Origin: Geodermatophilus sabuli
Lineage (GTDB): Bacteria > Actinomycetota > Actinomycetes > Mycobacteriales > Geodermatophilaceae
Direction of reading: 5' to 3'
Length of the DNA stretch: 64,000 nucleotides
Assembly: GCF_900215145.1 (NCBI RefSeq)
Contig: NZ_OBDO01000005.1
Span: 310,001-374,000 of the forward strand
Both the position numbers and the translations under genes were made by a program. Below the pieces are notes generated by a model. The model had not been told where the DNA came from and did no database searches. It saw only the letters and a list, made by a program, of their open reading frames with translations. Of this stretch, positions 1 through 64,000 are shown one piece after another (position 1 is the first letter of the stretch; the number at the start of each line of letters is the position of its first letter).

Positions 1-990
1 TACCGGGCCGAGCAGGCGCTGGTGGACGTCGCCCGGCAGGAGGGCATCCGCCTGCGGCTGTTCCACGGCCGCGGTGGCACCGTCGGCCGTGGTGGCGGAC
101 CCAGCTACGACGCGATCCGGGCCCAGCCGCCGGGTGCGGTCGCCGGTGCGCTGCGGATCACCGAGCAGGGAGAGGTGATCGCCGCCAAGTACGCCGACCC
201 CGACCTCGCCCGACGCAACCTGGAGGCGATGGTCGCGGCCACCCTGGAGGCGAGCCTGCTGGACGTCGAGGGCCTGGGCGACGTGGCGGAGGACGCGTAC
301 ACGCTGCTCGACGACCTCGCCGACCGCGCGCAGGCCGCCTACCGCGCGCTGGTGCACGAGACGCCCGGCTTCGTCGAGTGGTTCCGCGCCGCGACGCCGA
401 TCGGCGAGCTCGCGGAGCTGAACATCGGCAGCCGCCCGCCGTCCCGCAAGGCCGGGGACTCCATCGCGGACCTGCGCGCGATCCCGTGGGTGTTCAGCTG
501 GTCGCAGGCCCGGATCATGCTGCCCGGCTGGTACGGCACCGGCACCGCACTGGACGGCTGGATCGAGGACGGCGACCCCGCCGAACGGCTGGCCCGCCTC
601 CAGGAGCTGCACCGCCGCTGGCCGTTCTTCCGCACGGTGCTGTCCAACATGGGCATGGTGCTGGCCAAGACCGACCTCGGCCTGGCCGCCCGCTACGCCG
701 AGCTGGTGCCCGACGCCGACCTGCGCTCGCGCGTGTTCGACCAGGTCACCGCCGAGCACGAGCGCACCTGCCGGGTGCTGCTGGCGGTCACCGGCGACGA
801 CCACCTGCTGGCCGACAACCCCTCGCTGGCGCGCTCGATCCGCAACCGCTTCCCCTACCTGGAGCCGCTGCACCACCTGCAGGTCGAGATGCTGCGGCGG
901 CGCCGGAGCGGGGACGACGACGAGCTGGTCCGCCGCAACATCCAGCTGACCATCAACGGCATCGCCACGGCCCTGCGCAACAGTGGCTGA
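1..990 (+). CDS. ppc: Phosphoenolpyruvate carboxylase, C-terminal part (5' end outside window)
   Basis: This is the last 329 residues of phosphoenolpyruvate carboxylase, which carboxylates PEP with bicarbonate to give oxaloacetate for replenishing the TCA cycle. The frame is open from base 1, so the gene starts upstream; the full enzyme is usually about 900 residues. The Arg/Gly-rich catalytic loop [14 protein letters not shown] lies near residue 20 of the visible part, and the protein ends in the family's standard tail ([13 protein letters not shown]). A GTG at 22 is internal. Its last codons overlap the next gene by 8 bp, so the two may be translationally coupled. Identification is secure. 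Confidence 0.96.
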
Positions 991-2086
991 GCGGATCGCG
1001 ACGCCCGTGGCGGCGGGGCAGCCGGATCTGCGGGCGGCGACGACCGGTGCGCAGGTGCGTGCGGCGGCGGCCCGGATGGGCGTCTCGCCGAACGCACTGG
1101 CCCCGGCGCTGCTGGACCCCAACGCCCGGGTGCTGGTGGGGGACGCCGGTTGCGCGCACCTGCGGCGGCAGTGGAACCCGGACGGCACGCCGGAGGTCGT
1201 CGTGCTCCCGTCGCCCGGCATCGACCTGACCCGCCCGGAGATCCTGGCCGCCGCGGCGGGGTGGGGGTGCGAGCGGGTCCGCCACAAGTTCGACGACCGC
1301 TCCGTGTCCGTGCCCGCCCCCGCGGAGGACGCGCCGCTGACCGTCCGGTTCCGGCACCTGGCGGCGCTGGCGGCCAGCCGCGTGGAGATCGCCGTCGCGC
1401 TGGCCCGCGACGACGCCGGCGACACCGTCAAGGCCGACGGCAGCCTCTCGCTGGCCGCCGACGACGCCGCCGACCGGGCCGCGGTGGCGGTGCTCGGCCT
1501 ACTCGGGGTGCCGATCCTGAGCGAGGAACGCCCCGACCGCACGGTGCGCGACAGCGAGCCGTGGGTGGTGCTGGACCCGCTCGACGGCACCGGCAACTTC
1601 CGGGCCGGCGTCCCGCCGTGGGCGTTCTCCGCCGCGCTCGTCCAGCACGGCCGCCCGCTGGCCGGGGTCGTCGTCGACATCTCCTCCGGCCGCCGCTGGG
1701 AGGGCGCGGCGGGCGCGGGCGCCTGGCGCGACGGCACACCGGTACGGGCGCGGGAGGGGACGACGGTCATCGTCCCCTCGGCGCCGGCGGGTGACGCGGT
1801 GCGCGTCCCGCCGTCGGCCCGCCGGATCCGCGTCACCGGCTGCACCGCCGTCGAGCTGTGCCTGGTCGCCGACGGCTCGGCCGCCGCCTGGCACGACGTC
1901 GACCGCGGCGGCACGCACGTGCACGACGTCGCGGGCGGGCTGGCCGTGCTCGCCGCCGCCGGCGGCGTCGCACTGACCCCCGACGGCGAGCCGCTGCTGC
2001 TGCGCCCCGACACCGAGACGCTCATCCGGCTGGTCGCGGCCGGCTCCGCCGGCACCGCCCGGGAGCTGCTCCGCGGCGTGGGCTGA
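983..2086 (+). CDS. Inositol monophosphatase family protein with N-terminal extension
   Basis: This 367-residue protein has the metal-binding motifs of the inositol-monophosphatase/FBPase superfamily in its C-terminal two thirds. [16 protein letters not shown] (about residues 150-165) is followed by an SEE motif near 178, the diagnostic DPLDGTGNF near 196, and a C-terminal WHDVDRGG...HDVAGG motif. Such enzymes hydrolyse small phosphate monoesters (inositol phosphate, histidinol phosphate, PAP) using Mg2+. The first 130 residues or so are not part of the usual domain and I do not recognise them. The GTG start overlaps the ppc stop, suggesting co-transcription. The substrate cannot be read from the sequence. 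Confidence 0.85.
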
Positions 2087-2109
2087 CCCCTCCGCGGTGG
2101 CGGCGGCCC

Positions 2110-3528
<1,419 letters not shown>

Positions 3529-3589
3529 CCTGTCCCGCACGGAGGGTGGTGCACCAGGCATCCGTCCCCGTTCCCCCGAGGAGCAGCCC

Positions 3590-3901
3590 GTGGCCGTCAT
3601 CGTCGTCGCGACCATCACGCCCCAGCCCGAGCACGCCGACGCCGTCCGGGAGGCCGTGCTGACCGCGATCCCGCAGGTGCACGACGAGCCCGGGTGCCAG
3701 CGTTACGCGCTGCACGCGGGTCAGGACGGCCGGCTGGTGATGATCGAGCAGTGGGAGAGCCCCGAGGCGCTCGCCGCCCACGGCAAGGGTGAGCCGTTCA
3801 GCGCGCTGAGCCGCGCCCTGGAGGGCAAGCTCGCCGGTGCCCCGGAGCTGCAGGTGCTGACCGCCGTCCCGGCGGGGGACCAGGCGAAGGGTGCCATCTA
3901 G
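3590..3901 (+). CDS. Small antibiotic-biosynthesis-type monooxygenase (ABM fold)
   Basis: A 103-residue single-domain protein matching the ABM (quinol monooxygenase YgiN-like) family of dimeric alpha/beta-barrel enzymes. It begins with a beta strand (VIVVATITPQPEHADAVREA) and contains the typical segment H-x-x-Q-D-G-R-L-V-M-I-E-QWES, followed by the H-x-K-x-E-P-F helix. The frame is open further upstream, but the GTG at 3590 is preceded by a purine-rich GAGGAG at about 3579-3584 and gives the usual family length. Its stop codon overlaps that of the convergent downstream gene within one CTAG. The substrate is unknown. Confidence 0.8.
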   Translation: MAVIVVATITPQPEHADAVREAVLTAIPQVHDEPGCQRYALHAGQDGRLVMIEQWESPEALAAHGKGEPFSALSRALEGKLAGAPELQVLTAVPAGDQAKGAI

Positions 3902-4722
3902 GCGCAGGCGTGGTCGTGGTCCAGCCCGTCGGTGACGTACTGGGTGAGGACCACCTCGCCCCCCTCGGTGAGCGGGGCGCGCCGGCAGGCGGCCTCCGCC
4001 CCGGCGCGGGTGGTCGAGCCGGCCAGCCAGCTGTCGAGGTCGTGCAGCGCGCTCCTCGCCGGGACGTCGCCGACGATCAGGCCCCACTGGCGGCCGGTCG
4101 AGTACAGCCCGACCTCGGCGCCCCGGTCGGTGAGGTAGGCGGTCATGCCCTCCAGCGCCGCGCGGTTGCGGTCGCGAGCAGCGTCGGAGCCGTACTGCCA
4201 GGTGTTCATCGTCTCGACGTCGAGCCACCAGCGGTGCCGCGCCGGGTCGGCGTCGACCCCCGCCTCCTGGGCCGCCGGGACGAAGAACGCCTCGACCGAC
4301 ACGTAGACGCGCAGCCACCCGTACTGCCAGGAGCAGGCGGTGCTGTTGCCGCCCTCGCAGCGGCCGTACGGCGTGGTGCCGCGCAGCGGCCAGGTGTGCA
4401 GGACGTCGATGAACTGGCCGGGGTTGGCCGTGTTGACGTACAGCTGCAGCCGCGGCTGGCCGGCCACCGTCCCGGACGCCTCCGAAGCCCAGGCCAGCTG
4501 CTCGGCCAGGCACGGGTTGGGCCGGGTGGCCAGCCCGCCGTTGACGCCGACGATGCCGAAGGCGTGGTCGGTCGGGAGCTCTTCGTCGCACTGCGGGTGC
4601 GAGACGTCGTAGCCCACCTCGGACGCGTCGTCGCCGGTGGACGCCGCGGCCGCCGGCAGCCCGAGGGCCAGCGCCGCGCAGGCCAGCACGGCGGCGACCA
4701 GAGCGCGCGCCGTACGGGACAT
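3898..4722 (-). CDS. Secreted protein resembling DUF1906/GH25-like barrels
   Basis: A 274-residue exported protein. Residues 1-27 form a clear signal peptide (Arg-rich start, Ala/Leu core, AAA-x-A cleavage region). The mature part has paired cysteines and an aromatic-rich core that includes GYDVSHPQC near the N-terminus and WWLDVET about half way. The Asp/Glu pair in the latter recalls the active-site strand of GH25-like and DUF1906 TIM-barrel hydrolases acting on peptidoglycan or polysaccharide. I recognise the type rather than a specific family, so hydrolase activity is inference. The frame is open 100 codons upstream of the ATG at 4722, but the signal peptide fixes this start. Confidence 0.7.
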   Translation of the reverse strand: MSRTARALVAAVLACAALALGLPAAAASTGDDASEVGYDVSHPQCDEELPTDHAFGIVGVNGGLATRPNPCLAEQLAWASEASGTVAGQPRLQLYVNTANPGQFIDVLHTWPLRGTTPYGRCEGGNSTACSWQYGWLRVYVSVEAFFVPAAQEAGVDADPARHRWWLDVETMNTWQYGSDAARDRNRAALEGMTAYLTDRGAEVGLYSTGRQWGLIVGDVPARSALHDLDSWLAGSTTRAGAEAACRRAPLTEGGEVVLTQYVTDGLDHDHACA

Positions 4723-4784
4723 CCTGCCACCATAGGCGCGCCCGTGACGGCGGTCACTCACCCCGGGGGGGCACCCGCGGAGGG

Positions 4785-5593
4785 TCACGCGGCCTGGCAG
4801 GCGGGGCACCAGTGCAGGTTGCGGCCGACCATCGGCTCGGTGCGGACCCCGGTCCCGCAGATGCGACAGGGCAGGCCGGTCCGGCGGTACACGTAGTGCG
4901 CGTCCTCCCGCACGACCGCGCCGCGCCGGCGGGTGCGGTCCTCCGGCCGGGTGGTCACGATGCGGCCCATCCGGACCCCGGCCCGCATGAGCACCACCAG
5001 GTCGGCCCACATCCGCGCCCACAGCTCGGCGTCGACGGCCCGGCCGGGGCGGAACGGCGAGACCCGGTGCCGGAACAGCAGCTCGGCCCGGTACACGTTG
5101 CCGACGCCGGCCAGCACCGACTGGTCCATCAGCAGCGCACCGATCGCGGTGCGGCTGCCGGAGATCCGCCGGTGGGCGAGCATGCCGTCGGTGCGCGGCC
5201 GCAGCGGGTCGGGGCCGAGGCGGTCCAGGATCCGGTCCACCTCGGGCGCGGTCAGCACCTCGCAGGCGGTCGCGCCGCGCAGGTCGGTCCAGACGCCGAG
5301 GCCGTCGGGTCCTCGCCCTCCCAGCGCATCCGGAGGGCGCCCCGCGGCGCCGGCGGGACGCCGGTGCCCGACGTGTAGCTGCCGTACAGCCCCAGGTGCA
5401 CGTGCAGCGTGTCGGGGCCGAAGCAGGCGAACAGGTGCTTGCCGTAGGAGGTCACCTCGTCGAGCACCCGCCCGTCCAGCAGCGCCGCGCCCGCGGCGAA
5501 GCGGCCCTGGGGGCTGGTCACGTGCACCGGGCGGCCGGCGAAGACGAGCGACTGGTCGCGGGCCAGCCGGAACAGGGTGTGCCCCTCAGGCAC
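4785..5593 (-). pseudogene. nei: Endonuclease VIII / Fpg-family DNA glycosylase, frameshifted
   Basis: The gene encodes an Fpg/Nei-family glycosylase-AP lyase that removes oxidised bases from DNA. The GTG start at 5593 gives MPEGHTL, with the catalytic N-terminal Pro and Glu. The other half contains the helix-two-turn-helix region (LMDQSVLAGVGNVYRAE) and a C-terminal zinc finger with two CxxC pairs ending near 4790. The two halves lie in different frames. The first frame runs to a stop at about 5252, while the correct second-half frame reads GLGVWTDLRG directly after EGED. Adding one base around 5304-5311 restores a continuous protein of about 270 residues. This is either a true frameshift or a sequencing error in GGACCCGACGG (as read on the coding strand). 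Confidence 0.85.
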
Positions 5594-5894
5594 GGGCGCC
5601 TCGACCGCTCATGTCCCCAGCTTCGCCGCTGAGCAGCGCCTCCGCCACGACGGCCGCGTGACACCGGTGACACCGGGGTGGCGCCGTCCCGCCCATCCGG
5701 CCCGCGCCGCGCCGCTCAGCGCGTCCTGACGGGGTGGTGCGGGCCGTCGCCCGACGCGCGTCCCCTGCCCCGTGGCGCTGCCCGCTGCGCCGCTCGTGTG
5801 GTGACGATGGACGGGCCCTGGTCGTTCTGCGGCGGTGGTTCGCGCTGCAGCCGGAGCAGGGCGGCCGACCGTGGTGTCCGAGGAGAGGACGGCG
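5594..5894. other. Intergenic stretch without a recognised gene
   Basis: About 300 bp separate the divergent nei and arr genes. I see no gene. A short direct repeat of TGACACCGG occurs near 5658-5675 and a Shine-Dalgarno-like AGGAGAGGA lies at about 5881-5889 before arr. No convincing -35/-10 pair was found by eye. Confidence 0.5.
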
Positions 5895-6356
5895 ATGGGC
5901 GAGAAGAGCAGCACGCACGTCCCCGTGACCTACGACCGCTGCGAGCACATCAGGGGGCCCTTCTACCACGGGACGAGGTCCGCGCTCCAGGCCGGCGACG
6001 AGCTGGTCCCCGGCTACGGCTCGAACTTCCAGGAGGGCCGGGTGTCGAACCACATCTACTTCACCGCGCTCGTGGACACAGCCGCCTGGGGTGCGGAGCT
6101 GGCGACCGCGCTGGCCGGGAGCGGGGAGCGGGGACGCATCTACGTCGTGGAGCCACTGGGGCCCTTCGAGGACGACCCCAACGTGACCGACAAGAGGTTC
6201 CCCGGCAACCCCACGCAGTCCTACCGCACCCGCCATCCGCTGCGCGTCGTCGGCGAGGTGGACGGCTGGGAGGGCCACGACCCGGAGGTCCTGAAGGGGA
6301 TGCTGGACCACCTGGCACTGCTCCGGGAGCAGGGACTGGACGTCATCGAGGACTAG
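5895..6356 (+). CDS. arr: Rifamycin ADP-ribosyltransferase (Arr)
   Basis: A 153-residue protein that transfers ADP-ribose from NAD+ to the ansa-chain hydroxyl of rifamycins and thereby inactivates them. Nearly the whole Arr signature is visible: FYHGTRSALQAGDEL near residue 20, then GYGSNFQEGR, the NH-YFTA strand, WGAELA, IYVVEPLGPFEDDPN near 90, and DKRFPGNPTQSYRT near 105. The ATG follows an AGGAGAGGA ribosome site. The gene is single and convergent with the photolyase; their stop codons share one CTAG (6353-6356). Chromosomal arr genes are common in actinobacteria, so this need not be recently acquired. Confidence 0.95.
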   Translation: MGEKSSTHVPVTYDRCEHIRGPFYHGTRSALQAGDELVPGYGSNFQEGRVSNHIYFTALVDTAAWGAELATALAGSGERGRIYVVEPLGPFEDDPNVTDKRFPGNPTQSYRTRHPLRVVGEVDGWEGHDPEVLKGMLDHLALLREQGLDVIED

Positions 6357-7720
6357 GGACTGGCGCGCAGTCGCGCGTAGCGGTCCAGGGCCACGCGACG
6401 TTCCTCGGCGTGGTCGACGATCGGCAGCGGGTACCCGTCGGGGACGCCGTCCGGCGCCAGCCAGGGCTCGTGCACGTACCGGGCGGGGACGTCACGCAGC
6501 TCGGGCACCCAGCGGCGCACGTAGGCGCCGTCCGGGTCGAACTGCTTGCCCTGGCGGGTGGGGTTGAAGACGCGGTGGTACGGGGAGGCGTCGGTGCCCG
6601 TGCCGGCCACCCACTGCCAGCCGTGGTTGTTGCTGGCGAGGTCGCCGTCGACCAGGCGGGCGAGGAAGTGGCGGGCCCCGCGCCACCAGTCGACGTGGAG
6701 GTCCTTGACGAGGAACGACGCCACGACCATGCGCACCCGGTTGTGCACCCAGGCCTCGCCGACCAGCTGCCGCATCCCGGCGTCCACGATCGGGTAGCCG
6801 GTACGGCCCGCCGCCCAGGCGGCGAACCGCTCGTCGGCGTCCGGACCGGTGTCGTAGGCGATGGCGCGCATCCGCTGGTCGAACGCCTCCCTGTGCGTCT
6901 CCGGCCGGTGCCACAGGACGTCGGCGTAGAACTCCCGCCAGGCCAGCTCCGTCCGGTAGCTCTCGGCCGACGCGTCCTCGATGCCGGCCAGGTCGGCCAG
7001 CAGCGTGCGCGGGTGCAGGCACCCGTACTTCAGGTACGCCGACACCCGGCTGGTGCCCTCGGTGCCCGGGGTGTTGCGGGTGTCCCGGTAGCCGGCCAGC
7101 CGCTCGTCGAGGAACCGCCGCCACGCGGCCCGGGCGGCGGCCTCCCCGGCTGGGGGCAGCCGGACGCCGTCCAGCGGCGCCTGCTGCGGCGGGACGTCGG
7201 AGCGGACACCGGTGCACCAGGCGACCGAGCGGGGGCGCGGGGCCGGGGCGCGCCAGCCGTGCGCCCGCCAGGCCCGCGCGAAGGGGGAGAACACCCGGAA
7301 CGGGGTCCCGTCGCCCTTGGTGACGCGGCCCGGGGTGACGGCGTACGGGGAGCCGGTGCGCACCAGCGGCACCTCGCCGAGGGCGCGTTCCACCGCGGCG
7401 TCCCGCTGCCGGCCGTAGGGGCCGGCGTCGGCCGAGACGTGCACGGTCTCGGCGCCGGCCTCGCGCGCCAGCGCCGGGATCACCCGAGCCGGGTGGCCGG
7501 AGCGCAGCACGAGGGCGCCGTCGACCGCTGCGTCCAGGTCGCGGAGGCAGTCGAGCAGGAAGCAGCGGCGCGCCGCGCCCGCGGGGTCCCACAGCCGCGG
7601 GTCGACCACGAAGACCGGGAGGACGGCGCCGTCGGGGCCGGCCGCGTCCCGCGCGGCCAGCAACGCCGGGTGGTCGGCGAGTCGCAGGTCGCGACGGAAC
7701 CACAGCAGCGCGATCGGCAC
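6353..7720 (-). CDS. phrB: Deoxyribodipyrimidine photolyase (class I CPD type)
   Basis: A 455-residue light-driven DNA repair enzyme that splits UV-induced pyrimidine dimers using reduced FAD. The N-terminal alpha/beta domain starts with IALLWFRRDLRLADHPAL. The helical FAD domain has SRVSAYLKYGCLHP, ELAWREFYADVLWHRP, TGYPIVDAGMRQL and the FAD-binding stretch NNHGWQWVAGTGTDASPYHR followed by FNP-x-RQ-x-KQFDPDG. The GTG at 7720 was chosen because the protein then begins at the conserved first strand; longer frames upstream show no homology. Convergent with arr. Consistent with a sun-exposed lifestyle, which is inference. Confidence 0.95.
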   Translation of the reverse strand: MPIALLWFRRDLRLADHPALLAARDAAGPDGAVLPVFVVDPRLWDPAGAARRCFLLDCLRDLDAAVDGALVLRSGHPARVIPALAREAGAETVHVSADAGPYGRQRDAAVERALGEVPLVRTGSPYAVTPGRVTKGDGTPFRVFSPFARAWRAHGWRAPAPRPRSVAWCTGVRSDVPPQQAPLDGVRLPPAGEAAARAAWRRFLDERLAGYRDTRNTPGTEGTSRVSAYLKYGCLHPRTLLADLAGIEDASAESYRTELAWREFYADVLWHRPETHREAFDQRMRAIAYDTGPDADERFAAWAAGRTGYPIVDAGMRQLVGEAWVHNRVRMVVASFLVKDLHVDWWRGARHFLARLVDGDLASNNHGWQWVAGTGTDASPYHRVFNPTRQGKQFDPDGAYVRRWVPELRDVPARYVHEPWLAPDGVPDGYPLPIVDHAEERRVALDRYARLRASP

Positions 7721-7757
7721 CCGCGCCAGGGTAGGGAGCCGGGAACGGCCCCGCAGG

Positions 7758-8078
7758 TCAGCGGTCGGCCGTCTCCAAGCCGAAGTGCGGGCGCTCCTCC
7801 TCGGCCACCAGGTCGAGCTCCTCGGGGTGCTGCTGGATGTAGTGGCGGACGAAGGAGCAGTAGGGGAGCACGTACAGGCCGCGCTCACGCGCAGCGGCGA
7901 GGACCCCGGCCACCAGCACCTTGCCGATGCCCCGGCCGCCGACGGAGGGGTCCACCTCGGTGTGCGGCAGCGCCATGGTGCCGCCCTCGACGTGGTAGCT
8001 CGCCAGCCCGACGACCCGGTCGCCGAGCAGCACCTCGAAACGCCCCCGATCGGGGACGTCGACCACGCTCGTCTCCAT
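7758..8078 (-). CDS. Short GNAT-like N-acetyltransferase (COG2388/YjdJ type)
   Basis: A 106-residue minimal GNAT-fold protein. It contains the acetyl-CoA loop VGGRGIGKVLV near residue 50 followed by a helix (GVLAAARERGLYVLPYC) and the family's FVRHYIQQHPE motif. Members are small acetyltransferase-like proteins of unknown substrate. The ATG at 8078 begins the conserved region; about 45 more codons are open upstream but are rich in Arg/Gly/Pro and look non-coding. The stop lies 38 bp upstream of the photolyase start on the same strand, so a two-gene transcript is possible. Confidence 0.8.
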   Translation of the reverse strand: METSVVDVPDRGRFEVLLGDRVVGLASYHVEGGTMALPHTEVDPSVGGRGIGKVLVAGVLAAARERGLYVLPYCSFVRHYIQQHPEELDLVAEEERPHFGLETADR

Positions 8079-8226
8079 GCTCGTGTTCCACCTCCGCTCG
8101 CCCCGGCGCCGTTGCCGGAGTTCGACATGCGTACTGGAACGGTAACGCCTCGGAGCCCCCGGTGGTCCCGCCGCGCCGGGCGGACCCCCTCCTCCGCGGG
8201 CCCGGTTCGCCACCGACCGTGGCCGG

Positions 8227-8523
8227 TCAGGGACGCGGGTTGGTCCGCGTCCACCCCCGCTCGTCCCGCCGGGCGCCCTGGGCCGCCCGGCAGCGGCGAC
8301 ACACCGCCTGCACGCCCTCGGCGTGCCGACCGGACTCCGGCTGGACGTCCGCCCAGCCGACGTGCGGGAAGCGGGTCAGCCGCGACCTGCTCAGCGACAG
8401 GCCGCACGCCGTCTCGTTCCGCCCGCGCTCCCAGGCGTGGACCTCACCGGCCGGGTAGCGGATGCCGTCGTCGGGGTCGGTCCACTGGTCGCCGGCCGCG
8501 ACCGTCGCGTTGCGCACTCCCAT
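8227..8523 (-). CDS. Hypothetical protein with a C-x(n)-CRRC pattern
   Basis: A 98-residue protein that I do not recognise. It has many Trp, Arg and charged residues (DPDDGIRYPAGEVHAWE), a Cys near residue 46 in NETACGLSL and a CRRC pair near 78 followed by a basic tail. Three or four Cys spaced this way could bind zinc, but this is inference. It sits within a much longer open frame; the ATG at 8523 was chosen because the part upstream looks like antisense of neighbouring genes. It is divergent from the DksA-like gene at 8839. Confidence 0.5.
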   Translation of the reverse strand: MGVRNATVAAGDQWTDPDDGIRYPAGEVHAWERGRNETACGLSLSRSRLTRFPHVGWADVQPESGRHAEGVQAVCRRCRAAQGARRDERGWTRTNPRP

Positions 8524-8838
8524 GGCTGTCCCGTACCCACCGGCGCGCCGTCCACCGGTCGAGCCCGGGTTGCCGGTCATCGGCAGGGTCGGGCGGTGCG
8601 AGTTGGCCGACGTCCGCCCTGGTCCCACGGGGAGGGCGGCGGCATGGTGGGGACACGGCCTCCGGCGGGGCGCGTGGCAGGGCACCGCCGCAGGCCGCGG
8701 CCGTCGTCCGGACGGCCGCGGGGACCACCGGGCCGGGGCGTCAGCGTCGCCGTCCCGCCCCGGTGGTCCCCGCCTCCGGTTCCTCGGCGCGTCCCGCCTC
8801 GCGGGGCGCGCCTCTCTCGTTCCGTCCAGGAGGACACC
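8524..8838. other. Divergent intergenic region with two strong stem-loops
   Basis: This 315-bp gap lies between divergent genes. It holds two adjacent inverted repeats. The first has 11-bp perfect arms (8695-8705 and 8711-8721) around a 5-base loop. The second has 13-bp perfect arms (8720-8732 and 8759-8771) enclosing a partly paired 26-base loop. They end 67 bases before the DksA-like start codon, and AGGAGGACACC at 8828-8838 provides its ribosome site. They may form a structured 5' leader or a terminator; the sequence does not decide between these. Confidence 0.55.
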
Positions 8839-9165
8839 ATGTCCACGCTCGCCACCGTCCCGACCACCGCCGCACCGGAGGCGCCGTTCGCGTCGTTCCG
8901 GGCCCTGCTCGAGACCCAGCGGGCGGACTGTGTCGGCCAGCGTGACCTCGCCCTGGCCGAGACGGCGACCTCGCTGCCGGACCCGGTCGCGATGAGCCGG
9001 GCCGCCAGCCTGCTGCGCACGATCGAGGAGATCGACGCGGCGCTGGCCCGGATCGACGCGGGTTCCTACGGGACCTGCGTGCACTGCGGGAACGCCATCC
9101 CCACCGAGCGGCTGGAGTTCCGCCCGTTCGCCGCCGCCTGTGTGACCTGCCAGCAGATGCGCTGA
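8839..9165 (+). CDS. DksA/TraR-type C4 zinc-finger protein
   Basis: A 108-residue protein of the DksA/TraR zinc-finger family. Its helical N-terminal part (about residues 17-75) is followed by a four-cysteine zinc finger with C80, C83, C101 and C104 (CVHC...CVTC). DksA-like factors insert their helices into the RNA polymerase secondary channel. In actinobacteria many relatives of this size exist and their role in transcription is less clear. A strong ribosome site (CAGGAGGAC) precedes the ATG at 8839. The next gene begins 9 bp after its stop, so the two are probably co-transcribed. Confidence 0.88.
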   Translation: MSTLATVPTTAAPEAPFASFRALLETQRADCVGQRDLALAETATSLPDPVAMSRAASLLRTIEEIDAALARIDAGSYGTCVHCGNAIPTERLEFRPFAAACVTCQQMR

Positions 9166-9174
9166 ACTGTCCCG

Positions 9175-10584
9175 GTGCACCTCACGTCCGCTCCCGACAC
9201 CCGACACCGGACGCCGGCCGTCGGGCACCCCGGGCCGGTGAGCGGCGGACCCCGGCCGCCGCTGCCGATGCGGCTGGCAGCGGCGGCCTACCGGTTCCGG
9301 GAGAGCCTGTTCCTCCTCCCCGCGCTGATCGTGCTCGGCGGGATCGGCCTGGCCGAGGCCGCAGGTGCGGTCGACCGGGCCATGGGGCGGGAGGCCGGCA
9401 TCCCGCTGACCCTGACGATGCACAGCAGCACCGCCACGTGGCTGCTCAGCACGGTGGCCGGGGCGATGATCACCACGGCCGGCGTCGTCTTCTCCCTGAC
9501 GGTGGTGAGCCTGCAGCTGGCCAGCAGCCAGTTCTCCCCGCGGGTGATGCGGTCGTTCATCCGCGACCGGCTCAGCCAGGTCGTGATCGGCCTGCTGATC
9601 GCCACGTTCGTCTACTGCGTGCTCATCCTGCGCCAGGTCGACGCCGAGACCGCCGGGCCGGCGCCACGGGTGTCGGTGACCCTGGCCGTGCTGCTCACCG
9701 TGGTCACGGTCCTGCTGATCGTCGCGCACCTGGACCACCTCGCCCACGGCCTGCAGGTCGGCGAGGTGGTCCGGAGCATCACGGGTGAGGGCGAGGAGGT
9801 CCTGGCCGCGGCGCTGCGCGCATCGAGGACCGAGCGGCCGGCCGGGGCGCGCACCCCGCACGAGGGTGGACCGGTGCTGACCGTGCCGGCGCCCCGCGAC
9901 GGCTGGGTCACCCAGGCGCCCGGCGACCGGATGCTGGCCGCGCTCCCGGCCGGGACGACGGTGCGGCTGGAGACGCGGCCGGGCGCCTACATCCACGAGG
10001 GGGAGCCGCTGGTCACCCTGTGGCCGGTGCCGACCGAGCCGGACGCCGTCGTGCGCCGGCTGTCGGCCACGGTGCTCATCGCCGACACGCGGACCATGCA
10101 GTACGACGTCGACTTCGCCCTCCGGCAGCTGGTGGACATCGGTCTGCGCGCGCTGAGCTCGGCGATCAACGACCCCACCACCGCGGTGGAGGTGACCCTG
10201 CGGGTGGGCAGCCTGCTGCGGCGGCTGCTGGTCGCCGACGCGCCGGTGGAGGCGGTCGCCGGGCCGGCCGGCCGGCTGCTGCTGCGGCCCTGGCAGCTGT
10301 CGCCGGAGGAGTACGTCGGGCACGGGTTCGACCAGCTGCGCCAGGCGGCCCCGGCCCAGCCGCAGGTCGCCGCGGCGCTGCTGCGGGTGCTGCGCATGCT
10401 CATCGCCCACGTGGAGGCGGCCGGGCGGCCGGAGCACGTGCCGGCGCTGCGCCGCCAGATCGAGCTCCTGCTCGACGCCCTCCGCGCCGCCCCCGGCCTG
10501 CACCTGGCCGACCTCGCCCGGCTCGAGGCGATCGGCACCGACGCCGACCCGGCCGACCACAGCGGCCGCTGGCCGGGCACCTGA
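9175..10584 (+). CDS. DUF2254 family predicted membrane protein
   Basis: A 469-residue integral membrane protein matching the DUF2254 type. It has a TM segment near residues 43-65 and a conserved TTAGVVFSLTVVSLQLASSQ region (about 98-117) where TM2 passes into SPRVMRSFIRDR. Two more TM helices follow between about 135 and 190. The C-terminal soluble half includes LSSAINDPTTAVE, another family signature. Function is unknown. The GTG at 9175 lies 9 bp after the DksA-like gene; an internal ATG at 9268 is an alternative because the first 30 residues are Pro/Gly-rich. Confidence 0.85.
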   Translation: MHLTSAPDTRHRTPAVGHPGPVSGGPRPPLPMRLAAAAYRFRESLFLLPALIVLGGIGLAEAAGAVDRAMGREAGIPLTLTMHSSTATWLLSTVAGAMITTAGVVFSLTVVSLQLASSQFSPRVMRSFIRDRLSQVVIGLLIATFVYCVLILRQVDAETAGPAPRVSVTLAVLLTVVTVLLIVAHLDHLAHGLQVGEVVRSITGEGEEVLAAALRASRTERPAGARTPHEGGPVLTVPAPRDGWVTQAPGDRMLAALPAGTTVRLETRPGAYIHEGEPLVTLWPVPTEPDAVVRRLSATVLIADTRTMQYDVDFALRQLVDIGLRALSSAINDPTTAVEVTLRVGSLLRRLLVADAPVEAVAGPAGRLLLRPWQLSPEEYVGHGFDQLRQAAPAQPQVAAALLRVLRMLIAHVEAAGRPEHVPALRRQIELLLDALRAAPGLHLADLARLEAIGTDADPADHSGRWPGT

Positions 10585-10626
10585 CCGGCCGGCGCGCGTC
10601 GTCGCGCCGACGCCGGACCGTGCGGG

Positions 10627-10938
10627 TCAGTCCGCCGCGGGGCGGTCCCGGTCGTGCTGCGTGCCCGACCTCGCCCGTCGCGGCCAGTGGTGCCACAGCA
10701 GCCAGCCGAGTGCCGTGACGACGCCGAGCGCGACGCCGGCGAGCACCGCGCCGAAGAGCACCAGCATGATCGCGCTCCAGAGGCCCGCGACCGCGGCGGC
10801 GGGCATGTCGTCGATGCCGGAGAGGTCCCCGGTGCGCTGCCAGGCCGGCGGCCCGCCGCGCCGGACCGGCTCCTCGACCTCCTCGGCGTAGTACCGCGCG
10901 ATGTCGTCCCAGATCTGCTGCTCGTGGTCCTTGAGCAC
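10627..10938 (-). CDS. DUF3040-like small membrane protein
   Basis: A 103-residue protein with a charged amphipathic N-terminus (LKDHEQQIWDDIARYYAEE) and one long hydrophobic region near residues 52-80, probably one or two TM helices, then a basic tail. The acidic first helix with L-x-x-HEQ-x-x-W resembles actinobacterial DUF3040 proteins. The GTG at 10938 is preceded by a textbook AGGAGG about 8 bases upstream, which decides the start over a longer upstream frame. It is convergent with the DUF2254 gene. Confidence 0.75.
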   Translation of the reverse strand: MLKDHEQQIWDDIARYYAEEVEEPVRRGGPPAWQRTGDLSGIDDMPAAAVAGLWSAIMLVLFGAVLAGVALGVVTALGWLLWHHWPRRARSGTQHDRDRPAAD

Positions 10939-11080
10939 GCCACACCTCCTGCTCGACCCCGACCATGCCCGTGCCGGCGGGCGGAACCCAGGGCCGGAGC
11001 CGGTCAGCTCGGGTGCGCCCGTCTTGCCGGTCGTCGGCAACCGGGGTTCAGTTCAGCCAGCGGCCGGCGAGATCGTCACG

Positions 11081-11120
11081 GTCGAGAGCGGTCGAGAGCG
11101 GTCGAGAGCGGCCGGGAGCG
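11081..11120. repeat. 10-bp tandem repeat (three exact units plus one degenerate)
   Basis: GTCGAGAGCG occurs head-to-tail three times without mismatch (11081-11090, 11091-11100, 11101-11110), and a fourth altered unit follows at 11111-11120. It lies 48-87 bp upstream of the PucR-type regulator's start codon. The period is close to one helical turn, so the half-sites would face the same side of DNA. Confidence 0.8.
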
Positions 11121-11167
11121 GCCGTTGGCACCGGAGCGGCCGTCGCGGCCGGGGCCGAGGAGGACGG

Positions 11168-12391
11168 ATGGCGCGCAGCGGACTCCCCGGCCGGCCGGGG
11201 GTCCCGTCGGTGTCCGACGACTGGCTGGACACGGTCGCCGGCGCGGCGGCGGCGGCCTGCCAGGCCCCGGTCGACCTGCTCGGCGAGTACCTGGCGCTGC
11301 TGGCCGGCGCCGCCATCAACGGGCGCCGTCCCGACCCGTGGGAGCTGGACGCGGTCCGCGAGCTGGGCCGCCGCGCGGCCGCCCAGGGGGTGAGCGCACG
11401 TCGCGCGGTCGACCTCTACCTGTCCGCGGCCTGGCGGTTGTGGCGGCAGCTGCCCGTGGTCTCGCGGTCGGCTGACCCGGAGAAGGTCCGCGCCGCCGCC
11501 GAGGCGGTCCTGCGCGTGCTCGACGACGCGATCGGCGTGCTGGTCGACGGCCACCAGTCCGAGCGGCGGGACATGATCCGCTCCGAGGAGGCGCTCCGGC
11601 GGGAGTTCGTCGACGACCTGCTGCGCGGCGACGCCGACGTGTCTGGGATGGTCGAGCGCGCCGAGCCGTTCGGCATCGACCTGGGCAAGTCCCACCACGT
11701 GGCGCTCGCCGCGCGCCGAGACGGCCGGGGCGCGATCGACCGGGCGGCCACCGTGCTGGAGCGGGTGGTCGTCGACCGGTTCGGTGACCGGGACGTGCTG
11801 GTCGCGACCAAGGACGGCCGCGTGGTCGTCGTCGTCCCGGCGCGGCCTCCCGCCGCGGCGGGCTCCTCGGCGGCGTCGGCCGACATCGGTGCCCTCATCC
11901 ACGGGGAGCTCAGCCGGCTGCGGGGCGGTCAGCGCTGGCAGGTCGCCGCCGGGCGGGCGTTCCCGGGCGTCTACGGCGTGGCGAAGTCCTACGAGGAGTG
12001 CCGGGAGAGTCTGGCGTTCGCCGAGCGGCTGGGCCTGGCCTCCGACGTCGTCCACGCCCGTGACCTGCTCGTCTACCGGGTGCTGGCGCGCGACCAGGCG
12101 GCGATCGTCGACCTCGTCCGCGACGTCCTGGGGCCGCTGGACCAGGTCCGCGGCGGCGCCGGGGTGCTGCTGGACACGCTGCAGGGGTACTTCGACGCCG
12201 GTGACGTCGCGACCGAGGCCGCGCGCCGGCTGCACGTCTCGGTCCGCACGGTCACCTACCGGCTGGCCCGGGTCGCCCAGCTCACCGGGCACAGCGTCGC
12301 CCGGCCGGACCAGCGGTTCGCCCTCCAGGCCGCTGTCCTCGGCGCCCGCCTGCTGGAGTGGCCCGGGAAGCCGCTGCCGGTCGAGCCGTGA
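11168..12391 (+). CDS. PucR/CdaR-family transcriptional regulator
   Basis: A 407-residue regulator. The helical N-terminal part (about 1-165) is a sensor region. A middle domain (about 170-315) ends in the CdaR GGDEF-like segment AAGRAFPGVYGVAKSYEECRES. The C-terminal PucR-type HTH near 340-385 contains the signature GDVATEAARRLHVSVRTVTYRL. Such proteins regulate catabolic or stress genes in response to metabolites. The ATG at 11168 was chosen just after a GAGGAGGACG ribosome site (about 11157-11166). A tandem repeat lies upstream. The gene has no operon partner, so the target is unknown. Confidence 0.85.
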   Translation: MARSGLPGRPGVPSVSDDWLDTVAGAAAAACQAPVDLLGEYLALLAGAAINGRRPDPWELDAVRELGRRAAAQGVSARRAVDLYLSAAWRLWRQLPVVSRSADPEKVRAAAEAVLRVLDDAIGVLVDGHQSERRDMIRSEEALRREFVDDLLRGDADVSGMVERAEPFGIDLGKSHHVALAARRDGRGAIDRAATVLERVVVDRFGDRDVLVATKDGRVVVVVPARPPAAAGSSAASADIGALIHGELSRLRGGQRWQVAAGRAFPGVYGVAKSYEECRESLAFAERLGLASDVVHARDLLVYRVLARDQAAIVDLVRDVLGPLDQVRGGAGVLLDTLQGYFDAGDVATEAARRLHVSVRTVTYRLARVAQLTGHSVARPDQRFALQAAVLGARLLEWPGKPLPVEP

Positions 12392-12545
12392 ACCGGCGCT
12401 CCACCGAACGGCAGCAGGCCCAGTCACCACATCGATAGATCCCCCGTGCGGGAGATCTCCAGTGCGGGCCTCCAGCGGCGAACCGGCGTCCCGACGGCTG
12501 CCCGGTCCCGGGCCCGGGTAGCCGTCTGTCAGTCCGGCGCGGCGG

Positions 12546-12611
12546 TCAGCATCCGCAGTCGCAGGTCTCGTCGCAACAGTCGGAACCGCAAGCACACGTC
12601 AGCTCGAGCAT
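12546..12611 (-). CDS. Very small cysteine-rich peptide (21 aa, 7 Cys), metallothionein-like
   Basis: A 22-codon reading frame starts with ATG at 12611 and ends TGA at 12546. The peptide has 21 residues with Cys at positions 6, 8, 12, 13, 17, 19 and 21 plus four acidic residues, giving CxC, CC and CxCxC patterns like metal-thiolate peptides. A Shine-Dalgarno GGAGGTGA lies 6-7 bases upstream, inside the 3' end of the MerR gene, which it overlaps by 13 bp. It is therefore probably translated from the merR transcript. Metal or metalloid binding is inference from composition and context. It is far shorter than known bacterial metallothioneins. Confidence 0.65.
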   Translation of the reverse strand: MLELTCACGSDCCDETCDCGC

Positions 12612-13039
12612 GGGAAGTCACCTCCCTCCGCGGGCAGGCACCAGGTGCCGGGGCTCGGTGGGGGGCAGGAGGCGTTGGGCAGGGCGTCGGCCATGGCCGC
12701 CATCTCGGCACGCAGGGCCGTCAGTCGGGCGATCTCGGCATCGACCTCGGCGAGGCGCCGGCGGAGCAGGTCCTCGGCGGGCTCGCAAGGACAGGTGCCG
12801 GTGTCGCGGACGGTCAGCAGCGTGCGGATGTCGGCCAGGCGCAGGCCGAGGCGCTGCGCGCCCTGGATGAACCTCAGCCGGTCGAGCGCGCCGGTGTCGT
12901 AGCTGCGGTAGCCCGCGGCCGTGCGCTCGGGCGCCGGCAGCAGACCGGCCCGCTCGTAGTAGCGGATGGTGTCCGGCCGCACTCCGGCGGCAGTCGCCAG
13001 CTCCGCGACCCGCAGTCCCCGTGCCGCCGTGGTGGTCAT
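12599..13039 (-). CDS. MerR-family heavy-metal-responsive regulator
   Basis: A 146-residue MerR protein. The winged HTH is clear (VAELATAAGVRPDTIRYYERAGLL at about 10-34, then GYRSYDTGALDRLRFIQ), followed by the dimer helix. Likely metal ligands are C83 and C85 in GTCPC before the long helix, with further Cys at 125, 134 and 144 near the C-terminus. This fits the CadR/ZntR/PbrR-type sensors, but the metal cannot be assigned. The ATG at 13039 directly follows a MerR-type promoter, so the mRNA is likely leaderless and autoregulated. The Cys-rich peptide overlaps its 3' end. Confidence 0.88.
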   Translation of the reverse strand: MTTTAARGLRVAELATAAGVRPDTIRYYERAGLLPAPERTAAGYRSYDTGALDRLRFIQGAQRLGLRLADIRTLLTVRDTGTCPCEPAEDLLRRRLAEVDAEIARLTALRAEMAAMADALPNASCPPPSPGTWCLPAEGGDFPCSS

Positions 13040-13046
13040 GTGGCGG

Positions 13047-13078
13047 ACGCTAGACCTTGGACCGTGGTCCAAGGTCAA
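13047..13078 (-). promoter_or_regulatory. MerR-type promoter with perfect inverted-repeat operator
   Basis: Reading on the minus strand, TTGACC (13078-13073) and TAGCGT (13052-13047) are separated by 20 bp, longer than the usual 17, as in MerR-regulated promoters. The spacer is a perfect inverted repeat: arms GACCTTGGACC and GGTCCAAGGTC around 2 bp (13053-13076). Transcription would start at about 13040, next to the ATG at 13039, predicting leaderless mRNA. Confidence 0.8.
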
Positions 13079-13436
13079 CCCGCGAGTCGACCATCCCGAG
13101 CAGAAGGCGTCGGCGCCCTCGGGGGTGTTGTTGAGGGCCAGTAGGGCGAAGGCGTCGAGAACGATCTCTTGCCGGTCGAGCCGTCCTCGCGTGGGCGGGA
13201 TGGACCTCTACCTCGCCGACCCCGACGGGCCGACCGCCGTCGATGTTCCAACGTGCGCTCCATCGCCTGACCAGCGCGGCACCTTGAAGGGCGCCTCGGA
13301 CTGCTTCGGAGGAACCGGGCGCCCTTCGCCATCCGGGCTGTGTCCGCTCCGGCGTGGCAGTCACAAACAGGACGGCCAGGCGCTGACTTCCGTGGCGTGC
13401 CTGCGAGCCACAGCGCCCGTGACCACCCGTGACCAG
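13079..13436. other. Gene-poor stretch with a possible PIN-domain remnant
   Basis: No intact gene is seen in these 358 bp. On the minus strand at about 13090-13175, one frame reads EIVLDAFALLALNNTPEGAD, which looks like the first strand and helix of a VapC-type PIN-domain toxin. It has no start codon and runs straight into the MerR operator. It is too short to call. Confidence 0.4.
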
Positions 13437-14012
13437 TTACGGGGTGCGGAACATGATGGCGGCGACGGCCCGGGCGGCGGCTTGTGGGTCGTCGCCGAGG
13501 CCGGGGGGGAGGGCGTGGTTGAGCCACAGGGTGGCGAAGCCGTGGACGAGGGACCAAGCTGCGATGCCGGCGAGGGGGATGTCGGGTCCGCGGCGGGTGG
13601 CGGTGACGGAGCGGACTCCGCCGTAGAGGGCATCGGCGGCACGTTGCCGCGCGGCCGCCACGGCGGGGTCGTCGGGGTGGTAGAGGTCCGGGCGGAACAT
13701 GACCTCGAAGTGGGCGCGGTGGTCGACTGCGAAGCGCACGTAGGCCACCCCGACGTCGAGGAAGTCCGCGGTGCGCTGCTGGGCGGCGGTGAGGGTGTCC
13801 GCCAGCAGGTTGTAGCCCTCGGCGGCCACGGCGGTTAGGAGGCCGGCCTTGTCCCCGAAGTGGTGCGCCGGCGCGGCGTGGGACACCCCGGCGCGGCGGG
13901 CCAGGTCGCGCAGGCTCAGGCGGGCCGGGCCTGACTCGGTGAGGGCGTCGACTGCGGCCGCCAGGACGGCCTGGCGCAGGTCGCCGTGGTGGTAGGGGCG
14001 GTCGGGCGGCAT
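13437..14012 (-). CDS. TetR-family transcriptional repressor (WHG-type C-terminal domain)
   Basis: A 191-residue TetR regulator. The N-terminal HTH is HHGDLRQAVLAAAVDAL followed by LSLRDLARRAGVSHAAPAHHFGDKAGLL. The C-terminal half (RFAVDHRAHFEVMF, then AWSLVHGFATLWL) matches the WHG-type ligand-binding domain. The ATG at 14012 is preferred to a GTG three codons upstream. It is divergent from a DoxX-type membrane protein, and an inverted repeat in the gap makes this the likely target and its own control site. The inducer is unknown. Confidence 0.85.
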   Translation of the reverse strand: MPPDRPYHHGDLRQAVLAAAVDALTESGPARLSLRDLARRAGVSHAAPAHHFGDKAGLLTAVAAEGYNLLADTLTAAQQRTADFLDVGVAYVRFAVDHRAHFEVMFRPDLYHPDDPAVAAARQRAADALYGGVRSVTATRRGPDIPLAGIAAWSLVHGFATLWLNHALPPGLGDDPQAAARAVAAIMFRTP

Positions 14013-14040
14013 GAGTTCCACCGTACCGGGAATCTAGGCA

Positions 14041-14081
14041 TTGACAAGTTGGGCCCACAGGAGCATCTTGTCGATGACAAG
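14041..14081 (+). promoter_or_regulatory. Promoter and candidate TetR operator between tetR and doxX-like gene
   Basis: TTGACA at 14041-14046 is a perfect -35 box; CATCTT at 14064-14069, 17 bp further, is an acceptable -10. The inverted repeat CTTGTC-GAT-GACAAG (14067-14081) overlaps the -10 and predicted start site, where a TetR dimer would block polymerase. GACAAG also occurs in the -35 region (14043-14048). Confidence 0.55.
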
Positions 14082-14118
14082 ACCGGCTGGTCTGTCTGGC
14101 TCCTCCAGGAGGTTCGCG

Positions 14119-14628
14119 ATGACTCCACTGATCGTCCTCGTCGTCGTCACGGGAGCGCTGCGTGCGGCGGGAGCCGCGGGGGTGCGTCGGCTGCAGAGCT
14201 GGCCGAGTGCACTGCGCGGCGGCCTGGCGGCCATGTTCGTCGTGACCGGCGTATCGCACTTCGTCGGGATGCGCGAGGACCTGATCAGCATGGTCCCGCC
14301 CGCGCTCCCGAAACCGGGCCTGCTCGTCAGCATCACCGGCGTGCTGGAACTGGCCGGCGCCGCCGGGCTGCTGTGGCGGCGGACCGCGCCGTGGGCCGCC
14401 GGCGGACTGAGCGTCCTGCTGGTGGCGATGTTCCCGGCGAACGTCTACGCCGCGCTCGAGGGGCTCACGCTCAGCGGCGCTCCCGCGATGGCCCTGCTCC
14501 CGCGGACCCTGCTGCAGGTGGTGTTCCTGGCCGCGACCCTCACGGTCCTGGCCTCGCACCTGCGGGAACGCAGGACGGCCCGCTTCGCCGGCGCACTCGC
14601 CGGGGGATGCACGGTGACCAGGACGTAG
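14119..14628 (+). CDS. DoxX-like membrane protein
   Basis: A 169-residue membrane protein with four predicted TM helices. DoxX-family features are visible in RGGLAAMFVVTGVSHFV near residue 32 and GVLELAGAAGLLWRR near 75. The latter is the characteristic helix followed by a short basic loop and P-A-N-x-Y-AA. DoxX-like proteins are of uncertain function, linked to redox and thiol metabolism in mycobacteria. A strong AGGAGG at 14107-14112 fixes the ATG at 14119. It is divergent from the TetR gene and probably its regulated target. Confidence 0.82.
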   Translation: MTPLIVLVVVTGALRAAGAAGVRRLQSWPSALRGGLAAMFVVTGVSHFVGMREDLISMVPPALPKPGLLVSITGVLELAGAAGLLWRRTAPWAAGGLSVLLVAMFPANVYAALEGLTLSGAPAMALLPRTLLQVVFLAATLTVLASHLRERRTARFAGALAGGCTVTRT

Positions 14629-14700
14629 GAGGTGCCCGTCATGAACACCACGATCGGTACACCCACCGGCCGACACACCCGTAACGAAGGAATCAGCGCC

Positions 14701-15387
14701 ATGTCCGTCGATCCGAGCGTCCGCGTCGGTGATGCCGAACGCGAGCACGTGGTCGCCGCCCTCGGCCAGCACCTTTCGGTCGGCCGCCTCGCGATGAACG
14801 AGTTCGAGAGCCGGCTCGACACCGTCTACGCAGCCAGGACCCGCGGCGAGCTCGACGCCGTGCTGGCCGACCTACCGACGACCGCACCGCCACCACCACA
14901 TCCGCCACCACCTCGGCTGGTTCCCTCAGCGGGGAGGCTGTGGACGCCGTGGGCACTGGCCGGCGGGATCAGCCTGCTGATCTGGGTCACGACGTCGTTC
15001 GCCCAGGGTCATCCCGGCTACTTCTGGCCGATCTGGGTGATCGGTCCCTGGGGTGTGGTTCTCCTGGCACAGGCAGCAACGGCCCGCCCCCGGCTATCGA
15101 TCCGGTCGACCCTCGACCACGCCGAACTCGGCCGGCAGGTGCCACCAGGCGCAGCCGGTGGTCAGCACGTCGACGATCGCGGTGAACACCGCCCGGTCCT
15201 CGACGTGCCGGGTGCCGCCGCCCTGCGGGCGCTCCGGCTGCGGCGGGATCAACGGCTCGACGATTCGCCACAGCCCGTCGGGTACCAGCTCCCGGCCCAG
15301 TCGTTCCGCCACGACCGGACAACACCGCGCTGCTCAGCGTCCATGCACGTGAGACGAGCTCTCAGCACGTCGGCGACCCGGACATGA
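14701..15387 (+). CDS. DUF1707 domain membrane protein; 3' part altered by IS sequence
   Basis: The first 60 residues form a DUF1707 domain (VGDAEREHVVAALGQHLSVGRLAMNEFESRLDTVYAART in two blocks, then ELDAVLADLP), a short SHOCT-like module. It is followed by a Pro-rich linker and two TM segments ending in WPIWVIGPWGVVLLAQ at about residue 125. Beyond about 15100 the frame runs antisense through an IS5-type transposase fragment, so the last 90 or so codons are not native. The original C-terminus was probably close to this point and has been replaced. The ATG at 14701 puts the start just before the conserved domain. Confidence 0.6.
   Translation: MSVDPSVRVGDAEREHVVAALGQHLSVGRLAMNEFESRLDTVYAARTRGELDAVLADLPTTAPPPPHPPPPRLVPSAGRLWTPWALAGGISLLIWVTTSFAQGHPGYFWPIWVIGPWGVVLLAQAATARPRLSIRSTLDHAELGRQVPPGAAGGQHVDDRGEHRPVLDVPGAAALRALRLRRDQRLDDSPQPVGYQLPAQSFRHDRTTPRCSASMHVRRALSTSATRT
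15094..15312 (-). mobile_element. IS5-family transposase, N-terminal fragment
   Basis: A 72-residue piece matches the start of IS5-group transposases: LVPDGLWRIVEPLIPPQP, then GGGTRHVEDRAVFTAIVDVLTTGCAWWHLP. The frame then leaves homology and stops, so the catalytic DDE region is missing. The truncated side abuts the DUF1707 gene. Confidence 0.8.
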
Positions 15388-15734
15388 CTTGCACCGGGGC
15401 GGCTGACCTGGCCGAACGGTCGGACTAGCGGTCCGACCTGCGGCAACACCTGTTGGTAGCTGTCGGCTGGTGATGGCCGGATACGGACATCGTGCGGACT
15501 GTCTGCGGACTGCGGCTCCGAGGGGCGGCGCTTGCTGCCGAGTGCAAGGTGCCCGCCCGCCCGTGCCCCTCCCGCGCTGACTCAACGTGGCCGCGGTCCC
15601 GTGGCCGAGTGAGGACTCCTCGACCGTCCTCGGAACCGCGCTGTGATGGAGCGCGATTCACTGGCGGGCGAACCGGTCTCGTTCCAGAACCTGCCCCTCC
15701 GCGAGAGTCGCGTCGCCGATCGCAAGAGGGAACC
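15388..15734. other. Intergenic debris without a recognised gene
   Basis: About 350 bp between the IS5 fragment and the next gene remnant. I see no conserved coding or RNA feature. The sequence is less GC-biased by codon position than real genes nearby. Confidence 0.4.
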
Positions 15735-15833
15735 GTGAAGAGGACACGAGCACTGCTGGGCATCGCCGCCGGCATGGGTCTAATCGCCGTCGGGGTGCCG
15801 GCACAGGGTCGAACAGCTCGCACTCGAGCGTAG
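15735..15833 (+). pseudogene. 5' end of a secreted-protein gene cut by an IS3-type fragment
   Basis: GTG at 15735 (after AAGAGGG at 15723-15729) starts a typical signal peptide: KRTRALLGIAAG followed by MGLIAVGVPA. At about 15805 the sequence changes to antisense of an IS3-family transposase and the frame stops at 15833. Only the export signal of the original protein remains, so its function is lost to view. Confidence 0.55.
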
Positions 15834-16112
15834 CGAACAGGCTTTCGGCCAGGGCGTTGTCGCAGCAGTCCGCGACGCTGCCCATGCTGGCCAGCGCGCC
15901 GTGGCGGCGCAGCTCCCGCTCGAGGACGTGGGAGCTGTACTCCCGCCGCGGTCGCCGTGGCGGATCACCCCCGGGACGTGGCCGCCGCGGCGGTGCACGG
16001 CCATGGTGACCGCGTCGACGACCAGGTCGGTCTTGCGGTGGGAGGCCATCGACCAGCCGATGACCATGCGGCTGAAGACGTCGGTGACACAGGCGAGGCA
16101 CAGCCAGCCCTG
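15805..16112 (-). mobile_element. IS3-family transposase fragment (rve domain) with internal frameshift
   Basis: On the minus strand, one frame reads GWLCLACVTDVFSRMVIGW (first catalytic Asp region) through VIRHGDRGG (second Asp). A neighbouring frame continues YSSHVLERELRRHGALAS, SVADCCDNALAESLFATLE (catalytic Glu region). This is the integrase core of an IS3/IS481-type element missing both ends and broken by at least one frameshift, so it is inactive. Confidence 0.8.
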
Positions 16113-16685
16113 AGCCGGCGCCGCGGCCGATGCGCCTGCCCGTACTGCAGCCGATCGTGGACCGCCTGGTGAACCCGCTGCTATCCGGATCGTCCGTCTT
16201 GATCGGCACCGGTCCGGTCATCTCCTGGCCGACCAACGGAGGGACGCCGAGGACGGGCAGCCGCGCGGGCAGGCGATAGCTGTTCTCCGGGGGCCCGGGG
16301 CCCGGGGTTGGGCGGTCTGCGCTACGACGGCGAATCCGGCTTCAGCCGCCTTCCCGGGCGAGCCAGTCGCAGCGGCGGCATACACGCTGTCATCGCATGC
16401 GGCAGCCAGGTGTGTCATCTTTGGGATCAGCTCGACCGTCACCCGGACCGGACCGTTCGACTCATCGACGGCATCACGGAATCGCTGTGCCGCTTCTCGC
16501 GGCGCATGCGTGTCCGCACCGCCACAGGAGGAGCCGAATGTGAAGGTTGCGTCGGTAGGCGTCCAGGTGAGTGGCGTCCGCCAAGGTGTGTACGACGGCC
16601 CCAGCCGGGGTGAGGCCCGGACGTAATGGCGGCCACCGCGTGATCTTCTGGAAGACCTCTCACAGCACTCCAGGAGAAGAACGCG
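16113..16685. other. Degenerate stretch in the IS graveyard
   Basis: Nothing recognisable is coded here on either strand. Open frames exist (for example on the minus strand at 16218-16742) but show no conserved motif. The last 45 bp (about 16641-16685) probably belong to the left end of the IS256-type element that follows. Confidence 0.35.
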
Positions 16686-16775
16686 ATGACCGCTCCGAGG
16701 AGTATCGACCCCACTGCCTTCTTGCACGAGCAGCTGGCCCAAGCCAGCCCGGATCTACTGCCGCCTTTGTGCTGA
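16686..16775 (+). mobile_element. IS256-family transposase, N-terminal stub
   Basis: ATG at 16686, after CAGGAGAAG, starts SIDPTAFLHEQLAQASPDLL, the standard N-terminus of IS256 (mutator-type) transposases. The frame stops after 29 residues and the rest of the gene is missing. Confidence 0.75.
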
Positions 16776-16830
16776 CGTCCGCGTACGCCAGCGGACCCTG
16801 GATTCGCACGCTTGTCGTGTGGGGCCACAT

Positions 16831-16843
16831 GGGGGGGGGGGGG
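16831..16843. repeat. Homopolymer of 13 G
   Basis: Thirteen consecutive G residues follow CCACAT, 27 bp beyond the stop codon side of the LuxR-type gene. It is the longest mononucleotide run I noticed in the window. It may be a slippage-prone site or an assembly artefact. Confidence 0.85.
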
Positions 16844-16869
16844 CCGACCGCCGTTGTGGTTGGTGGCGC

Positions 16870-18027
16870 TCAGGCGGGTTCAGTGGGTTGCTGGTACCAG
16901 CCGTCCGCCGTGAGCGCGGCTTCCCCGTCTCCGTACTGGGGCCAGTGCTGCTCGGTGAAGACGTGCGCGACCAGTTCACGGCGGCTGGACACGCCGACCT
17001 TGTGGAAGACGGATTTCAGGTAGTCCTGAACGGTGTACGGGGACAGATGCAGCGAGTGCGCGATCTCCTCCGTGGACAACCCATGCAGGACGGCCTTCAC
17101 CACGTCCGTTTCGCGTTGGCTCAGACCGTAGGCGCGCACGAGCACGGGGGCGATCTGCGTCGGGCGGGCCTGCTCGATCATCACGGCGACTTCGTCAGTG
17201 GCGTCGCCGTCACGTTCGAGTCGCGCGGCGTGGACGAGCAGCCATTCTCCGGTTTCCACTCTGACGCGTGCTCGCGGCAACCGTGCTGGTCCCGGGCCCT
17301 CGTTGAGCCCTCGAGCGACGCTGGCGACCGCATAGATGGCGTCGGAGAGGCGATGCTCGGGCAATCGACCGCCGACGGCGTCGCGCAGATGCCGTAGCCA
17401 CCGGGCGGCGCCGGCGGTGACGGCGGCGACCCGACCTTCGGGGCCGAGGATGATCAGCCCGGAGGTGTCCGGCCCGGCGGCGCCCTCGATGGCATCGGCG
17501 AGCAGGGCTGTGCGCAAGCCATGCGCCAGATGCGGAGCGAGGTCGGCGAGCAGCCGCACGTCGTGCTCGTCGAAGCCGGGGCGATCGGCGGCACGGTAGA
17601 GGGCGAGCGCTCCCCAGCAGGCGCCGTCCACCGTTTGGGCGCTGCGCAGCTCCGCCGTCATCCGGTCCGGCCACATCAGTTGCTGGTAGCGGTTGCTCCG
17701 CTCCGGGTGTCCCTCCGTTGCGCGGGCCAGGAGCGCGGCCGGCTCCTTGGCCCGGGCGAGGTCACGGAACTTGTTGAAGTCCTGCTCGAGGTACTCGTTG
17801 CGATGGATCTGCAGGCACGAGGCGGAGGGAAACTTCTCCCATTCGGCCACCGAGGTGGTCAGGAACATCGTGGCCGGATCGGTCGTCCACCAGCAGTACG
17901 CGTCGAAGTCCACCCAGCGGCGCATTCGTTCTGCCACCGCCTGTCGCAGCGTGAAGGAATCCGCGCGGGTGTGAGCCAGCCGGACGATGTCCTGGCGGGC
18001 GCGGGCTGCGGCACGGGCGTCGTGCAC
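16870..18027 (-). CDS. LuxR-family regulator with N-terminal GAF-like sensor region
   Basis: A 385-residue regulator. The C-terminal LuxR HTH is clear at about residues 300-358: LSQRETDVVKAVLHGLSTEEIA then LHLSPYTVQDYLKSVFHKVGV. The N-terminal 200 residues start with a helix (VRLAHTRADSFTLRQAVAERM) and contain a GAF/PAS-like region with GACWGALALYR-x-AD-x-PGF. No REC domain or ATP-binding motif is present, so it is neither a response regulator nor a LAL protein. The start is a GTG at 18027. It is divergent from the acetyltransferase gene, 141 bp away, which may be its target. Confidence 0.82.
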   Translation of the reverse strand: MHDARAAARARQDIVRLAHTRADSFTLRQAVAERMRRWVDFDAYCWWTTDPATMFLTTSVAEWEKFPSASCLQIHRNEYLEQDFNKFRDLARAKEPAALLARATEGHPERSNRYQQLMWPDRMTAELRSAQTVDGACWGALALYRAADRPGFDEHDVRLLADLAPHLAHGLRTALLADAIEGAAGPDTSGLIILGPEGRVAAVTAGAARWLRHLRDAVGGRLPEHRLSDAIYAVASVARGLNEGPGPARLPRARVRVETGEWLLVHAARLERDGDATDEVAVMIEQARPTQIAPVLVRAYGLSQRETDVVKAVLHGLSTEEIAHSLHLSPYTVQDYLKSVFHKVGVSSRRELVAHVFTEQHWPQYGDGEAALTADGWYQQPTEPA

Positions 18028-18168
18028 GGGGACGATTATGACTGGCTCGCCGGTGCACGGGGTGCTGCACAGACCCCAGGTTTCTGGGGAAGACGGCCGA
18101 CGCCCCGGTCCCTACGTTTGCCTGATCGGAGCAGCCAGCGCAGTGATGCGCCGTTCGGAGGAGCGAGG

Positions 18169-19152
18169 ATGACCGCCCTGACAACGCAGTCGTCGCCCGG
18201 CGCCCCAGCCGAGGACGTCCGAGTCGGACCGCTCCAGGAAGCGGACGTGGACGGGGCCGACCGGGTGATGCGGGTGGCGTTCGGGACCTTCCTCGGCGCC
18301 CCGGATCCGCTGAAGGTCTTCGGTGATGCGCAGTACGTCCGGCCGCGGTTCCGGGCCGAGCCGGCCTGGGCCTTCGCGGCCACAGGTCCGGGCGGTGAGC
18401 TGCTCGGGTCCAACTTCGCCACGCGATGGGGCAGCTACGGATTCTTCGGTCCGCTCACGGTCCGCGTCGATGCGTGGGGTCGCGGGATCGCCAGCGCGCT
18501 CATGCGGCCGGTCATGGAGCGGTTCGAGCAGTGGTCGGTGCGCCAAGCGGGACTGTTCACCTTCCCGCAGAGCCCGCGCCACATCGGGCTGTACCAGAAG
18601 TTCGGCTTCTGGCCACAGCACCTCACCGCGCTGCTGGAGAAGGATGTCCGGCCGGACCCCGGCATCGACGACCTGCCGCGCCACGCCCGCCTCCTCGACC
18701 CCGGCCACGACGGCGAGCTGGCCGACTGCCGCACGCTGACCGACCGGATCTTCGACGGGCTGGATCTCACTCACGAGATCCGGACCACGCATGCCCAGCG
18801 CCTCGGCGCAACCGTGCTCACCCAGGACGGGGCCGAGCTGGACGGCTTCGCGGTCTGCCACCTGGGGGCCGGTGAGGCCGGCAGCGGCAGCGGCTTCATC
18901 AAGTTCGCCGCGGTCCGCCCCGGTCCCGGCACCGGGGAGCGGTTCGAACAGCTTCTCAATGCGTGTGAATCGCTGGCCGCTACCCGGGGTCTGTCGAGGC
19001 TGGTGGCAGGTGTGAACACCGCCCGGCACGACGCGTACCGCAGACTGCTCGCCCGCAACTACCGGCCCTGGCTCGAAGGCGTCCTGATGCAAAGGCCCAA
19101 CGAACCGGGATACGCCCGACCAGACGCCTACGTCATCGACGACCTGCGCTGA
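18169..19152 (+). CDS. GNAT-family N-acetyltransferase (tandem-domain size)
   Basis: A 327-residue protein with one clear GNAT domain in the first half (residues 20-160). VRVGPLQEADVDGADRVM is followed by the acetyl-CoA loop DAWGRGIASALM near 105 and the LYQKFGFWPQ motif near 147. The second half (190-320) looks like a degenerate second GNAT domain (FIKFAAVRPGPGTGERFEQLL, then RLLARNYRPW). The substrate is unknown. GAGGAGCGAGG at 18158-18168 just before the ATG supports this start. A VOC-family pseudogene follows 34 bp downstream. Confidence 0.8.
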   Translation: MTALTTQSSPGAPAEDVRVGPLQEADVDGADRVMRVAFGTFLGAPDPLKVFGDAQYVRPRFRAEPAWAFAATGPGGELLGSNFATRWGSYGFFGPLTVRVDAWGRGIASALMRPVMERFEQWSVRQAGLFTFPQSPRHIGLYQKFGFWPQHLTALLEKDVRPDPGIDDLPRHARLLDPGHDGELADCRTLTDRIFDGLDLTHEIRTTHAQRLGATVLTQDGAELDGFAVCHLGAGEAGSGSGFIKFAAVRPGPGTGERFEQLLNACESLAATRGLSRLVAGVNTARHDAYRRLLARNYRPWLEGVLMQRPNEPGYARPDAYVIDDLR

Positions 19153-19186
19153 GCCGAACACCGTGCAGTCTCACGAGGAAAACCGG

Positions 19187-19408
19187 ATGGACGCCCGCTA
19201 TGCCGGAGTCTCGCACATCTCCTTCAGCGTGACCGATCTCGACCGGTCGAAGCGCTGGTACGCCGAGTTGTTGGGATGGCAGGAGTCATGGCCGGCGAGG
19301 ACGCCGGGAGCCGCTTCGCGGTAGGGGCGATGAGCGGCGACTTCCTCATTGGCCTTCGACAGCACTCCGTCTACGCCGGCGACCGCTTCGATCCCCGGCG
19401 CTACCTGA
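19187..19408 (+). pseudogene. VOC/glyoxalase-family gene, frameshifted and truncated
   Basis: ATG at 19187 starts YAGVSHISFSVTDLDRSKRW then YAELLGW, a typical first beta-alpha module of the VOC metalloenzyme fold. The frame stops at 19324. From about 19290 the next frame continues the homology (VMAGEDAGSRFAVGAMSG, then LIGLRQHS, DRFDPRR) to about 19408, where similarity ends. One frameshift and a 3' deletion have therefore inactivated it. It probably formed an operon with the acetyltransferase 34 bp upstream. Confidence 0.72.
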
Positions 19409-19471
19409 ACGGAGGGACGTACCCAGCCAGGTCCAGCAAAGCCTCAGCGGTTCCCGCAGGCATGCCTGGCG

Positions 19472-19678
19472 TTGGAGCAGAAGTACGCTCAGGTTCCGGA
19501 CAGTAGATCCCCAAGGATCTTGATCCCACGGATGATGATCGGCCTGTACGACATCCGGAACAACCGGGGCGTAGGGCATGCGGGCGCCGATGTCGATCCC
19601 AACCACATGGACGCGACTGTCGTGCTCTACCAGAGCAAGTGGCTGGTGGCCGAACTCGTCCGGTTGCTGCACACCTGA
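19472..19678 (+). pseudogene. C-terminal remnant of an unknown protein with an RNxxxxGH motif
   Basis: The last 48 residues or so of this frame look conserved (IGLYDIRNNRGVGHAG, DVDPNHMDATVVLY, SKWLVAELVRLLH). The first residues do not, and no proper start was found. The RN-x(4)-GH motif followed by Asp and a helix resembles the Abi_C/HEPN-type C-terminal regions of abortive-infection proteins. That assignment is inference from a short motif. It sits between the broken VOC gene and an IS3-family piece, so it is probably a leftover of a rearranged island. Confidence 0.4.
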
Positions 19679-19690
19679 ACCGCCCCGGGT

Positions 19691-19985
19691 TCAGTGGAGG
19701 CTCGGTTCTGCCGGGAGGTCCTCGGTGAGGCCGGCGATCGAACGGTAGTAGGCGTCTTCGAACTCGACCGGTGGGATGTCGCCGCAGGCTCCGTGCAGGC
19801 GTCGGTGGTTGAACCAGTCGACGTGCTCCAGGGTGGCCAGCTCGACGTCGTCAAAGGCCCTTCACGGGCCGCGGCGGCGGATCAGCTCGGTCTTGTAGAG
19901 ACCGATCAGGGACTCGGCGGCGGCGTTGTCGTAGCTGTCGCCCTTGCTGCCCACGGATCGGACGGCGCCGGCGGCATCCAGTCGA
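19691..19985 (-). mobile_element. IS3-family transposase C-terminal fragment with in-frame stop
   Basis: Minus strand reads VGSKGDSYDNAAAESLIGLY then KTELIRRRGP, a TGA, and AFDDVELATLEHVDWFN-HRRLHGACGDIPPVEFE, ending at a stop (19691-19693). This is the end of an IS3-type transposase, including the catalytic Glu region. One TGG appears changed to TGA and the N-terminal part is missing. The fragment breaks off about 20 bp before the attL repeat of the tRNA-Arg element. Confidence 0.8.
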
Positions 19986-20004
19986 TTTGACCTGCGGTTT
20001 TCTC

Positions 20005-20047
20005 GTGCCCCCGGCAGGATTCGAACCTGCGACACACGGTTTAGGAA
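20005..20047. repeat. attL: 43-bp copy of the tRNA-Arg 3' half
   Basis: Identical over 43 bp to 25157-25199. After GGTTTAGGAA the sequence leaves the tRNA, so this copy is a partial tRNA made by integration. It has lost the 5' half and cannot encode a tRNA. Confidence 0.88.
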
Positions 20048-20057
20048 TCAGTAGCAG

Positions 20058-20097
20058 GCGCTGCGGCGGCCAGGACGTATCTGTGCCGCCGCAGCGC
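20058..20097. repeat. Strong inverted repeat just inside attL
   Basis: Perfect 12-bp arms GCGCTGCGGCGG (20058-20069) and CCGCCGCAGCGC (20086-20097) flank a 16-base loop, 10 bp inside the attL core. No T tract follows. It could be a terminator protecting the element's end or a recombination-related structure. Confidence 0.6.
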
Positions 20098-20154
20098 TGA
20101 CCAGCGAGTTCTAGGTGATCACTTGTCGATCTTGCCTGAGGTTGCTCGACCTTC

Positions 20155-20184
20155 TGTGCCCCCACTGTGCCCCCGAGGTGCCCC
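20155..20184. repeat. Candidate integrase arm sites, left
   Basis: TGTGCCCCC occurs at 20155-20163 and 20166-20174, 11 bp apart, with a partial third copy GTGCCCC ending at 20184. The same pair with the same 11-bp spacing and orientation occurs near the right end (25078 and 25089), as expected for arm-type integrase binding sites. Confidence 0.5.
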
Positions 20185-20406
20185 AGGCCCCGTGACGCGA
20201 CCCGGGGTTGTTGATCACGCGGTCGGGCTATCCAGGTACTACCCCGCCACAAATTCCTGAGGGATGTGGGGTATGGAGGGGTCCGTCCGGCTCCGCGAGG
20301 GCGCTGAGCATGTGTCCCGGCTGGTCACCACGACGGCGGGGCTTAGAACTGGCCCCTCGTTCAGTGGGATGGCAAACGGGCCGTCCGACGTCGCGGAGGC
20401 CAGCCG

Positions 20407-20592
20407 TCACAGGCAGCTCGCGGCTCTCAGCCTTGAAGTCGAAGGCGACCAGGTGCAGACGGTCAGGGCATGTGTTGCTTCGTGCTGGCAGTGATCGTCC
20501 ATGGACCGCAGCTGCAGCCGTGAGCCAATCGTCCCGTCGCGCTCCATGAAGTATCGGGCTCTGCGCGACCTAGGGCCAGTCCTGCGGATCAT
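20407..20592 (-). CDS. Hypothetical small protein, doubtful
   Basis: A possible 61-residue protein starting with ATG at 20592. It begins MIRRTGPRSRRARYFMERDG and includes a His/Asp/Cys-containing segment (SMDDHCQHEATHALTV). I do not recognise it. The first 28 bases of the frame are nearly identical to the start of the integrase remnant on the other strand (24786-24813), so the two loci have exchanged or duplicated a short stretch. Codon bias is weaker than in neighbouring genes, and the open frame runs on upstream without a good ribosome site. It could be chance. Confidence 0.3.
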   Translation of the reverse strand: MIRRTGPRSRRARYFMERDGTIGSRLQLRSMDDHCQHEATHALTVCTWSPSTSRLRAASCL

Positions 20593-20764
20593 GTAGCCAC
20601 CGCCCTCGTCCCTGAAGGCGGCATATGGGACACACCGGGCTTGATCCGCTCGCCTGACCGTCGGCCGGGGGTTCCTCGGCGGCTGTGGTTCCCTGCTGGG
20701 GCCTCGGGTCAGGTCCGTCCTGGACCGGCTGCAGCGTGTCCTGGCGATCTCGACCGACGAGAAG

Positions 20765-21517
20765 TCAGCGGTCGAGCATCCCTGTGCGGGTGAGGTCCTC
20801 GGCGACCGCGTGCAGTTTCCGGTTGGTGTCCTGGCTGACCTTGGCCAGCACATCGAACGCCTGGTCCGCGGTGATCTTGAACCGCTCCATCAGAATGCCC
20901 TTGGCCTGCCCGATGAGATCCCGATGCACCAAGGCGACGGCCGCGTGTTCCAACTTCTGGGCACCCGCGACGGCGATGGCGGCGTGGCTGGCCAGCAGCA
21001 ACCCGATGTGCTCGGACTCGTCGGTGAAGGCCGACTTCTGATGTGCCAGCAGGTCCAGCGCGCCCAACGTGTCCTCGTGCACGAACAGTTGCAGGCACAG
21101 CATGCTGCCCACTCCCCGCTCTCCGGCCCGGGGGCCGAGGACGGGCCAGCGGGGGTCGGCGGGCAGGTCGTCCACCCGGACCGTCTGCTGATGCCACATG
21201 GCGTCCAGGCACGGCCCCTCGCCCGTCTCGTCCTGCAGGACGTCGAACCAAGCTGCCACATCTCCCGTGGCCGCCGCTGAATAGACGTGGCGACGTGCGC
21301 GGACCATGGTGATCGTGGCCTCGTCGGCACCGGGCACCATCGCCACCGCCAGGCTCACGACGCGGTCCAACACCTGCTGAGGATCGAGCTGCTGCTGCAA
21401 GCCACGCGCGGCCTCGGCCAGTCGCCGGGCCAGCTCGTCCAGATCGGCCGTCGTGCCGGTGTCCTGCGCCGAGGGCTGCCCCCGCTGAGTCGAGTCTTCA
21501 CCGCCCGGAGTGCTCAC
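20765..21517 (-). CDS. GAF-ANTAR RNA-binding antiterminator-type regulator
   Basis: A 250-residue regulator. An N-terminal helix (DLDELARRLAEAARGL) leads into a GAF sensor domain (about 40-170) with GPCLDAMWHQQTVRVDDL and DPRWPVLGPRA. The C-terminal ANTAR domain (about 180-240) shows DLIGQAKGILMERFKITADQAF and LAKVSQDTNRKLHAVAEDL. ANTAR domains bind paired hexaloop RNA stems to prevent termination. The GTG at 21517 was chosen; the long open frame upstream is Pro/Gly-rich and lacks homology. Codon use is more mixed than in the core genome, in line with its place in the tRNA-Arg element. Confidence 0.85.
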   Translation of the reverse strand: MSTPGGEDSTQRGQPSAQDTGTTADLDELARRLAEAARGLQQQLDPQQVLDRVVSLAVAMVPGADEATITMVRARRHVYSAAATGDVAAWFDVLQDETGEGPCLDAMWHQQTVRVDDLPADPRWPVLGPRAGERGVGSMLCLQLFVHEDTLGALDLLAHQKSAFTDESEHIGLLLASHAAIAVAGAQKLEHAAVALVHRDLIGQAKGILMERFKITADQAFDVLAKVSQDTNRKLHAVAEDLTRTGMLDR

Positions 21518-21623
21518 AACGCACCCTGGCACGGGACGAGGCCGCCCGGACAGACCACTCGGAGTCGAACAACAGGATGGCCAGGGCAGGCCCCAGGCCA
21601 GGGCAGGCCCGTACCTGGCCTGC

Positions 21624-21650
21624 TGTCTCATATGGGCCGCTCGGGGACAC
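21624..21650 (+). repeat. Island motif copy 1 (variant TATGGGCCGCT)
   Basis: The variant core lies at 21631-21641, about 114 bp upstream of the first GAF-ANTAR start codon. It is flanked by TCTCA and CGGGGACA, similar to the other copies. Confidence 0.45.
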
Positions 21651-21828
21651 AAGGCGGCTTCGGGGACAGGAGGGGCGGCCCCGCCGCCCACAGTGTTGGA
21701 GCGGCGGGGCCTGACCGCAACGGCGCCCGCGGAGGCCGCTGCGGCTGCTCATCAGTGCCCGCGGCCCCCGGATCCGGGGCGACCCGGCAGGTACTGGGGC
21801 CGGGGCAGCTTCCGGTGCCGGGCCGGGC

Positions 21829-22557
21829 TCATCGGAGGGGTAGTTCGCCGGTGTGGACCAGGTCGTCCGCGACCGCGCGCAGCTTGCGGTTGGTCTTCAT
21901 CGACATCCGGGCCAGCACCTGGAACGCCTGGTCCGCGGTGAGCCTGTGGCGCACCATCAAGATTCCCTTGGCCTGGTCAATGACCCCCCGCGTCTCCAGG
22001 GCGGTCTGCAGGGTGTCGGCCCTGTCCACAGCACTCCGGTAGGCGTACAGGTTGCCAGCGGCGACCGCGGCATAGGGGGCGAACCTCGTGGCCACCGTCC
22101 GGCTGTCCTCGTCGAAGGCGTGCGGCTCGCGGGCGTAGATGTTCAGCCCGCCGGCGAGCTGCTCGTCGTCGTCGATGACCAGCGGGACGGACAGGGAGCT
22201 GAGGGCGCCGTGCTCGGCCGCCCGCGGCATGTAGTCCGGCCACCGGCTGTCGGTGCGGGTGTCGCCGATCTCGGTCAGCTCGCCAGTGCGGGCGGCGTGC
22301 AGGCACGGGCCGTGCCCGCGCTCGTACTGCGACTCGTCCAGGTCGGTGGCCAACTGCCCGGTGGAGGCCACCGTGCTCGGGCTGTCCTTCACCAGCAGCG
22401 ACACCGACACCTCGGTGTGACCCGGCATCACCGTCTTGGTCAGATCAGCCACGGTCTGCAGCAATTCCTCCATCGACAGGTCGCGCAGGGACAACCGGCC
22501 CAGGCGCTCCAGCGCCTCGATGGCATTCGCCGGTTGCGAGTTCTCGCTGCTGACCAC
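21829..22557 (-). CDS. GAF-ANTAR RNA-binding antiterminator-type regulator (second copy type)
   Basis: A 242-residue paralogue-like regulator. The GAF region (about 30-165) includes GHGPCLHAARTGELTEIGDT and RWPDYMPRAAEHG. The ANTAR domain (about 175-235) includes GVIDQAKGILMVRHRLTADQAF and LARMSMKTNRKLRAVADDL. It is similar in plan but not close in sequence to the gene at 20765, so this is not a recent duplication. The start is a GTG at 22557 preceded by GGAGG. Both genes point the same way, 311 bp apart. Such proteins usually control target transcripts elsewhere through RNA hexaloops. Confidence 0.87.
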   Translation of the reverse strand: MVSSENSQPANAIEALERLGRLSLRDLSMEELLQTVADLTKTVMPGHTEVSVSLLVKDSPSTVASTGQLATDLDESQYERGHGPCLHAARTGELTEIGDTRTDSRWPDYMPRAAEHGALSSLSVPLVIDDDEQLAGGLNIYAREPHAFDEDSRTVATRFAPYAAVAAGNLYAYRSAVDRADTLQTALETRGVIDQAKGILMVRHRLTADQAFQVLARMSMKTNRKLRAVADDLVHTGELPLR

Positions 22558-22945
22558 GTCTCAGCCTCCGGTCTACTGATACCGGGGGTGGGTGACCTCG
22601 GCCGCGGACCTCGATCTGAGGTCCGTGCGCGGTACGCCGACTGTGTGACGCGCCCTCGACGCCGGGCGCATCCCGACGTCTCACCCTGACGCTACTCGCC
22701 TCGGCGGCCCCCCGAGCCCTGGCGATGTCCCTAAGTGGGCCGCTCAGGGCGACGTGCCGCCAGGTCGCTCGGAGGGCGGCTTTGGGACACCTGAGGTGCG
22801 GACCTGACGACCCGCGTACGCGCGTGCATAGCGGACTAACAGCGGATCGGACAGCATGACCGGTGCGCCGAGGCAGTCGCCTGCCTATCAGCGCCGGGAC
22901 GACACTCCGCGATAAATAGTGCGCCTGAAACCGATAGGACTACAG
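22558..22945. other. Intergenic region inside the element
   Basis: Almost 400 bp between divergent genes. It holds one copy of the AGTGGGCCGCT motif (22734-22744). No gene was recognised. GC content falls toward the right, where the AT-richer membrane-protein gene begins. Confidence 0.5.
22726..22753 (+). repeat. Island motif copy 2 (AGTGGGCCGCT)
   Basis: Core at 22734-22744 within TGTCCCTA-core-CAGGGCGAC. It is located 177 bp upstream of the second GAF-ANTAR start codon. The flanks TCCCT and AGGG make the site partly palindromic. Confidence 0.55.
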
Positions 22946-23452
22946 ATGGTCACGGCCACGTTCGGCAGTCTCCTTGCACAAGTGATTCCAGCGCTCCTGA
23001 TTGCCTTGGTCATAGAGATCCGGGGCATCCACAACACGTACCAAGAGGTGCTCCGCGAGAGGAATAACCGAGACTCCGGAAACAAGGGCAAGGCCGCGAG
23101 GTCGAACCGCGTTGAGGCCAACGACAGGTTCGGTCGGATGGTCCCGGTCTTTCTAGCTATTCAGTATCTCTACCTAGCGCTGCTGATTATCCTGGAAGTT
23201 GCAGCCTTGATCGTTGCCCAGTTTAAGGATCCGGGGATTTCGCGGCATCTCATTGACCCGCGGGTGTGCCTACCGGTAATCGCGGGTGGATTTATGTTCA
23301 TCATGGCTTATAGCGCCCTTAGTGTGAATCAGCTGTATCAACAGTTGGGCATAATCCGCGATAGCCAGCGACGAGGCTTCCACTGGGTTCTCCGAGCGGT
23401 TGCCGTCCTGATCCTCGCGGGCACTTGGGTACTCATCGACAGTGCCGCATGA
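22946..23452 (+). CDS. Membrane protein of unknown function, AT-richer than surroundings
   Basis: A 168-residue protein with about four TM helices: residues 8-25, 75-100, 115-135 and 145-165. A charged stretch rich in Arg, Asn and Lys (RERNNRDSGNKGKAARSNR) lies between the first two. I recognise no family. Codon third positions are clearly less GC-rich than in the chromosome, indicating acquisition from elsewhere. The ATG at 22946 has AGGA 6 bases upstream; a GTG at 22919 would add nine residues but lacks a ribosome site. It faces the other unknown membrane gene (23675-24223) across a 222-bp gap. Confidence 0.6.
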   Translation: MVTATFGSLLAQVIPALLIALVIEIRGIHNTYQEVLRERNNRDSGNKGKAARSNRVEANDRFGRMVPVFLAIQYLYLALLIILEVAALIVAQFKDPGISRHLIDPRVCLPVIAGGFMFIMAYSALSVNQLYQQLGIIRDSQRRGFHWVLRAVAVLILAGTWVLIDSAA

Positions 23453-23674
23453 GCCAACCGGGGCGGGAGGCCACAAGCAGATCCTGGTCTTCTGGGCGCG
23501 GCTGTGGGAGCCGTGTGTGCTGCCGGTTCCGCCGCACCAGCCGCCGACGAGTGTTGGAGCTGGCACTCAGGGCGAGGGGGCCGTGCTGGCGCAGGTCGTC
23601 ACAAGGGCGACCTCAACTCCGGCCTCTTCCGGTAGCGCTGCACCTGTCCCTGAACTTGCCGCTCAGGGCCGCCA

Positions 23675-24223
23675 TCATTTTGATGCGCGCAGGACGGGTC
23701 GGTGAAGTAAACGCCAGGCCAAGGCGATATCTACAGCCAGAACTGTCGGCACAACCACAATCCGCCACTCCTCCTCAGATGCAACAATTGAGGACACTGC
23801 CTGGCCGACCAGTATTCCATACACTGGTCCCGATAATGCGATCTTAAGTGCCAGATCCTTGTCAACATATCGCCTCTTATGGAGGCCTTGGACCACTCGC
23901 TCTTCTAGTGACAGGTTAACCCAGTCCTCACCTAGTCGCCTGGATAGGAGTGAGTGTAGAACTACCCAGCGATCCGCAATCTGCGTCAGCTTTTCGCGAC
24001 GGATCCACATGAAGCACGTCACGAGTGCCAGGCCTGGAATGGCCACAAGGATTATCAGCTCACTCGCAAGGATGGTCCTGAGGTTGGCGGCAACAATGAA
24101 AGTGCCCCCACCTACGACTGCGACGGCGATATTGACGAGAACATCGCGCTCACGCTTATCATTCTCAACTTCGGTCCGCGTCTGGGTGAAATACACACGC
24201 TCAAACTCGGACATGTCGTCCAT
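23675..24223 (-). CDS. Membrane protein of unknown function with cytoplasmic charged head
   Basis: A 182-residue protein. An acidic/basic N-terminus (SEFERVYFTQTRTEVENDKRE) is followed by two adjacent TM helices (about 28-48 and 53-72). Then come a soluble loop of about 55 residues (KLTQIADRWVVLHSLLSRRL, LSLEERVVQGLHKRRY) and two more TM helices (about 125-145 and 150-170). The two-TM-plus-loop design is reminiscent of SLATT-type effector membrane proteins, but no motif proves it. It is visibly AT-richer than the chromosome. The ATG at 24223 has AGGA about 10 bases upstream. Convergent with the gene at 22946. Confidence 0.6.
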   Translation of the reverse strand: MDDMSEFERVYFTQTRTEVENDKRERDVLVNIAVAVVGGGTFIVAANLRTILASELIILVAIPGLALVTCFMWIRREKLTQIADRWVVLHSLLSRRLGEDWVNLSLEERVVQGLHKRRYVDKDLALKIALSGPVYGILVGQAVSSIVASEEEWRIVVVPTVLAVDIALAWRLLHRPVLRASK

Positions 24224-24386
24224 GGATGCGCATCCTACGCCCAGACCTTGTCGCGCGGTGGCCTTTCGTCAACTGGCCCGTGTGCGTTCTGCCTGAGCCT
24301 TTGAGTAGACCCGACTCCGCCAGGCACGTGGCGTCATTCCGCAGATGGGTCGACAGCCGAATCACGAAGTAGCGCGCCGTGCGACG

Positions 24387-24414
24387 CGTCCCATAGTGGG
24401 CCGCTAAGGGATAC
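24387..24414 (+). repeat. Island motif copy 3 (AGTGGGCCGCT)
   Basis: Core at 24395-24405 in CGTCCCAT-core-AAGGGATAC, 81 bp upstream of the small gene at 24486. Confidence 0.55.
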
Positions 24415-24485
24415 CGGCCGGGCGAGCCGTGGGGGCGGCCTCAAGGACAGTTGCCCGGCCGGGCCTGGCGGGGCAGTCTCGGGCC

Positions 24486-24701
24486 GTGACGATCCGGTGG
24501 TTCACCGACGGCGACCGAGCCGAGCGGGCTCGGATCGCGCGCGAGCGGGTCGAGCGGGATGAGCTGCTGCTGACGTTCGCCCGGTGGCTGAGTGATCGCG
24601 CGGGGCATGACGGGCCAGTCACCGTGCCGGACTTGACTCCGGAGGCGGAGGCCCACTTGGTTCGGCTGCTGCGGGACGGAACGGCTCCGCCAGCCGCTTG
24701 A
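24486..24701 (+). CDS. Hypothetical charged protein, 71 aa
   Basis: A 71-residue helical protein (TIRWFTDGDRAERARIAR, ERDELLLTFARWLSDRAG) with a Pro/Asp linker and a second short helix (PEAEAHLVRLLRDG). I do not recognise it. Size, charge and position just before the integrase suggest a small accessory protein of the element, such as an excisionase-like or regulatory factor. No HTH is evident, so this is only a guess from context. The GTG at 24486 starts the compact coding stretch; 19 further codons upstream are open. Two motif copies flank the gene. Confidence 0.5.
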   Translation: MTIRWFTDGDRAERARIARERVERDELLLTFARWLSDRAGHDGPVTVPDLTPEAEAHLVRLLRDGTAPPAA

Positions 24702-24739
24702 GCGCCATTCCGGCAGCAACCGGCCCGGGGCGCACCGAA

Positions 24740-24767
24740 TATCCCTCAGTGGGCCGCTTTGAGACCC
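24740..24767 (+). repeat. Island motif copy 4 (AGTGGGCCGCT)
   Basis: Core at 24748-24758 in TATCCCTC-core-TTGAGACCC, just upstream of the integrase remnant. Confidence 0.55.
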
Positions 24768-24787
24768 AGACGGCAGGGCTGGCGCAC

Positions 24788-25126
24788 ATGATCCGCAGGA
24801 CAAGCCCTAGGTGCGTGGCTGTCCTGCGGGTCGGGAACTTCCGTCGCGCCCGGTTCGACAGTGCGGCCGCCTCCGTGGGGATGGCCGGCCTGGTCCCGCA
24901 CGAGCTGCGCCACACGGCCGCGAGTCTGGCCATCGCCTCCGGCGCGAACGTGAAGGCCGTCCAGTCGATGCTCGGGCACGCCAGCGCCGCCATGACCCTG
25001 GACCGCTACTCGCACCTGTTCGACGACCAGTTGGAGTCGGTGGCTGACCGGCTCAACGAGGCCCGTCAGCGGAGCGCTGTGCCCCCGTTGTGCCCCCAGG
25101 ACGTTGTCGTGCCCCTGAGTCGCTGA
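24788..25126 (+). pseudogene. Tyrosine integrase, C-terminal catalytic part only
   Basis: About 100 residues match the end of a phage-type tyrosine recombinase: NFRRARFDSAAASVGM, then the HxxR box HELRHTAASLAIASGA, LGHASAAMTLDRYSHLF with the nucleophilic Tyr, and DRLNEAR. The N-terminal arm- and core-binding domains and the first catalytic Arg are missing. The first codons (MIRRTSPR) come from a 28-bp stretch also found inverted at 20567-20594. The gene points to the tRNA and ends 30 bp before attR, as usual for integrases. It cannot be active as it stands. Confidence 0.85.
25078..25114. repeat. Candidate integrase arm sites, right
   Basis: TGTGCCCCC at 25078-25086 and 25089-25097, 11 bp apart, then GTGCCCC at 25109-25115. 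They match the left-end set in spacing and orientation. They overlap the 3' end of the integrase frame. Confidence 0.5.
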
Positions 25127-25156
25127 CGGGCAAGCCGCTGTCCTGCGGCTTCATAG

Positions 25157-25199
25157 GTGCCCCCGGCAGGATTCGAACCTGCGACACACGGTTTAGGAA
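25157..25199. repeat. attR core within tRNA-Arg
   Basis: Exact 43-bp copy of 20005-20047. It spans the anticodon loop to the 3' end of the tRNA, so integration left a complete tRNA gene on this side. Confidence 0.88.
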
Positions 25200-25230
25200 A
25201 CCGATGCTCTATCCCCTGAGCTACGGGGGC
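25158..25230 (-). tRNA. tRNA-Arg (anticodon CCT)
   Basis: The 73-base gene folds normally. The acceptor stem pairs GCCCCCG with CGGGGGC and has discriminator A. The D arm contains AGCTCAGGGG, the T loop is GGTTCGAATCC, and the anticodon loop TTCCTAA is closed by a GGTTT/AAACC stem. The anticodon CCT reads AGG Arg codons. CCA is not encoded. It is the integration site of the element to its left. Confidence 0.95.
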
Positions 25231-25322
25231 TCGTCGGCGGACCGACCGGGGCGTACTGGAGCAGGTTAGCGGGCGGGCGCCGACGTCCTCCCGGGACGCT
25301 CCCGGCGAACTACCGTCGTCCC

Positions 25323-25706
25323 ATGGTGGTCGCGCTGGCCGAGCTCACCCTCCTGGTGCTGCTGACCGGGCTGCTGCTGTACGTGCTCGGCACCTGGTCC
25401 ACCCGCCCGGTGCTGCGGACGGGCGGCGGGCAGACCCGGCTGCCCGCCCGCGCCCGCACGGATCTCGCCGCGGCCGTCGCGCAGGCCCGCTGGGCGCCGG
25501 CCCACGACGAGGTCGACGGCGTCACGCGGGTGTTGCTGCGGCGTGCCTACACCGGCCTCGACGGCCTGCCGGTGGTCCTCGAGGACAGGGTGTTCGACAC
25601 GTTCCCCGCAGCGGACCCGGCGTGGGAGGCGCGCTTCACCGAGGCGATGTCCGGTGCCCGGTTCCGCTGCGCCTACCTCAACGCCGAGGAGACGCCGGGC
25701 GCTTAG
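25323..25706 (+). CDS. Hypothetical protein with N-terminal membrane anchor
   Basis: A 127-residue protein. Residues 5-24 form one TM helix (LAELTLLVLLTGLLLYVLG); the rest is a soluble domain with ARWAPAHDEVDGVTRVLLRR, then a D-L-P-V-V-L-E-D strand and a C-terminal helix ending FRCAYLN. I do not recognise the family, though the layout is common in high-GC actinobacteria. Coding bias is strong. The gene starts 92 bp beyond the tRNA 5' end and is convergent with the hydrolase gene. Confidence 0.65.
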   Translation: MVVALAELTLLVLLTGLLLYVLGTWSTRPVLRTGGGQTRLPARARTDLAAAVAQARWAPAHDEVDGVTRVLLRRAYTGLDGLPVVLEDRVFDTFPAADPAWEARFTEAMSGARFRCAYLNAEETPGA

Positions 25707-25725
25707 GCGACGGCGCGCCGAGCGG

Positions 25726-26538
25726 TCAGGCGACGGCGCGCAGGGGCTCGGGCTGCCGGCGCCCCGCAGTCCGCTCCACGATGCGGGCGATCGTCGCCGG
25801 CCGGTCCGACTGCGGCGCGTGGCCGGCCATCAGCAGGGGGGTGAAGCGCGAGCCGGGGACCAGCGGCAGGTACCGCACGGTCTGGCCGGAGGCGACCCAG
25901 TCCGCGACGCCCTGCACCAGCGTGACCGGGCACTCGATCCGGTCGAGGCCGCGCGGGACGTCGAGCATGAGCCCCCACAGCACGGTGCGCCAGAAGTCGC
26001 GGGACTCGGCGAAGCCCTCCCGCGCGCCGACGGCCTCCTCCGGGGAGGTGCTCCACGGGCGCGCCTTGAGCGGCGCCAGCAGCGCAGCCCGCCCGACCGC
26101 CGAGCGTGAGACGGTCTCGATCACCGGCTCCGCCACCCGCATGAGGACCCGGGCCGCCCCCATGCCGGCGCCCTGGAGGACCCGCTCCTGCGGCACGTTC
26201 AGTCCGGACGGCGCGATCGCGACCACTGACAGGGCCCGGCCGCGGACGGCGAGTTCGAGGGCGATCCGGGCACCGAGGGAGTTGCCCAGCACGTGCACGC
26301 GGCCGAGCCCCAGCGTGTCGAGGGTGTGCTCGACGGCGTCGGTGATCGCCGGGACGGTGGGGCGTTCCTGCAGGTGCGGCGACCGCCCGACACCCGGGAG
26401 GTCGACGTTGACGACGCCGTAGCGCTCGGTCAGCGCCGGGAGGACGGCGGTGAAGTCGCGGCGGGAACTGCCCATGCCGTGCAGGAGCAGCAGCGGCTCG
26501 CCGGAGCCGGAACGGGTGGAGGACAGCAGTGCAGTCAC
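25726..26538 (-). CDS. Alpha/beta-fold hydrolase
   Basis: A 270-residue alpha/beta hydrolase. The oxyanion segment LLLHGMGSSRRDF is near residue 18 and DLPGVGRS near 46. The nucleophile elbow GNSLGA puts the Ser at 87. The Asp is in GVADWV near 215 and the His in AGHAPQ near 245. All catalytic residues are present. The substrate is unknown; relatives include esterases and C-C hydrolases. The GTG at 26538 starts just before the first strand. It lies 59 bp downstream of the cytosine permease gene on the same strand and may be its third operon member. Confidence 0.85.
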   Translation of the reverse strand: MTALLSSTRSGSGEPLLLLHGMGSSRRDFTAVLPALTERYGVVNVDLPGVGRSPHLQERPTVPAITDAVEHTLDTLGLGRVHVLGNSLGARIALELAVRGRALSVVAIAPSGLNVPQERVLQGAGMGAARVLMRVAEPVIETVSRSAVGRAALLAPLKARPWSTSPEEAVGAREGFAESRDFWRTVLWGLMLDVPRGLDRIECPVTLVQGVADWVASGQTVRYLPLVPGSRFTPLLMAGHAPQSDRPATIARIVERTAGRRQPEPLRAVA

Positions 26539-26597
26539 CGGTCTGCGGTACCCGGGCGTGGCCGACAGCAGGCCGTGACGTCGGCCACGCCCGGTTG

Positions 26598-27911
26598 TCA
26601 GCGGCCGGCGCCGACCGGCTCGGGGGTCACCGACCCCACCCGGGACAGCCCCATCGACAGCGCGATCGCCACGACGATGCCGATGACCGGTGGGATGCCG
26701 ATGCCGAGCTCGCCGCTGAGCCAGGCCAGGACCGCGGCCACCGCGTAGGCCACCAGGTTCGGCCACCGGACCGCGGACGGGACGGTCCCGGCGGGGATGC
26801 CGCGCCGGCGCCAGCGGGCGAGGAAGTCCCCGATGATGACGCCGCCCAGGGGTGGGATGAACGTGCCGAGCAGCCCCAGGTACTCCACCAGGTGGTTCTG
26901 CACCCCGGTCAGCGCCAGCACGGTGCCGATGACGGCGCCGCCGATCACGAACGGGCCCTTGCGCGGCCGGTCGAACAGCTCGGCGCCGGCCACCCCGAAG
27001 GCGTACGCGGTGTCGGCGTTGCTCTTCCAGAGGTTGCCGAACAGCAGGACCAGCCCCCAGCCGACCAGTCCCAGCTGGTACAGCACGAGGACGAAGTCGC
27101 CCTCGCCGAAGGTCAGCGCCCCGATCGCGCCGAAGAACACCATCAGCCCGTTGCCGACGAGGAACCCGATGATGCAGGCCCACACCGCGTGCGACCCGCG
27201 GCGGGCGAACCGCGTCCAGTTGGGCGCCTGGGTGCCGGCGGAGACGAACGTGCCGACGACGGTGGTGATGGCCACGGCGATGGCCATGGTCGCCGTCGGC
27301 CGGACGCCGGTGAGCCCGTCCACGCCGCCGACCTCCTGCACCGACCGGATGACCACCCAGAACGCCAGGACGAGGATCAGCGGGGTGGAGACCAGCGACA
27401 CCCAGTACATGCCGCGGTAGCCCCAGTAGGCGGTGGCGCACATCAGCGCGCTGGTCACCACCATGACCGTGGCGCGGGCGCCGTAGGAGCGCCAGTCCAG
27501 CGCTTCGGCGGTCAGGTCACCGATGGTCCCGACGACGACGCCGTACCAGCCGATCTGGGTGCCCCCGAGCAGGATCGAGGACAGTTTCGCGCCGCGGGTG
27601 CCCAGCGTGTACCGGGCCATCACCACGGTCGTCAGCCCGGTGCGTGCGCCGATCCAGCCCATCACCGCCACGTACGCGCCGAGGATGACCGAGCCGGCGA
27701 GGATGACCAGGACGAGGTCGCCGAAGGCGAACGCCGGGCCCAGGGCCGCGCCGGCCAGCATCGTCGGGGTGAAGACGGTGAAGCCGAGGAGCACCACCGC
27801 GACGGAGAAGAACGACTTGCGGGCGTGCGCCGGGACGGGCGTCACCGGGTAGTCCGGGTCGACGACGGCGGCCTCGCTCACCGCGGGAGCGGACTGCTCC
27901 GGGGCACTCAC
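26598..27911 (-). CDS. codB: NCS1-family cytosine/purine permease (CodB-like)
   Basis: A 437-residue transporter with about 12 TM helices, matching the NCS1 nucleobase:cation symporters. Family features include FTPTMLAGAALGPAFAFGDL in TM1, GARTGLTTVVMARYTLG, and GTQIGWYG. A conserved APNWTRFAR region sits in the middle. The GTG start overlaps the upstream deaminase stop by 4 bp (27908-27911), so the two are translationally coupled. Together they import cytosine (or a related base) and deaminate it. The direct substrate is inferred from this partnership. Confidence 0.9.
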   Translation of the reverse strand: MSAPEQSAPAVSEAAVVDPDYPVTPVPAHARKSFFSVAVVLLGFTVFTPTMLAGAALGPAFAFGDLVLVILAGSVILGAYVAVMGWIGARTGLTTVVMARYTLGTRGAKLSSILLGGTQIGWYGVVVGTIGDLTAEALDWRSYGARATVMVVTSALMCATAYWGYRGMYWVSLVSTPLILVLAFWVVIRSVQEVGGVDGLTGVRPTATMAIAVAITTVVGTFVSAGTQAPNWTRFARRGSHAVWACIIGFLVGNGLMVFFGAIGALTFGEGDFVLVLYQLGLVGWGLVLLFGNLWKSNADTAYAFGVAGAELFDRPRKGPFVIGGAVIGTVLALTGVQNHLVEYLGLLGTFIPPLGGVIIGDFLARWRRRGIPAGTVPSAVRWPNLVAYAVAAVLAWLSGELGIGIPPVIGIVVAIALSMGLSRVGSVTPEPVGAGR

Positions 27912-28405
27912 GACTCCTCCCCGATGTCCTCGAGCCACAGCTCCGGCCGCTCGGCCAGCATGCGCTCCATGAGCGCGATGCAGTCCGCGTCGTCCAGGAC
28001 GTCGACCTGCACGCCCTTGGACCGCAGCAGCTCCTCCGACGCCTGGAAGCTGCGGTTCTCGCCGACGACGATCCGCGGGATGTCGTAGAGCAGCGCCGTC
28101 CCCGCGCACATGAAGCAGGGGGAGAGGGTCGTGTAGAGCGTGCTGCGGCGGTAGACCGACGCCGGGAGCCGGCCGGCCTGCTCGATGCAGTCGGTCTCGC
28201 CGTGCCGGATGGCGCTGCCCATCTGGACGCGGCGGTTGCGGCCCACGGCGAGCACGCGGTCGCCGTCGACCAGCGCGGCGCCGATCGGGACCCCGCCCTC
28301 CTCCCAGCCGATCCGCGCCTGCTCGACGGCGAGGCCGAGGAGGAACCGGTCGCGTTCCGCGGGGGCGAGGTCCGGCGGGACGGTGGGGAGTGCGGGTGTG
28401 GACAC
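27908..28405 (-). CDS. Cytidine-deaminase-fold nucleobase deaminase (yeast-type cytosine deaminase)
   Basis: A 165-residue zinc deaminase. The metal and proton-shuttle residues H68 and E70 lie in RHGETDC; C97 and C100 lie in SPCFMC. The protein size and the C-terminal region (IVVGENRSFQASEELLRSKG, then ERPELWLEDIG) match Fcy1-type cytosine deaminases rather than tRNA adenosine deaminases or the amidohydrolase CodA. It would convert cytosine to uracil for pyrimidine salvage. The GTG at 28405 has GAGGAG just upstream. First gene of the operon with the NCS1 permease. Confidence 0.88.
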   Translation of the reverse strand: MSTPALPTVPPDLAPAERDRFLLGLAVEQARIGWEEGGVPIGAALVDGDRVLAVGRNRRVQMGSAIRHGETDCIEQAGRLPASVYRRSTLYTTLSPCFMCAGTALLYDIPRIVVGENRSFQASEELLRSKGVQVDVLDDADCIALMERMLAERPELWLEDIGEES

Positions 28406-28633
28406 GGGTGCTCCTCGAGGTGGGGCGGCGCGTTGACCCCGGCAGCGAACCCCTGCCCGGGGGTGCCCGGCAAGGGACACGGTGTCCGGGCCGCGAGGTC
28501 GTGCCCTCGACGCGGCGCCCCGTCGCCTCGGCGCCCGTCCCGCCGGGCTGTCGACCCTGTCTGCGCACCGGACCGGACCCGCAGGCGGTGCCCGGCCCCA
28601 CCCGCGGGTGGGGCGACTGGGCAGGATGGGGCC

Positions 28634-29080
28634 ATGGGACAGGTCGTGGCCACCGCCGAACGCGTCGTCCGAGCCCCGGCGGAGCGCGTGCTCGCCGCCC
28701 TCGCCGACTACACCGAGACCCGCCGTCGCGTGCTGCCCGAGCAGTTCAGCGACTACCGGGTCGAAGCCGGCGGGCAGGGAGCCGGCACCCGGGTGGCGTG
28801 GCGGTTCGCCGCCACCGCCAAGCGGGTCCGTGACCAGCTGCTCGAGGTCACCCAGCCCGACGCCGCCACGCTCGTGGAGTCCGACACCCGCTCCTCGATG
28901 GTGACCACCTGGACGGTGCACCCGGCCGAAGCCGGACTCAGCACCGTGCGGGTGCGCACCACCTGGAACGGCGCTGGCGGCATCGGCGGGTTCTTCGAGC
29001 GCACCTTCGCGCCCAAGGGGCTGCGCCGGGTGTACGAGGACGTGCTGGGCCGGCTGGACCGGGAGCTGGCGGCGGGCTGA
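28634..29080 (+). CDS. SRPBCC-family protein (polyketide cyclase/START-like fold)
   Basis: A 148-residue single-domain protein of the SRPBCC helix-grip fold. It starts VVATAERVVRAPAERVLAAL, contains GAGTRVAWRF and DTRSSMVTTWTV strands, and ends in the long C-terminal helix (RRVYEDVLGRLDREL). Such proteins bind small hydrophobic ligands; no catalytic function can be assigned. The ATG at 28634 follows CAGGATGGGG. It is 56 bp upstream of the sirtuin gene on the same strand. Confidence 0.8.
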   Translation: MGQVVATAERVVRAPAERVLAALADYTETRRRVLPEQFSDYRVEAGGQGAGTRVAWRFAATAKRVRDQLLEVTQPDAATLVESDTRSSMVTTWTVHPAEAGLSTVRVRTTWNGAGGIGGFFERTFAPKGLRRVYEDVLGRLDRELAAG

Positions 29081-29136
29081 CCCGCCGGCGTCCCCGGCCG
29101 GCGGCGCGGGGAGCCACCGGAGGGGACGATGGCCGG

Positions 29137-29988
29137 GTGACCGCAGCACCCGCCGTCGTCGAGCCCACCGCCCTGGACGCCCTCGCGGCGCTGGTGGACG
29201 ACGGCGACGTCGTCGTCCTCTCCGGTGCCGGGCTGTCCACCGACTCCGGCATCCCCGACTACCGCGGCGCCACCGGGTCGCTGCGCCGGCACACGCCGAT
29301 GACGTACCAGACCTTCCTCCGCGACCCCGCCGGGCGGCACCGGTACTGGGCGCGCAGCTTCGTCGGCTGGCGCCGGATCGCCGCCGCCCGGCCCAACGCC
29401 GGGCACCGCGCCGTCGCCGACCTGCAGGACGCCGGCCTGGTCACCGGCGTCATCACCCAGAACGTCGACGGACTGCACCAGGCGGCCGGGGCGCGGGACG
29501 TCCTCGAGCTGCACGGCGGCCTGGACCGCACCCTCTGCCTGGCCTGCGGGGACGTCGCCAGCCGCGCCGCGCTCGACGAGCGGCTGCGGGCGGCCAACCC
29601 GCACTTCGGCCCCCACGTGGACGAGGTCAACCCCGACGGCGACGCCGAGCTGCCCGACGAGGTCCTCGACGGGTTCGTGATGGTCGACTGCCTGGCTTGC
29701 GGGCGCGGGCCGCTCAAGCCCGACGTCGTCTTCTTCGGCGAGACCGTGCCCCGCGACCGGGTCGCCACCTGCTTCGCCATGGTCGAGGAGGCCGGGGCGC
29801 TGGTCGTCCTCGGCTCGTCGTTGACGGTGATGAGCGGCTACCGGTTCGTCCTGCGCGCGGAGAAGCTCGGCGTCCCCGTGGCGCTGGTCAACCTCGGCCC
29901 CACCCGCGGCGACGCCAAGGCCGACGTCCGGGTCGACGCCCCGCTCGGCGCCGTCCTGCCCGAGCTGGCCCGCCGCCTCGCGGCGTGA
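29137..29988 (+). CDS. Sir2-family NAD-dependent protein deacylase
   Basis: A 283-residue sirtuin, which removes acetyl or related acyl groups from lysines using NAD+. The NAD-binding motif GAGLSTDSGIPDYRG is near residue 31, TQNVDGLH near 108, and the catalytic His in ELHGG near 126. Zinc ligands are C-L-A-C near 135 and C-L-A-C near 187. The conserved LKPDVVFFGE follows, and GSSLTV near 229 contacts NAD. The start is a GTG at 29137. Length and motifs are normal, so it should be active. Confidence 0.95.
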   Translation: MTAAPAVVEPTALDALAALVDDGDVVVLSGAGLSTDSGIPDYRGATGSLRRHTPMTYQTFLRDPAGRHRYWARSFVGWRRIAAARPNAGHRAVADLQDAGLVTGVITQNVDGLHQAAGARDVLELHGGLDRTLCLACGDVASRAALDERLRAANPHFGPHVDEVNPDGDAELPDEVLDGFVMVDCLACGRGPLKPDVVFFGETVPRDRVATCFAMVEEAGALVVLGSSLTVMSGYRFVLRAEKLGVPVALVNLGPTRGDAKADVRVDAPLGAVLPELARRLAA

Positions 29989-30054
29989 GCCGCGAGGTCG
30001 ACCGCCCCCGGGTCCAGCTCGCCGAGACCGGGCTGGGGGAGCGCGGCCCGGTTT

Positions 30055-30115
30055 GAGGGAGGACCTCCCCTGCCCCCCACCGCTCGCGAGCTCGCGCCGG
30101 GACCCTGCAGGGAGG
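30055..30115. repeat. Dispersed palindromic repeat, copy 1
   Basis: GAGGGAGGACCTCCCCTGCC begins the repeat, then a CTCGCGAGCTCGCG centre and GGGACCCTGCAGGGAGG end. CCTCCCCTGC pairs with GCAGGGAGG with one bulge, so a long stem can form. It lies after the sirtuin gene and before the TIGR02328-type gene. Confidence 0.8.
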
Positions 30116-30159
30116 CCGTGACCGCGCGGCGGGCAGCGACCTCGGCGAGGATCGAGCCG

Positions 30160-31080
30160 ATGCAGACCTTCCTGCCCGTCGCCGACTTCGAGGAGAGCGC
30201 CCGGCTCCTGGACTCACCCCGCCTCGGCAAGCAGCGGGTCGAGACCCTGCAGGTGCTGCGGGCGCTGGAGCTGCCCGACTACGGCTGGGTGTCGCACCCG
30301 GTCGTGCGGATGTGGCGGGGACGCACGCCGGCGCTGGTCGCCTACGGGCTGGCGATGGTCCGGGTCTGGCGCGAACGCGGGTTCGCCGACAGCACGCACT
30401 CCCTGATCGCCGAGTTCGCCCCCGACGTGGTCGGCGTGCCCCAGGAGGAGCTGGCGCGCGCGGGGCTGCTGCCGTCCTGGGTGGGGGACGAGGCGCTGCA
30501 CCTGTCCCACCGGTCGAACCTGCTGGCCAAGGAACCGGACTTCTACCGCCCACGGTTCACCGAGCGCTTCGGCCCCGAGCCCGACGACCTGCCCTACGTC
30601 TGGCCCGAGCCGGACGACGTCCCGCCGGCACCGGCTCCGGAGGGCGTGCGCGTGTGGGTGGTGCGGCCCCGGGCGCACAACGAGCTCGGCGCCTGCCTGG
30701 CGGCCGGCGTCGTGGGACTGGGCACCCAGTCCGGCATCGACGTCGACGCCACCGGCCTCGGCCCGGCCGAGCTGCGGGCCCTGTCGAAGGAGATCTCCGG
30801 CCGGCGCCCCGCCAAGGACCTCCGCCAGCTGTCGACCTTCCTCGACGAGGTGCGCCCCGGTGACCGGGTCGGCCTGCCCGTCGAGCACGGCGCCGGCCTG
30901 CTGCTGGGCGAGGTGGTGGGGGAGTACCTGTTCCAGGGGCGCGAGCTGCTGCCGCACCGACGTCCGGCCCGGTGGGAGCGTGTGGTGCCGCGCTCGGCGG
31001 CCCGCCCCCCGGCGACCCTGCAGGACCCCCGCGCGCTGTTCGAGGTCGTCCTCGACCCCGCACACCTGTCCGGCAACTGA
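30160..31080 (+). CDS. TIGR02328/MSMEG_6728-like protein (pyrimidine-dimer glycosylase-like N-terminus)
   Basis: A 306-residue protein. The first 150 residues resemble the MSMEG_6728/TIGR02328 family: MQTFLPVADFEESARLLDS, then RLGKQRVETLQVL, HPVVRMWRGR, and LAKEPDFYRPRF. This family shares features with the pyrimidine-dimer DNA glycosylase fold of T4 endonuclease V. The second half (from about 160) is less conserved, and I infer no function for it. The ATG at 30160 begins the conserved region; an upstream GTG at 30118 lies next to the repeat element. DNA-repair activity is inference. Confidence 0.75.
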   Translation: MQTFLPVADFEESARLLDSPRLGKQRVETLQVLRALELPDYGWVSHPVVRMWRGRTPALVAYGLAMVRVWRERGFADSTHSLIAEFAPDVVGVPQEELARAGLLPSWVGDEALHLSHRSNLLAKEPDFYRPRFTERFGPEPDDLPYVWPEPDDVPPAPAPEGVRVWVVRPRAHNELGACLAAGVVGLGTQSGIDVDATGLGPAELRALSKEISGRRPAKDLRQLSTFLDEVRPGDRVGLPVEHGAGLLLGEVVGEYLFQGRELLPHRRPARWERVVPRSAARPPATLQDPRALFEVVLDPAHLSGN

Positions 31081-31117
31081 GCGGCGCGCGACCCCGCGGG
31101 TGTGCCAGGGTGCCGGG

Positions 31118-32530
31118 ATGGCGCGCCCGTCTGTGCTCCCGAGCCAGTCCGTCGACTTCCCGCGGTGGTACCAGGACGTCGTGGCCAAGGCCGAGCTGGC
31201 CGACAACGGCCCGGTCCGCGGGACGATGGTCATCCGGCCCTACGGGTACGCGATCTGGGAGCGGCTGCAGGCGGAGGTCGACGACCGCATCAAGGCCGCC
31301 GGCGCCCGCAACGCCTACTTCCCGTTGCTCATCCCGGAGTCGTACCTGCGGCGCGAGGCCGAGCACGTGGCGGGCTTCAGCCCCGAGCTGGCGGTGGTCA
31401 CGCACGCCGGGGGCAAGGAGCTGGAGGTCCCCGCGGTCGTCCGGCCCACCAGCGAGACGGTCATCGGCGAGTACATGGCCAAGTGGGTGCAGAGCCACCG
31501 CGACCTGCCGCTGCTGCTCAACCAGTGGGCCAACGTCGTGCGGTGGGAGCTGCGGCCCCGGCTCTTCCTCCGCACGACGGAGTTCCTCTGGCAGGAGGGC
31601 CACACCGCGCACGCCACGGAGGAGGAGGCGACCGCCTACGCACGGCGGATCCTGCGCGAGGTCTACGCCGACGTGATGACCGAGGTGCTGGCCATCCCGG
31701 TCGTGCCCGGGCGCAAGACCCGCAGGGAGCGCTTCGCCGGCGCGGTCGCCACCCTGACCTGCGAGGCGATGATGCGCGACGGCAAGGCGCTGCAGATGGG
31801 CACCAGCCATGAGCTGGGGCAGAACTTCTCCCGGGCCTTCGGCATCGACTTCCTCGGTGCCGACGGCGAGCGGCGGCTGGCCTGGACGACGTCCTGGGGT
31901 TCCTCCACCCGCATGGTCGGTGGCCTGGTCATGAGTCACGGCGACGACGCGGGGCTGCGGCTGCCGCCCCGGCTGGCACCGGTGCAGGCAGTCGTGCTGG
32001 TCGCCCGTGCCGGGGAGGGTGTCGACCGGGCCGCCCGGACGGTGGCCGACGACCTGCGGGCGCACGGGGTGCGGGTCGAGCTCGACGACCGGACCGACGT
32101 CCCGTTCGGTCGCCGCGCCGTCGACTGGGAGCTCAAGGGCGTCCCGGTGCGCGTCGACCTCGGGCCGCGGGACGTGGCGGCGGGGCGGGTCGCCGTCGTC
32201 CGCCGGGTCCCCGGTTCGGCGACGCTGGTCCCGCCGGCCGCCGTGGCCGAGGAGACCCGGCGCGCGCTCGAGGAGGACCAGGCACGGTTGCTCACGGAGG
32301 CCCGCGCCCGGCTCGCCGAGCGGACGGCCGACGTGGCGACGCCCGACGAGGCCCTCGCCGCCGCGCGGGACGGGTGGGCCCGGGTCGAGTGGGCGAGGCT
32401 GGGCCCCGAGGGGGAGGCCCGGCTCGCCGAGGAGGGCGTCACCGTCCGCTGCCTGGTCCGGCCGGACGGCGGCCTGCCCGGCAGCGACGACGAGCCGGGC
32501 GCCCTGGCCGTGGTCGGTCGGGCCTACTGA
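31118..32530 (+). CDS. proS: Prolyl-tRNA synthetase, archaeal/eukaryotic type
   Basis: A 470-residue class II synthetase charging tRNA-Pro. It is the archaeal/eukaryotic-type ProRS: no inserted editing domain between motifs 2 and 3, and the protein ends in Tyr as that group does. Visible motifs are SVDFPRWYQDVV, the motif 1 region IRPYGYAIWERLQ, PTSETVIGEYMAKWV, motif 2 RPRLFLRTTEFLWQEGHTAH, and motif 3 region TTSWGSSTRMVGGLV. The anticodon-binding domain follows from about 280. The ATG at 31118 begins at the family's usual N-terminus. A YbaK-type deacylase gene lies less than 1 kb downstream. Confidence 0.95.
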   Translation: MARPSVLPSQSVDFPRWYQDVVAKAELADNGPVRGTMVIRPYGYAIWERLQAEVDDRIKAAGARNAYFPLLIPESYLRREAEHVAGFSPELAVVTHAGGKELEVPAVVRPTSETVIGEYMAKWVQSHRDLPLLLNQWANVVRWELRPRLFLRTTEFLWQEGHTAHATEEEATAYARRILREVYADVMTEVLAIPVVPGRKTRRERFAGAVATLTCEAMMRDGKALQMGTSHELGQNFSRAFGIDFLGADGERRLAWTTSWGSSTRMVGGLVMSHGDDAGLRLPPRLAPVQAVVLVARAGEGVDRAARTVADDLRAHGVRVELDDRTDVPFGRRAVDWELKGVPVRVDLGPRDVAAGRVAVVRRVPGSATLVPPAAVAEETRRALEEDQARLLTEARARLAERTADVATPDEALAAARDGWARVEWARLGPEGEARLAEEGVTVRCLVRPDGGLPGSDDEPGALAVVGRAY

Positions 32531-32961
32531 GGGGCGCCGCCAGGCAGTGGCACGTTCTGCAGCCGGACCTGGCCGCGGGCCACGGGCTTGCCGTCCTCGC
32601 TGCGGGTCAGCGTGACCAGCCACAGCTGCAGGGTGCGGCCCTGCTGGATCGGCTCGGCCAGGACGTCCACCCGCCCCGTGGTGACGGGCCGGAGGAAGTC
32701 GGTGCTGTTGTTGACGCCGACCGCGAACTGGCCGCGGTCGACCACCGCCGCGCTGGCGCCGATGCTCGCGGCCGACTCGACGACGGTGCAGTACACGCCG
32801 CCGTGGACCACGCCCCACGGCGTGTGCTGGTCCGGCCCCAGGTCGACGTGCCCGGCCACCCGGGTGCCGCTGACCTCGCTGACCTCGAACCCGGAGGCGG
32901 CGACGAACCGGCTGGCCGCGGTGAGGTCGACCGACGGCAGGCCGCTCGGCGGGGTGCTCAC
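32524..32961 (-). CDS. PaaI-type hotdog-fold thioesterase
   Basis: A 145-residue hotdog-fold protein. The family motif WGVVHGGVYCTVVESAAS at about residue 48 carries the HGG turn and catalytic acidic helix of PaaI-type acyl-CoA thioesterases. It is followed by FLRPVTTGRVDVLAEPIQQGR, a second characteristic strand pair. Substrate is unknown. Its last codons overlap the proS stop by 7 bp on the opposite strand. The GTG start overlaps the upstream VOC gene by 4 bp, so the two are translated together. Confidence 0.85.
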   Translation of the reverse strand: MSTPPSGLPSVDLTAASRFVAASGFEVSEVSGTRVAGHVDLGPDQHTPWGVVHGGVYCTVVESAASIGASAAVVDRGQFAVGVNNSTDFLRPVTTGRVDVLAEPIQQGRTLQLWLVTLTRSEDGKPVARGQVRLQNVPLPGGAPQ

Positions 32962-33317
32962 GCGTCCCACACCAGGCAGAAGGGGTGGCCGACCGGGTCG
33001 GCGTAGACGCGGAAGTCGCCGCCGCCCCCGGGCAGCCGCCGGGCACCGAGGGCCAGCACCGCCGGCTCGGCCGCGTCGACGTCGGCGACCCGGACGTCGA
33101 GGTGGAACTGCTGGGGCCGCCCCGGGTCCGGCCAGTCCGGCGGCTGCAGGTCGGGCGCCTGCTGGAACGCCAGGCGGTGGCCCTGCCCGGTGACGACGAC
33201 CCACTCGTCGCCCGGCTCGCCCTTGGTGACCTCCAGCCCGAGCAGTTGCGCGTAGAACGTGGCGAGCGCGTGTGCGTCAGGGGCGTCGATGACGACGGAG
33301 TGCAACTGGCCGATCAT
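32958..33317 (-). CDS. VOC-family protein (glyoxalase/bleomycin-resistance fold)
   Basis: A 119-residue protein with two beta-alpha-beta3 modules: LHSVVIDAPDAHALATFYAQLLGLE at the start and QFHLDVRVADVDAAEPAVL from about 69, ending GHPFCLVWD. This is the VOC fold of small metal-dependent enzymes and binding proteins; the role is unknown. ATG at 33317. First gene of a two-gene operon with the hotdog thioesterase (4-bp overlap). Confidence 0.82.
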   Translation of the reverse strand: MIGQLHSVVIDAPDAHALATFYAQLLGLEVTKGEPGDEWVVVTGQGHRLAFQQAPDLQPPDWPDPGRPQQFHLDVRVADVDAAEPAVLALGARRLPGGGGDFRVYADPVGHPFCLVWDA

Positions 33318-33406
33318 GGCCCCATCCTGACCGGCCGGGTGGGGGTCGACCAGCGCGGGACCGGCCGGTTGCCGATCGGATCCGGCCATCGGGGCAGGAT
33401 CGGGGG

Positions 33407-34108
33407 GTGGCACCGTCTCCCTCCCCCGCTCCGCAGCTCGGTTCGCTGGCCTGGACCCCCGCCGCCGACCGGCCCGACCTGCTGGCCGCTCCGGTCGCCG
33501 CGGCACTGGGCGCTCTCACCGCGCCGGCCTGGGTGGCCGAGACCGACGACGCGCTGGCCGACACCGCGGCGTTCACCGAGGCCTACGCGGTGCCGCTGGA
33601 GGCGTCGGCCAACTGTGTGGTGGTCGCCGCGCGCCGGGCCGGTCAGACGCTGCTGGCCGCCTGCCTGGTGCCGGCGACCACCCGCGCCGACGTCAACGGC
33701 TCGGTCCGGCGGCACCTCGGGGCGCGCAAGGCGTCCTTCGCCCCCCAGGACGTCGCCGTCGCCGAGAGCGGCATGGCCTACGGCGGGATCACGCCGATCG
33801 GGCTGCCGCCGTCCTGGCCGGTGCTGGTCGACCCCGGAGTCGCCGCCGCGCCGATGGTGGTCGTCGGGTCGGGCACGCGCGGCAGCAAGCTGGCGCTGCC
33901 GGGAGCCGCCCTGGCGGCGCTGCCGACCGCGGTGGTCCTGGAGGGGCTGGGCCGCCCGCCCGTCGAGCCGCCTCCGCCGGCCGCCGAACCCCCGGCCGAG
34001 CGGGCGCCGGACGACCGGGACGTCGGCTGGGGGGAGCGCCTCGACGACCGCGCCGCCGACGACCGTCGCTACCTGGAGGACCGTCCTCCGCACTGGGGCA
34101 GCGACTGA
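33407..34108 (+). CDS. YbaK/prolyl-tRNA deacylase-domain protein
   Basis: A 233-residue protein with a YbaK/ProX editing domain over about residues 30-175: AEASANCVVVA-type strand (LEASANCVVVAARRA), then LGARKASFAPQDVAVAESGMAYGG and ITPIGLPPSWPVLVD. Such free-standing domains hydrolyse mischarged tRNA-Pro (Cys- or Ala-tRNA). The last 50 residues form a Pro- then Asp/Arg-rich tail that is probably unstructured. The ProRS encoded nearby lacks its own editing insertion, so this protein may edit in trans, which is inference. Start GTG at 33407. Confidence 0.8.
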   Translation: MAPSPSPAPQLGSLAWTPAADRPDLLAAPVAAALGALTAPAWVAETDDALADTAAFTEAYAVPLEASANCVVVAARRAGQTLLAACLVPATTRADVNGSVRRHLGARKASFAPQDVAVAESGMAYGGITPIGLPPSWPVLVDPGVAAAPMVVVGSGTRGSKLALPGAALAALPTAVVLEGLGRPPVEPPPPAAEPPAERAPDDRDVGWGERLDDRAADDRRYLEDRPPHWGSD

Positions 34109-34110
34109 AA

Positions 34111-34166
34111 GAGGACCCCCTGCCCCCCGCCACTCACAGGTTCGCGGCGGGACCCTGCAGGGGGCC
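34111..34166. repeat. Dispersed palindromic repeat, copy 2 (overlaps mscL 3' end)
   Basis: GAGGACCCCCTGCCCCCCGC starts it and GGGACCCTGCAGGGGGCC ends it; CCCCCTGC pairs exactly with GCAGGGGG. It sits between convergent genes and supplies the last codons and stop of mscL. Confidence 0.8.
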
Positions 34167-34550
34167 GCCGGCGCCCTGCTGCGAGCGCAGCAGGTCACGG
34201 ATCTCCGCCAGCAGCTCCACCTGGGTCGGCTCGGCCGGGCCCGCCTCCTCGCCGCGCTTGCGCCGCTCGACGATCGCCTTCATGGGCAGCACCACGAAGA
34301 AGTAGACGACCGCCGCGGTCAGCACGAACGTGATCGCCTGGCTGAGGAACGCGCCCCAGGAGAAGGTCTGGCCGTTGACGGTGAAGGTCCCGCCGAGCTC
34401 ACCCCCGCCTCCGATCAAGCCGATCAGCGGCGTCAGGAACGACTCTGCGAACGAGTTCACCAGCGCGGTGAACGCGGTGCCGATGACCACCGCCACGGCC
34501 AGGTCGACGACGTTGCCGCGCAGCAGGAAGTCCTTGAAGCCCTTGAGCAT
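34134..34550 (-). CDS. mscL: Large-conductance mechanosensitive channel
   Basis: A 138-residue MscL, which opens under membrane tension to release solutes after osmotic downshock. TM1 is [23 protein letters not shown] in its usual place near residue 12, TM2 lies at about 70-90 ([18 protein letters not shown]), and a cytoplasmic helix [18 protein letters not shown] is near 107. The last ten residues or so ([11 protein letters not shown]) are encoded by a copy of the dispersed repeat, so the native C-terminus seems to have been altered by it. ATG at 34550. Confidence 0.95.
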
Positions 34551-34602
34551 GGGGTGCAGTCAGCCACAGGCAAGGGGGTGGGGGTCAAGCTCCGGCGGCG
34601 TG

Positions 34603-35220
34603 TCACGGCGGCGGCAGGCTGAGCGTGAGGGTCGCGCTGGTCGCCGCGGCGGCCAGGAGGGCGGCGGTGGCGTCGTCCACGGCGAGCAGCAGCAGGCCGT
34701 CACCGGTGTCGTCGGCTCCCGGCGCGGCGAGCACGAGCGCCCCGGCGGCCACGACCTCGGCCCGCTCGGCTCCTGACGTCGTCGCCAGGACGTCGATCCG
34801 GTCACCCGGACGGACCAGGGCGCTGACCGCGAGGTCGGCCGGCCGCACCGGTGCGGCCACCTGACCCTCGGTCAGCAACGCCGTCAGCCCCGCGCCGACG
34901 ACGCGGGCGTCGGTCACCGGCTCGCCGGCCCGCACGCCGGCGGCGAGGGTGGCACCGACCAGCGCCGCGGGGTCGGCCGCCGCGCCACCCGGCTGCAGGG
35001 CGGGCGGGTAGGCGGCCACGGTCAGGTCGCCGGTGGTGAGCACGGCGCCGGGGGAGAGGTCGTCGGCGGCCACGACGACCGGGACGGTGGCCGGCACGGA
35101 CGACGACGCGGGGGCCGGAGCGGGCCGCAGCGCCAGCACCAGGGCGGTGCCGGCGAGCAGGGCGGCCAGCACCTGCCGGGCGGTGTGCAGGAGCGAGCGG
35201 GGACGGCGGAGGCGCACCAT
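34603..35220 (-). CDS. SAF-domain protein (CpaB/RcpC-like), membrane-anchored
   Basis: A 205-residue protein with an N-terminal signal-anchor (VLAALLAGTALVLAL at about 17-31) and an SAF domain from about 48: VVVAADDLSPGAVLTTGDLTV, then LVGATLAAGVRAGEPVTDA. SAF domains of this kind occur in Flp-pilus assembly protein CpaB and in related actinobacterial exported proteins. No pilus genes are nearby, so its role is unclear. The ATG at 35220 was chosen at the membrane anchor; the open frame extends about 110 codons upstream through the antisense of the next gene. Confidence 0.8.
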   Translation of the reverse strand: MVRLRRPRSLLHTARQVLAALLAGTALVLALRPAPAPASSSVPATVPVVVAADDLSPGAVLTTGDLTVAAYPPALQPGGAAADPAALVGATLAAGVRAGEPVTDARVVGAGLTALLTEGQVAAPVRPADLAVSALVRPGDRIDVLATTSGAERAEVVAAGALVLAAPGADDTGDGLLLLAVDDATAALLAAAATSATLTLSLPPP

Positions 35221-35309
35221 GCGCCCACGCTGGCGCCCGCGGTCGCCCGGTGGGCGGCGCACCGCCCGGTTGTGGAGGGTGAGCCGGCCTGTGGACGGGG
35301 CGGCCGGGA

Positions 35310-35648
35310 TCAGCCGGCGGCGGCCTTGCTGCCGGAGGTGCCGGCGGACGACGAACCGCTCGACGACGAGCTGCCGGACGAGGAGCTCCCCGACGACGAG
35401 CCGGTGGACGCGGCCGGCGTCTCCTTCTTCGCCGAGCTGCCCCCCGACTCGCTGGACGAGGAGCTGGACCGGCTGTCGGTGCGGTAGAAGCCCGAGCCCT
35501 TGAAGACGACGCCGACCGAGCCGTAGACCTTGCGCACCGGGCTGGCGCACTCGGGGCACTCGCTGACGGCGGGGTCGGTGAAGGACTGCACGACCTCGAA
35601 CTGGTGCCGGGCGTCGGCGTTGGTGCAGGCGTACTGGTAGGTGGGCAC
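35310..35648 (-). CDS. FmdB-type zinc-ribbon protein with Ser-rich tail
   Basis: A 112-residue protein. The first 60 residues are an FmdB-type zinc ribbon: TYQYACTNADARHQFEVVQSF then VSECPECASPVRKVYGSVGVVFKGSGFYRTD. One Cys is near residue 8 and a CPEC pair near 32. The second Cys of the first knuckle appears to be replaced by His (ADARHQFE), which is common in the family. The remaining 50 residues are nearly all Ser, Gly, Ala and Thr. Function is unknown. GTG at 35648. Gene order with the SAF gene is common in actinobacteria. Confidence 0.88.
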   Translation of the reverse strand: MPTYQYACTNADARHQFEVVQSFTDPAVSECPECASPVRKVYGSVGVVFKGSGFYRTDSRSSSSSSESGGSSAKKETPAASTGSSSGSSSSGSSSSSGSSSAGTSGSKAAAG

Positions 35649-35970
35649 GGCGGGGGCGCTCCTCGGAGGACGGGGCCGGGCTGGCACTCTTCCCCGGCGA
35701 CTGCTAATTGTGCGCGCTCGCGGGCCCCCCGTCCACGTGCTGTCGGCGAGCGTCACGTCTGCAGGCATGGTGTGCGCCACCGCGATCTGGGCGTGCGGCG
35801 GATGGCGGTGGCGAGCGGGAGCTTGCGGCGGCGTGCGTCAGCTGGCGGCCGCGAGCGCGAGATCACGGCCCGAGCTCGACGGGCGGTTCGTCCGCTGCGG
35901 GTAGCGGGACGTGCTGATCCGTGGTGACAGCGGCCGCATCCTCCCCGGCGCCATGGGAGGAAGACCGAGC
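35649..35970. other. Intergenic region without recognised gene
   Basis: About 320 bp between divergent genes. It contains GCGAGCG-type near-repeats (around 35800-35860) but no clear gene or promoter. A strong GGAGGAAG lies at its right end (35956-35963) as ribosome site for the DosR-like gene. Confidence 0.45.
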
Positions 35971-36612
35971 ATGCAACCGGACATGCTGGAGATCCGCGTC
36001 TTCCTGGTCGACGCCCACGAGATCACCCGCCGCGGAGTGGCCACGATGCTGGCGGCGGATCCGCAGATCCGCACGGTCGGTGAGGCCGAATCGGAGGACC
36101 AGGCGCGGCGACGCGCCCTGGCGCTGCGGCCGGAGGTGGCCGTCGTCGCCGACGCGCAGCTGTGCGCGCACCTGCGCGCGGCGCTGCCCGGGCTGCGCTG
36201 CCTGGTGCTGGGGCAGGACGGCAGCCCCGGCGAGGTGCACGCCGCCGTACGGGCCGGCGCGGCCGGATACCTCGTCAAGGACGTGCGCGGCGAGCAGCTC
36301 GTGGCCGCGGTGCGCCGCGTGGCCGCCGGCCAGACCCTGTTCGATGCGGCGACGATCACTCTGTCCGGGCCGGTCTCCAACGGTCACCGCGAGGACCGGC
36401 TGACGCTGCTCACCGGCCGGGAGCGCCAGGTGCTGCAGCTGCTCGGCGAGGGCCTCAGCAACCGCGAGATCGCCGAGCGCCTCCGCTTGGAGGTCAAGTC
36501 GGTGAAGAACTACGTCAGCGCCCTGCTGGCGAAGCTGCACCTGGCCAACCGCACCCAGGCGGCGGTTCTCACCACCCAGCTGCGCAACGGTGGTGGGGCC
36601 GCGGGCCCGTGA
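35971..36612 (+). CDS. DosR/NarL-type response regulator with shortened receiver
   Basis: A 213-residue LuxR/NarL-class response regulator similar to DosR/DevR. The receiver begins IRVFLVDAHEITRRGVATML with the acidic residue at 14. The phospho-acceptor is probably D61 (VAVVADAQL) and the conserved Lys is K103 (AAGYLVKDV). The segment after D61 lacks the usual loop of about eight residues with Pro and Gly. The HTH lies at about 147-205 (LTGRERQVLQLLGEGLSNREIA, VKSVKNYVSALLAKLH). ATG at 35971 follows GGAGGA; earlier in-frame ATGs lack a better site. No kinase gene is adjacent. Confidence 0.85.
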   Translation: MQPDMLEIRVFLVDAHEITRRGVATMLAADPQIRTVGEAESEDQARRRALALRPEVAVVADAQLCAHLRAALPGLRCLVLGQDGSPGEVHAAVRAGAAGYLVKDVRGEQLVAAVRRVAAGQTLFDAATITLSGPVSNGHREDRLTLLTGRERQVLQLLGEGLSNREIAERLRLEVKSVKNYVSALLAKLHLANRTQAAVLTTQLRNGGGAAGP

Positions 36613-36908
36613 CACCGGCTTCAGGAGTCCCCACGTCCGCGCTCGGCGCACCCGTCGTCCCGGCCGCCGGCCGCGAGCTCGCGGATGGCCGCACGACCAT
36701 CCCGGTCCCCAGCTGCTCGGCCACGGCGATGCGCAGGCGGAGGTCCGCAGCTTCGAAGGCTGTGCGGCCAGGACGGCGTGGCTCTGCTCGCGGTGGGCGC
36801 TCCTCATCCTCGAGGGGTGACGCCGCTCACGGAGTTCCGGAGCACGCTGACGGCCACGAGCAGGCGCATCAGGAGCGGCGTCCTGGTCACGACCGAGAGG
36901 GATGACCG
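36613..36908. other. Intergenic stretch, no gene recognised
   Basis: About 300 bp after the DosR-like gene. Short open frames exist on both strands but none shows conserved features. Confidence 0.4.
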
Positions 36909-37001
36909 ATGTCCGGCTGGCTCATGTGGGGCGTGATCCTCCCGTTGCTGTTGGTCGTCGCCGGGATCATCACCATCCGACGCCGCAACCACCGGCGCTG
37001 A
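36909..37001 (+). CDS. Small single-pass membrane peptide, 30 aa
   Basis: ATG at 36909 to TGA at 37001 encodes 30 residues: a short polar start, a hydrophobic run (WLMWGVILPLLLVVAGIITI) and a basic end with Arg, Asn and His. This is a typical small membrane protein with positive-inside tail. A purine-rich GAGAGGGA lies just upstream, and another in-frame-independent ATG at 36902 overlaps. No homologue is known to me. Expression is unproven. Confidence 0.4.
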   Translation: MSGWLMWGVILPLLLVVAGIITIRRRNHRR

Positions 37002-37226
37002 CCCGGACCTGCCGCCGCTCCTCACCGCGCGTGGCCGCCGCGATCCCACGCTCGCCGTCGCGATCACGCACACGCCGCGAGAGCCGCCTGGCGGTGGCGA
37101 GGGCCCGGTTAGCGCTTGCGTGAGCGGCTCTGCGGAGTGGCCGACCGCGGGTGGTGGGCGGCGCGATGGTCCGGTCGCCGCTGGTCGTCGAGGGTGAGGT
37201 CGTGCGCGGCCCCGACGGGCGTCCGC

Positions 37227-37784
37227 TCAGCTGAGCGGGCCGACCACCCGGAAGCTCAGGCTGGTGCGGCCCCCTGCCTCCTCGACGCCGAGCTTCTCCA
37301 GCCGCATCCCGGCGACGTCGTCGAAGAGGCGCCGGCCGCCGCCCAGCAGCACTGGCATGACGTCGACGCGCAGTTCGTCCACGAGCCCGGCCGCGAGGAG
37401 CTGCCGGTTGAGCTCCGCGCCGCCGACGACGGTCACCGCCCGGTCACCGGCGGCCGCGGTGGCCTGGGCGACCGCCGACTCGAGGCCGTCGGTCACGAAC
37501 GTGAAGTACAGCCGGTCGTTGCGCTTCGGCACGCGGTCCGGGGCCCGGTGGGTCAGCACGAACAGCGGCACCTGGAACTCGTAGCCGTCAGCGTAGAAGT
37601 CGGGATCCCCGCCCATGTCGAACGTCCGGCGGCCCATCAGGACCGCGCCGGTCTCGGCCTGCATCGCCTTCATGTAGGCGGAGTCCCGGAGGTCGTCCAG
37701 GTCCGTGTAGAGCGCAGCGGCGCTGCCGTTCGCGTCCTCGAAGTACCCGTCCAGCGACAGGGTGAGCCCGGCGATCAGTGTCAT
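37227..37784 (-). CDS. Dihydrofolate reductase-fold protein (RibD C-terminal/YwjB-like)
   Basis: A 185-residue protein of the RibD-C/DHFR-like family. Motifs include LIAGLTLSLDGYFEDANGS at the start, GAVLMGRRTFDMG near 46, and VTVVGGAELNRQLLAAGLVDEL near 128, followed by PVLLGGGRRLFDD. Such stand-alone reductase-fold proteins are common in actinobacteria and their substrates are mostly unknown. ATG at 37784. It is divergent from the CstR-like operon. Confidence 0.88.
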   Translation of the reverse strand: MTLIAGLTLSLDGYFEDANGSAAALYTDLDDLRDSAYMKAMQAETGAVLMGRRTFDMGGDPDFYADGYEFQVPLFVLTHRAPDRVPKRNDRLYFTFVTDGLESAVAQATAAAGDRAVTVVGGAELNRQLLAAGLVDELRVDVMPVLLGGGRRLFDDVAGMRLEKLGVEEAGGRTSLSFRVVGPLS

Positions 37785-37954
37785 GCCAGGAGAGACCGCC
37801 GGGTGCCCGCGCACTCATCGCAGACGTGGAACGGCCCCGGTGGACCTCTCCACGGACAGGGCCTCACGGCCCGTCCTCACGACGTACTCGCGTCCTCGAG
37901 AACCGGCTGTGCAGTGGGTTCGGCAGGTGTGCGAGCGGTCACCGACCGTCGGGG

Positions 37955-37983
37955 TTGCACATACCCCGGGGGGTATTCATACT
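37955..37983 (+). promoter_or_regulatory. CstR/CsoR-type promoter-operator
   Basis: TTGCAC (37955-37960) and CATACT (37978-37983) are spaced 17 bp. The spacer is the inverted repeat ATACCCC-GG-GGGGTAT (37961-37976), the known operator type of the CsoR/CstR repressors. Transcription would begin at about 37990, the GTG of the repressor gene, so its mRNA is probably leaderless. Confidence 0.85.
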
Positions 37984-37989
37984 CGAGTC

Positions 37990-38256
37990 GTGGACATCCC
38001 CCAGGGCGAGCTCGCCGATGTCGTCAAGCGCCTCAAGCGCATCGAGGGCCAGATCGGCGGCATCGTGAAGATGATCGAGGACGGCCGGGACTGCTCGGCC
38101 GTGGTCACCCAGCTGGCCGCCGCGTCGAAGGCGCTGAGCAAGGCGGGGTTCGCCGTCGTCTCCACCGGGATGCGCTACTGCTCGATCAACGAGGACGGCG
38201 AGGCCCGCGAGGTCGACCTGCGCGAGCTCGAGCGCCTCTTCCTCTCCCTGGCCTGA
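37990..38256 (+). CDS. cstR: CsoR-family repressor, CstR-like (persulfide-sensing type)
   Basis: An 88-residue all-helical repressor (DUF156). C35 (GRDCSAVVTQL) and C64 (TGMRYCSI) are the two conserved thiols. The His needed for Cu(I) binding by CsoR is not present at the matching position in helix 2. That pattern fits CstR, which senses persulfides by linking its cysteines. Context agrees: an MBL-rhodanese, a rhodanese and a TauE exporter follow. GTG at 37990 coincides with the predicted transcription start. The gene symbol is given by analogy. Confidence 0.85.
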   Translation: MDIPQGELADVVKRLKRIEGQIGGIVKMIEDGRDCSAVVTQLAAASKALSKAGFAVVSTGMRYCSINEDGEAREVDLRELERLFLSLA

Positions 38257-38392
38257 CGGGCGTCGACGCCTGGAGCATGCCCTGATCCCGCAGATCCGCC
38301 AGCCGACCCCCGCCGAAGGTCGCCCGACCACCTGACCGTCTGCCATTTCACGTGCAGATACCCCTGCCCCGTACCGTACCAAGGAGACTTCC

Positions 38393-39772
38393 GTGCAGAT
38401 CGACGTCATCGAGACCACCGGCCTCGGGGATCGCAGCTACCTGGTCAGCGCGGGCGGTGTCGGCGTGGTCATCGACCCCCAGCGCGACATCGACCGGGTG
38501 CTCGCACTCGCCGAGAAGCGGAACGTCCGCATCGCGCTCGTGGCCGAGAGTCACCTCCACAACGACTACCTGACCGGCGGGTTGGAGCTGGCCCGCACGG
38601 TCGGCGCCGACTACGCCGTCCCCGCCGGCGACACCGTCGCCTACGAGCGGGTGCCGACTGGCGACGGCGACGTGCTCGCTGCCGGCCCGGTGCGGCTGCG
38701 GGTCATGCACACCCCCGGGCACACCCACCACCACGTCAGCTACGTGCTCACCGACGCCGACGGCGCGGTGCAGGCGGTGTTCACCGGCGGCTCCATGCTC
38801 TACGGCGCGACCGGCCGCACCGACCTGGTCGGCCCCGAGCACACCGACGAGCTCACCCACGCCCAGTACCACTCGGTGCGCCGGCTGGCCGACGAGCTGC
38901 CCGCCGGCACCCCGGTGTTCCCCACCCACGGATTCGGCAGCTTCTGCTCGGCCACCCCCACCAGCGGCGACTCCTCCACCGTCGGCGAACAGGTCGTGGT
39001 GAACCCGGCGCTGACCCAGGACGAGCAGACGTTCGTCGACCAGCTGATCGCCGGCCTCACCGCGATCCCCGCCTGGTACACCCACATGGGTCCGGGCAAC
39101 GCCGCCGGCCCGGCGCCGGTGGACCTGTCGATGCCGCGGCCGGTCGACCCCGAGGAGCTGGCCGCCCGGCTGGCCGCCGGTGAGTGGGTGATCGACCTGC
39201 GCAGCCGCACCGCGTTCGCGCACCGCCACCTGCCCGGCGCGCTGAACTTCGAGCTGGCCATCGCCAACTTCGTCACCTACGTCGGCTGGCTGGTCCCCTG
39301 GGGTGCACCGCTGACCCTGATCGGGGAGACCGAGCAGCAGGTCGCCGACGCCCGCCGCGAGCTGGTCCGCATCGGCATCGACCGGCTCGCCGGCGCCGCG
39401 ATCGGCAGCCCCGAGGCGCTCGCCGCCGACCGCGAACAGGCCTCCTACAAGGTCAGCGACTTCGCCGGCCTCGCCGCGGCGATGGCCGCCGACCCAGAGC
39501 TCGTGGTGCTCGATGCCCGCCGCGACGACGAGCGCGCCGCTGGCGGGGTCCGCGGCTCGCTGCACATCCCGATCCACGACCTGCCCGGCCGCCTCGACGA
39601 GGTCCCTGACGGGAACGTCTGGGTGTACTGCGGCTCGGGCTACCGCGCCTCCATCGCCGCTTCCATGCTCGCCCGCGCCGGCCGCCGACCGGTGCTGGTC
39701 GACGGCGGCTACGGCGACCCCGACACCGGCGCGTCCGCCGCAGGCCTGCACACCCAGCCCGCCACCGTCTGA
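38393..39772 (+). CDS. MBL-fold/rhodanese fusion, persulfide dioxygenase-like (CstB type)
   Basis: A 459-residue three-domain protein. The metallo-beta-lactamase domain (1-245) has H54, H56 and D58 in SHLHNDY, and HTPGHTHHH near 104-112. The ETHE1-type FTGD motif reads FTGGS here, so the usual Asp ligand is missing. Two rhodanese domains follow: 255-355 without Cys (WVIDLRSRTAFAHRHLPGA) and 365-455 with the active loop YCGSGYRAS. It likely oxidises or transfers persulfide sulfur in the CstR regulon. GTG at 38393; 136 bp separate it from the repressor gene. Confidence 0.87.
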   Translation: MQIDVIETTGLGDRSYLVSAGGVGVVIDPQRDIDRVLALAEKRNVRIALVAESHLHNDYLTGGLELARTVGADYAVPAGDTVAYERVPTGDGDVLAAGPVRLRVMHTPGHTHHHVSYVLTDADGAVQAVFTGGSMLYGATGRTDLVGPEHTDELTHAQYHSVRRLADELPAGTPVFPTHGFGSFCSATPTSGDSSTVGEQVVVNPALTQDEQTFVDQLIAGLTAIPAWYTHMGPGNAAGPAPVDLSMPRPVDPEELAARLAAGEWVIDLRSRTAFAHRHLPGALNFELAIANFVTYVGWLVPWGAPLTLIGETEQQVADARRELVRIGIDRLAGAAIGSPEALAADREQASYKVSDFAGLAAAMAADPELVVLDARRDDERAAGGVRGSLHIPIHDLPGRLDEVPDGNVWVYCGSGYRASIAASMLARAGRRPVLVDGGYGDPDTGASAAGLHTQPATV

Positions 39773-39879
39773 CCGGTCCCGACCCAGACCCCGGCGGCCA
39801 CTGGGAGCCCCCGTCCCGGTGGCCGCCGGCTCCCTCCTGCCCGAAGCACCCCACGACCGATGCAGAGGACGACTCCCCG

Positions 39880-40482
39880 GTGAACCCCCGTACCACCGCC
39901 CTGATCGCCCCCACCGAGCTCACCGACCGGCTCACCGGCGACCCCACGCCGACCCTGGTCGACGTGCGCACCCCGGCCGAGTACGAGACCGCGCACATCC
40001 CCGGCTCGATCAACATCCCGCTGCCGCTGATGACCGAGCACGCCACCGCGCTGGCCGCCGAGCTCGACGGCCCGGTCGTGCTGGTCTGCCAGGCCGGCAC
40101 CCGCGCCCGCACCGCCCACACTCCGCTGGCCGCTGCCGGCGCCGAGCAGCTGTCCGTCCTCGACGGCGGCGTCACCGCGTACACCGCCACCGGACAGCCG
40201 ATCCGCCGCGGCCGGGCCCGCTGGGCGCTGGAACGCCAGGTCCGCCTGGTCGCCGGCGGCCTGGTCGCGACCAGCATCCTGGCCAGCCTCCGCTTCCCGC
40301 GCGCCCGCTTCCTCGCCGGCGGCATCGGCGCCGGGCTGGCCACCGCAGCGGTCACCGACACCTGCGCGATGGGCGCGGCACTGTCTCGGCTGCCGTACAA
40401 CCGCGGCGGCCGCGCCGTGACCCTGCGCGACGCGGTGCAGGCGCTGCGGTCGCGGCGGGCGGCCGGGAGCACCCCGTCGTGA
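39880..40482 (+). CDS. Rhodanese with C-terminal membrane segment
   Basis: A 200-residue protein. Residues 8-105 form a rhodanese domain: LVDVRTPAEYETAHIPGSINIP and the active-site loop VCQAGTRAR with C70. The C-terminal part (RQVRLVAGGLVATSILASL, then FLAGGIGAGLATAAVTDTCAMG) resembles the DUF2892 hairpin with two hydrophobic segments, so it is probably membrane-attached and delivers sulfane sulfur near the exporter. The stop overlaps the TauE start by 4 bp. GTG at 39880. Confidence 0.88.
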   Translation: MNPRTTALIAPTELTDRLTGDPTPTLVDVRTPAEYETAHIPGSINIPLPLMTEHATALAAELDGPVVLVCQAGTRARTAHTPLAAAGAEQLSVLDGGVTAYTATGQPIRRGRARWALERQVRLVAGGLVATSILASLRFPRARFLAGGIGAGLATAAVTDTCAMGAALSRLPYNRGGRAVTLRDAVQALRSRRAAGSTPS

Positions 40483-41252
40483 CCGTCGCGATCGCCCTCG
40501 GCCTGGTCATCGGCGCGCTGGTCGGCCTGCTCGGTGGCGGCGGGTCGATCCTCGCTGTCCCGGCGCTGGTCTACGCCGCCGGGCAGGACCTGCCGCAGGC
40601 GGTCGCGACGTCGTTGCTGGTCGTCGGCATCACCGCGGTGGTGGCGCTGCTACCGCGGTTGGGCCAGGGGCAGATCGCCTGGCGGATCGCGGTGCTGTTC
40701 GGCGCGGCCGGGGTCGCGACCGCGTTCGCCGGCGCCGCGGTCAACCGGCTGTTGCCCGCCGACGTCGTCCTCGGGCTGTTCGCCGCCCTGATGATCGGCG
40801 CCGGGGTCCGGATGCTGTCGGAGAAGCCCGCCACCGGCGCCGCGTGCGCCGCCGACGGCGGCCGCGTCAACTGGCGCCGCTGCCTGCCCCGCACGCTGGC
40901 CGGCGGGCTGGTGGTCGGGTTCCTCACCGGCCTGCTCGGCGTCGGCGGTGGCTTCCTCATCATCCCGGTGCTGGTTCTCGTGCTGGGCCTGACGATGGAG
41001 ACCGCGATCGGCACCTCGCTGCTGGTCGTCGCGGTCAACTCGGCTGCCGGTTTCGCGGCGCACGCCGGCAGGGTCCCCCTGGACGTGCCGGTCACCATCG
41101 CGTTCACCGCAGCCGCCGTCGCCGCCGCGCTGGCGGCCGGCCGGCTCGCCACCCGGCTGGACACCGCACGGCTGCGCCGCTGGTTCGCCTACCTGGTGTT
41201 CGTCGTCGCCGCCGGCATCCTCGTGCAGATCACCGCCGGCCTGCTCGAATAG
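40479..41252 (+). CDS. TauE/SafE-family sulfite/anion exporter
   Basis: A 257-residue membrane protein with about eight TM helices in two repeats. Each repeat begins with the family's glycine motif: GALVGLLGGGGSILAVPALVY at the start and FLTGLLGVGGGFLIIPVLVL near 145. A Cys/Arg-rich cytoplasmic loop (residues 112-130) joins them. In cst-type operons TauE exports sulfite or related products of persulfide oxidation. GTG at 40479 overlaps the rhodanese stop (GTGA). Last gene of the operon. Confidence 0.88.
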   Translation: MTVAIALGLVIGALVGLLGGGGSILAVPALVYAAGQDLPQAVATSLLVVGITAVVALLPRLGQGQIAWRIAVLFGAAGVATAFAGAAVNRLLPADVVLGLFAALMIGAGVRMLSEKPATGAACAADGGRVNWRRCLPRTLAGGLVVGFLTGLLGVGGGFLIIPVLVLVLGLTMETAIGTSLLVVAVNSAAGFAAHAGRVPLDVPVTIAFTAAAVAAALAAGRLATRLDTARLRRWFAYLVFVVAAGILVQITAGLLE

Positions 41253-41294
41253 CTGCCCGGGCTGGTGCGTTGCGATGCTGCCGGTCCGGGCAGC
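41252..41294 (+). terminator. Candidate terminator after the CstR-like operon
   Basis: Nine-bp arms GCTGCCCGG (41252-41260) and CCGGGCAGC (41286-41294) overlap the TauE stop codon. The loop is 25 bases. No T run follows, as is common in high-GC actinobacteria. Confidence 0.45.
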
Positions 41295-41395
41295 AGCCGG
41301 GCCGGCGCAGCGACCTCGACCGGCACCCGACCGCCGAGCGCGCCGACCCGCACCCGGTGCGTGGGGTCTTGCGGCCGCGCCCGGAGAGCTCCACG

Positions 41396-41950
41396 GTGAA
41401 CGCTGTGAGCGACCCGCCGACCCCGGTGGACCGGCCGGCGATCGCCGGTGAGATGGACGACGCCCGCGCCCGGCTGCACGCGCTGCTCACCGGTGCCGAC
41501 ACCGCCGATCTGCACCGGGCCAGCAATGGCACCCGGTGGACCAACGAGCAGCTGCTGTTCCACATGGTCTTCGGCTATCTGGTCGTGCGGACGCTGCTGC
41601 CGCTGGTCCGCCTGATGGGCCGGCTGCCGTCGCCGGTCGGGCGCGGCTGGGCCGCGCTGCTGGGCGCCGCCACCGGGCCGTTCCACATCGTCAACTACTG
41701 GGGATCGGTCGGCGCGGCCCGGGTGTTCAACCGCGACCGGATGGGGCCGCTGGCCGACCGGACCATCGCCGCGCTGCAGCACTCCCTGGCGCGGGAACCG
41801 GAGGCGGCGCTGCACCGGGGCATGCCGTTCCCGAGCGGCTGGGATCCGTACTTCGGCTACCTGACGCTGGCCGAGGTCTACCGGTACCCGACCCGACACT
41901 TCGAGCACCACCGCGCCCAGCTCACCCTCCCCGACCGGAGCGACCGGTGA
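41396..41950 (+). CDS. DinB-like four-helix protein
   Basis: A 184-residue helical protein resembling the DinB/DUF664 superfamily. An N-terminal helix (EMDDARARLHALLTGAD) is followed by W-T-NEQLLFHMVFGY (first His ligand), a middle amphipathic region and the C-terminal LAEVYRYPTRHFEHHRAQL with His residues. Such proteins bind a metal through three His and some are thiol-dependent transferases. The GTG at 41396 is preceded by GGAGAG; a second GTG at 41405 is possible. Convergent with the UvrA-like gene. Confidence 0.75.
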   Translation: MNAVSDPPTPVDRPAIAGEMDDARARLHALLTGADTADLHRASNGTRWTNEQLLFHMVFGYLVVRTLLPLVRLMGRLPSPVGRGWAALLGAATGPFHIVNYWGSVGAARVFNRDRMGPLADRTIAALQHSLAREPEAALHRGMPFPSGWDPYFGYLTLAEVYRYPTRHFEHHRAQLTLPDRSDR

Positions 41951-41972
41951 GCACACGGGCCGCCGGCCCGGG

Positions 41973-44384
<2,412 letters not shown>

Positions 44385-44529
44385 CGTGTCTCCATCCGTC
44401 GGCGAGGCCGCTCGTGCGGCCTCCGTCGGCGTCGCCTGGCTCGATCCACCGGCTGCGAGCCGGGCGTGCGGTTCTGTCGTGGGGTCGCTGTCTACCCGAT
44501 CCGGGCCGCCGGCGGCGTGCTGCGACGCC

Positions 44530-44563
44530 CGCCCGGGGCGTCGGCCGGCCGACGCCCCGGGCG
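44530..44563. terminator. 34-bp perfect palindrome, candidate terminator
   Basis: CGCCCGGGGCGTCGGCC (44530-44546) is followed directly by its exact complement (44547-44563), giving 17-bp arms and no loop. It lies 15 bp beyond the stop of the VOC gene (minus strand) and 145 bp upstream of the UvrA-like start, so a transcript stop is the simplest role. There is no T tract. Confidence 0.6.
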
Positions 44564-44578
44564 CGAGCGCCGTGGGGC

Positions 44579-44989
44579 TCAGCGCAGCTCCTGGATGCGG
44601 ACCATGTTCCCGGCGGGGTCGCGGAAGGCGCAGTCACGAACGCCGTACGGCTGCTCGGTCGGCTCCTGGACGACCTCGGTGTCGCCGGCCTGGACCTTCT
44701 CGAAGGTGCCGTCGAGGTCCCGGGTGGCCAGCAGGATCCAGCCGTAGGTGCCCTTCGCCATCATCTCGGTGATGGTGCGGCGCTCGTCGTCGGTGATGCC
44801 GGGGTCCGCGGCCGGCGGTGCCAGGAGGATCGAGGTGCCCGGCTGGTCGGCAGGGCCCACGGTGATCCAGCGCATGGTGCCCCGGCCCACGTCGCTGCGG
44901 ACCTCGAAGCCGAGGACGTCGCGGTAGAAGGCCAGGGAGGCCTCGGGGTCGGTGTGCGGGAGCGCGGTCGTGTGGATGGTGAGGTCCAT
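44579..44989 (-). CDS. VOC-family protein in AraC-VOC operon
   Basis: A 136-residue VOC-fold protein. Module 1 is [21 protein letters not shown] then [11 protein letters not shown]; module 2 ends [21 protein letters not shown]. The AFRDP-GN pattern is typical of the glyoxalase-like proteins encoded with AraC regulators in actinobacteria. The ligand is unknown. ATG at 44989, 5 bp after the AraC stop, so both are in one transcript. Confidence 0.85.
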
Positions 44990-44994
44990 GCCGA

Positions 44995-45444
44995 TCACGC
45001 TAGGGACGGCGTGCCGACCTGCGCTTCTCGATTCCTGACCGGTCTGCTCACCTGCTTGGCCACGCACGACGGCAGTCCCGCCGTCGCGCTCGCCGCCTCG
45101 CGCCGGTAGACGCTGGGCGGGACGCCGACCAGTTCGGTGAAGCGGGTGCTGAAGGTGCCCAGCGACGAGCAGCCGACGGCGAAGCACACCTCGGTGACGC
45201 TGAGGTCGCCGCGGCGGAGCAGCGCCATCGCGCGCTCGACCCGCCGCGTCATCAGGTAGGCGTACGGGGACTCGCCGTACGCGGCCCGGAACTCGCGGCT
45301 GAGGTGCCCGGCGGACATGTGCGCGCCGCGGGCGAGGGCCTCGACGTCCAGCGGCTGCGCGTACTCCCGGTCGATCCGGTCGCGGACGCGGCGCAGCCGC
45401 GCGAGGTCCCGCAGGTGCTGCGCGGTGGCCGATGAACTGGTCAC
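44995..45444 (-). CDS. AraC-family transcriptional regulator (HTH domain only)
   Basis: A 149-residue regulator consisting almost entirely of the AraC double HTH: RVRDRIDREYAQPLDVEALAR, GAHMSAGHLSREFRAAYGESP, then RRVERAMALLRRGDLSVTEVC, FAVGCSSLGTFSTRFTELVG. It has no separate sensor domain, so it may respond through its partner or other cues. GTG at 45444. It heads the operon with the VOC gene. Repeats upstream may be its binding region. Confidence 0.87.
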   Translation of the reverse strand: MTSSSATAQHLRDLARLRRVRDRIDREYAQPLDVEALARGAHMSAGHLSREFRAAYGESPYAYLMTRRVERAMALLRRGDLSVTEVCFAVGCSSLGTFSTRFTELVGVPPSVYRREAASATAGLPSCVAKQVSRPVRNREAQVGTPSLA

Positions 45445-45488
45445 CTGCGGGATCGTGCCACGTCGCGGCGCTCCGGCCGGACGCCCGC

Positions 45489-45590
45489 AACGGGCACGTG
45501 CCGATGGGGCCGGCCACGGGCACGGTGTCGATGGACGCCCGCAACGGGCACGGTGTCGATGGCTGCCGGCCACGGGCACGGTGCCGGGAG
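45489..45590. repeat. Four imperfect repeats with about 28-bp spacing
   Basis: CGGGCAC starts at 45491, 45517, 45545 and 45573, each within ACGGGCACGGTGTCGATGG or a close variant, alternately preceded by GCCGGCC and GCCCGCA. The block fills the gap between the divergent AraC and MarR genes. Confidence 0.7.
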
Positions 45591-45635
45591 CGGGTACGGC
45601 GCCGCCCGTCCCGGCCGCAAGTACGGTTTCGTTCC

Positions 45636-46127
45636 GTGGCTCAGGAGTGGCTCGACGAGCAGCAGCAGCGGACGTGGCGTGCCTGGCTGACCGCGTCCGA
45701 GCTCGTGCCGCGCGTCCTCGACGCACAGTTGCAGCGGGACGCCGGCATCAGCCACGCCGCCTACGTCGTCCTGGCGATGTTGTCGGAGGCGCCGGGCCGC
45801 AGCCGGCGGATGAGCGACCTCGCCCGCCGGGCCAACCAGTCGCAGAGCCGGCTGTCGCACACCGTCGCCCGGCTGGAGGAGCGCGGCTGGGTGCGGCGGG
45901 AGCGCTCGCCCGAGGACGGCCGCGGCAACGTCGCCGTCCTCACCGACGTCGGCTGGGACGTCGTCCGCGCGGTCGCGCCCGGTCACGTCGCGGCCGTCCG
46001 GGCCGCCGTGTTCGACCCGTTGACCGAGGAGCAGGCCCGGGCCCTCGGGGATGCGCTGGAGCTGGTGCTCCACGGGCTGGACCCCGACCACAGCCTGCGG
46101 GTCGAGCACGGCGCCGACGCCAGCTGA
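45636..46127 (+). CDS. MarR-family transcriptional regulator
   Basis: A 163-residue MarR protein. The winged helix is clear: ISHAAYVVLAMLSEAPGRSRRMSDLARRANQSQSRLS in blocks, then TVARLEERGWVRRERSPEDGRG (wing) and LTDVGWDVVR. Helices at both ends form the dimer. MarR proteins repress nearby genes until they bind small aromatic ligands. GTG at 45636. The LLM oxidoreductase gene follows 129 bp downstream and may be co-regulated. Confidence 0.88.
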   Translation: MAQEWLDEQQQRTWRAWLTASELVPRVLDAQLQRDAGISHAAYVVLAMLSEAPGRSRRMSDLARRANQSQSRLSHTVARLEERGWVRRERSPEDGRGNVAVLTDVGWDVVRAVAPGHVAAVRAAVFDPLTEEQARALGDALELVLHGLDPDHSLRVEHGADAS

Positions 46128-46256
46128 CAGCCGCGGGAGCACCGCAGCCAGGAGCGGACCGGCGCGCGCAGGGCGGTCCGTGTCACCGCGAGCTGAGCGG
46201 GCACTCGGCCGGCTGACCGGGGAAGTCCTGACCGGGCGCGGGCGTTGCCGCCGGTG

Positions 46257-47273
46257 ATGTCCGAGCCGCTGCCGCTGTCCGTCCTCGAGCTGGCCACCGT
46301 CGGCTCGGGGCAGTCCACCGCCCACGCCCTCGCGGCCACGACCCGGGTCGCGCGGACCGCCGACCGGCTGGGGTTCTCCCGCCTGTGGGTCGCCGAGCAC
46401 CACAACATGCCGGCGGTCGCCAGCACGAACCCGCCGGTCCTCATCGCGCACCTGGCCGCGGTGACCGAGCGGATCCGGATCGGCTCGGGCGGGGTCATGC
46501 TGCCCAACCACGCGCCGTTGGTCGTCGCCGAGCAGTTCGCCATCCTCGAGGCACTGCACCCGGGCCGGATCGACCTGGGCATCGGCCGGGCGCCGGGCAC
46601 CGACCAGCAGACCGCCGCAGCGCTGCGCCGCGACCCGGCGGCGTTGTCGGCCGACGACTTCCCCCAGCACCTCATCGACCTGCTCGGCCTCTTCGGCGAC
46701 CCGCGGGTCGAGGGCGGCCTCGCCGAGCGGTTCCGGGCCACCCCCGTGGCGGAGACCGTGCCGCAGGTCGTGCTGCTGGGCTCCAGCGACTTCTCCGCGC
46801 AGCTGGCCGGCCACCTCGGGCTGCCGTTCGCCTTCGCCCACCACTTCGGCGGCCCGAACGTGCTGACCGCCGTCGGCCTCTACCGCGAGACCTTCCGTCC
46901 CTCCTCGGTGCTGGAGGAGCCGTTCACCATCGTCGCGGCGAACGTGCTGGCGGCCTCGACCGAGGCGGAGGCGCGTCGGCTGGCGCTGCCCGGGCAGCTC
47001 ATGCGGCTGTCGCTGCGCCTCAACCGCCCGCGACCGCTGCCCAGCGTCGAGGAGGCGCTGGTCGACCCGGAGCGGGCCGCGGCCGAGGCGATGCCCAGCA
47101 ACGCGATCGTCGGGGACGCCGCCGGCACGGTGGAGCAGCTGCGCCGACTGGCTGCCGACACCGGTGCCGACGAGCTGATGCTGTCGGCGTCCACGCACGG
47201 CGTCGAGGAGCGGGTCCGCAGCCTGGAGCTCGTGGCCGGGGCGTGGGGGCTGCCCGCGCGGGCCGCGGCCTGA
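46257..47273 (+). CDS. LLM-class flavin-dependent oxidoreductase (luciferase-like)
   Basis: A 338-residue luciferase-like monooxygenase with the (beta/alpha)8 fold. Motifs include PLSVLELATVGSGQS at the start, LWVAEHHNMPAVASTNPPVL near 42, GSGGVMLPNHAPLVVAEQFA near 80, and RIDLGIGRAPGTD near 110. This closely follows the YhbW/MsnO8-type subgroup. It uses FMNH2 or F420; the substrate is unknown. ATG at 46257 was chosen; GTG at 46254 is equally possible. Confidence 0.88.
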   Translation: MSEPLPLSVLELATVGSGQSTAHALAATTRVARTADRLGFSRLWVAEHHNMPAVASTNPPVLIAHLAAVTERIRIGSGGVMLPNHAPLVVAEQFAILEALHPGRIDLGIGRAPGTDQQTAAALRRDPAALSADDFPQHLIDLLGLFGDPRVEGGLAERFRATPVAETVPQVVLLGSSDFSAQLAGHLGLPFAFAHHFGGPNVLTAVGLYRETFRPSSVLEEPFTIVAANVLAASTEAEARRLALPGQLMRLSLRLNRPRPLPSVEEALVDPERAAAEAMPSNAIVGDAAGTVEQLRRLAADTGADELMLSASTHGVEERVRSLELVAGAWGLPARAAA

Positions 47274-47276
47274 TCC

Positions 47277-47487
47277 TCAGGTGAGGTGCCTCGGGTAGGA
47301 CGCCGGGTCGCCCAGGACCTGCCGCCAGCCGGCCGTGAGCTCCAGGTCGTCCCAGGCGGCCTCCCGCAGCTCCCGCGGGCCGACCCCCAGCAGCCGGGCG
47401 CCGGGCAGCGCGGCCAGGACGGGGGAGTGGGTGGCGACCACCACCTGCGCCCCGCCGGCGACCAGCTCGGCCAGGCGCAGGACCAGT
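47277..47487 (-). pseudogene. 3' remnant of an AAA-family ATPase gene
   Basis: The minus strand encodes about 69 residues that look like the end of an AAA/ABC-like ATPase: LAELVAGGAQVVVATHSPVLAALPGA (the ATHSP switch motif after Walker B), then LLGVGPRELREAAWDDLEL. The Walker motifs and the rest are absent and no start codon is present. Upstream of about 47490 the sequence has no relation to it. This is a deletion remnant next to the LLM stop. Confidence 0.65.
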
Positions 47488-47554
47488 GACAGTCACCGCC
47501 TGCCGTGAGGGAGGACGCGCCTGGACCAGGTGACCTGATGGTGGCTGGGGACCC

Positions 47555-49075
47555 TCAGCGGCCGAGGTGGCGGTAGCGGTGCAGTCGGCTGCGCAGCCGC
47601 TCGCCGTCGTCCCGCCCGAGCAGGTTGGCCAGCTCCTCACCCAGCACCCGGCCCAGTCGCTGGCAGAACTCCACCGGCTCGTCGGCGGCGTCCGGCCGCT
47701 CGGGCACCACGCGGTCGACGATCCCGGCCCGCCACAGGTCGGTCGCCCGGACCCCCTGCGACGCCGCCATCTCGTCGGCGCGGTCGACGGTCCGGTGCAC
47801 GATCGCCGAGGCGCCCTCCGGCGGCAGCGGACCGAGCCAGCCGTTGGCCGCGGCGAGCACGCGGTCGGCCGGGACCAGCGCCAGCGCCCCGCCGCCGGTG
47901 CCCTGGCCGAGCAGCACCGCCAGGGTCGGGGCCTTGAGCACCACGAGGTCCTGCAGGCAGCGGGCGATCTCGGCGGCCAGCCCGCCCTCCTCGGCCTCCT
48001 TTGACAGCGCCGCGCCCGGGGTGTCGATCAGCGTGACCAGCGGCAGCCGGAGCTCGGCGGCCAGCCGCATCCCGCGCCGGGCCTCGCGCAGCGCGGCCGG
48101 ACCGAGCGGCGCCGACAGGGACTGCCCGCGCCGGTCCTGGCCGAGCACCACGCAGGGCGCACCGCCGAAGCGGGCCAGCGCCAGCAGCAGGCCGGGGTCC
48201 TTCTCCCCGGCGCCGGTGCCGGACAGGCCCACGATGTCGGTCGCCGCCGTCCGCAGCAGCCGCCGGACGCCGGGCCGCTCCTCCCGCCGGGACGCGGTGA
48301 CGACGTCCCACGCGCTGCGGTGGTCCTCCGGGTCGTCGGCGTCGGTGCCGTCCTCCCGCCGGGGCGGCTCGGCGTCGGCGACGTCCCGGTGCCAGGTCTG
48401 CCGGGCGGCCAGCACCCGCAGCGCCCGGTCGGCGACGTCGGCGATCTCCTCGTGCGGGACGACGGCGTCGATGAGCCCGTGTGCGGCCAGGTTCTCCGCG
48501 GTCTGCACGCCCTCGGGGAACGGCTCGCCGTACAGCGCCTCGTAGACGCGCGCGCCGAGGAAGCCGATCGAGGCGCCGGGCTCGGCGATCGTGACGTGCC
48601 CGGTGGAGCCCCAGGACGCCAGCACCCCGCCGAACGTGGGGTGCCGCAGGTACACCAGGTAGGGCAGGCCGGCCTCCTTGTGCCGGGCGATCGCCGCGGT
48701 GATCCCGATCATCTGCAGGAAGGCGACCGTGCCCTCCTGCATGCGGGTGCCACCGGACACCGGTGCGGCCAGCAGCGGCAGCCCCTCGTCGGTCGCCCGC
48801 TCCACCGCGGTGATCAGCCGCTCGGCGGCCGCCACCCCGATGGAGCCGGCGAGGAAGCCGAACTCCCCGGCGATGACCGCCACCCGCCGGCCGCGCAGCA
48901 GGCCCTCGCCGGTGATGATCGCCTCGTCCTGGTGGCTCTTCTCCGCGGCGCGGGCCAGCTCGGCGGCGTACTCGGGGGAGACGTCGCCGACGGTGACGGG
49001 GGAGTCCCACGTCTTCCAGGAGCCCGGGTCGAGGACGAGGTCGCGCAGCGCGCGGGCGTCCAGCGGACGGGTCAC
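47555..49075 (-). CDS. accD3: AccD3-type carboxyltransferase (fused beta/alpha halves)
   Basis: A 506-residue carboxyltransferase closely resembling mycobacterial AccD3. The N-terminal half is ACC-beta-like (GEFGFLAGSIGVAAAERL, PVSGGTRMQEGTVAFLQM, GASIGFLGARVYEALYG). The C-terminal half is ACC-alpha-like (LIDTPGAALSKEAEEGGLA, GQGTGGGALALVPADRVL, PPEGASAIV). The four-Cys zinc finger of bacterial AccD is absent. It could move carboxyl groups to or from biotin or act on malonyl-CoA-type thioesters. It is the third gene of an operon with a MatC carrier and a CoA-transferase, pointing to dicarboxylate use (inference). GTG at 49075. Confidence 0.88.
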   Translation of the reverse strand: MTRPLDARALRDLVLDPGSWKTWDSPVTVGDVSPEYAAELARAAEKSHQDEAIITGEGLLRGRRVAVIAGEFGFLAGSIGVAAAERLITAVERATDEGLPLLAAPVSGGTRMQEGTVAFLQMIGITAAIARHKEAGLPYLVYLRHPTFGGVLASWGSTGHVTIAEPGASIGFLGARVYEALYGEPFPEGVQTAENLAAHGLIDAVVPHEEIADVADRALRVLAARQTWHRDVADAEPPRREDGTDADDPEDHRSAWDVVTASRREERPGVRRLLRTAATDIVGLSGTGAGEKDPGLLLALARFGGAPCVVLGQDRRGQSLSAPLGPAALREARRGMRLAAELRLPLVTLIDTPGAALSKEAEEGGLAAEIARCLQDLVVLKAPTLAVLLGQGTGGGALALVPADRVLAAANGWLGPLPPEGASAIVHRTVDRADEMAASQGVRATDLWRAGIVDRVVPERPDAADEPVEFCQRLGRVLGEELANLLGRDDGERLRSRLHRYRHLGR

Positions 49076-49148
49076 GCCGGCTCCCCGCCGGCGCTCGTCG
49101 ACGTCGTGCCCTGAGGTGCCGCGCCCGTGCGCGAGCTCGCGGGCTCGC

Positions 49149-50327
49149 TCACGACTGCAGCCAGGCGCGGATCGCCTCGTTCGACGAACCCAGCACCGGC
49201 GGGGCGGCGTGGTCGCGTCGGGTCGTCTCGGTCTCCCCGTCCGGTCCGGGCGCGAAGAAGCGCAGCGGCGGGCCGGGCAGCTGCAGCGGGCCGAGCGTGG
49301 CGTGCTCGACGTCGACGAGCAGCCCCTGGCTGAGCGTCTGATCCCAGGTGTAGACCTCGTCGATCGTGCGCACCTTCCCGGCCGGGATGCCGGCGGCGGC
49401 CAGGCGTGCCAGCAGCTCCTCGGGGGAGATCCCGGCGAAGGCGCGCTCGAGCAGCTCGATCACCTGCTGCCGGTTGCCCACCCGCTCGCCGTTGGTCGCC
49501 ATCCCGGGCGCCTCGGGGTCCAGGCCGAACTCGGCGCACAGCTTGCGCCACAGGCCCTCCGAGCCGCAGGACAGCTGCACGCTGCCGCCCTCGCAGTGGA
49601 ACAGGCCGTAGGGGGCGATCGACGGGTGGTGGTTGCCCTGCGCCTGGCCGACCTTGCCGGCCACGGTCCACGCCGTCCCCTGGAAGGCGTGCACGCCGAC
49701 GATCGCGGCCAGCAGCGACGTGCGCACCACCTGCCCGCGGCCGGTGCGCTCACGCTCGAGCAGCGCGGCCAGCACGCCGTAGGCGCCGTACATGCCGGCC
49801 AGCAGGTCGCCGATCGGGACGCCGACCCGCTGTGGGTCCTCCGGGCCGGACCCGGTCAGCGACATCAGCCCGCCCTCGCCCTGGGCGATCTGGTCGTAGC
49901 CGGCGCGGCCGCCCTCGGGGCCGTCGTGTCCGAACCCGCTGATCGCCAGGGTGACCAGCCGCGGGTTGAGGGTCTCCAGGACGTCGGTGCCGAAGCCCAG
50001 GCGGGCCAGGGTGCCGGGGCGGAAGTTCTCCAGCAGCACGTCGGCGCGGCGGATCAGCTCGGCGAGCAGCGCCTTGTCGCCGTCGTCCTTGAGGTCGAGG
50101 GTGATCGACTCCTTGTTCTTGTTGGTCGACAGGAAGTAGGTCGACTCCCGGTCGCCCTGTGCCGGCTCCATGAACGGCGGACCCCACCCGCGGGTGTCGT
50201 CCCCGCTGCCGGGGTTCTCCACCTTGATGACACGGGCGCCGAGGTCGCCCAGCATCATCCCGGCGTGCGGCCCGGCAAGGGCTCTGGTCAGGTCGACGAC
50301 GAGCACGCCGTCCAGGGGTCCGGACAT
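49149..50327 (-). CDS. CaiB/BaiF-type (class III) CoA-transferase
   Basis: A 392-residue family III CoA-transferase. It starts SGPLDGVLVVDLTRALAGPHAGM, with DLGARVIKVENPGSGDDTR and TNKNKESITLDLK following. The catalytic Asp is in VGVPIGDLLAGMYGAYG near residue 170. The end (GIPAGKVRTIDEV, LGPLQLPGPPLRF) matches formyl-CoA/carnitine-type enzymes. It would move CoA between carboxylic acids, probably from succinyl-CoA or acetyl-CoA to the imported acid. It lies 20 bp downstream of the carrier gene and 73 bp upstream of accD3. ATG at 50327. Confidence 0.92.
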   Translation of the reverse strand: MSGPLDGVLVVDLTRALAGPHAGMMLGDLGARVIKVENPGSGDDTRGWGPPFMEPAQGDRESTYFLSTNKNKESITLDLKDDGDKALLAELIRRADVLLENFRPGTLARLGFGTDVLETLNPRLVTLAISGFGHDGPEGGRAGYDQIAQGEGGLMSLTGSGPEDPQRVGVPIGDLLAGMYGAYGVLAALLERERTGRGQVVRTSLLAAIVGVHAFQGTAWTVAGKVGQAQGNHHPSIAPYGLFHCEGGSVQLSCGSEGLWRKLCAEFGLDPEAPGMATNGERVGNRQQVIELLERAFAGISPEELLARLAAAGIPAGKVRTIDEVYTWDQTLSQGLLVDVEHATLGPLQLPGPPLRFFAPGPDGETETTRRDHAAPPVLGSSNEAIRAWLQS

Positions 50328-50347
50328 GGTTCGGGTCTCAGCTCCGA

Positions 50348-51688
50348 TCAGAAGAAGGAGGGGACGACGACGTACGCCAGCCAGGCCAGCAGCGGACCTA
50401 CGACCACGACGATCGTGGCGTACGCCAGGATCTGCTTGTAGAAGCGGTCCTTGTCCACGTCCTGCGCATTGGCCAAGACCAGCGCACCGTTCGTGGAGAA
50501 CGGGCTCACGTCGACGATGGTCGAGGACACGGACAGGGCGACCACCACGCCCACGGCCGCGATGTCCCCGCCCTGCAGGAAGGGCACGGCGAGCGCGATG
50601 GCCACGGCGATGATCGCGACGGACGACGCGAACGCCGACACCACCGCGCCGATGTAGCAGAGCAGCAGGGCCACGAGCAGTGGCGCGCCGATCCCGGTGA
50701 CCGCCTCGCCGACGTAGTCGATGGTGCCCGCCTCCTGCAGCACGAAGACGAAGGTGAGCACCCCGGCGATCAGCAGGATGGTGCTCCAGCTGATCTGGGT
50801 GACCGCGCCCTTGTGCTGCTGCGCGGAGAACAGCGCCAGGACGACGGCGACGGAGATCGAGACGAACCCGATGTCGAGCTTGAAGACCAGCGCCAGGACG
50901 GCGACGACCGCCAGGCCGATCAGCGTGAGGATCTGCTCCAGGCGAACCGGCTGGGCGACCTCGGGGTGGATGTGCTCGTCGTCGTCGCCGCCCACAGCCG
51001 GGCCCGGGGCGGCGCCGTGGCCCCGGACCACGGTGCCGTGGGCGTGCTCGATGTGCTCGAGGGGTCTGGCCGCCACCTTCCGGCCCACCAGTTTCCGGCC
51101 GCCCAGCACGAAGAAGAGCACCAGCGCGATCGCGAGGTTGAAGAACAGGCTGCCGAGGAAGACCTGCAGCGAGGCATCCGGCAGGCCGGCCTCCTCGACG
51201 ATGTCGTTCACCGTGACGCCGTAGACGCTGATGGGGGAGAAGCCGCCGCCCTGCGCGCCGTGGATGACCATCATGCCCATGAGCAGCGGGTTGATCCCGT
51301 GCCGGGCGGCGAAGGTGAGCGCGATCGGGGCGATGATCGCGACGGCGGCGGGGGAGAGAGCGCCGATCGCCGTGAGCACCGCGGTGATGAAGAACATGAT
51401 CCACGGGATGGCCGCCACGTGGCCGCCGACCAGTTTCACCGCGCCGCGGACCAGCAGGTCGACGGTGCCGTTGTTCTGCGCGATCGCGAACAGGTAGGTG
51501 ACCCCGATCAGGGTCAGGACCAGCTCGGAGGGGAAGCCCGCGAGGATCTCGTCGGTGGTCAGCCCCACGGAGAGGGTGCCCACCACGAAGGCGGCGACGA
51601 AGGCCAGCGCGCCCATGTTGATCGGGAGGAACGTCGCGATCGCGAAGATCACGACCAGTGCGAGGATGGTGACGATCTCGGGCGACAT
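50348..51688 (-). CDS. MatC-type dicarboxylate (malonate) carrier
   Basis: A 446-residue transporter with about 11 TM helices. The N-terminus matches the MatC_N region: VVIFAIATFLPINMGALAFV, then LTTDEILAGFPSELVLTLIG and TYLFAIAQNNGTVDLLV. HGAQGGGFSPISVYG and the C-terminal SSTIVDVSPFSTNGALV repeat the ion-transporter superfamily hairpins. A His/Asp-rich loop lies near residues 210-250. MatC-like proteins import malonate or other dicarboxylates. ATG at 51688 (a second one lies four codons upstream). First gene of the carrier, CoA-transferase, AccD3 operon. Confidence 0.88.
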   Translation of the reverse strand: MSPEIVTILALVVIFAIATFLPINMGALAFVAAFVVGTLSVGLTTDEILAGFPSELVLTLIGVTYLFAIAQNNGTVDLLVRGAVKLVGGHVAAIPWIMFFITAVLTAIGALSPAAVAIIAPIALTFAARHGINPLLMGMMVIHGAQGGGFSPISVYGVTVNDIVEEAGLPDASLQVFLGSLFFNLAIALVLFFVLGGRKLVGRKVAARPLEHIEHAHGTVVRGHGAAPGPAVGGDDDEHIHPEVAQPVRLEQILTLIGLAVVAVLALVFKLDIGFVSISVAVVLALFSAQQHKGAVTQISWSTILLIAGVLTFVFVLQEAGTIDYVGEAVTGIGAPLLVALLLCYIGAVVSAFASSVAIIAVAIALAVPFLQGGDIAAVGVVVALSVSSTIVDVSPFSTNGALVLANAQDVDKDRFYKQILAYATIVVVVGPLLAWLAYVVVPSFF

Positions 51689-51730
51689 CTGCGCTCCCAC
51701 GGCAGCGATGACGAAGGCGTGATCACTGTG

Positions 51731-52324
51731 TCAGTGACCGGCCGGTAGCGCCTCCCAGCCGCCCGACGGCGTGACCACCGCGGTGACCCGGTGGTCGTGC
51801 GGTTCGGCGGGCAGGTCGTCGACGAGCTCGTCGTCGAACACCAGCGCCACCACAAGGGCGCCCGGGCGGGCGTGCCGCAGCGCCCGGTCGTAGTAGCCGC
51901 CGCCCCGCCCCAGCCGGACCCCGCTCCGGGACACCGCCACCGCCGGGACGACGACGACCTCCGCGGTGCCGATCGCGGTCGGGCCGAGCCGGGGACCCAC
52001 CGGCTCCTGCAGCCCGAAGCGGCCGGGTGCCAGCCGACCGGTGTCGACGGCCCAGGACAGCTCCCGGCCGGCCGCGGGCACGACCGGCAGCAGCACCCGG
52101 GCGCCGAGTTGGGTGTACGCAGCCGGGAGCCGGCCGGCGCCGGGCTCGGTGGCGTCGGGCACGAACGCGGCCAGCCGGTGGACGCCGGCGAGTCCGCGCA
52201 GCAGTGCGGTGGTGACCGCGGCCGCGGCGGCGGCGCGCTCCGGGGCCGGCCGGGCGGAGCGACGGGCGAGCAGCCGCGTGCGGAACGCGGCCTTGCGGGC
52301 AGCCGCGTCGTCCGCCGGGGTCAC
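51731..52324 (-). CDS. 5-Formyltetrahydrofolate cyclo-ligase
   Basis: A 197-residue enzyme converting 5-formyl-THF to 5,10-methenyl-THF with ATP. The start KAAFRTRLLARRSARP is typical, and the ATP/folate motif VRLGRGGGYYDRAL near 137 is diagnostic, followed by ALVFDDELVDDLPAEPHDHRV. It is divergent from galU, the same arrangement as Rv0992c and galU in Mycobacterium tuberculosis. GTG at 52324. Confidence 0.93.
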   Translation of the reverse strand: MTPADDAAARKAAFRTRLLARRSARPAPERAAAAAAVTTALLRGLAGVHRLAAFVPDATEPGAGRLPAAYTQLGARVLLPVVPAAGRELSWAVDTGRLAPGRFGLQEPVGPRLGPTAIGTAEVVVVPAVAVSRSGVRLGRGGGYYDRALRHARPGALVVALVFDDELVDDLPAEPHDHRVTAVVTPSGGWEALPAGH

Positions 52325-52404
52325 CGCCGCAGGCTAGCCACGTGCGGGGTGCCCCGCTCGGCGTCGCCGGGACCGGCGTCCCGGCCGCTGGCTAGGCTCC
52401 GGCC

Positions 52405-53322
52405 ATGCCGACTTCGAGCTCCCGCCCGGCGCGGAAGGCCGTCATCCCGGTCGCGGGGATGGGCACCCGGTTCCTGCCGGCCACCAAGGCGGTGCCCAAG
52501 GAGTTGCTCCCGGTCGTGGACCGCCCGGCGCTGCAGTACATCGTCGAGGAGGCCGCCCGGGCCGGGCTCGGCGAGGTGCTCATGGTCACCGGCCGGAACA
52601 AGGCCGCCATCGAGGACTACTTCGACCGCCACCCCGAGCTCGAGACGGTGCTGGAGAAGAAGGGCGATGCCGGCCGACTCGCCGCGGTGCAGGAGTCCAC
52701 GGACGTGGCGCAGGTGCACTTCGTCCGGCAGGGCGAGGCCCGCGGGCTCGGGCACGCGGTGCTGCAGGCGGCCGCCTTCGTCGGCGACGAGCCGTTCGCC
52801 GTGCTGCTCGGCGACGACCTGATCGACGCCCGCGACCACCTGCTGGAGCAGATGCTGCAGGTGCAGGCCGAGCACGGGGGTTCCGTGGTGGCGCTGCTCG
52901 ACGTCGGCCGGGAGAACATCGACAAGTACGGCGCGGTGGCCGTGGAGCCCGGCGGCACCGACGGCGTGGTGAGCATCACCGGTCTGGTCGAGAAGCCGCC
53001 CGTGGACGAGGCGCCGAGCAGCCTGGCCATCATCGGTCGATACGTCCTGGGGCCGGAGGTCTTCGGCGTGCTGCGGGAGACCGCACCCGGCCGGGGTGGC
53101 GAGATCCAGCTGACCGACGCGCTGGCCACGCTGGTCGAGCGCGGGGAGCCGGTGCACGGCGTCGTCTTCGGCGGGCGCCGCTACGACACCGGTGACCGGC
53201 TGGACTACCTCAAGGCGGTCATCCAGCTGGCCACCGAGCGCGACGACCTCGGCCCTCCCCTGCGTGCCTGGCTGACCGAGTTCGTCGCCGACCTGCCCGC
53301 CGAGGGCGCGTCGCAGGGCTGA
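52405..53322 (+). CDS. galU: UTP-glucose-1-phosphate uridylyltransferase
   Basis: A 305-residue nucleotidyltransferase making UDP-glucose for cell-wall and polysaccharide synthesis. Motifs are KAVIPVAGMGTRFLPATKAVPKELLP in two blocks at residues 11-36, QYIVEEAARAG, GEARGLGHAVLQAA near 110, LLGDDLIDA near 133, and GGRRYDTGDRLDYLKA near 255. Full length, typical of bacterial GalU. First gene of the galU, glp, rimJ series. ATG at 52405. Confidence 0.96.
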   Translation: MPTSSSRPARKAVIPVAGMGTRFLPATKAVPKELLPVVDRPALQYIVEEAARAGLGEVLMVTGRNKAAIEDYFDRHPELETVLEKKGDAGRLAAVQESTDVAQVHFVRQGEARGLGHAVLQAAAFVGDEPFAVLLGDDLIDARDHLLEQMLQVQAEHGGSVVALLDVGRENIDKYGAVAVEPGGTDGVVSITGLVEKPPVDEAPSSLAIIGRYVLGPEVFGVLRETAPGRGGEIQLTDALATLVERGEPVHGVVFGGRRYDTGDRLDYLKAVIQLATERDDLGPPLRAWLTEFVADLPAEGASQG

Positions 53323-53336
53323 ACGGAGCCGTTCAG
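53319..53336. promoter_or_regulatory. 18-bp palindrome at the galU stop codon
   Basis: CTGAACGG-AG-CCGTTCAG contains the galU stop and lies 19 bp before the glp start. It may be an operator, an RNA-processing site or a weak attenuator between the two genes. Confidence 0.45.
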
Positions 53337-53354
53337 GGGGGAGCATCGTCCTCC

Positions 53355-54755
53355 GTGGTGGGGATGACCGGGGACGGGACGACGGGCGTGGCACCCGCGG
53401 GACAGCGGGACACCACGGCGATGGACCTCAACCAGGGCACCCTGGTCCAGGGGGCGCCGGCGGTGGTCCACGAGACCGCGGCGATCGACCGCGGCCAGGT
53501 GCCGCCGCCCCCGGCCGCCGCGGAGCCGCTCGCGCCGCGCACGGTCGAGCAGCACCTCGACGAGATCCTCTCGGCGGTGCCGCAGCCGGACCCGATCGAG
53601 CTCGCCGTCCTCGACGCGCAGGGGCTGCTGTGCGCGGAGGAGGTCGTCAGCCAGCGCGCGCTGCCCGCTTTCGACCAGGCCGCCCTCGACGGCTACGCCG
53701 CCCGCGCCCTGGACGTGGAGGGCGCCTCCTTCGAGGAGCCGGCCCGCCTGGCGGTGGTGGGGGAGACCGTCGCCGGACCCAGCGGTCCGTCCTCCATCGG
53801 CCCGGGGATGGCGCAGAAGGTCAGCGCCGGCGCGATGCTGCCGGCCGGCGCCGACGTCGTCGTCCCCGCGGTGTGGACCGACCAGGGCGTGGTCACCGTC
53901 GCGGTGCACGCGCCGGTGGAGTCCGGCGGGTACGTCCGCCGCGCCGGGGACGACGTCGCGCCGGGCACCACCGCGGTGCAGGTCGGGACGCCGATCGGGC
54001 CGGCCCAGATCAGCCTGCTGGCCGCCGTGGGGCGCGACCGCGTGCAGGTGCGCCCGCGGCCACGGGTCGCCGTCCTGTCCGCCGGGAGCGAGCTGGTCGA
54101 CATCAGCACGCCGCCGGGCCCCGGCCAGGTCGTCGACGTCAACAGCTACGCGCTGGCCGCGGCCGCCCGGGATGCCGGGGCCGAGGCGTACCGCTCGGGG
54201 ATCGTCCCCTCCGATCGCCGCCGCATGTCCGAGGTGCTGGAGAGCCAGCTGCTGCGGAGCGACCTGGTGCTCGTGTCGGGCACCTTCGCCACCGAGGGCG
54301 ACACGGTGCAGGAGGTCCTCGCCGAGCTGGGCCAGATGCACTTCTCGCCCGTGACGATGCTCCCGGGGCCGGTGCAGGCCTTCGGTCGGCTGGGCCGCGA
54401 CGCGGTCCCGGTCATCTGCGTTCCGGGGGAGCCGGTGGCCGCGCTGGTGGCCTTCGAGGTGTTCGTGCGCCCGGCGATCCGGCTCATGCTCGGCAAGCGT
54501 CAGCTGTTCCGCCGCACCGTGCAGGCGATCGCCGCCGAGCAGCTCCTCTCGCCGCTGGGGTACCGCCAGTACCTGCACGGGCAGGTCATGCGCCACCCCG
54601 ACGGTGGCTACGTGGTCGAGCCGCTCGGGGGCGGGGACGAGGCGATGCTCGCCCGCATGGCGCGGGCCAACTGCCTGATCGTGGTCGACGAGGACGTGAC
54701 GGAGGTGGCCGCCGGTGGGCTGGTCACCGTCATCCCCCTCCTGCTCGGCGGCTGA
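53355..54755 (+). CDS. glp: Gephyrin-like MoeA paralogue (Glp, cell-division-linked)
   Basis: A 466-residue MoeA/gephyrin-fold protein. MoeA domains are clear: TVEQHLDEILSAV near 61, FDQAALDGYAARALD near 105, VSAGAMLPAGADVVV near 155, and RVAVLSAGSELVD near 240. The usual SGG-S-GD-x-D loop reads SGTFATEGD, so the catalytic loop is changed. Position between galU and rimJ followed by a SepX/GlpR-type gene is that of corynebacterial Glp, an FtsZ-binding MoeA paralogue. It is thus more likely a divisome factor than a molybdopterin enzyme. The first 60 residues are variable; ATG at 53421 is a possible start. Confidence 0.87.
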   Translation: MVGMTGDGTTGVAPAGQRDTTAMDLNQGTLVQGAPAVVHETAAIDRGQVPPPPAAAEPLAPRTVEQHLDEILSAVPQPDPIELAVLDAQGLLCAEEVVSQRALPAFDQAALDGYAARALDVEGASFEEPARLAVVGETVAGPSGPSSIGPGMAQKVSAGAMLPAGADVVVPAVWTDQGVVTVAVHAPVESGGYVRRAGDDVAPGTTAVQVGTPIGPAQISLLAAVGRDRVQVRPRPRVAVLSAGSELVDISTPPGPGQVVDVNSYALAAAARDAGAEAYRSGIVPSDRRRMSEVLESQLLRSDLVLVSGTFATEGDTVQEVLAELGQMHFSPVTMLPGPVQAFGRLGRDAVPVICVPGEPVAALVAFEVFVRPAIRLMLGKRQLFRRTVQAIAAEQLLSPLGYRQYLHGQVMRHPDGGYVVEPLGGGDEAMLARMARANCLIVVDEDVTEVAAGGLVTVIPLLLGG

Positions 54756-54763
54756 CGGAACCC

Positions 54764-55384
54764 GTGGTCGACCCCGCCCTGCACCCGGGCTGGCCCGCCC
54801 GGTTGGCGTGGGGGCCGGTGGAGCTGCTGCCGCCGAGCCGGCGGGACGCCGAGGAGTGGAGCCGCGTCCGGCTGGCGAACGAGGCGTGGCTGGCGCCGTG
54901 GGAGCCCAGTGCCCCCTCGTCGTGGGCGGCCCGGCACACACCGCAGTCCTTCCGGGCGATGCGCCGCGCCGTGCTGCGCCGCGCCGCCGTGGGGATGACA
55001 CTGCCGTTCGTCGTCCACGTCGAGGGTCGGGTGGCCGGGCAGGTGACGATCGACAACGTCGTCCGCGGGGCGCTGCGCTCGGGCAACCTGGGGTACTGGA
55101 TCGACCGCTCGGTGGCCGGCCGGGGCGTCGCGTCGCTGGCGGTGGCGCTGGTGTGCGACCACGCGTTCGGTCCGGCGCGGCTGCACCGGCTGCAGGCCGA
55201 CATCCGCCCGGAGAACGGCCCCAGCCAGCGGCTGGTGGAGCGTCTCGGGTTCCGTCCCGAGGGCCTGCTGCGCCGCTACCTCGACATCGACGGCGACTGG
55301 CGGGACCACCGCTGTTACGCGTTGCTGGCCGAGGACGCCCCCGAGGGGGTGCTCACCCGTTGGCGGGCCCGCGCTCCCCACTGA
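54764..55384 (+). CDS. rimJ: RimJ/RimL-type GNAT acetyltransferase
   Basis: A 206-residue GNAT protein of the ribosomal-protein N-acetyltransferase type. Features include VELLPPSRRDAEEWSRVR, LGYWIDRSVAGRGVASLAVAL (acetyl-CoA site) near 108, and HRLQADIRPENGPSQRLVERLGF near 143. The GTG at 54764 lies 8 bp after the glp stop, so the two genes are co-transcribed. Order galU, glp/moeA, rimJ is conserved across actinobacteria. The actual substrate protein is unproven. Confidence 0.9.
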   Translation: MVDPALHPGWPARLAWGPVELLPPSRRDAEEWSRVRLANEAWLAPWEPSAPSSWAARHTPQSFRAMRRAVLRRAAVGMTLPFVVHVEGRVAGQVTIDNVVRGALRSGNLGYWIDRSVAGRGVASLAVALVCDHAFGPARLHRLQADIRPENGPSQRLVERLGFRPEGLLRRYLDIDGDWRDHRCYALLAEDAPEGVLTRWRARAPH

Positions 55385-55570
55385 CCGCCCGGATACCACG
55401 CTGACCGACGCGGAGAGGGTGGCTCCGAGTCGACACGCCGACACGGAACCGCGCTCAGGCCACTCCAGTCACACAACACATCAGTGACACGCCCGCGCGC
55501 CTCCCTCGTCGGGGTGGGTGCAGGCCTTAACTTCGCCGGGCGAGTGACTCATGTGACGGGTGGTGTTCTG

Positions 55571-56281
55571 ATGGGATCCGGCGTGCTCTTGGCCGCTCTG
55601 GTCGTGTTGTGGTTCGTCGTGCTGGTGCCCATGGTGGTGACCCGTGGTGACTCGCAGACCGTCCGTGCCGACTCCGGCCGGACCCTGCAGCGGCGGCGGG
55701 TGGTCGACCCCGTGGTCCACGCCGAGACCGAGCGTGTCTCCGTCGACCGGGCGGCGCTGCTGACCTCTGGCGAGCTGCGGGTCGACGTGCACGCCGTCCG
55801 GCGGCGCACCCTCGCCGGGCTGGTGGCGCTCACGCTGCTCGCGCTGGCCGGTGCGGTGCTGTACAGCCCGTGGCTGTGGATCGCCCAGGGCGTGCTCGAC
55901 CTGGCCGTCGTCGCCTACCTCATGGTGCTGCGTGCCGCCGCGCGCCGGGAGCGGCTGGCCGCCCGCCGGGCCGCCCGTGCCGCGGCCCGCGCCGCCCGTC
56001 AGCCGGCGCCCCGCCCCGCGGCGCGCCCGGTGCCCGCACCGCGCCCGGCCCCCGTGGTGGAGGACGCCCCCGTCGAGGAGGTGCAGCACCACACCGTCGA
56101 CCTGCCGCACCCCAGCCTGCCGCTGGCCCCGGTCCACCCGCTGCGCCCGGGCCGGGTCGTGGCGGCCCGCGCCGCGGCACCGGCAGGCTGGCAGGACAGC
56201 GCGGTCGTGGGCCTCGACGACGACGACATCGGCTTCGCCGACATCGACGTCTACCAGCCCCGGAGGGTCGTCAACGGCTGA
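55571..56281 (+). CDS. sepX: SepX/GlpR-type divisome membrane protein
   Basis: A 236-residue membrane protein. TM1 with the family motif is at the very start (LLAALVVLWFVVLVPMVVTRGD). Two more hydrophobic segments lie at about 80-100 and 103-122, then an Ala/Arg/Pro-rich cytoplasmic region and an acidic end (DDDDIGFADIDVYQPRRVVNG). This matches actinobacterial SepX/GlpR, which binds the gephyrin-like Glp and acts with FtsZ in division. Glp is encoded two genes upstream. The ATG at 55571 puts TM1 at the N-terminus; the frame is open 29 codons upstream. Confidence 0.85.
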   Translation: MGSGVLLAALVVLWFVVLVPMVVTRGDSQTVRADSGRTLQRRRVVDPVVHAETERVSVDRAALLTSGELRVDVHAVRRRTLAGLVALTLLALAGAVLYSPWLWIAQGVLDLAVVAYLMVLRAAARRERLAARRAARAAARAARQPAPRPAARPVPAPRPAPVVEDAPVEEVQHHTVDLPHPSLPLAPVHPLRPGRVVAARAAAPAGWQDSAVVGLDDDDIGFADIDVYQPRRVVNG

Positions 56282-56328
56282 GGGAGGACCCTCCTGCCTC
56301 CGCCGCGGCGGGTCCCTGCACGAGGGCC
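56279..56328. repeat. Dispersed palindromic repeat, copy 3 (diverged)
   Basis: GAGGGAGGACCCTCCTGCC, a shortened CCGCGGCGG centre, and GGTCCCTGCACGAGGG. It overlaps the sepX stop codon and lies between sepX and tRNA-Ala. Confidence 0.65.
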
Positions 56329-56380
56329 AACCCCCCGTGGCGGCGCCGGAGCACGCGGACGGTAAGCTCTCCGTTCGTCA

Positions 56381-56454
56381 GGGGCTGTGGCGCAGACCGG
56401 TAGCGCACCTCGTTCGCATCGAGGGGGTCAGGGGTTCAAATCCCCTCAGCTCCA
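56381..56454 (+). tRNA. tRNA-Ala (anticodon CGC)
   Basis: The 74-base gene folds as a tRNA: acceptor GGGGCTG pairs with CAGCTCC, the anticodon loop TTCGCAT is closed by CCTCG/CGAGG, and the T loop is GGGGTTCAAATCCCC. Anticodon CGC reads GCG alanine codons. CCA is not encoded. Confidence 0.93.
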
Positions 56455-56623
56455 CCCGACACCGCACAGCCCCGCCCGGGTCCCCCGGAGCGGGGCTGCT
56501 GCGTCTCTGCAGACGACAGGCCACGACCGCTGTGCGCCCGGGTGGCCACGCAAGGTGTCGCAGCACGCGGGACCGACGGTCTGCGTTTGTGGCTCGCCCG
56601 AGTGTCGGGCAGCGTCCCTCCGC

Positions 56624-58420
56624 ATGACCCGCCCCCTTCCCCGTGCCGCCCGGTGGCCCACCGCCCTGCGGATCTGCGCCGTCGTGGCGCTCGCCCCGGC
56701 CCTCGCCGTGGCGACCGCGCCCCCGGCCGGCGCCGAACCCCCCGCCGCGGCCGGGCCGGCGCTGGTGCCGGGCTTCGTCGTCCAGGAGCTGCCCAGCGGG
56801 CAGGACGAACTGCTCACCGACTTCGCCTTCCTGCCCGACGGCAGCTACGTGACAACAGGCAAGAACGGCCGGGTGGCGTGGGTGTCGGCCGCGGGGGAGG
56901 CCCGCACGCTCGCCGAGTTGCCCGTCCTCACCCGCAACGACCTGGGGCTGGTCGCCGTCGCCGTGGCCCCCGACGCCGGGACCCTCTACACCGGCCGCGC
57001 GCTCGACGTCGACGGGCAGTGGACGCTGCGGTTGAGCGCCTGGACGCTCGTCGGCGGGCCGCAGCCGACCGCCCTCGCCGACGAGCGGGTCGTGCTCGAG
57101 CTGCCGGCGAGCTCCGAGGCGCACGGCCTCACCGGGGTCGTCGCCGCCCCGGACGGCACGCTGTGGGTCACGATCGGGGACAGCTCAGGCTACGTGGGCG
57201 CCGACCCCCTCGCCCTGCGGGCGCTGGACCTCAGCACCGGCTACGGCAAGCTCCTGCACGTCCTGCCCGACGGCGGCGGCGTGCCGGACAACCCGTTCTA
57301 CGACCCGGCCGACCCTGGGGCGTGGCAGAGCCGGGTCTACGCCAGCGGTTTCCGCAGCCCGTTCCGGCTGGACCTCGACCCGGTCACCGGTGCGCCGGTC
57401 GTGGGCGACGTCGGGTGGACCGCGTGGGAGGAGGTCGACGTCGTCCGGCCCGGTGCCGTCTACGGCTGGCCCTGCTGGGAGGGGGACGGCCCCACCCCCG
57501 GCTACGCGGAGCTGCCGGGGTGCCAGGGCGTGCCCAACACGCCGCCGCTGTGGGCCTACCCGCACGGACCGCAGGGCTCCTCCATCACGGGCGGTTTCGT
57601 CTACACCGGCACCGCCTACCCGCCGGAGTACCAGGGCGCGTACTTCTTCGGCGACTACTCGGCCCAGCGCGTCTACACCCTGCGCCACGACGCGGCCGGC
57701 CAGCTCGTGCGGCTGCCCGAGGCCGACGGGTTCGCCGCCGAGCTCGGGGCGCCGGTCGCGTTCGCCCCGCACCCGGTCGACGGCGACGTCGTCTGGGCCG
57801 ACATCCGGGGCAGCAGCCTGGCCCGGCTGGTGTACGCACCGGGCAACCGTCCGCCGATGGCGCGGGCCACGGCCACGGTGGACGCCACAACCCGCACCGT
57901 CGCCTTCGACGGAGGCGCCTCCGCCGACCTCGACGGCGATCCGCTGACCCACCGCTGGGACCTCGGCGACGGCGCCGTGGCCGAGGGGGCGCAGGTGGTG
58001 CACGCCTACGAGGGGACGGGGACCGAGCCGGTGACCGCCACCCTCACGGTCACCGACCCCGGCGGAGGGCAGGACACCGCCACGGTGACCGTCGTCCCCG
58101 GCAACAGCCCGCCGCAGCTGACGCTCACCGCACCGCTCACCGACCGCCGCTGGACGCCCGGTGAGCTGGTGCAGGCCTCGGCGACGGCGGTCGACGCCGA
58201 GGACGGCCCGCTGACCGTGCGGTGGAGCGAGCTGCTCGTGCACTGCAGCGGCGGGCTGTGCCACGAGCACCCCGGGGAGACCTTCGAGGGGCCCGAGTAC
58301 GCCCGGCCCTTCGTCGACCACGGCGAGGGCACCCGCATGGAGGTCGCGGTGACCGCGACCGACAGCGTCGGGGTGACGGCGCGGGAGGTCTTCGTCCTCC
58401 AGCAGCAGGCGGCGGTCTGA
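56624..58420 (+). CDS. Secreted PQQ-type sugar dehydrogenase-like protein with PKD domain
   Basis: A 598-residue exported protein. A signal peptide (about 1-37) ends in PPAGAEPP. The six-bladed propeller of the soluble glucose/sorbosone dehydrogenase type follows: FAFLPDGSYVTTGKNGRVAWV, GLVAVAVAPD, EAHGLTGVVAAPDGTLWVTIGD, YASGFRSPFRLDLDP, YGWPCWEGDG and GAYFFGDYSAQRVY. A PKD domain (about 410-490, DGDPLTHRWDLGDG) and a final Ig-like segment bind polysaccharide or support the fold. It may oxidise extracellular sugars; PQQ use is family inference. ATG at 56624 begins the signal peptide. Confidence 0.85.
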   Translation: MTRPLPRAARWPTALRICAVVALAPALAVATAPPAGAEPPAAAGPALVPGFVVQELPSGQDELLTDFAFLPDGSYVTTGKNGRVAWVSAAGEARTLAELPVLTRNDLGLVAVAVAPDAGTLYTGRALDVDGQWTLRLSAWTLVGGPQPTALADERVVLELPASSEAHGLTGVVAAPDGTLWVTIGDSSGYVGADPLALRALDLSTGYGKLLHVLPDGGGVPDNPFYDPADPGAWQSRVYASGFRSPFRLDLDPVTGAPVVGDVGWTAWEEVDVVRPGAVYGWPCWEGDGPTPGYAELPGCQGVPNTPPLWAYPHGPQGSSITGGFVYTGTAYPPEYQGAYFFGDYSAQRVYTLRHDAAGQLVRLPEADGFAAELGAPVAFAPHPVDGDVVWADIRGSSLARLVYAPGNRPPMARATATVDATTRTVAFDGGASADLDGDPLTHRWDLGDGAVAEGAQVVHAYEGTGTEPVTATLTVTDPGGGQDTATVTVVPGNSPPQLTLTAPLTDRRWTPGELVQASATAVDAEDGPLTVRWSELLVHCSGGLCHEHPGETFEGPEYARPFVDHGEGTRMEVAVTATDSVGVTAREVFVLQQQAAV

Positions 58421-58442
58421 GCCCGGCCGCCGGAGGGCTCAG
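58417..58442. terminator. Candidate bidirectional terminator at two convergent stop codons
   Basis: CTGAGCCC (58417-58424) and GGGCTCAG (58435-58442) form an 8-bp stem with a 10-base loop. Each arm contains one of the two convergent TGA stops. Confidence 0.5.
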
Positions 58443-59086
58443 CCCGCCGTCCGGGCCCCGACCCGCGCCGCGGCCGTGGCGGCCGCCGCCCGGAGCCGCT
58501 GGGCGACCCGCTCGGCCGGCGTCGGTGGCCGCGGGGCCCAGGGCCGCCGGGCCCACAGCCGCTCGGTCCAGGGCAGGCGGACCCGCTGCCTCGCCCGGGC
58601 GTGCCGGGCTCGTCGCACCGTGACGGCGACCGCCACCACGCCGGCGAGGACGCCGATCGCGGCCGCGGGCCGCCGACCGCGTGCGCCGGACGCCGCTCCG
58701 CTCGTGCCGGAGGAGGCTCCCGTTGCCGGGGTGCCCGCCTCCCCGGCCGGGAGCAGGCTCTCGGAGGTGTCCCGCGAGAAGTCGATCCCGTAGTGCCGGT
58801 ACAGCTGTTCCTCCTGCGCCTCGGACAGCCGGCCGGTGTCGCCGACCGAGGGTGCGCCGGTGACCTCGGCCCGGCTGACGGTCACCCGCACCTGCTCGGC
58901 GGTCTCGGTCGCGTCGACGACCGGGACGACCGCGCCGGACCCGTCGACCTCCACGTACATCCACTCCGGCAGCCCGGTGGCCTCGTCGGCCAGGACGGCC
59001 GTACACGGGCCGAGAGCGGTGCCCTCGCGGTCGACGACCGTCCTCCCGACCCAGTTCCGCGCCGCGTCTCGTCCAGGTAGGCCCAT
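58439..59086 (-). CDS. PRC-barrel domain protein with membrane segment
   Basis: A 215-residue protein. Residues 8-85 form a PRC-barrel: WVGRTVVDREGTALGPC, LPEWMYVEVDGSGAVVPVVDA and VRVTVSRAEV. A short acidic motif (SEAQEEQLYRHYGIDFS) follows near 87, a pattern common in actinobacterial PRC/DUF2382-type stress proteins. A Gly/Ala/Ser linker, one hydrophobic segment (AAAIGVLAGVVAVAVTV at about 140-157) and a very basic tail complete it. Function unknown. ATG at 59086. Confidence 0.78.
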   Translation of the reverse strand: MGLPGRDAARNWVGRTVVDREGTALGPCTAVLADEATGLPEWMYVEVDGSGAVVPVVDATETAEQVRVTVSRAEVTGAPSVGDTGRLSEAQEEQLYRHYGIDFSRDTSESLLPAGEAGTPATGASSGTSGAASGARGRRPAAAIGVLAGVVAVAVTVRRARHARARQRVRLPWTERLWARRPWAPRPPTPAERVAQRLRAAAATAAARVGARTAG

Positions 59087-59251
59087 CGCTGCTCCCAGTG
59101 CCGGTGCGCTCCCGGGCCGCGGCCGGACGCCGGACCTGCGGGGCGCCGCGCTCGGTGACGCCGCGTCCCGTTCCGGGACGCCGTGGTGGTGCTACCCGCC
59201 CTGCTCCACCGGAACCCGTCCTCCCGCAGGTCCGAGGTCCGACCGGGGAGG

Positions 59252-60046
59252 TCAGACGGCCCCGCGGAAGTCCGGCTGGCGCTTCTCGACGAACGCCCGC
59301 ACGCCCTCGCGGCCCTCCGGGTCACCGGCGGACTCGGCGATCAGCCGCGCCTCGTCGTCCAGCTGCTGCTCGAGGGTGCGGACGGCGGCCTGCCGGACCA
59401 GCGCCCGGGCGCGCACCATCGCCCGCACGGGGCCGGCCGCCACCGACTGCGCCAGGGCGATCGCCGACGCGTGCACCTCCTCGTCCTCGACGAGGCGGGC
59501 CACGAGGCCGAACATGTGCGCCTCCGCCGCGGTGAGCGCGCCGTTGGTGAGCATCAGCTCCAGGGCCCGCGGGGCACCCAGCGCACGGGTGAGCGCCCAC
59601 GAGCTGCCGCCGTCGGGGGAGTAGCCGATCGCCCCGTACGCCGGGCGGATCCGCGTCGAGCGGGCGCAGACGACGATGTCGCAGGCGCCGATCAGCCCGA
59701 TGCCGGCGCCGGCGACCGCGCCCTGGACCCCGGCCACGACCGGGACCGGGCAGTACAGCAGCGCCCGGACGACCTGGTGCCAGTCGTGCGCGAGCTGCCC
59801 GACGTAGCTGCCGGGGTCGTCGACCGCGGCGAACGCGCGGACGTCCCCGCCCACGCAGAACCGCTCGCCGTTGCCGAGGAGCAGCACCGTCCGGGCGTCG
59901 TCGGGCCGGGCCCGCAGCGCCGCCGCCAGCTCCGCGGCCATCGCCGGGTCGATGGCGTTGCCGGTCTCCGGGCGGTCGAGGGTGATGCGCCAGACGTCGC
60001 CGTCGGCCGCGGTGAGCACCCGGGGTCGCTCTCCTGCGCTGGTCAT
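59252..60046 (-). CDS. Enoyl-CoA hydratase/isomerase family protein (crotonase)
   Basis: A 264-residue crotonase-fold enzyme. It starts VWRITLDRPETGNAIDPAMAAEL, has the oxyanion-hole loop NGERFCVGGDVRAFA near 60 and PVPVVAGVQGAVAGAGIGLIGACD near 100, then GYSPDGGSSWALTRALG near 140. The Glu of classic hydratases at the GAGIGL helix end is not obvious, so an isomerase or other crotonase activity is possible. ATG at 60046. Stand-alone gene with tandem repeats upstream. Confidence 0.88.
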   Translation of the reverse strand: MTSAGERPRVLTAADGDVWRITLDRPETGNAIDPAMAAELAAALRARPDDARTVLLLGNGERFCVGGDVRAFAAVDDPGSYVGQLAHDWHQVVRALLYCPVPVVAGVQGAVAGAGIGLIGACDIVVCARSTRIRPAYGAIGYSPDGGSSWALTRALGAPRALELMLTNGALTAAEAHMFGLVARLVEDEEVHASAIALAQSVAAGPVRAMVRARALVRQAAVRTLEQQLDDEARLIAESAGDPEGREGVRAFVEKRQPDFRGAV

Positions 60047-60060
60047 CGCCGTTCTCCTCC

Positions 60061-60121
60061 GTGCCGGTCCGTCGTGCTGGCCGTCGTGCTGGTCGTCGTG
60101 CCGGTCCGTCGTGCTGGCCGT
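60061..60121. repeat. 24-bp direct repeat built of CCGTCGTGCTGG-like units
   Basis: A 24-bp block at 60061-60084 recurs exactly at 60098-60121 (37-bp period). The sequence between is a shorter version of the same unit. It lies just upstream of the crotonase start (minus strand). Confidence 0.75.
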
Positions 60122-60305
60122 TGTCCTGGCCCGTCACCGTACGGAGGATCCGGTGGTCAGGCGCGGGGACGGGCGGCCTGCAGCTCGCTGTCGATCGCCG
60201 CGAACAGGGCGAGCGCGGCGCAGAGGGCCGGTGCGGCGCCGGCCGGGTGGGCACTCACGGCATCCAGTTGTGATACCCAACCGACGGGGTTTCTGCCACC
60301 CGGCG

Positions 60306-61829
60306 TCAGAACCACGAGGGGAACCACATCCGATCCAGCCACTCCGCGTGCGTCAGCGGCTGCCCGGACAGCACGGGGAGGAAGAAGACGAACGTCGCCG
60401 CCACGAGCCCCACGTACGTCGCCACCACGCCCAGCCCGAGCCGGCGGCGCCAGGGCTCGGCGGCAGGCCCCCCGAGGGCGTCCTGCAGCACGAGGACGAC
60501 GGCCAGGACGAAGAACGGCACCACCGGCGCCATGTAGAAGATGAACATCGTGCGCTCGGGGTTGAGGAACCAGGTGCCCCACCCGGCGGCGATCGCGGTC
60601 GCCGCCAGGAGGGCGGCCGGGTCGCGGCGGGCGACCAGCCGCCAGGCCAGCCAGACCAGCGCCGGCGCGAAGGCCAGCCACAGCGTCGGCGTCCCGAGCA
60701 TGAGGATGTAGCGCACGACCTGCTCACCGGCGGAGTCGGTGAGCCCTTGCGGGTTCCACAGCAGGATCGGCCGGCCGTCGACCAGCCACGACCACGGCCC
60801 GGACTCCCACGGGTGCGGCGTCGACAGGCCGCTGTGGAACCGCAGCCACTCCGCGTGCTGGTGCCACAGCGAGCGCAGTGCGTCGGGGATCCAGGGGAAC
60901 GCCGTCTCCGGGTGCTGCTGTGCCCAGTGCCGGCCCTGCGACGTCTCGCCGATGAACCAGCCGGTGAAGCTGGCCAGGTAGGTGAGCACCGGGACCGCCG
61001 CCAGCGCCCACAGCGCCCCGGGCAGCCCGCGGCGGGCGGTCACCAGCGTGGGGCGACGCACCCCTGCCTCCCGCCAGGCCGCGCGGTCCCAGAACACCGA
61101 CAGGACGGCGAACAGGGCGAGGAAGTACACCCCGCTCCACTTCACCGCGCACGCGCAGCCGAAGAGGAACCCCGCCGCCAGCCGCCAGCCGCGCGGGCCG
61201 AGCGCGAAGCCGGCCGCCGTCCGCCCGGCGTCGCGGACGCGAGCCCGCACCCGGTCGCGGTCGACGACCAGGCAGGCGACGGCGGAGAGGACGAAGACCT
61301 GCAGGAAGACGTCGAGCAGGCCGATGCGGGACAGGGTGAACGCGAAGCCGTCCAGGGCCAGCAGCAGCCCGGCGACCAGGCCGAGCAGCGTGGACCCGGT
61401 GAGCCGCCGGCCGAGCCGGGCGAGCACGACGACCGAGACCGTGCCCGCGATCGCCGAGGGCAGCCGCCAGCCGAAGGAGTCGTAGCCGAACAGGTGGATG
61501 CCGCCGGCGATCAGCCACTTGCCCAGCGGTGGGTGCACGATGAACGTGTAGCCGCGGTTGTACTCGTGGCCCCACTCGAGCAGCTCCCGGGCCTCGGGCG
61601 GGTAGTACGCCTCGTCGAACAGCAGGTCCGACGGGTAGCTGATGTCCCACAGCCGGCTGGCCAGCGTGGCGATCCCGAGCACCGCCGCCAGCGCCCAGGA
61701 CAGCCACCGGTCGGCCGGCAGCGGCGGCGTCCGGTCGCGCCTGGGGCGGGGCAGCGGCCAGCGGCGCACGGCCGTCGGCCGGGGGACGTCGGGCCCCCGG
61801 TCCGTGCGCTCGGGAGCCAGCACCGCCAT
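60306..61829 (-). CDS. pmt: Protein O-mannosyltransferase (PMT family)
   Basis: A 507-residue membrane glycosyltransferase with about 11 TM helices, resembling Rv1002c of Mycobacterium tuberculosis. It transfers mannose from polyprenyl phosphate to exported proteins. Motifs are SRLWDISYPSDLLFDEAYYPPEA near 58 (catalytic Asp-Glu), VHPPLGKWLIAGG near 98, and AVKWSGVYFLALF near 228. The acidic motif is required for activity in the family. ATG at 61829. It is divergent from rsmI, as in mycobacteria. Confidence 0.93.
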   Translation of the reverse strand: MAVLAPERTDRGPDVPRPTAVRRWPLPRPRRDRTPPLPADRWLSWALAAVLGIATLASRLWDISYPSDLLFDEAYYPPEARELLEWGHEYNRGYTFIVHPPLGKWLIAGGIHLFGYDSFGWRLPSAIAGTVSVVVLARLGRRLTGSTLLGLVAGLLLALDGFAFTLSRIGLLDVFLQVFVLSAVACLVVDRDRVRARVRDAGRTAAGFALGPRGWRLAAGFLFGCACAVKWSGVYFLALFAVLSVFWDRAAWREAGVRRPTLVTARRGLPGALWALAAVPVLTYLASFTGWFIGETSQGRHWAQQHPETAFPWIPDALRSLWHQHAEWLRFHSGLSTPHPWESGPWSWLVDGRPILLWNPQGLTDSAGEQVVRYILMLGTPTLWLAFAPALVWLAWRLVARRDPAALLAATAIAAGWGTWFLNPERTMFIFYMAPVVPFFVLAVVLVLQDALGGPAAEPWRRRLGLGVVATYVGLVAATFVFFLPVLSGQPLTHAEWLDRMWFPSWF

Positions 61830-61842
61830 GGGGGCCAGGGTA

Positions 61843-61904
61843 GAGAAAGGACCCACCTGCCCCCCGGCACTCGCGAGCTCACGCCGGGCCCCTGCAGGCG
61901 GGCC
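61843..61904. repeat. Dispersed palindromic repeat, copy 4
   Basis: GAGAAAGGACCCACCTGCCC, then CACTCGCGAGCTCACG and GGGCCCCTGCAGGCGGG. It lies in the promoter gap between the divergent pmt and rsmI genes. Confidence 0.8.
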
Positions 61905-61934
61905 CACGGCAACCGGCGTGACAGGCTCGTCGCC

Positions 61935-62774
61935 GTGAGTGGACGTCTGGTGCTCGGCGGAGCCCCCCTCGGGCAGCCCGGCGACGTCGGCCCGCGCCTC
62001 CGGGAGGTCATGGCGTCCGCCGACGTGCTCGCCGTCGAGGACACCCGCCGGCTGCACCGGCTGGCCGCCGACCTCGGGGTGACGCTCACCGGGCGGGTGG
62101 TGACCTTCCACGAGTCGGTGGAGCGCGCGCGGCTGCCCGGCCTGCTGGCCACGCTGGCCGAGGGGCGCACCGTGCTGCTGCTCACCGACGCCGGCATGCC
62201 GTCGGTCTCCGACCCCGGCTACACGCTGGTGCGGGCGGCGATCGACGCCGGCGTGGCGGTCACCTCGGTGCCCGGGCCCTCGGCGGTGACGACGGCGCTG
62301 GCGGTGTCGGGCCTGCCGGTCGACCGGTTCTGCTTCGAGGGGTTCCTGCCGCGCAAGGGCGGGGAGCGCCGGTCCCGGTTGGCCGGGCTGGCCGACGAGC
62401 GCCGCACGATGGTCTTCTTCGAGTCCCCGCACCGGCTGGCCGACGCGCTCACCGACGCCGCGGGCGCGTTCGGGGCCGACCGGGCCGCCGCCGTCTGCCG
62501 GGAGCTGACCAAGACCCACGAGGAGGTCCGCCGGGGGACGCTCGCGGAGCTGGCCGCCTGGGCCGCCGACGGCGTCCGCGGGGAGATCACGCTGGTGGTG
62601 GGCGGGGCGCCGGCCGCGCCGGTGTCGCTCACGCCGGCCGAGCTGGCGGCGGAGGTCGCGGCGGAGGAGGCGGCGGGCGCCACCCGCAAGGACGCCATCC
62701 GCGCCGTCGTCGTCCGGACCGGGCTGCCCCGCCGCAGCGTCTACGACGCCGTGGTCGCCGCGAAGTCCCCCTGA
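61935..62774 (+). CDS. rsmI: 16S rRNA (cytidine-2'-O)-methyltransferase
   Basis: A 279-residue SAM-dependent enzyme that methylates the ribose of C1402 in 16S rRNA. Tetrapyrrole-methylase-fold motifs are ASADVLAVEDTRRLHRLA near 30, TDAGMPSVSDPGYTLVRAA near 85, VPGPSAVTTALAVSGLP near 113, and FCFEGFLPRKGGERRSRL. Ser/Asp and FFESPHRL segments near 155 are typical. GTG at 61935. Divergent from pmt. Confidence 0.95.
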   Translation: MSGRLVLGGAPLGQPGDVGPRLREVMASADVLAVEDTRRLHRLAADLGVTLTGRVVTFHESVERARLPGLLATLAEGRTVLLLTDAGMPSVSDPGYTLVRAAIDAGVAVTSVPGPSAVTTALAVSGLPVDRFCFEGFLPRKGGERRSRLAGLADERRTMVFFESPHRLADALTDAAGAFGADRAAAVCRELTKTHEEVRRGTLAELAAWAADGVRGEITLVVGGAPAAPVSLTPAELAAEVAAEEAAGATRKDAIRAVVVRTGLPRRSVYDAVVAAKSP

Positions 62775-62906
62775 CCGCCGCCGGTCGAGCCCCGGGTCGC
62801 GAGGGACACCGCCACAGGTGGACCGCAGGACCACCCAGCCCCGTGCGGCCAGCGCTGTGTCGCGGGCCAGGTCCTCGCGACGCTGGGGCGGCGGGTCCGC
62901 GGGAGG

Positions 62907-63887
62907 TCAGAGCCAGCCGTTGCGCTTGAAACCGCGGTAGAGCAGGACGCAGGCGGTCACGATGACGAGCAGCACCAGCGGGTAGCCGTAGCGCCAGCGC
63001 AGCTCGGGCATGAACTCGAAGTTCATCCCGTAGATCCCGGCGATCGCCGTGGGGACGGCGATGATGCCCGCCCACGCCGAGATCTTCCGCATGTCCTCGT
63101 TGTCGGCCTGGGACGTCCGCGCCAGCGAGGCCTGCAGGATCGACGTCAGCAGCTCGTCGAGGCCGGCGACCTGGTCGCGCACGCGGATGGCGTGGTCCTG
63201 GACGTCCCGGAAGTAGGAGCGCATGGCCTCCGGGACGGCGGGGGTGCGGCGCTCGGCCAGCCGCTGCAGCGGCACCTCGAGCGGGGAGACCGCCCGGCGC
63301 AGCGACATCAGCTCCCGCTTGAGCTGGTAGAGCCGGCCGATGTCGTCGGTGCGCCGGTCGCTGAACACCGACGCCTCCAGCTCGTCGACGTCGTCCTCCA
63401 CGGCGCTGGCGACGTCGACGAAGGCGTCGACGACGTGGTCGGCCACCGCGTAGAGCACCGCCGAGGGGCCGAGACACAGCAGGTCCGGCTGCTCCTCCAG
63501 GCTCTGCCGCAGGTCGGCCAGGCCACCGTGCTCGCCGTGCCGCACGGTGATCACGTAGTGGGCGCCGAGGAACACCATGACCTCGCCGGTCTCGACGACC
63601 TCGCTCGTGGCGGTCAGCCGGTCGTGCTCCACGTAGGTCGCGGTCTTGAGCACCATGAACAGGTCGTCGTCGTAGCCCTCGAGCTTGGGTCGCTGGTGGG
63701 CGTAGACGGCGTCCTCGACGGCCAGCGGGTGCAGCCCGTAGTGCTCCGCGATCGCCCCCAGCTCCTCCTCGGTGGGGGCGTAGATGCCCAGCCAGACGAA
63801 GCCGCCCTGCTCGACGGCCTGCGTCAGCGCGTCGTGCGGGTCGACCGGCTCCTGACGGCGTCCGGCGACGTACACGCCGCAGTCCAC
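62907..63887 (-). CDS. corA: CorA-type magnesium/cobalt transport protein
   Basis: A 326-residue CorA channel subunit. The cytoplasmic domain is rich in helices (LYQLKRELMSLRRAVSPLEVPL). Two C-terminal TM helices hold the YGMNFEFMPEL signature (GMN motif, about residue 285) and the second helix before a basic tail (RGFKRNGWL). Pentamers carry Mg2+ across the membrane. The GTG at 63887 is the first start in the window, but the frame stays open to base 64000 with a Pro/Arg-rich stretch, so the true start may lie outside. Confidence 0.92.
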   Translation of the reverse strand: MDCGVYVAGRRQEPVDPHDALTQAVEQGGFVWLGIYAPTEEELGAIAEHYGLHPLAVEDAVYAHQRPKLEGYDDDLFMVLKTATYVEHDRLTATSEVVETGEVMVFLGAHYVITVRHGEHGGLADLRQSLEEQPDLLCLGPSAVLYAVADHVVDAFVDVASAVEDDVDELEASVFSDRRTDDIGRLYQLKRELMSLRRAVSPLEVPLQRLAERRTPAVPEAMRSYFRDVQDHAIRVRDQVAGLDELLTSILQASLARTSQADNEDMRKISAWAGIIAVPTAIAGIYGMNFEFMPELRWRYGYPLVLLVIVTACVLLYRGFKRNGWL

Positions 63888-64000
63888 GACCGGACCGGCC
63901 CCGTCGGGTCGGGACGGCGTGGTGCGCGGCCGCCCCGCCGGCCGTGGTCGCAGCGCCGGCGATTCGCCCGGTGGACCCGCGGGCGTGTCGCGCGGGGTCT

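Follow-up and report, generated by a model that had tools for sequence, protein, structure and literature searches.

A MerR-type sensor gene and an overlapping Cys-rich mini-ORF in Geodermatophilus sabuli as a probable metal-buffer unit

The long-spacer mechanism, in which a regulator acts on a promoter with an over-long spacer, is established for the MerR family. MymT, a small metal binder of mycobacteria, is about 53 residues long and stands under a regulator other than the one described below. It is named as a copper metallothionein in a review that also describes cyanobacterial SmtB-SmtA, an ArsR-type repressor with a metallothionein of about 10 kDa (PMC12193353). Mycobacteria also contain Cys-rich small ORFs upstream of genes, proposed as attenuators in a second article, which reports leaderless translation to be robust in these bacteria (PMC4633059).

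The window considered here is a 64,000-nucleotide stretch of Geodermatophilus sabuli DNA (contig NZ_OBDO01000005.1). On its minus strand, a merR-type gene overlaps at its 3' end a tiny Cys-rich ORF. In kind the locus would be a familiar one, a metalloregulator coupled to a Cys-rich product that binds metal, but its form is unusually small. The preferred reading, probable though with appreciable doubt, is that merR and the peptide form a self-contained autogenous metal-buffer unit for a thiophilic ion. In open-access full texts, judged by titles and abstract openings, no description of such a merR-peptide pair was found.

Layout of the locus, its promoter, and its sensor

The peptide MLELTCACGSDCCDETCDCGC has 7 Cys among 21 residues and contains CxC and CC motifs, in agreement with a preliminary description that had singled out the frame at 12611-12546 as one-third Cys (Table 1). 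The strong ribosome site and the 13-bp overlap with the merR 3' end that it had reported were likewise borne out: the GGAGG of GGAGGTGA (12625-12618) lies 9 nt from the peptide ATG, and the two frames share 13 nt (12611-12599). In its short length, its high Cys content, and its C-x-C and C-C motifs, the peptide resembles metallothioneins as functionally defined. Pfam and NCBIfam models gave no match to this peptide or to those of further relatives, queries so short that such scans have little power. The peptide is the final ORF of the unit; the gene beyond it, for a PucR-type regulator, is convergent. A hairpin 3' of the peptide (12526-12493) may mark the transcript end; it has no U run behind it, and 5 of 200 shuffles fold equally well.

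Table 1. Features of the merR-peptide locus (window positions; strand in parentheses)
Feature	Position	Strand	Basis
Hairpin 3' of the peptide, possible transcript end	12493..12526	(-)	fold z -2.17
Cys-rich peptide ORF MLELTCACGSDCCDETCDCGC, 21 codons	12546..12611	(-)	direct sequence reading; conservation; selection
Gene of the MerR-type sensor (146 residues; C83, C85, C125, C134)	12599..13039	(-)	
Ribosome-binding site of the peptide, GGAGGTGA, within merR codons	12618..12625	(-)	sequence; similar sites in relatives
-10 box TAGCGT, 7 nt ahead of the merR ATG	13047..13052	(-)	sequence; like layout in relatives
Operator dyad CCTTGGACC-AC-GGTCCAAGG inside the 20-bp spacer	13055..13074	(.)	sequence, motif scan
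-35 box TTGACC of the merR promoter	13073..13078	(-)	sequence; like layout in relatives
Scar of an ArsR-type gene C-terminus (..TPEGADAFCS..)	13091..13156	(-)	comparison by eye

The promoter has the architecture expected for the MerR family, in which spacers of 19-20 bp are the rule. The dyad CCTTGGACC-AC-GGTCCAAGG is perfect and lies in a 20-bp spacer, as previously described, and relatives keep this layout. One correction concerns the merR start, since the range in the preliminary description opens at 13078. The TTG at that position, a mechanical ORF start, opens the -35 box and is set aside; the ATG at 13039 is the likelier start. Because this ATG stands 7 nt past the -10 box, the merR mRNA is probably leaderless. 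With up to three mismatches allowed, the dyad matches one place in the window, where 0.03 matches are expected by chance, and one place in the 5.5-Mb genome. The only target of the unit is therefore probably itself.

A survey of 44 mini-peptide merR genes, from which three partial merR loci (L025, L103, and L184) were excluded, found the same elements repeatedly. TTGACC (5 or 6 of 6)-N20-TAnnnT is present in 34 and the dyad, at 8 or more of 11 positions, in 37. An in-frame start lies within 10 nt of the -10 box in 41, a count that includes four loci (L098, L100, L102, and L165) through a GTG overlapping the -10.

The sensor has both the MerR winged helix and the dimerisation helix, and its NCBIfam equivalog scores all fall below cut-off: 93.4 of 150.85 (MerR), 91.6 of 143 (Zn), 85.6 of 151.45 (CadR-PbrR), and 71.3 of 147.4 (CueR). 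C85 aligns with a Cys of MerR and CadR, and an extra Cys, C83, is found two residues earlier. The C125-x8-C134 spacing is presumably that of Hg-MerR and PbrR. The sensor Cys are not universal beyond a set of 26 rows: L102 and L103 lack C125, and the sensor of Rhodococcus pGA1 lacks C134 yet is paired with a peptide. As far as sequence comparison can tell, the description of the regulator as a Cys-bearing relative of the MerR metalloregulators is upheld. Separately, L191, L193, and a minus-strand gene at L142 represent a deeper MerR group, in which the C-terminal tail or an ORF next to the gene is rich in Cys.

Recurrence and evolution of the pairing

Relatives were gathered by MerR sequence only. 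A first set, for which exact 8-residue patterns were required, kept 80 loci, and the best 20 (58-90% identity, the remaining 60 being at or below 47%) were inspected. A Cys-rich mini-ORF follows merR in 18 of these 20 closest relatives. The mini-ORFs have 16-28 codons and a purine-rich ribosome site ahead, and they start between -20 and +32 nt of the merR stop end.

A strict rule was then applied to 179 distinct MerR-like genes: an ATG or GTG start between -30 and +80 of the stop, a length of 12-40 aa, at least 5 Cys making up at least 20% of residues, and a purine-rich site. Signature MerR genes were defined by C-x-C plus a W..C/R tail at 85 bits or more, and 745 non-MerR ORFs, chosen by codon-position GC from 71 stretches including the window, served as controls. 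Such a partner accompanies 42 of the 60 signature genes, compared with 1 among 116 MerR genes outside that set and none of the 745 control ORFs. The arrangement that the preliminary description proposed to look for in related genomes recurs, with the peptide ORF conserved downstream of related merR genes, and the idea withstood its own refuting condition, a lack of Cys-pattern conservation. The peptide-merR arrangement is confirmed as real and not a chance occurrence.

Of the 18 signature genes outside the strict rule, 12 have a Cys-rich partner in another form. The partner is fused in three (L115, L124, and L136), longer in four (L131, L134, L199, and L201), preceded by a weaker site or given a shifted start in four (L022, L098, L128, and L184), and read over by an extended merR frame in one (L145). 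Two others have a thioredoxin-like partner (L117 and L138), one has a partner with 2 Cys only (L126), and three have no partner at all (L013, L023, and L121). In the three fusions, the peptide is an in-frame C-terminal tail of MerR, and the purine-rich site and internal ATG are retained. Three other loci (L120, L129, and L171) carry two tandem peptides. Tandem copies, longer Cys-rich partners, and in-frame fusions together support the partnership. Counting against the preferred reading, peptides differ among relatives in length, Cys number, and Cys spacing. In Rhodococcus pGA1, the 19-residue ORF MHDCCEDPMCPPELCGCGC follows merR at a place where the record's gene table, which is incomplete, has no gene.

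Several variants deserve separate mention. The longer Cys-rich partners (L131, L134, L199, L200, and L201) have 59-81 residues, L131 being read in part, and several combine CxCGC...CGCxCC with a charged, helix-like C-terminal part; scans of L131, L134, L200, and L201, in full or in part, found no family. In L117 and L138, the place of the peptide downstream of merR is taken by a small protein of thioredoxin-like type, in which CxxC and CC motifs occur. L101, L144, and L145 are decaying copies with merR frames altered near the 3' end; the peptide ORF persists in L101 and L145 and lost in L144, whose -10 box is also gone.

A tree of the MerR core (98 rows, 110 columns, quick method, with 46 of 95 inner branches open) groups the peptide bearers into a single clade, apart from a few scattered cases. 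Every third MerR without the signature was sampled, a few more were chosen by name, and rows with fewer than 85 core residues or an odd motif were dropped. The sensor clade comprises 58 rows (SH-aLRT 91, not starred), of which 43 have a mini-peptide, 3 a fused peptide, 5 a longer Cys-rich partner, 2 a thioredoxin-like partner, and 5 none. When the two thioredoxin-like partners are counted as partners, the with-partner label changes 6 times on the tree against a shuffled mean of 32.0, and none of 500 shuffles is as low.

Substitution patterns show that the peptide evolves as a protein and is under selection as such. Summed over 15 overlapping pairs of close homologues, from which unequal-length pairs, pairs below 50% identity, and codons overlapping merR were dropped, pN is 0.063 and pS 0.274, a ratio of 0.23. 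Cys is conserved at 94 of 98 positions compared with 112 of 142 for other residues, and the codon differs at 8 of the 94 conserved Cys positions. By ungapped comparison, the peptide DNA is closer than the following 60 nt in 14 of the 15 pairs; the exception is the window and its nearest relative (L164/L086), in which the following 60 nt are more alike than the peptide.

The module is patchy rather than universal, as indicated by genome counts. In the window's family, a MerR at E <=1e-25 occurs in 38 of 96 genomes and the close type (>158 bits) in 19 of 96. Even draws gave 40 of 396 genomes at 1e-25 for the phylum and 6 of 394 at 1e-35 for the class, the window's genome included, and 17 of 24 genomes of one small other class match the profile at 1e-30.

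Proposed function and competing explanations

If the pair is an autogenous buffer unit, the MerR-type protein would occupy the dyad within the promoter of its own gene, whose 20-bp spacer is over-long. If it behaves like other MerR proteins, a thiophilic ion would be bound by C83 and C85 of one subunit and C125 and C134 of the other. The ion-loaded sensor may then remodel the promoter to turn on a single leaderless merR-peptide mRNA, on which translation of merR would be coupled to that of the peptide ORF, which overlaps it and has a strong ribosome site. The Cys-rich peptide would act as a metal sink, chelating the inducing ion in the cytosol to bring about detoxification, and by drawing the ion off MerR would switch the unit off again. 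Candidates for the inducing ion are soft ions, for example As(III), Cd(II), Pb(II), and Hg(II). Besides the variability of the peptides, points against this reading are the 5 of 58 clade rows that lack a partner and the 2 with a thioredoxin-like one, the missing sensor Cys in some relatives, the 40 of 55 loci without an ArsC-like neighbour, the ambiguous match of the L013 ATPase to both cadmium and copper models, and the L164/L086 pair.

Neighbouring genes bear on the choice of ion. The preliminary description had stated that there was no transporter. In the window, none of the transporter references searched (P-type ATPases, CDF, ArsK-like MFS, ACR3-like fragment, and YnfA) lies within 5 kb. 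The statement does not extend to relatives, some of which have arsenic-type genes nearby, and a P-type ATPase stands opposite the peptide-less plasmid members. These plasmid relatives, from Streptomyces (L262) and Mycobacteroides (L263, with L013 alike), are divergent from a cation P-type ATPase, and the dyad lies between the two genes, with TTGA(C/T)T-N20-TAGNGT, by eye, directed at the ATPase. One sensor type therefore seems to work with a peptide in some cases and with a pump in others. The ATPases of L262 (2817-4826) and L013 (1857-3872) have a Cys-rich N-terminus and, where the ion site usually lies, a CSC motif. That of L013 exceeds the NCBIfam cut-offs for the general heavy-metal, cadmium-family, and copper models, so the ion is not named by the ATPase. 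A small membrane protein of the YnfA family is encoded about 1.2 kb or less from merR at 4 of 55 sensor-clade loci (L227, L210, L214, and L023) and at none of 20 control MerR loci.

A tentative alternative, less likely than the preferred reading, is that the unit belongs to arsenic-resistance islands, where As(III) or Sb(III) would be the ion sensed and the peptide would bind arsenite as an accessory to ars genes. Of 55 sensor-clade loci, 15 have ArsC-like genes at a distance of up to 5 kb, compared with 0 of 20 control MerR loci, and a fragment tentatively labelled ACR3-like is found at 7 of 55 and 0 of 20, respectively. The names are approximate, because the ArsC-, ArsK-, and ArsO-like references fall below the cut-offs of their models. 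In several relatives, an ArsR-type gene, by eye, is intact directly upstream of merR, where the window retains only its scar. However, 11 of the 15 ArsC-neighbour loci come from the window's own family, leaving 4 elsewhere (L222, L223, L224, and L228), and the other 40 of 55 lack an ArsC-like neighbour, with P-type ATPase, CsoR, or CDF genes beside a few of them. The ArsC-like genes of the window's genome are on other contigs. With only an ArsR scar at the locus itself, the pair has outlived at least its ArsR neighbour here. We know of no MerR protein with arsenite as its ligand. Arsenic is more an ion choice within the buffer-unit reading than a separate mechanism.

Rather unlikely is a role of the peptide as a dedicated regulator or chaperone of MerR, which would deliver or strip the ion and so set threshold and recovery time rather than act as a bulk sink. 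Consistent with such a role, the peptide pairs strictly with one MerR clade, its reading frame overlaps that of merR, three relatives have it joined to the end of MerR, and the operator controls no other gene of the genome when three mismatches are allowed. The loose Cys spacing and length of the peptides nonetheless speak against a specific protein-protein fit, and the longer Cys-rich and tandem forms resemble extra binding capacity.

It is highly improbable that the ORF is a Cys-responsive leader, whose Cys-codon translation would sense cysteine or charged tRNA for control in cis. The attenuators proposed for mycobacteria offer a precedent, and a hairpin does lie 3' of the ORF, but the ORF is downstream of the regulator and last in its unit, with the next gene convergent. 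It is also fused to MerR in three relatives, and synonymous codon changes occur where Cys is kept (8 of 94 kept positions). A chance ORF in GC-rich DNA can be virtually dismissed: although such DNA abounds in short ORFs (a 1.2-kb stretch lists 21 that reach 20 aa), the absence of strict partners among the 745 controls, the pN/pS of 0.23, and the same position throughout the whole clade argue against it.

A broader form of the buffer-unit reading has about as much for it as against it. It proposes an overlooked family of mini-metallothioneins, mostly of 16-28 residues and spread over several classes of one phylum, each with a leaderless autogenous MerR of its own clade; fused forms would be sensors with their own metal sink, or autobuffers, and arsenite would be the signal for some members. 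If the buffer unit is real, very small encoded metal-buffer peptides with dedicated sensors would join the repertoire of actinobacterial genomes, in which gene callers tend to overlook ORFs on the 21-codon scale. It would be a compact two-gene circuit, with sensing and buffering on one mRNA, useful for studying the influence of peptide buffers on the threshold of a sensor and as a component for biosensors or remediation. The combination of sensor clade, conserved operator, and ribosome site offers a repeatable route to functional ORFs of 16-28 codons.

Relation to described metal-responsive systems

The sensor resembles CadR, PbrR691, ZntR, and Hg-MerR in fold, in the dyad within an over-long spacer, and in a shared sensor Cys, C85 being the one that aligns with MerR and CadR. 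It differs from them in scoring below every NCBIfam equivalog cut-off, in its extra Cys, and in forming its own clade. Its predicted target is its own promoter and the tiny Cys-rich ORF, where the others control an efflux pump or reductase. Like MymT, the peptide is a small Cys-rich actinobacterial product that may bind metal; it is shorter and under another regulator, and Pfam and NCBIfam scans of it gave no hits.

As in SmtB-SmtA, a metal sensor controls a Cys-rich product, which here would bind metal (PMC12193353). Unlike SmtB, the present sensor is MerR-type, and its layout is that of a protein activating its own promoter; unlike the metallothionein of about 10 kDa, its product has 21 residues and no Pfam match. 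The mycobacterial Cys-rich small ORFs are likewise unannotated, tiny, Cys-rich, actinobacterial, and associated with leaderless transcripts (PMC4633059). Those ORFs lie upstream of other genes and are proposed to be leaders acting in cis, whereas the present ORF lies downstream of its regulator and in some relatives is fused to it.
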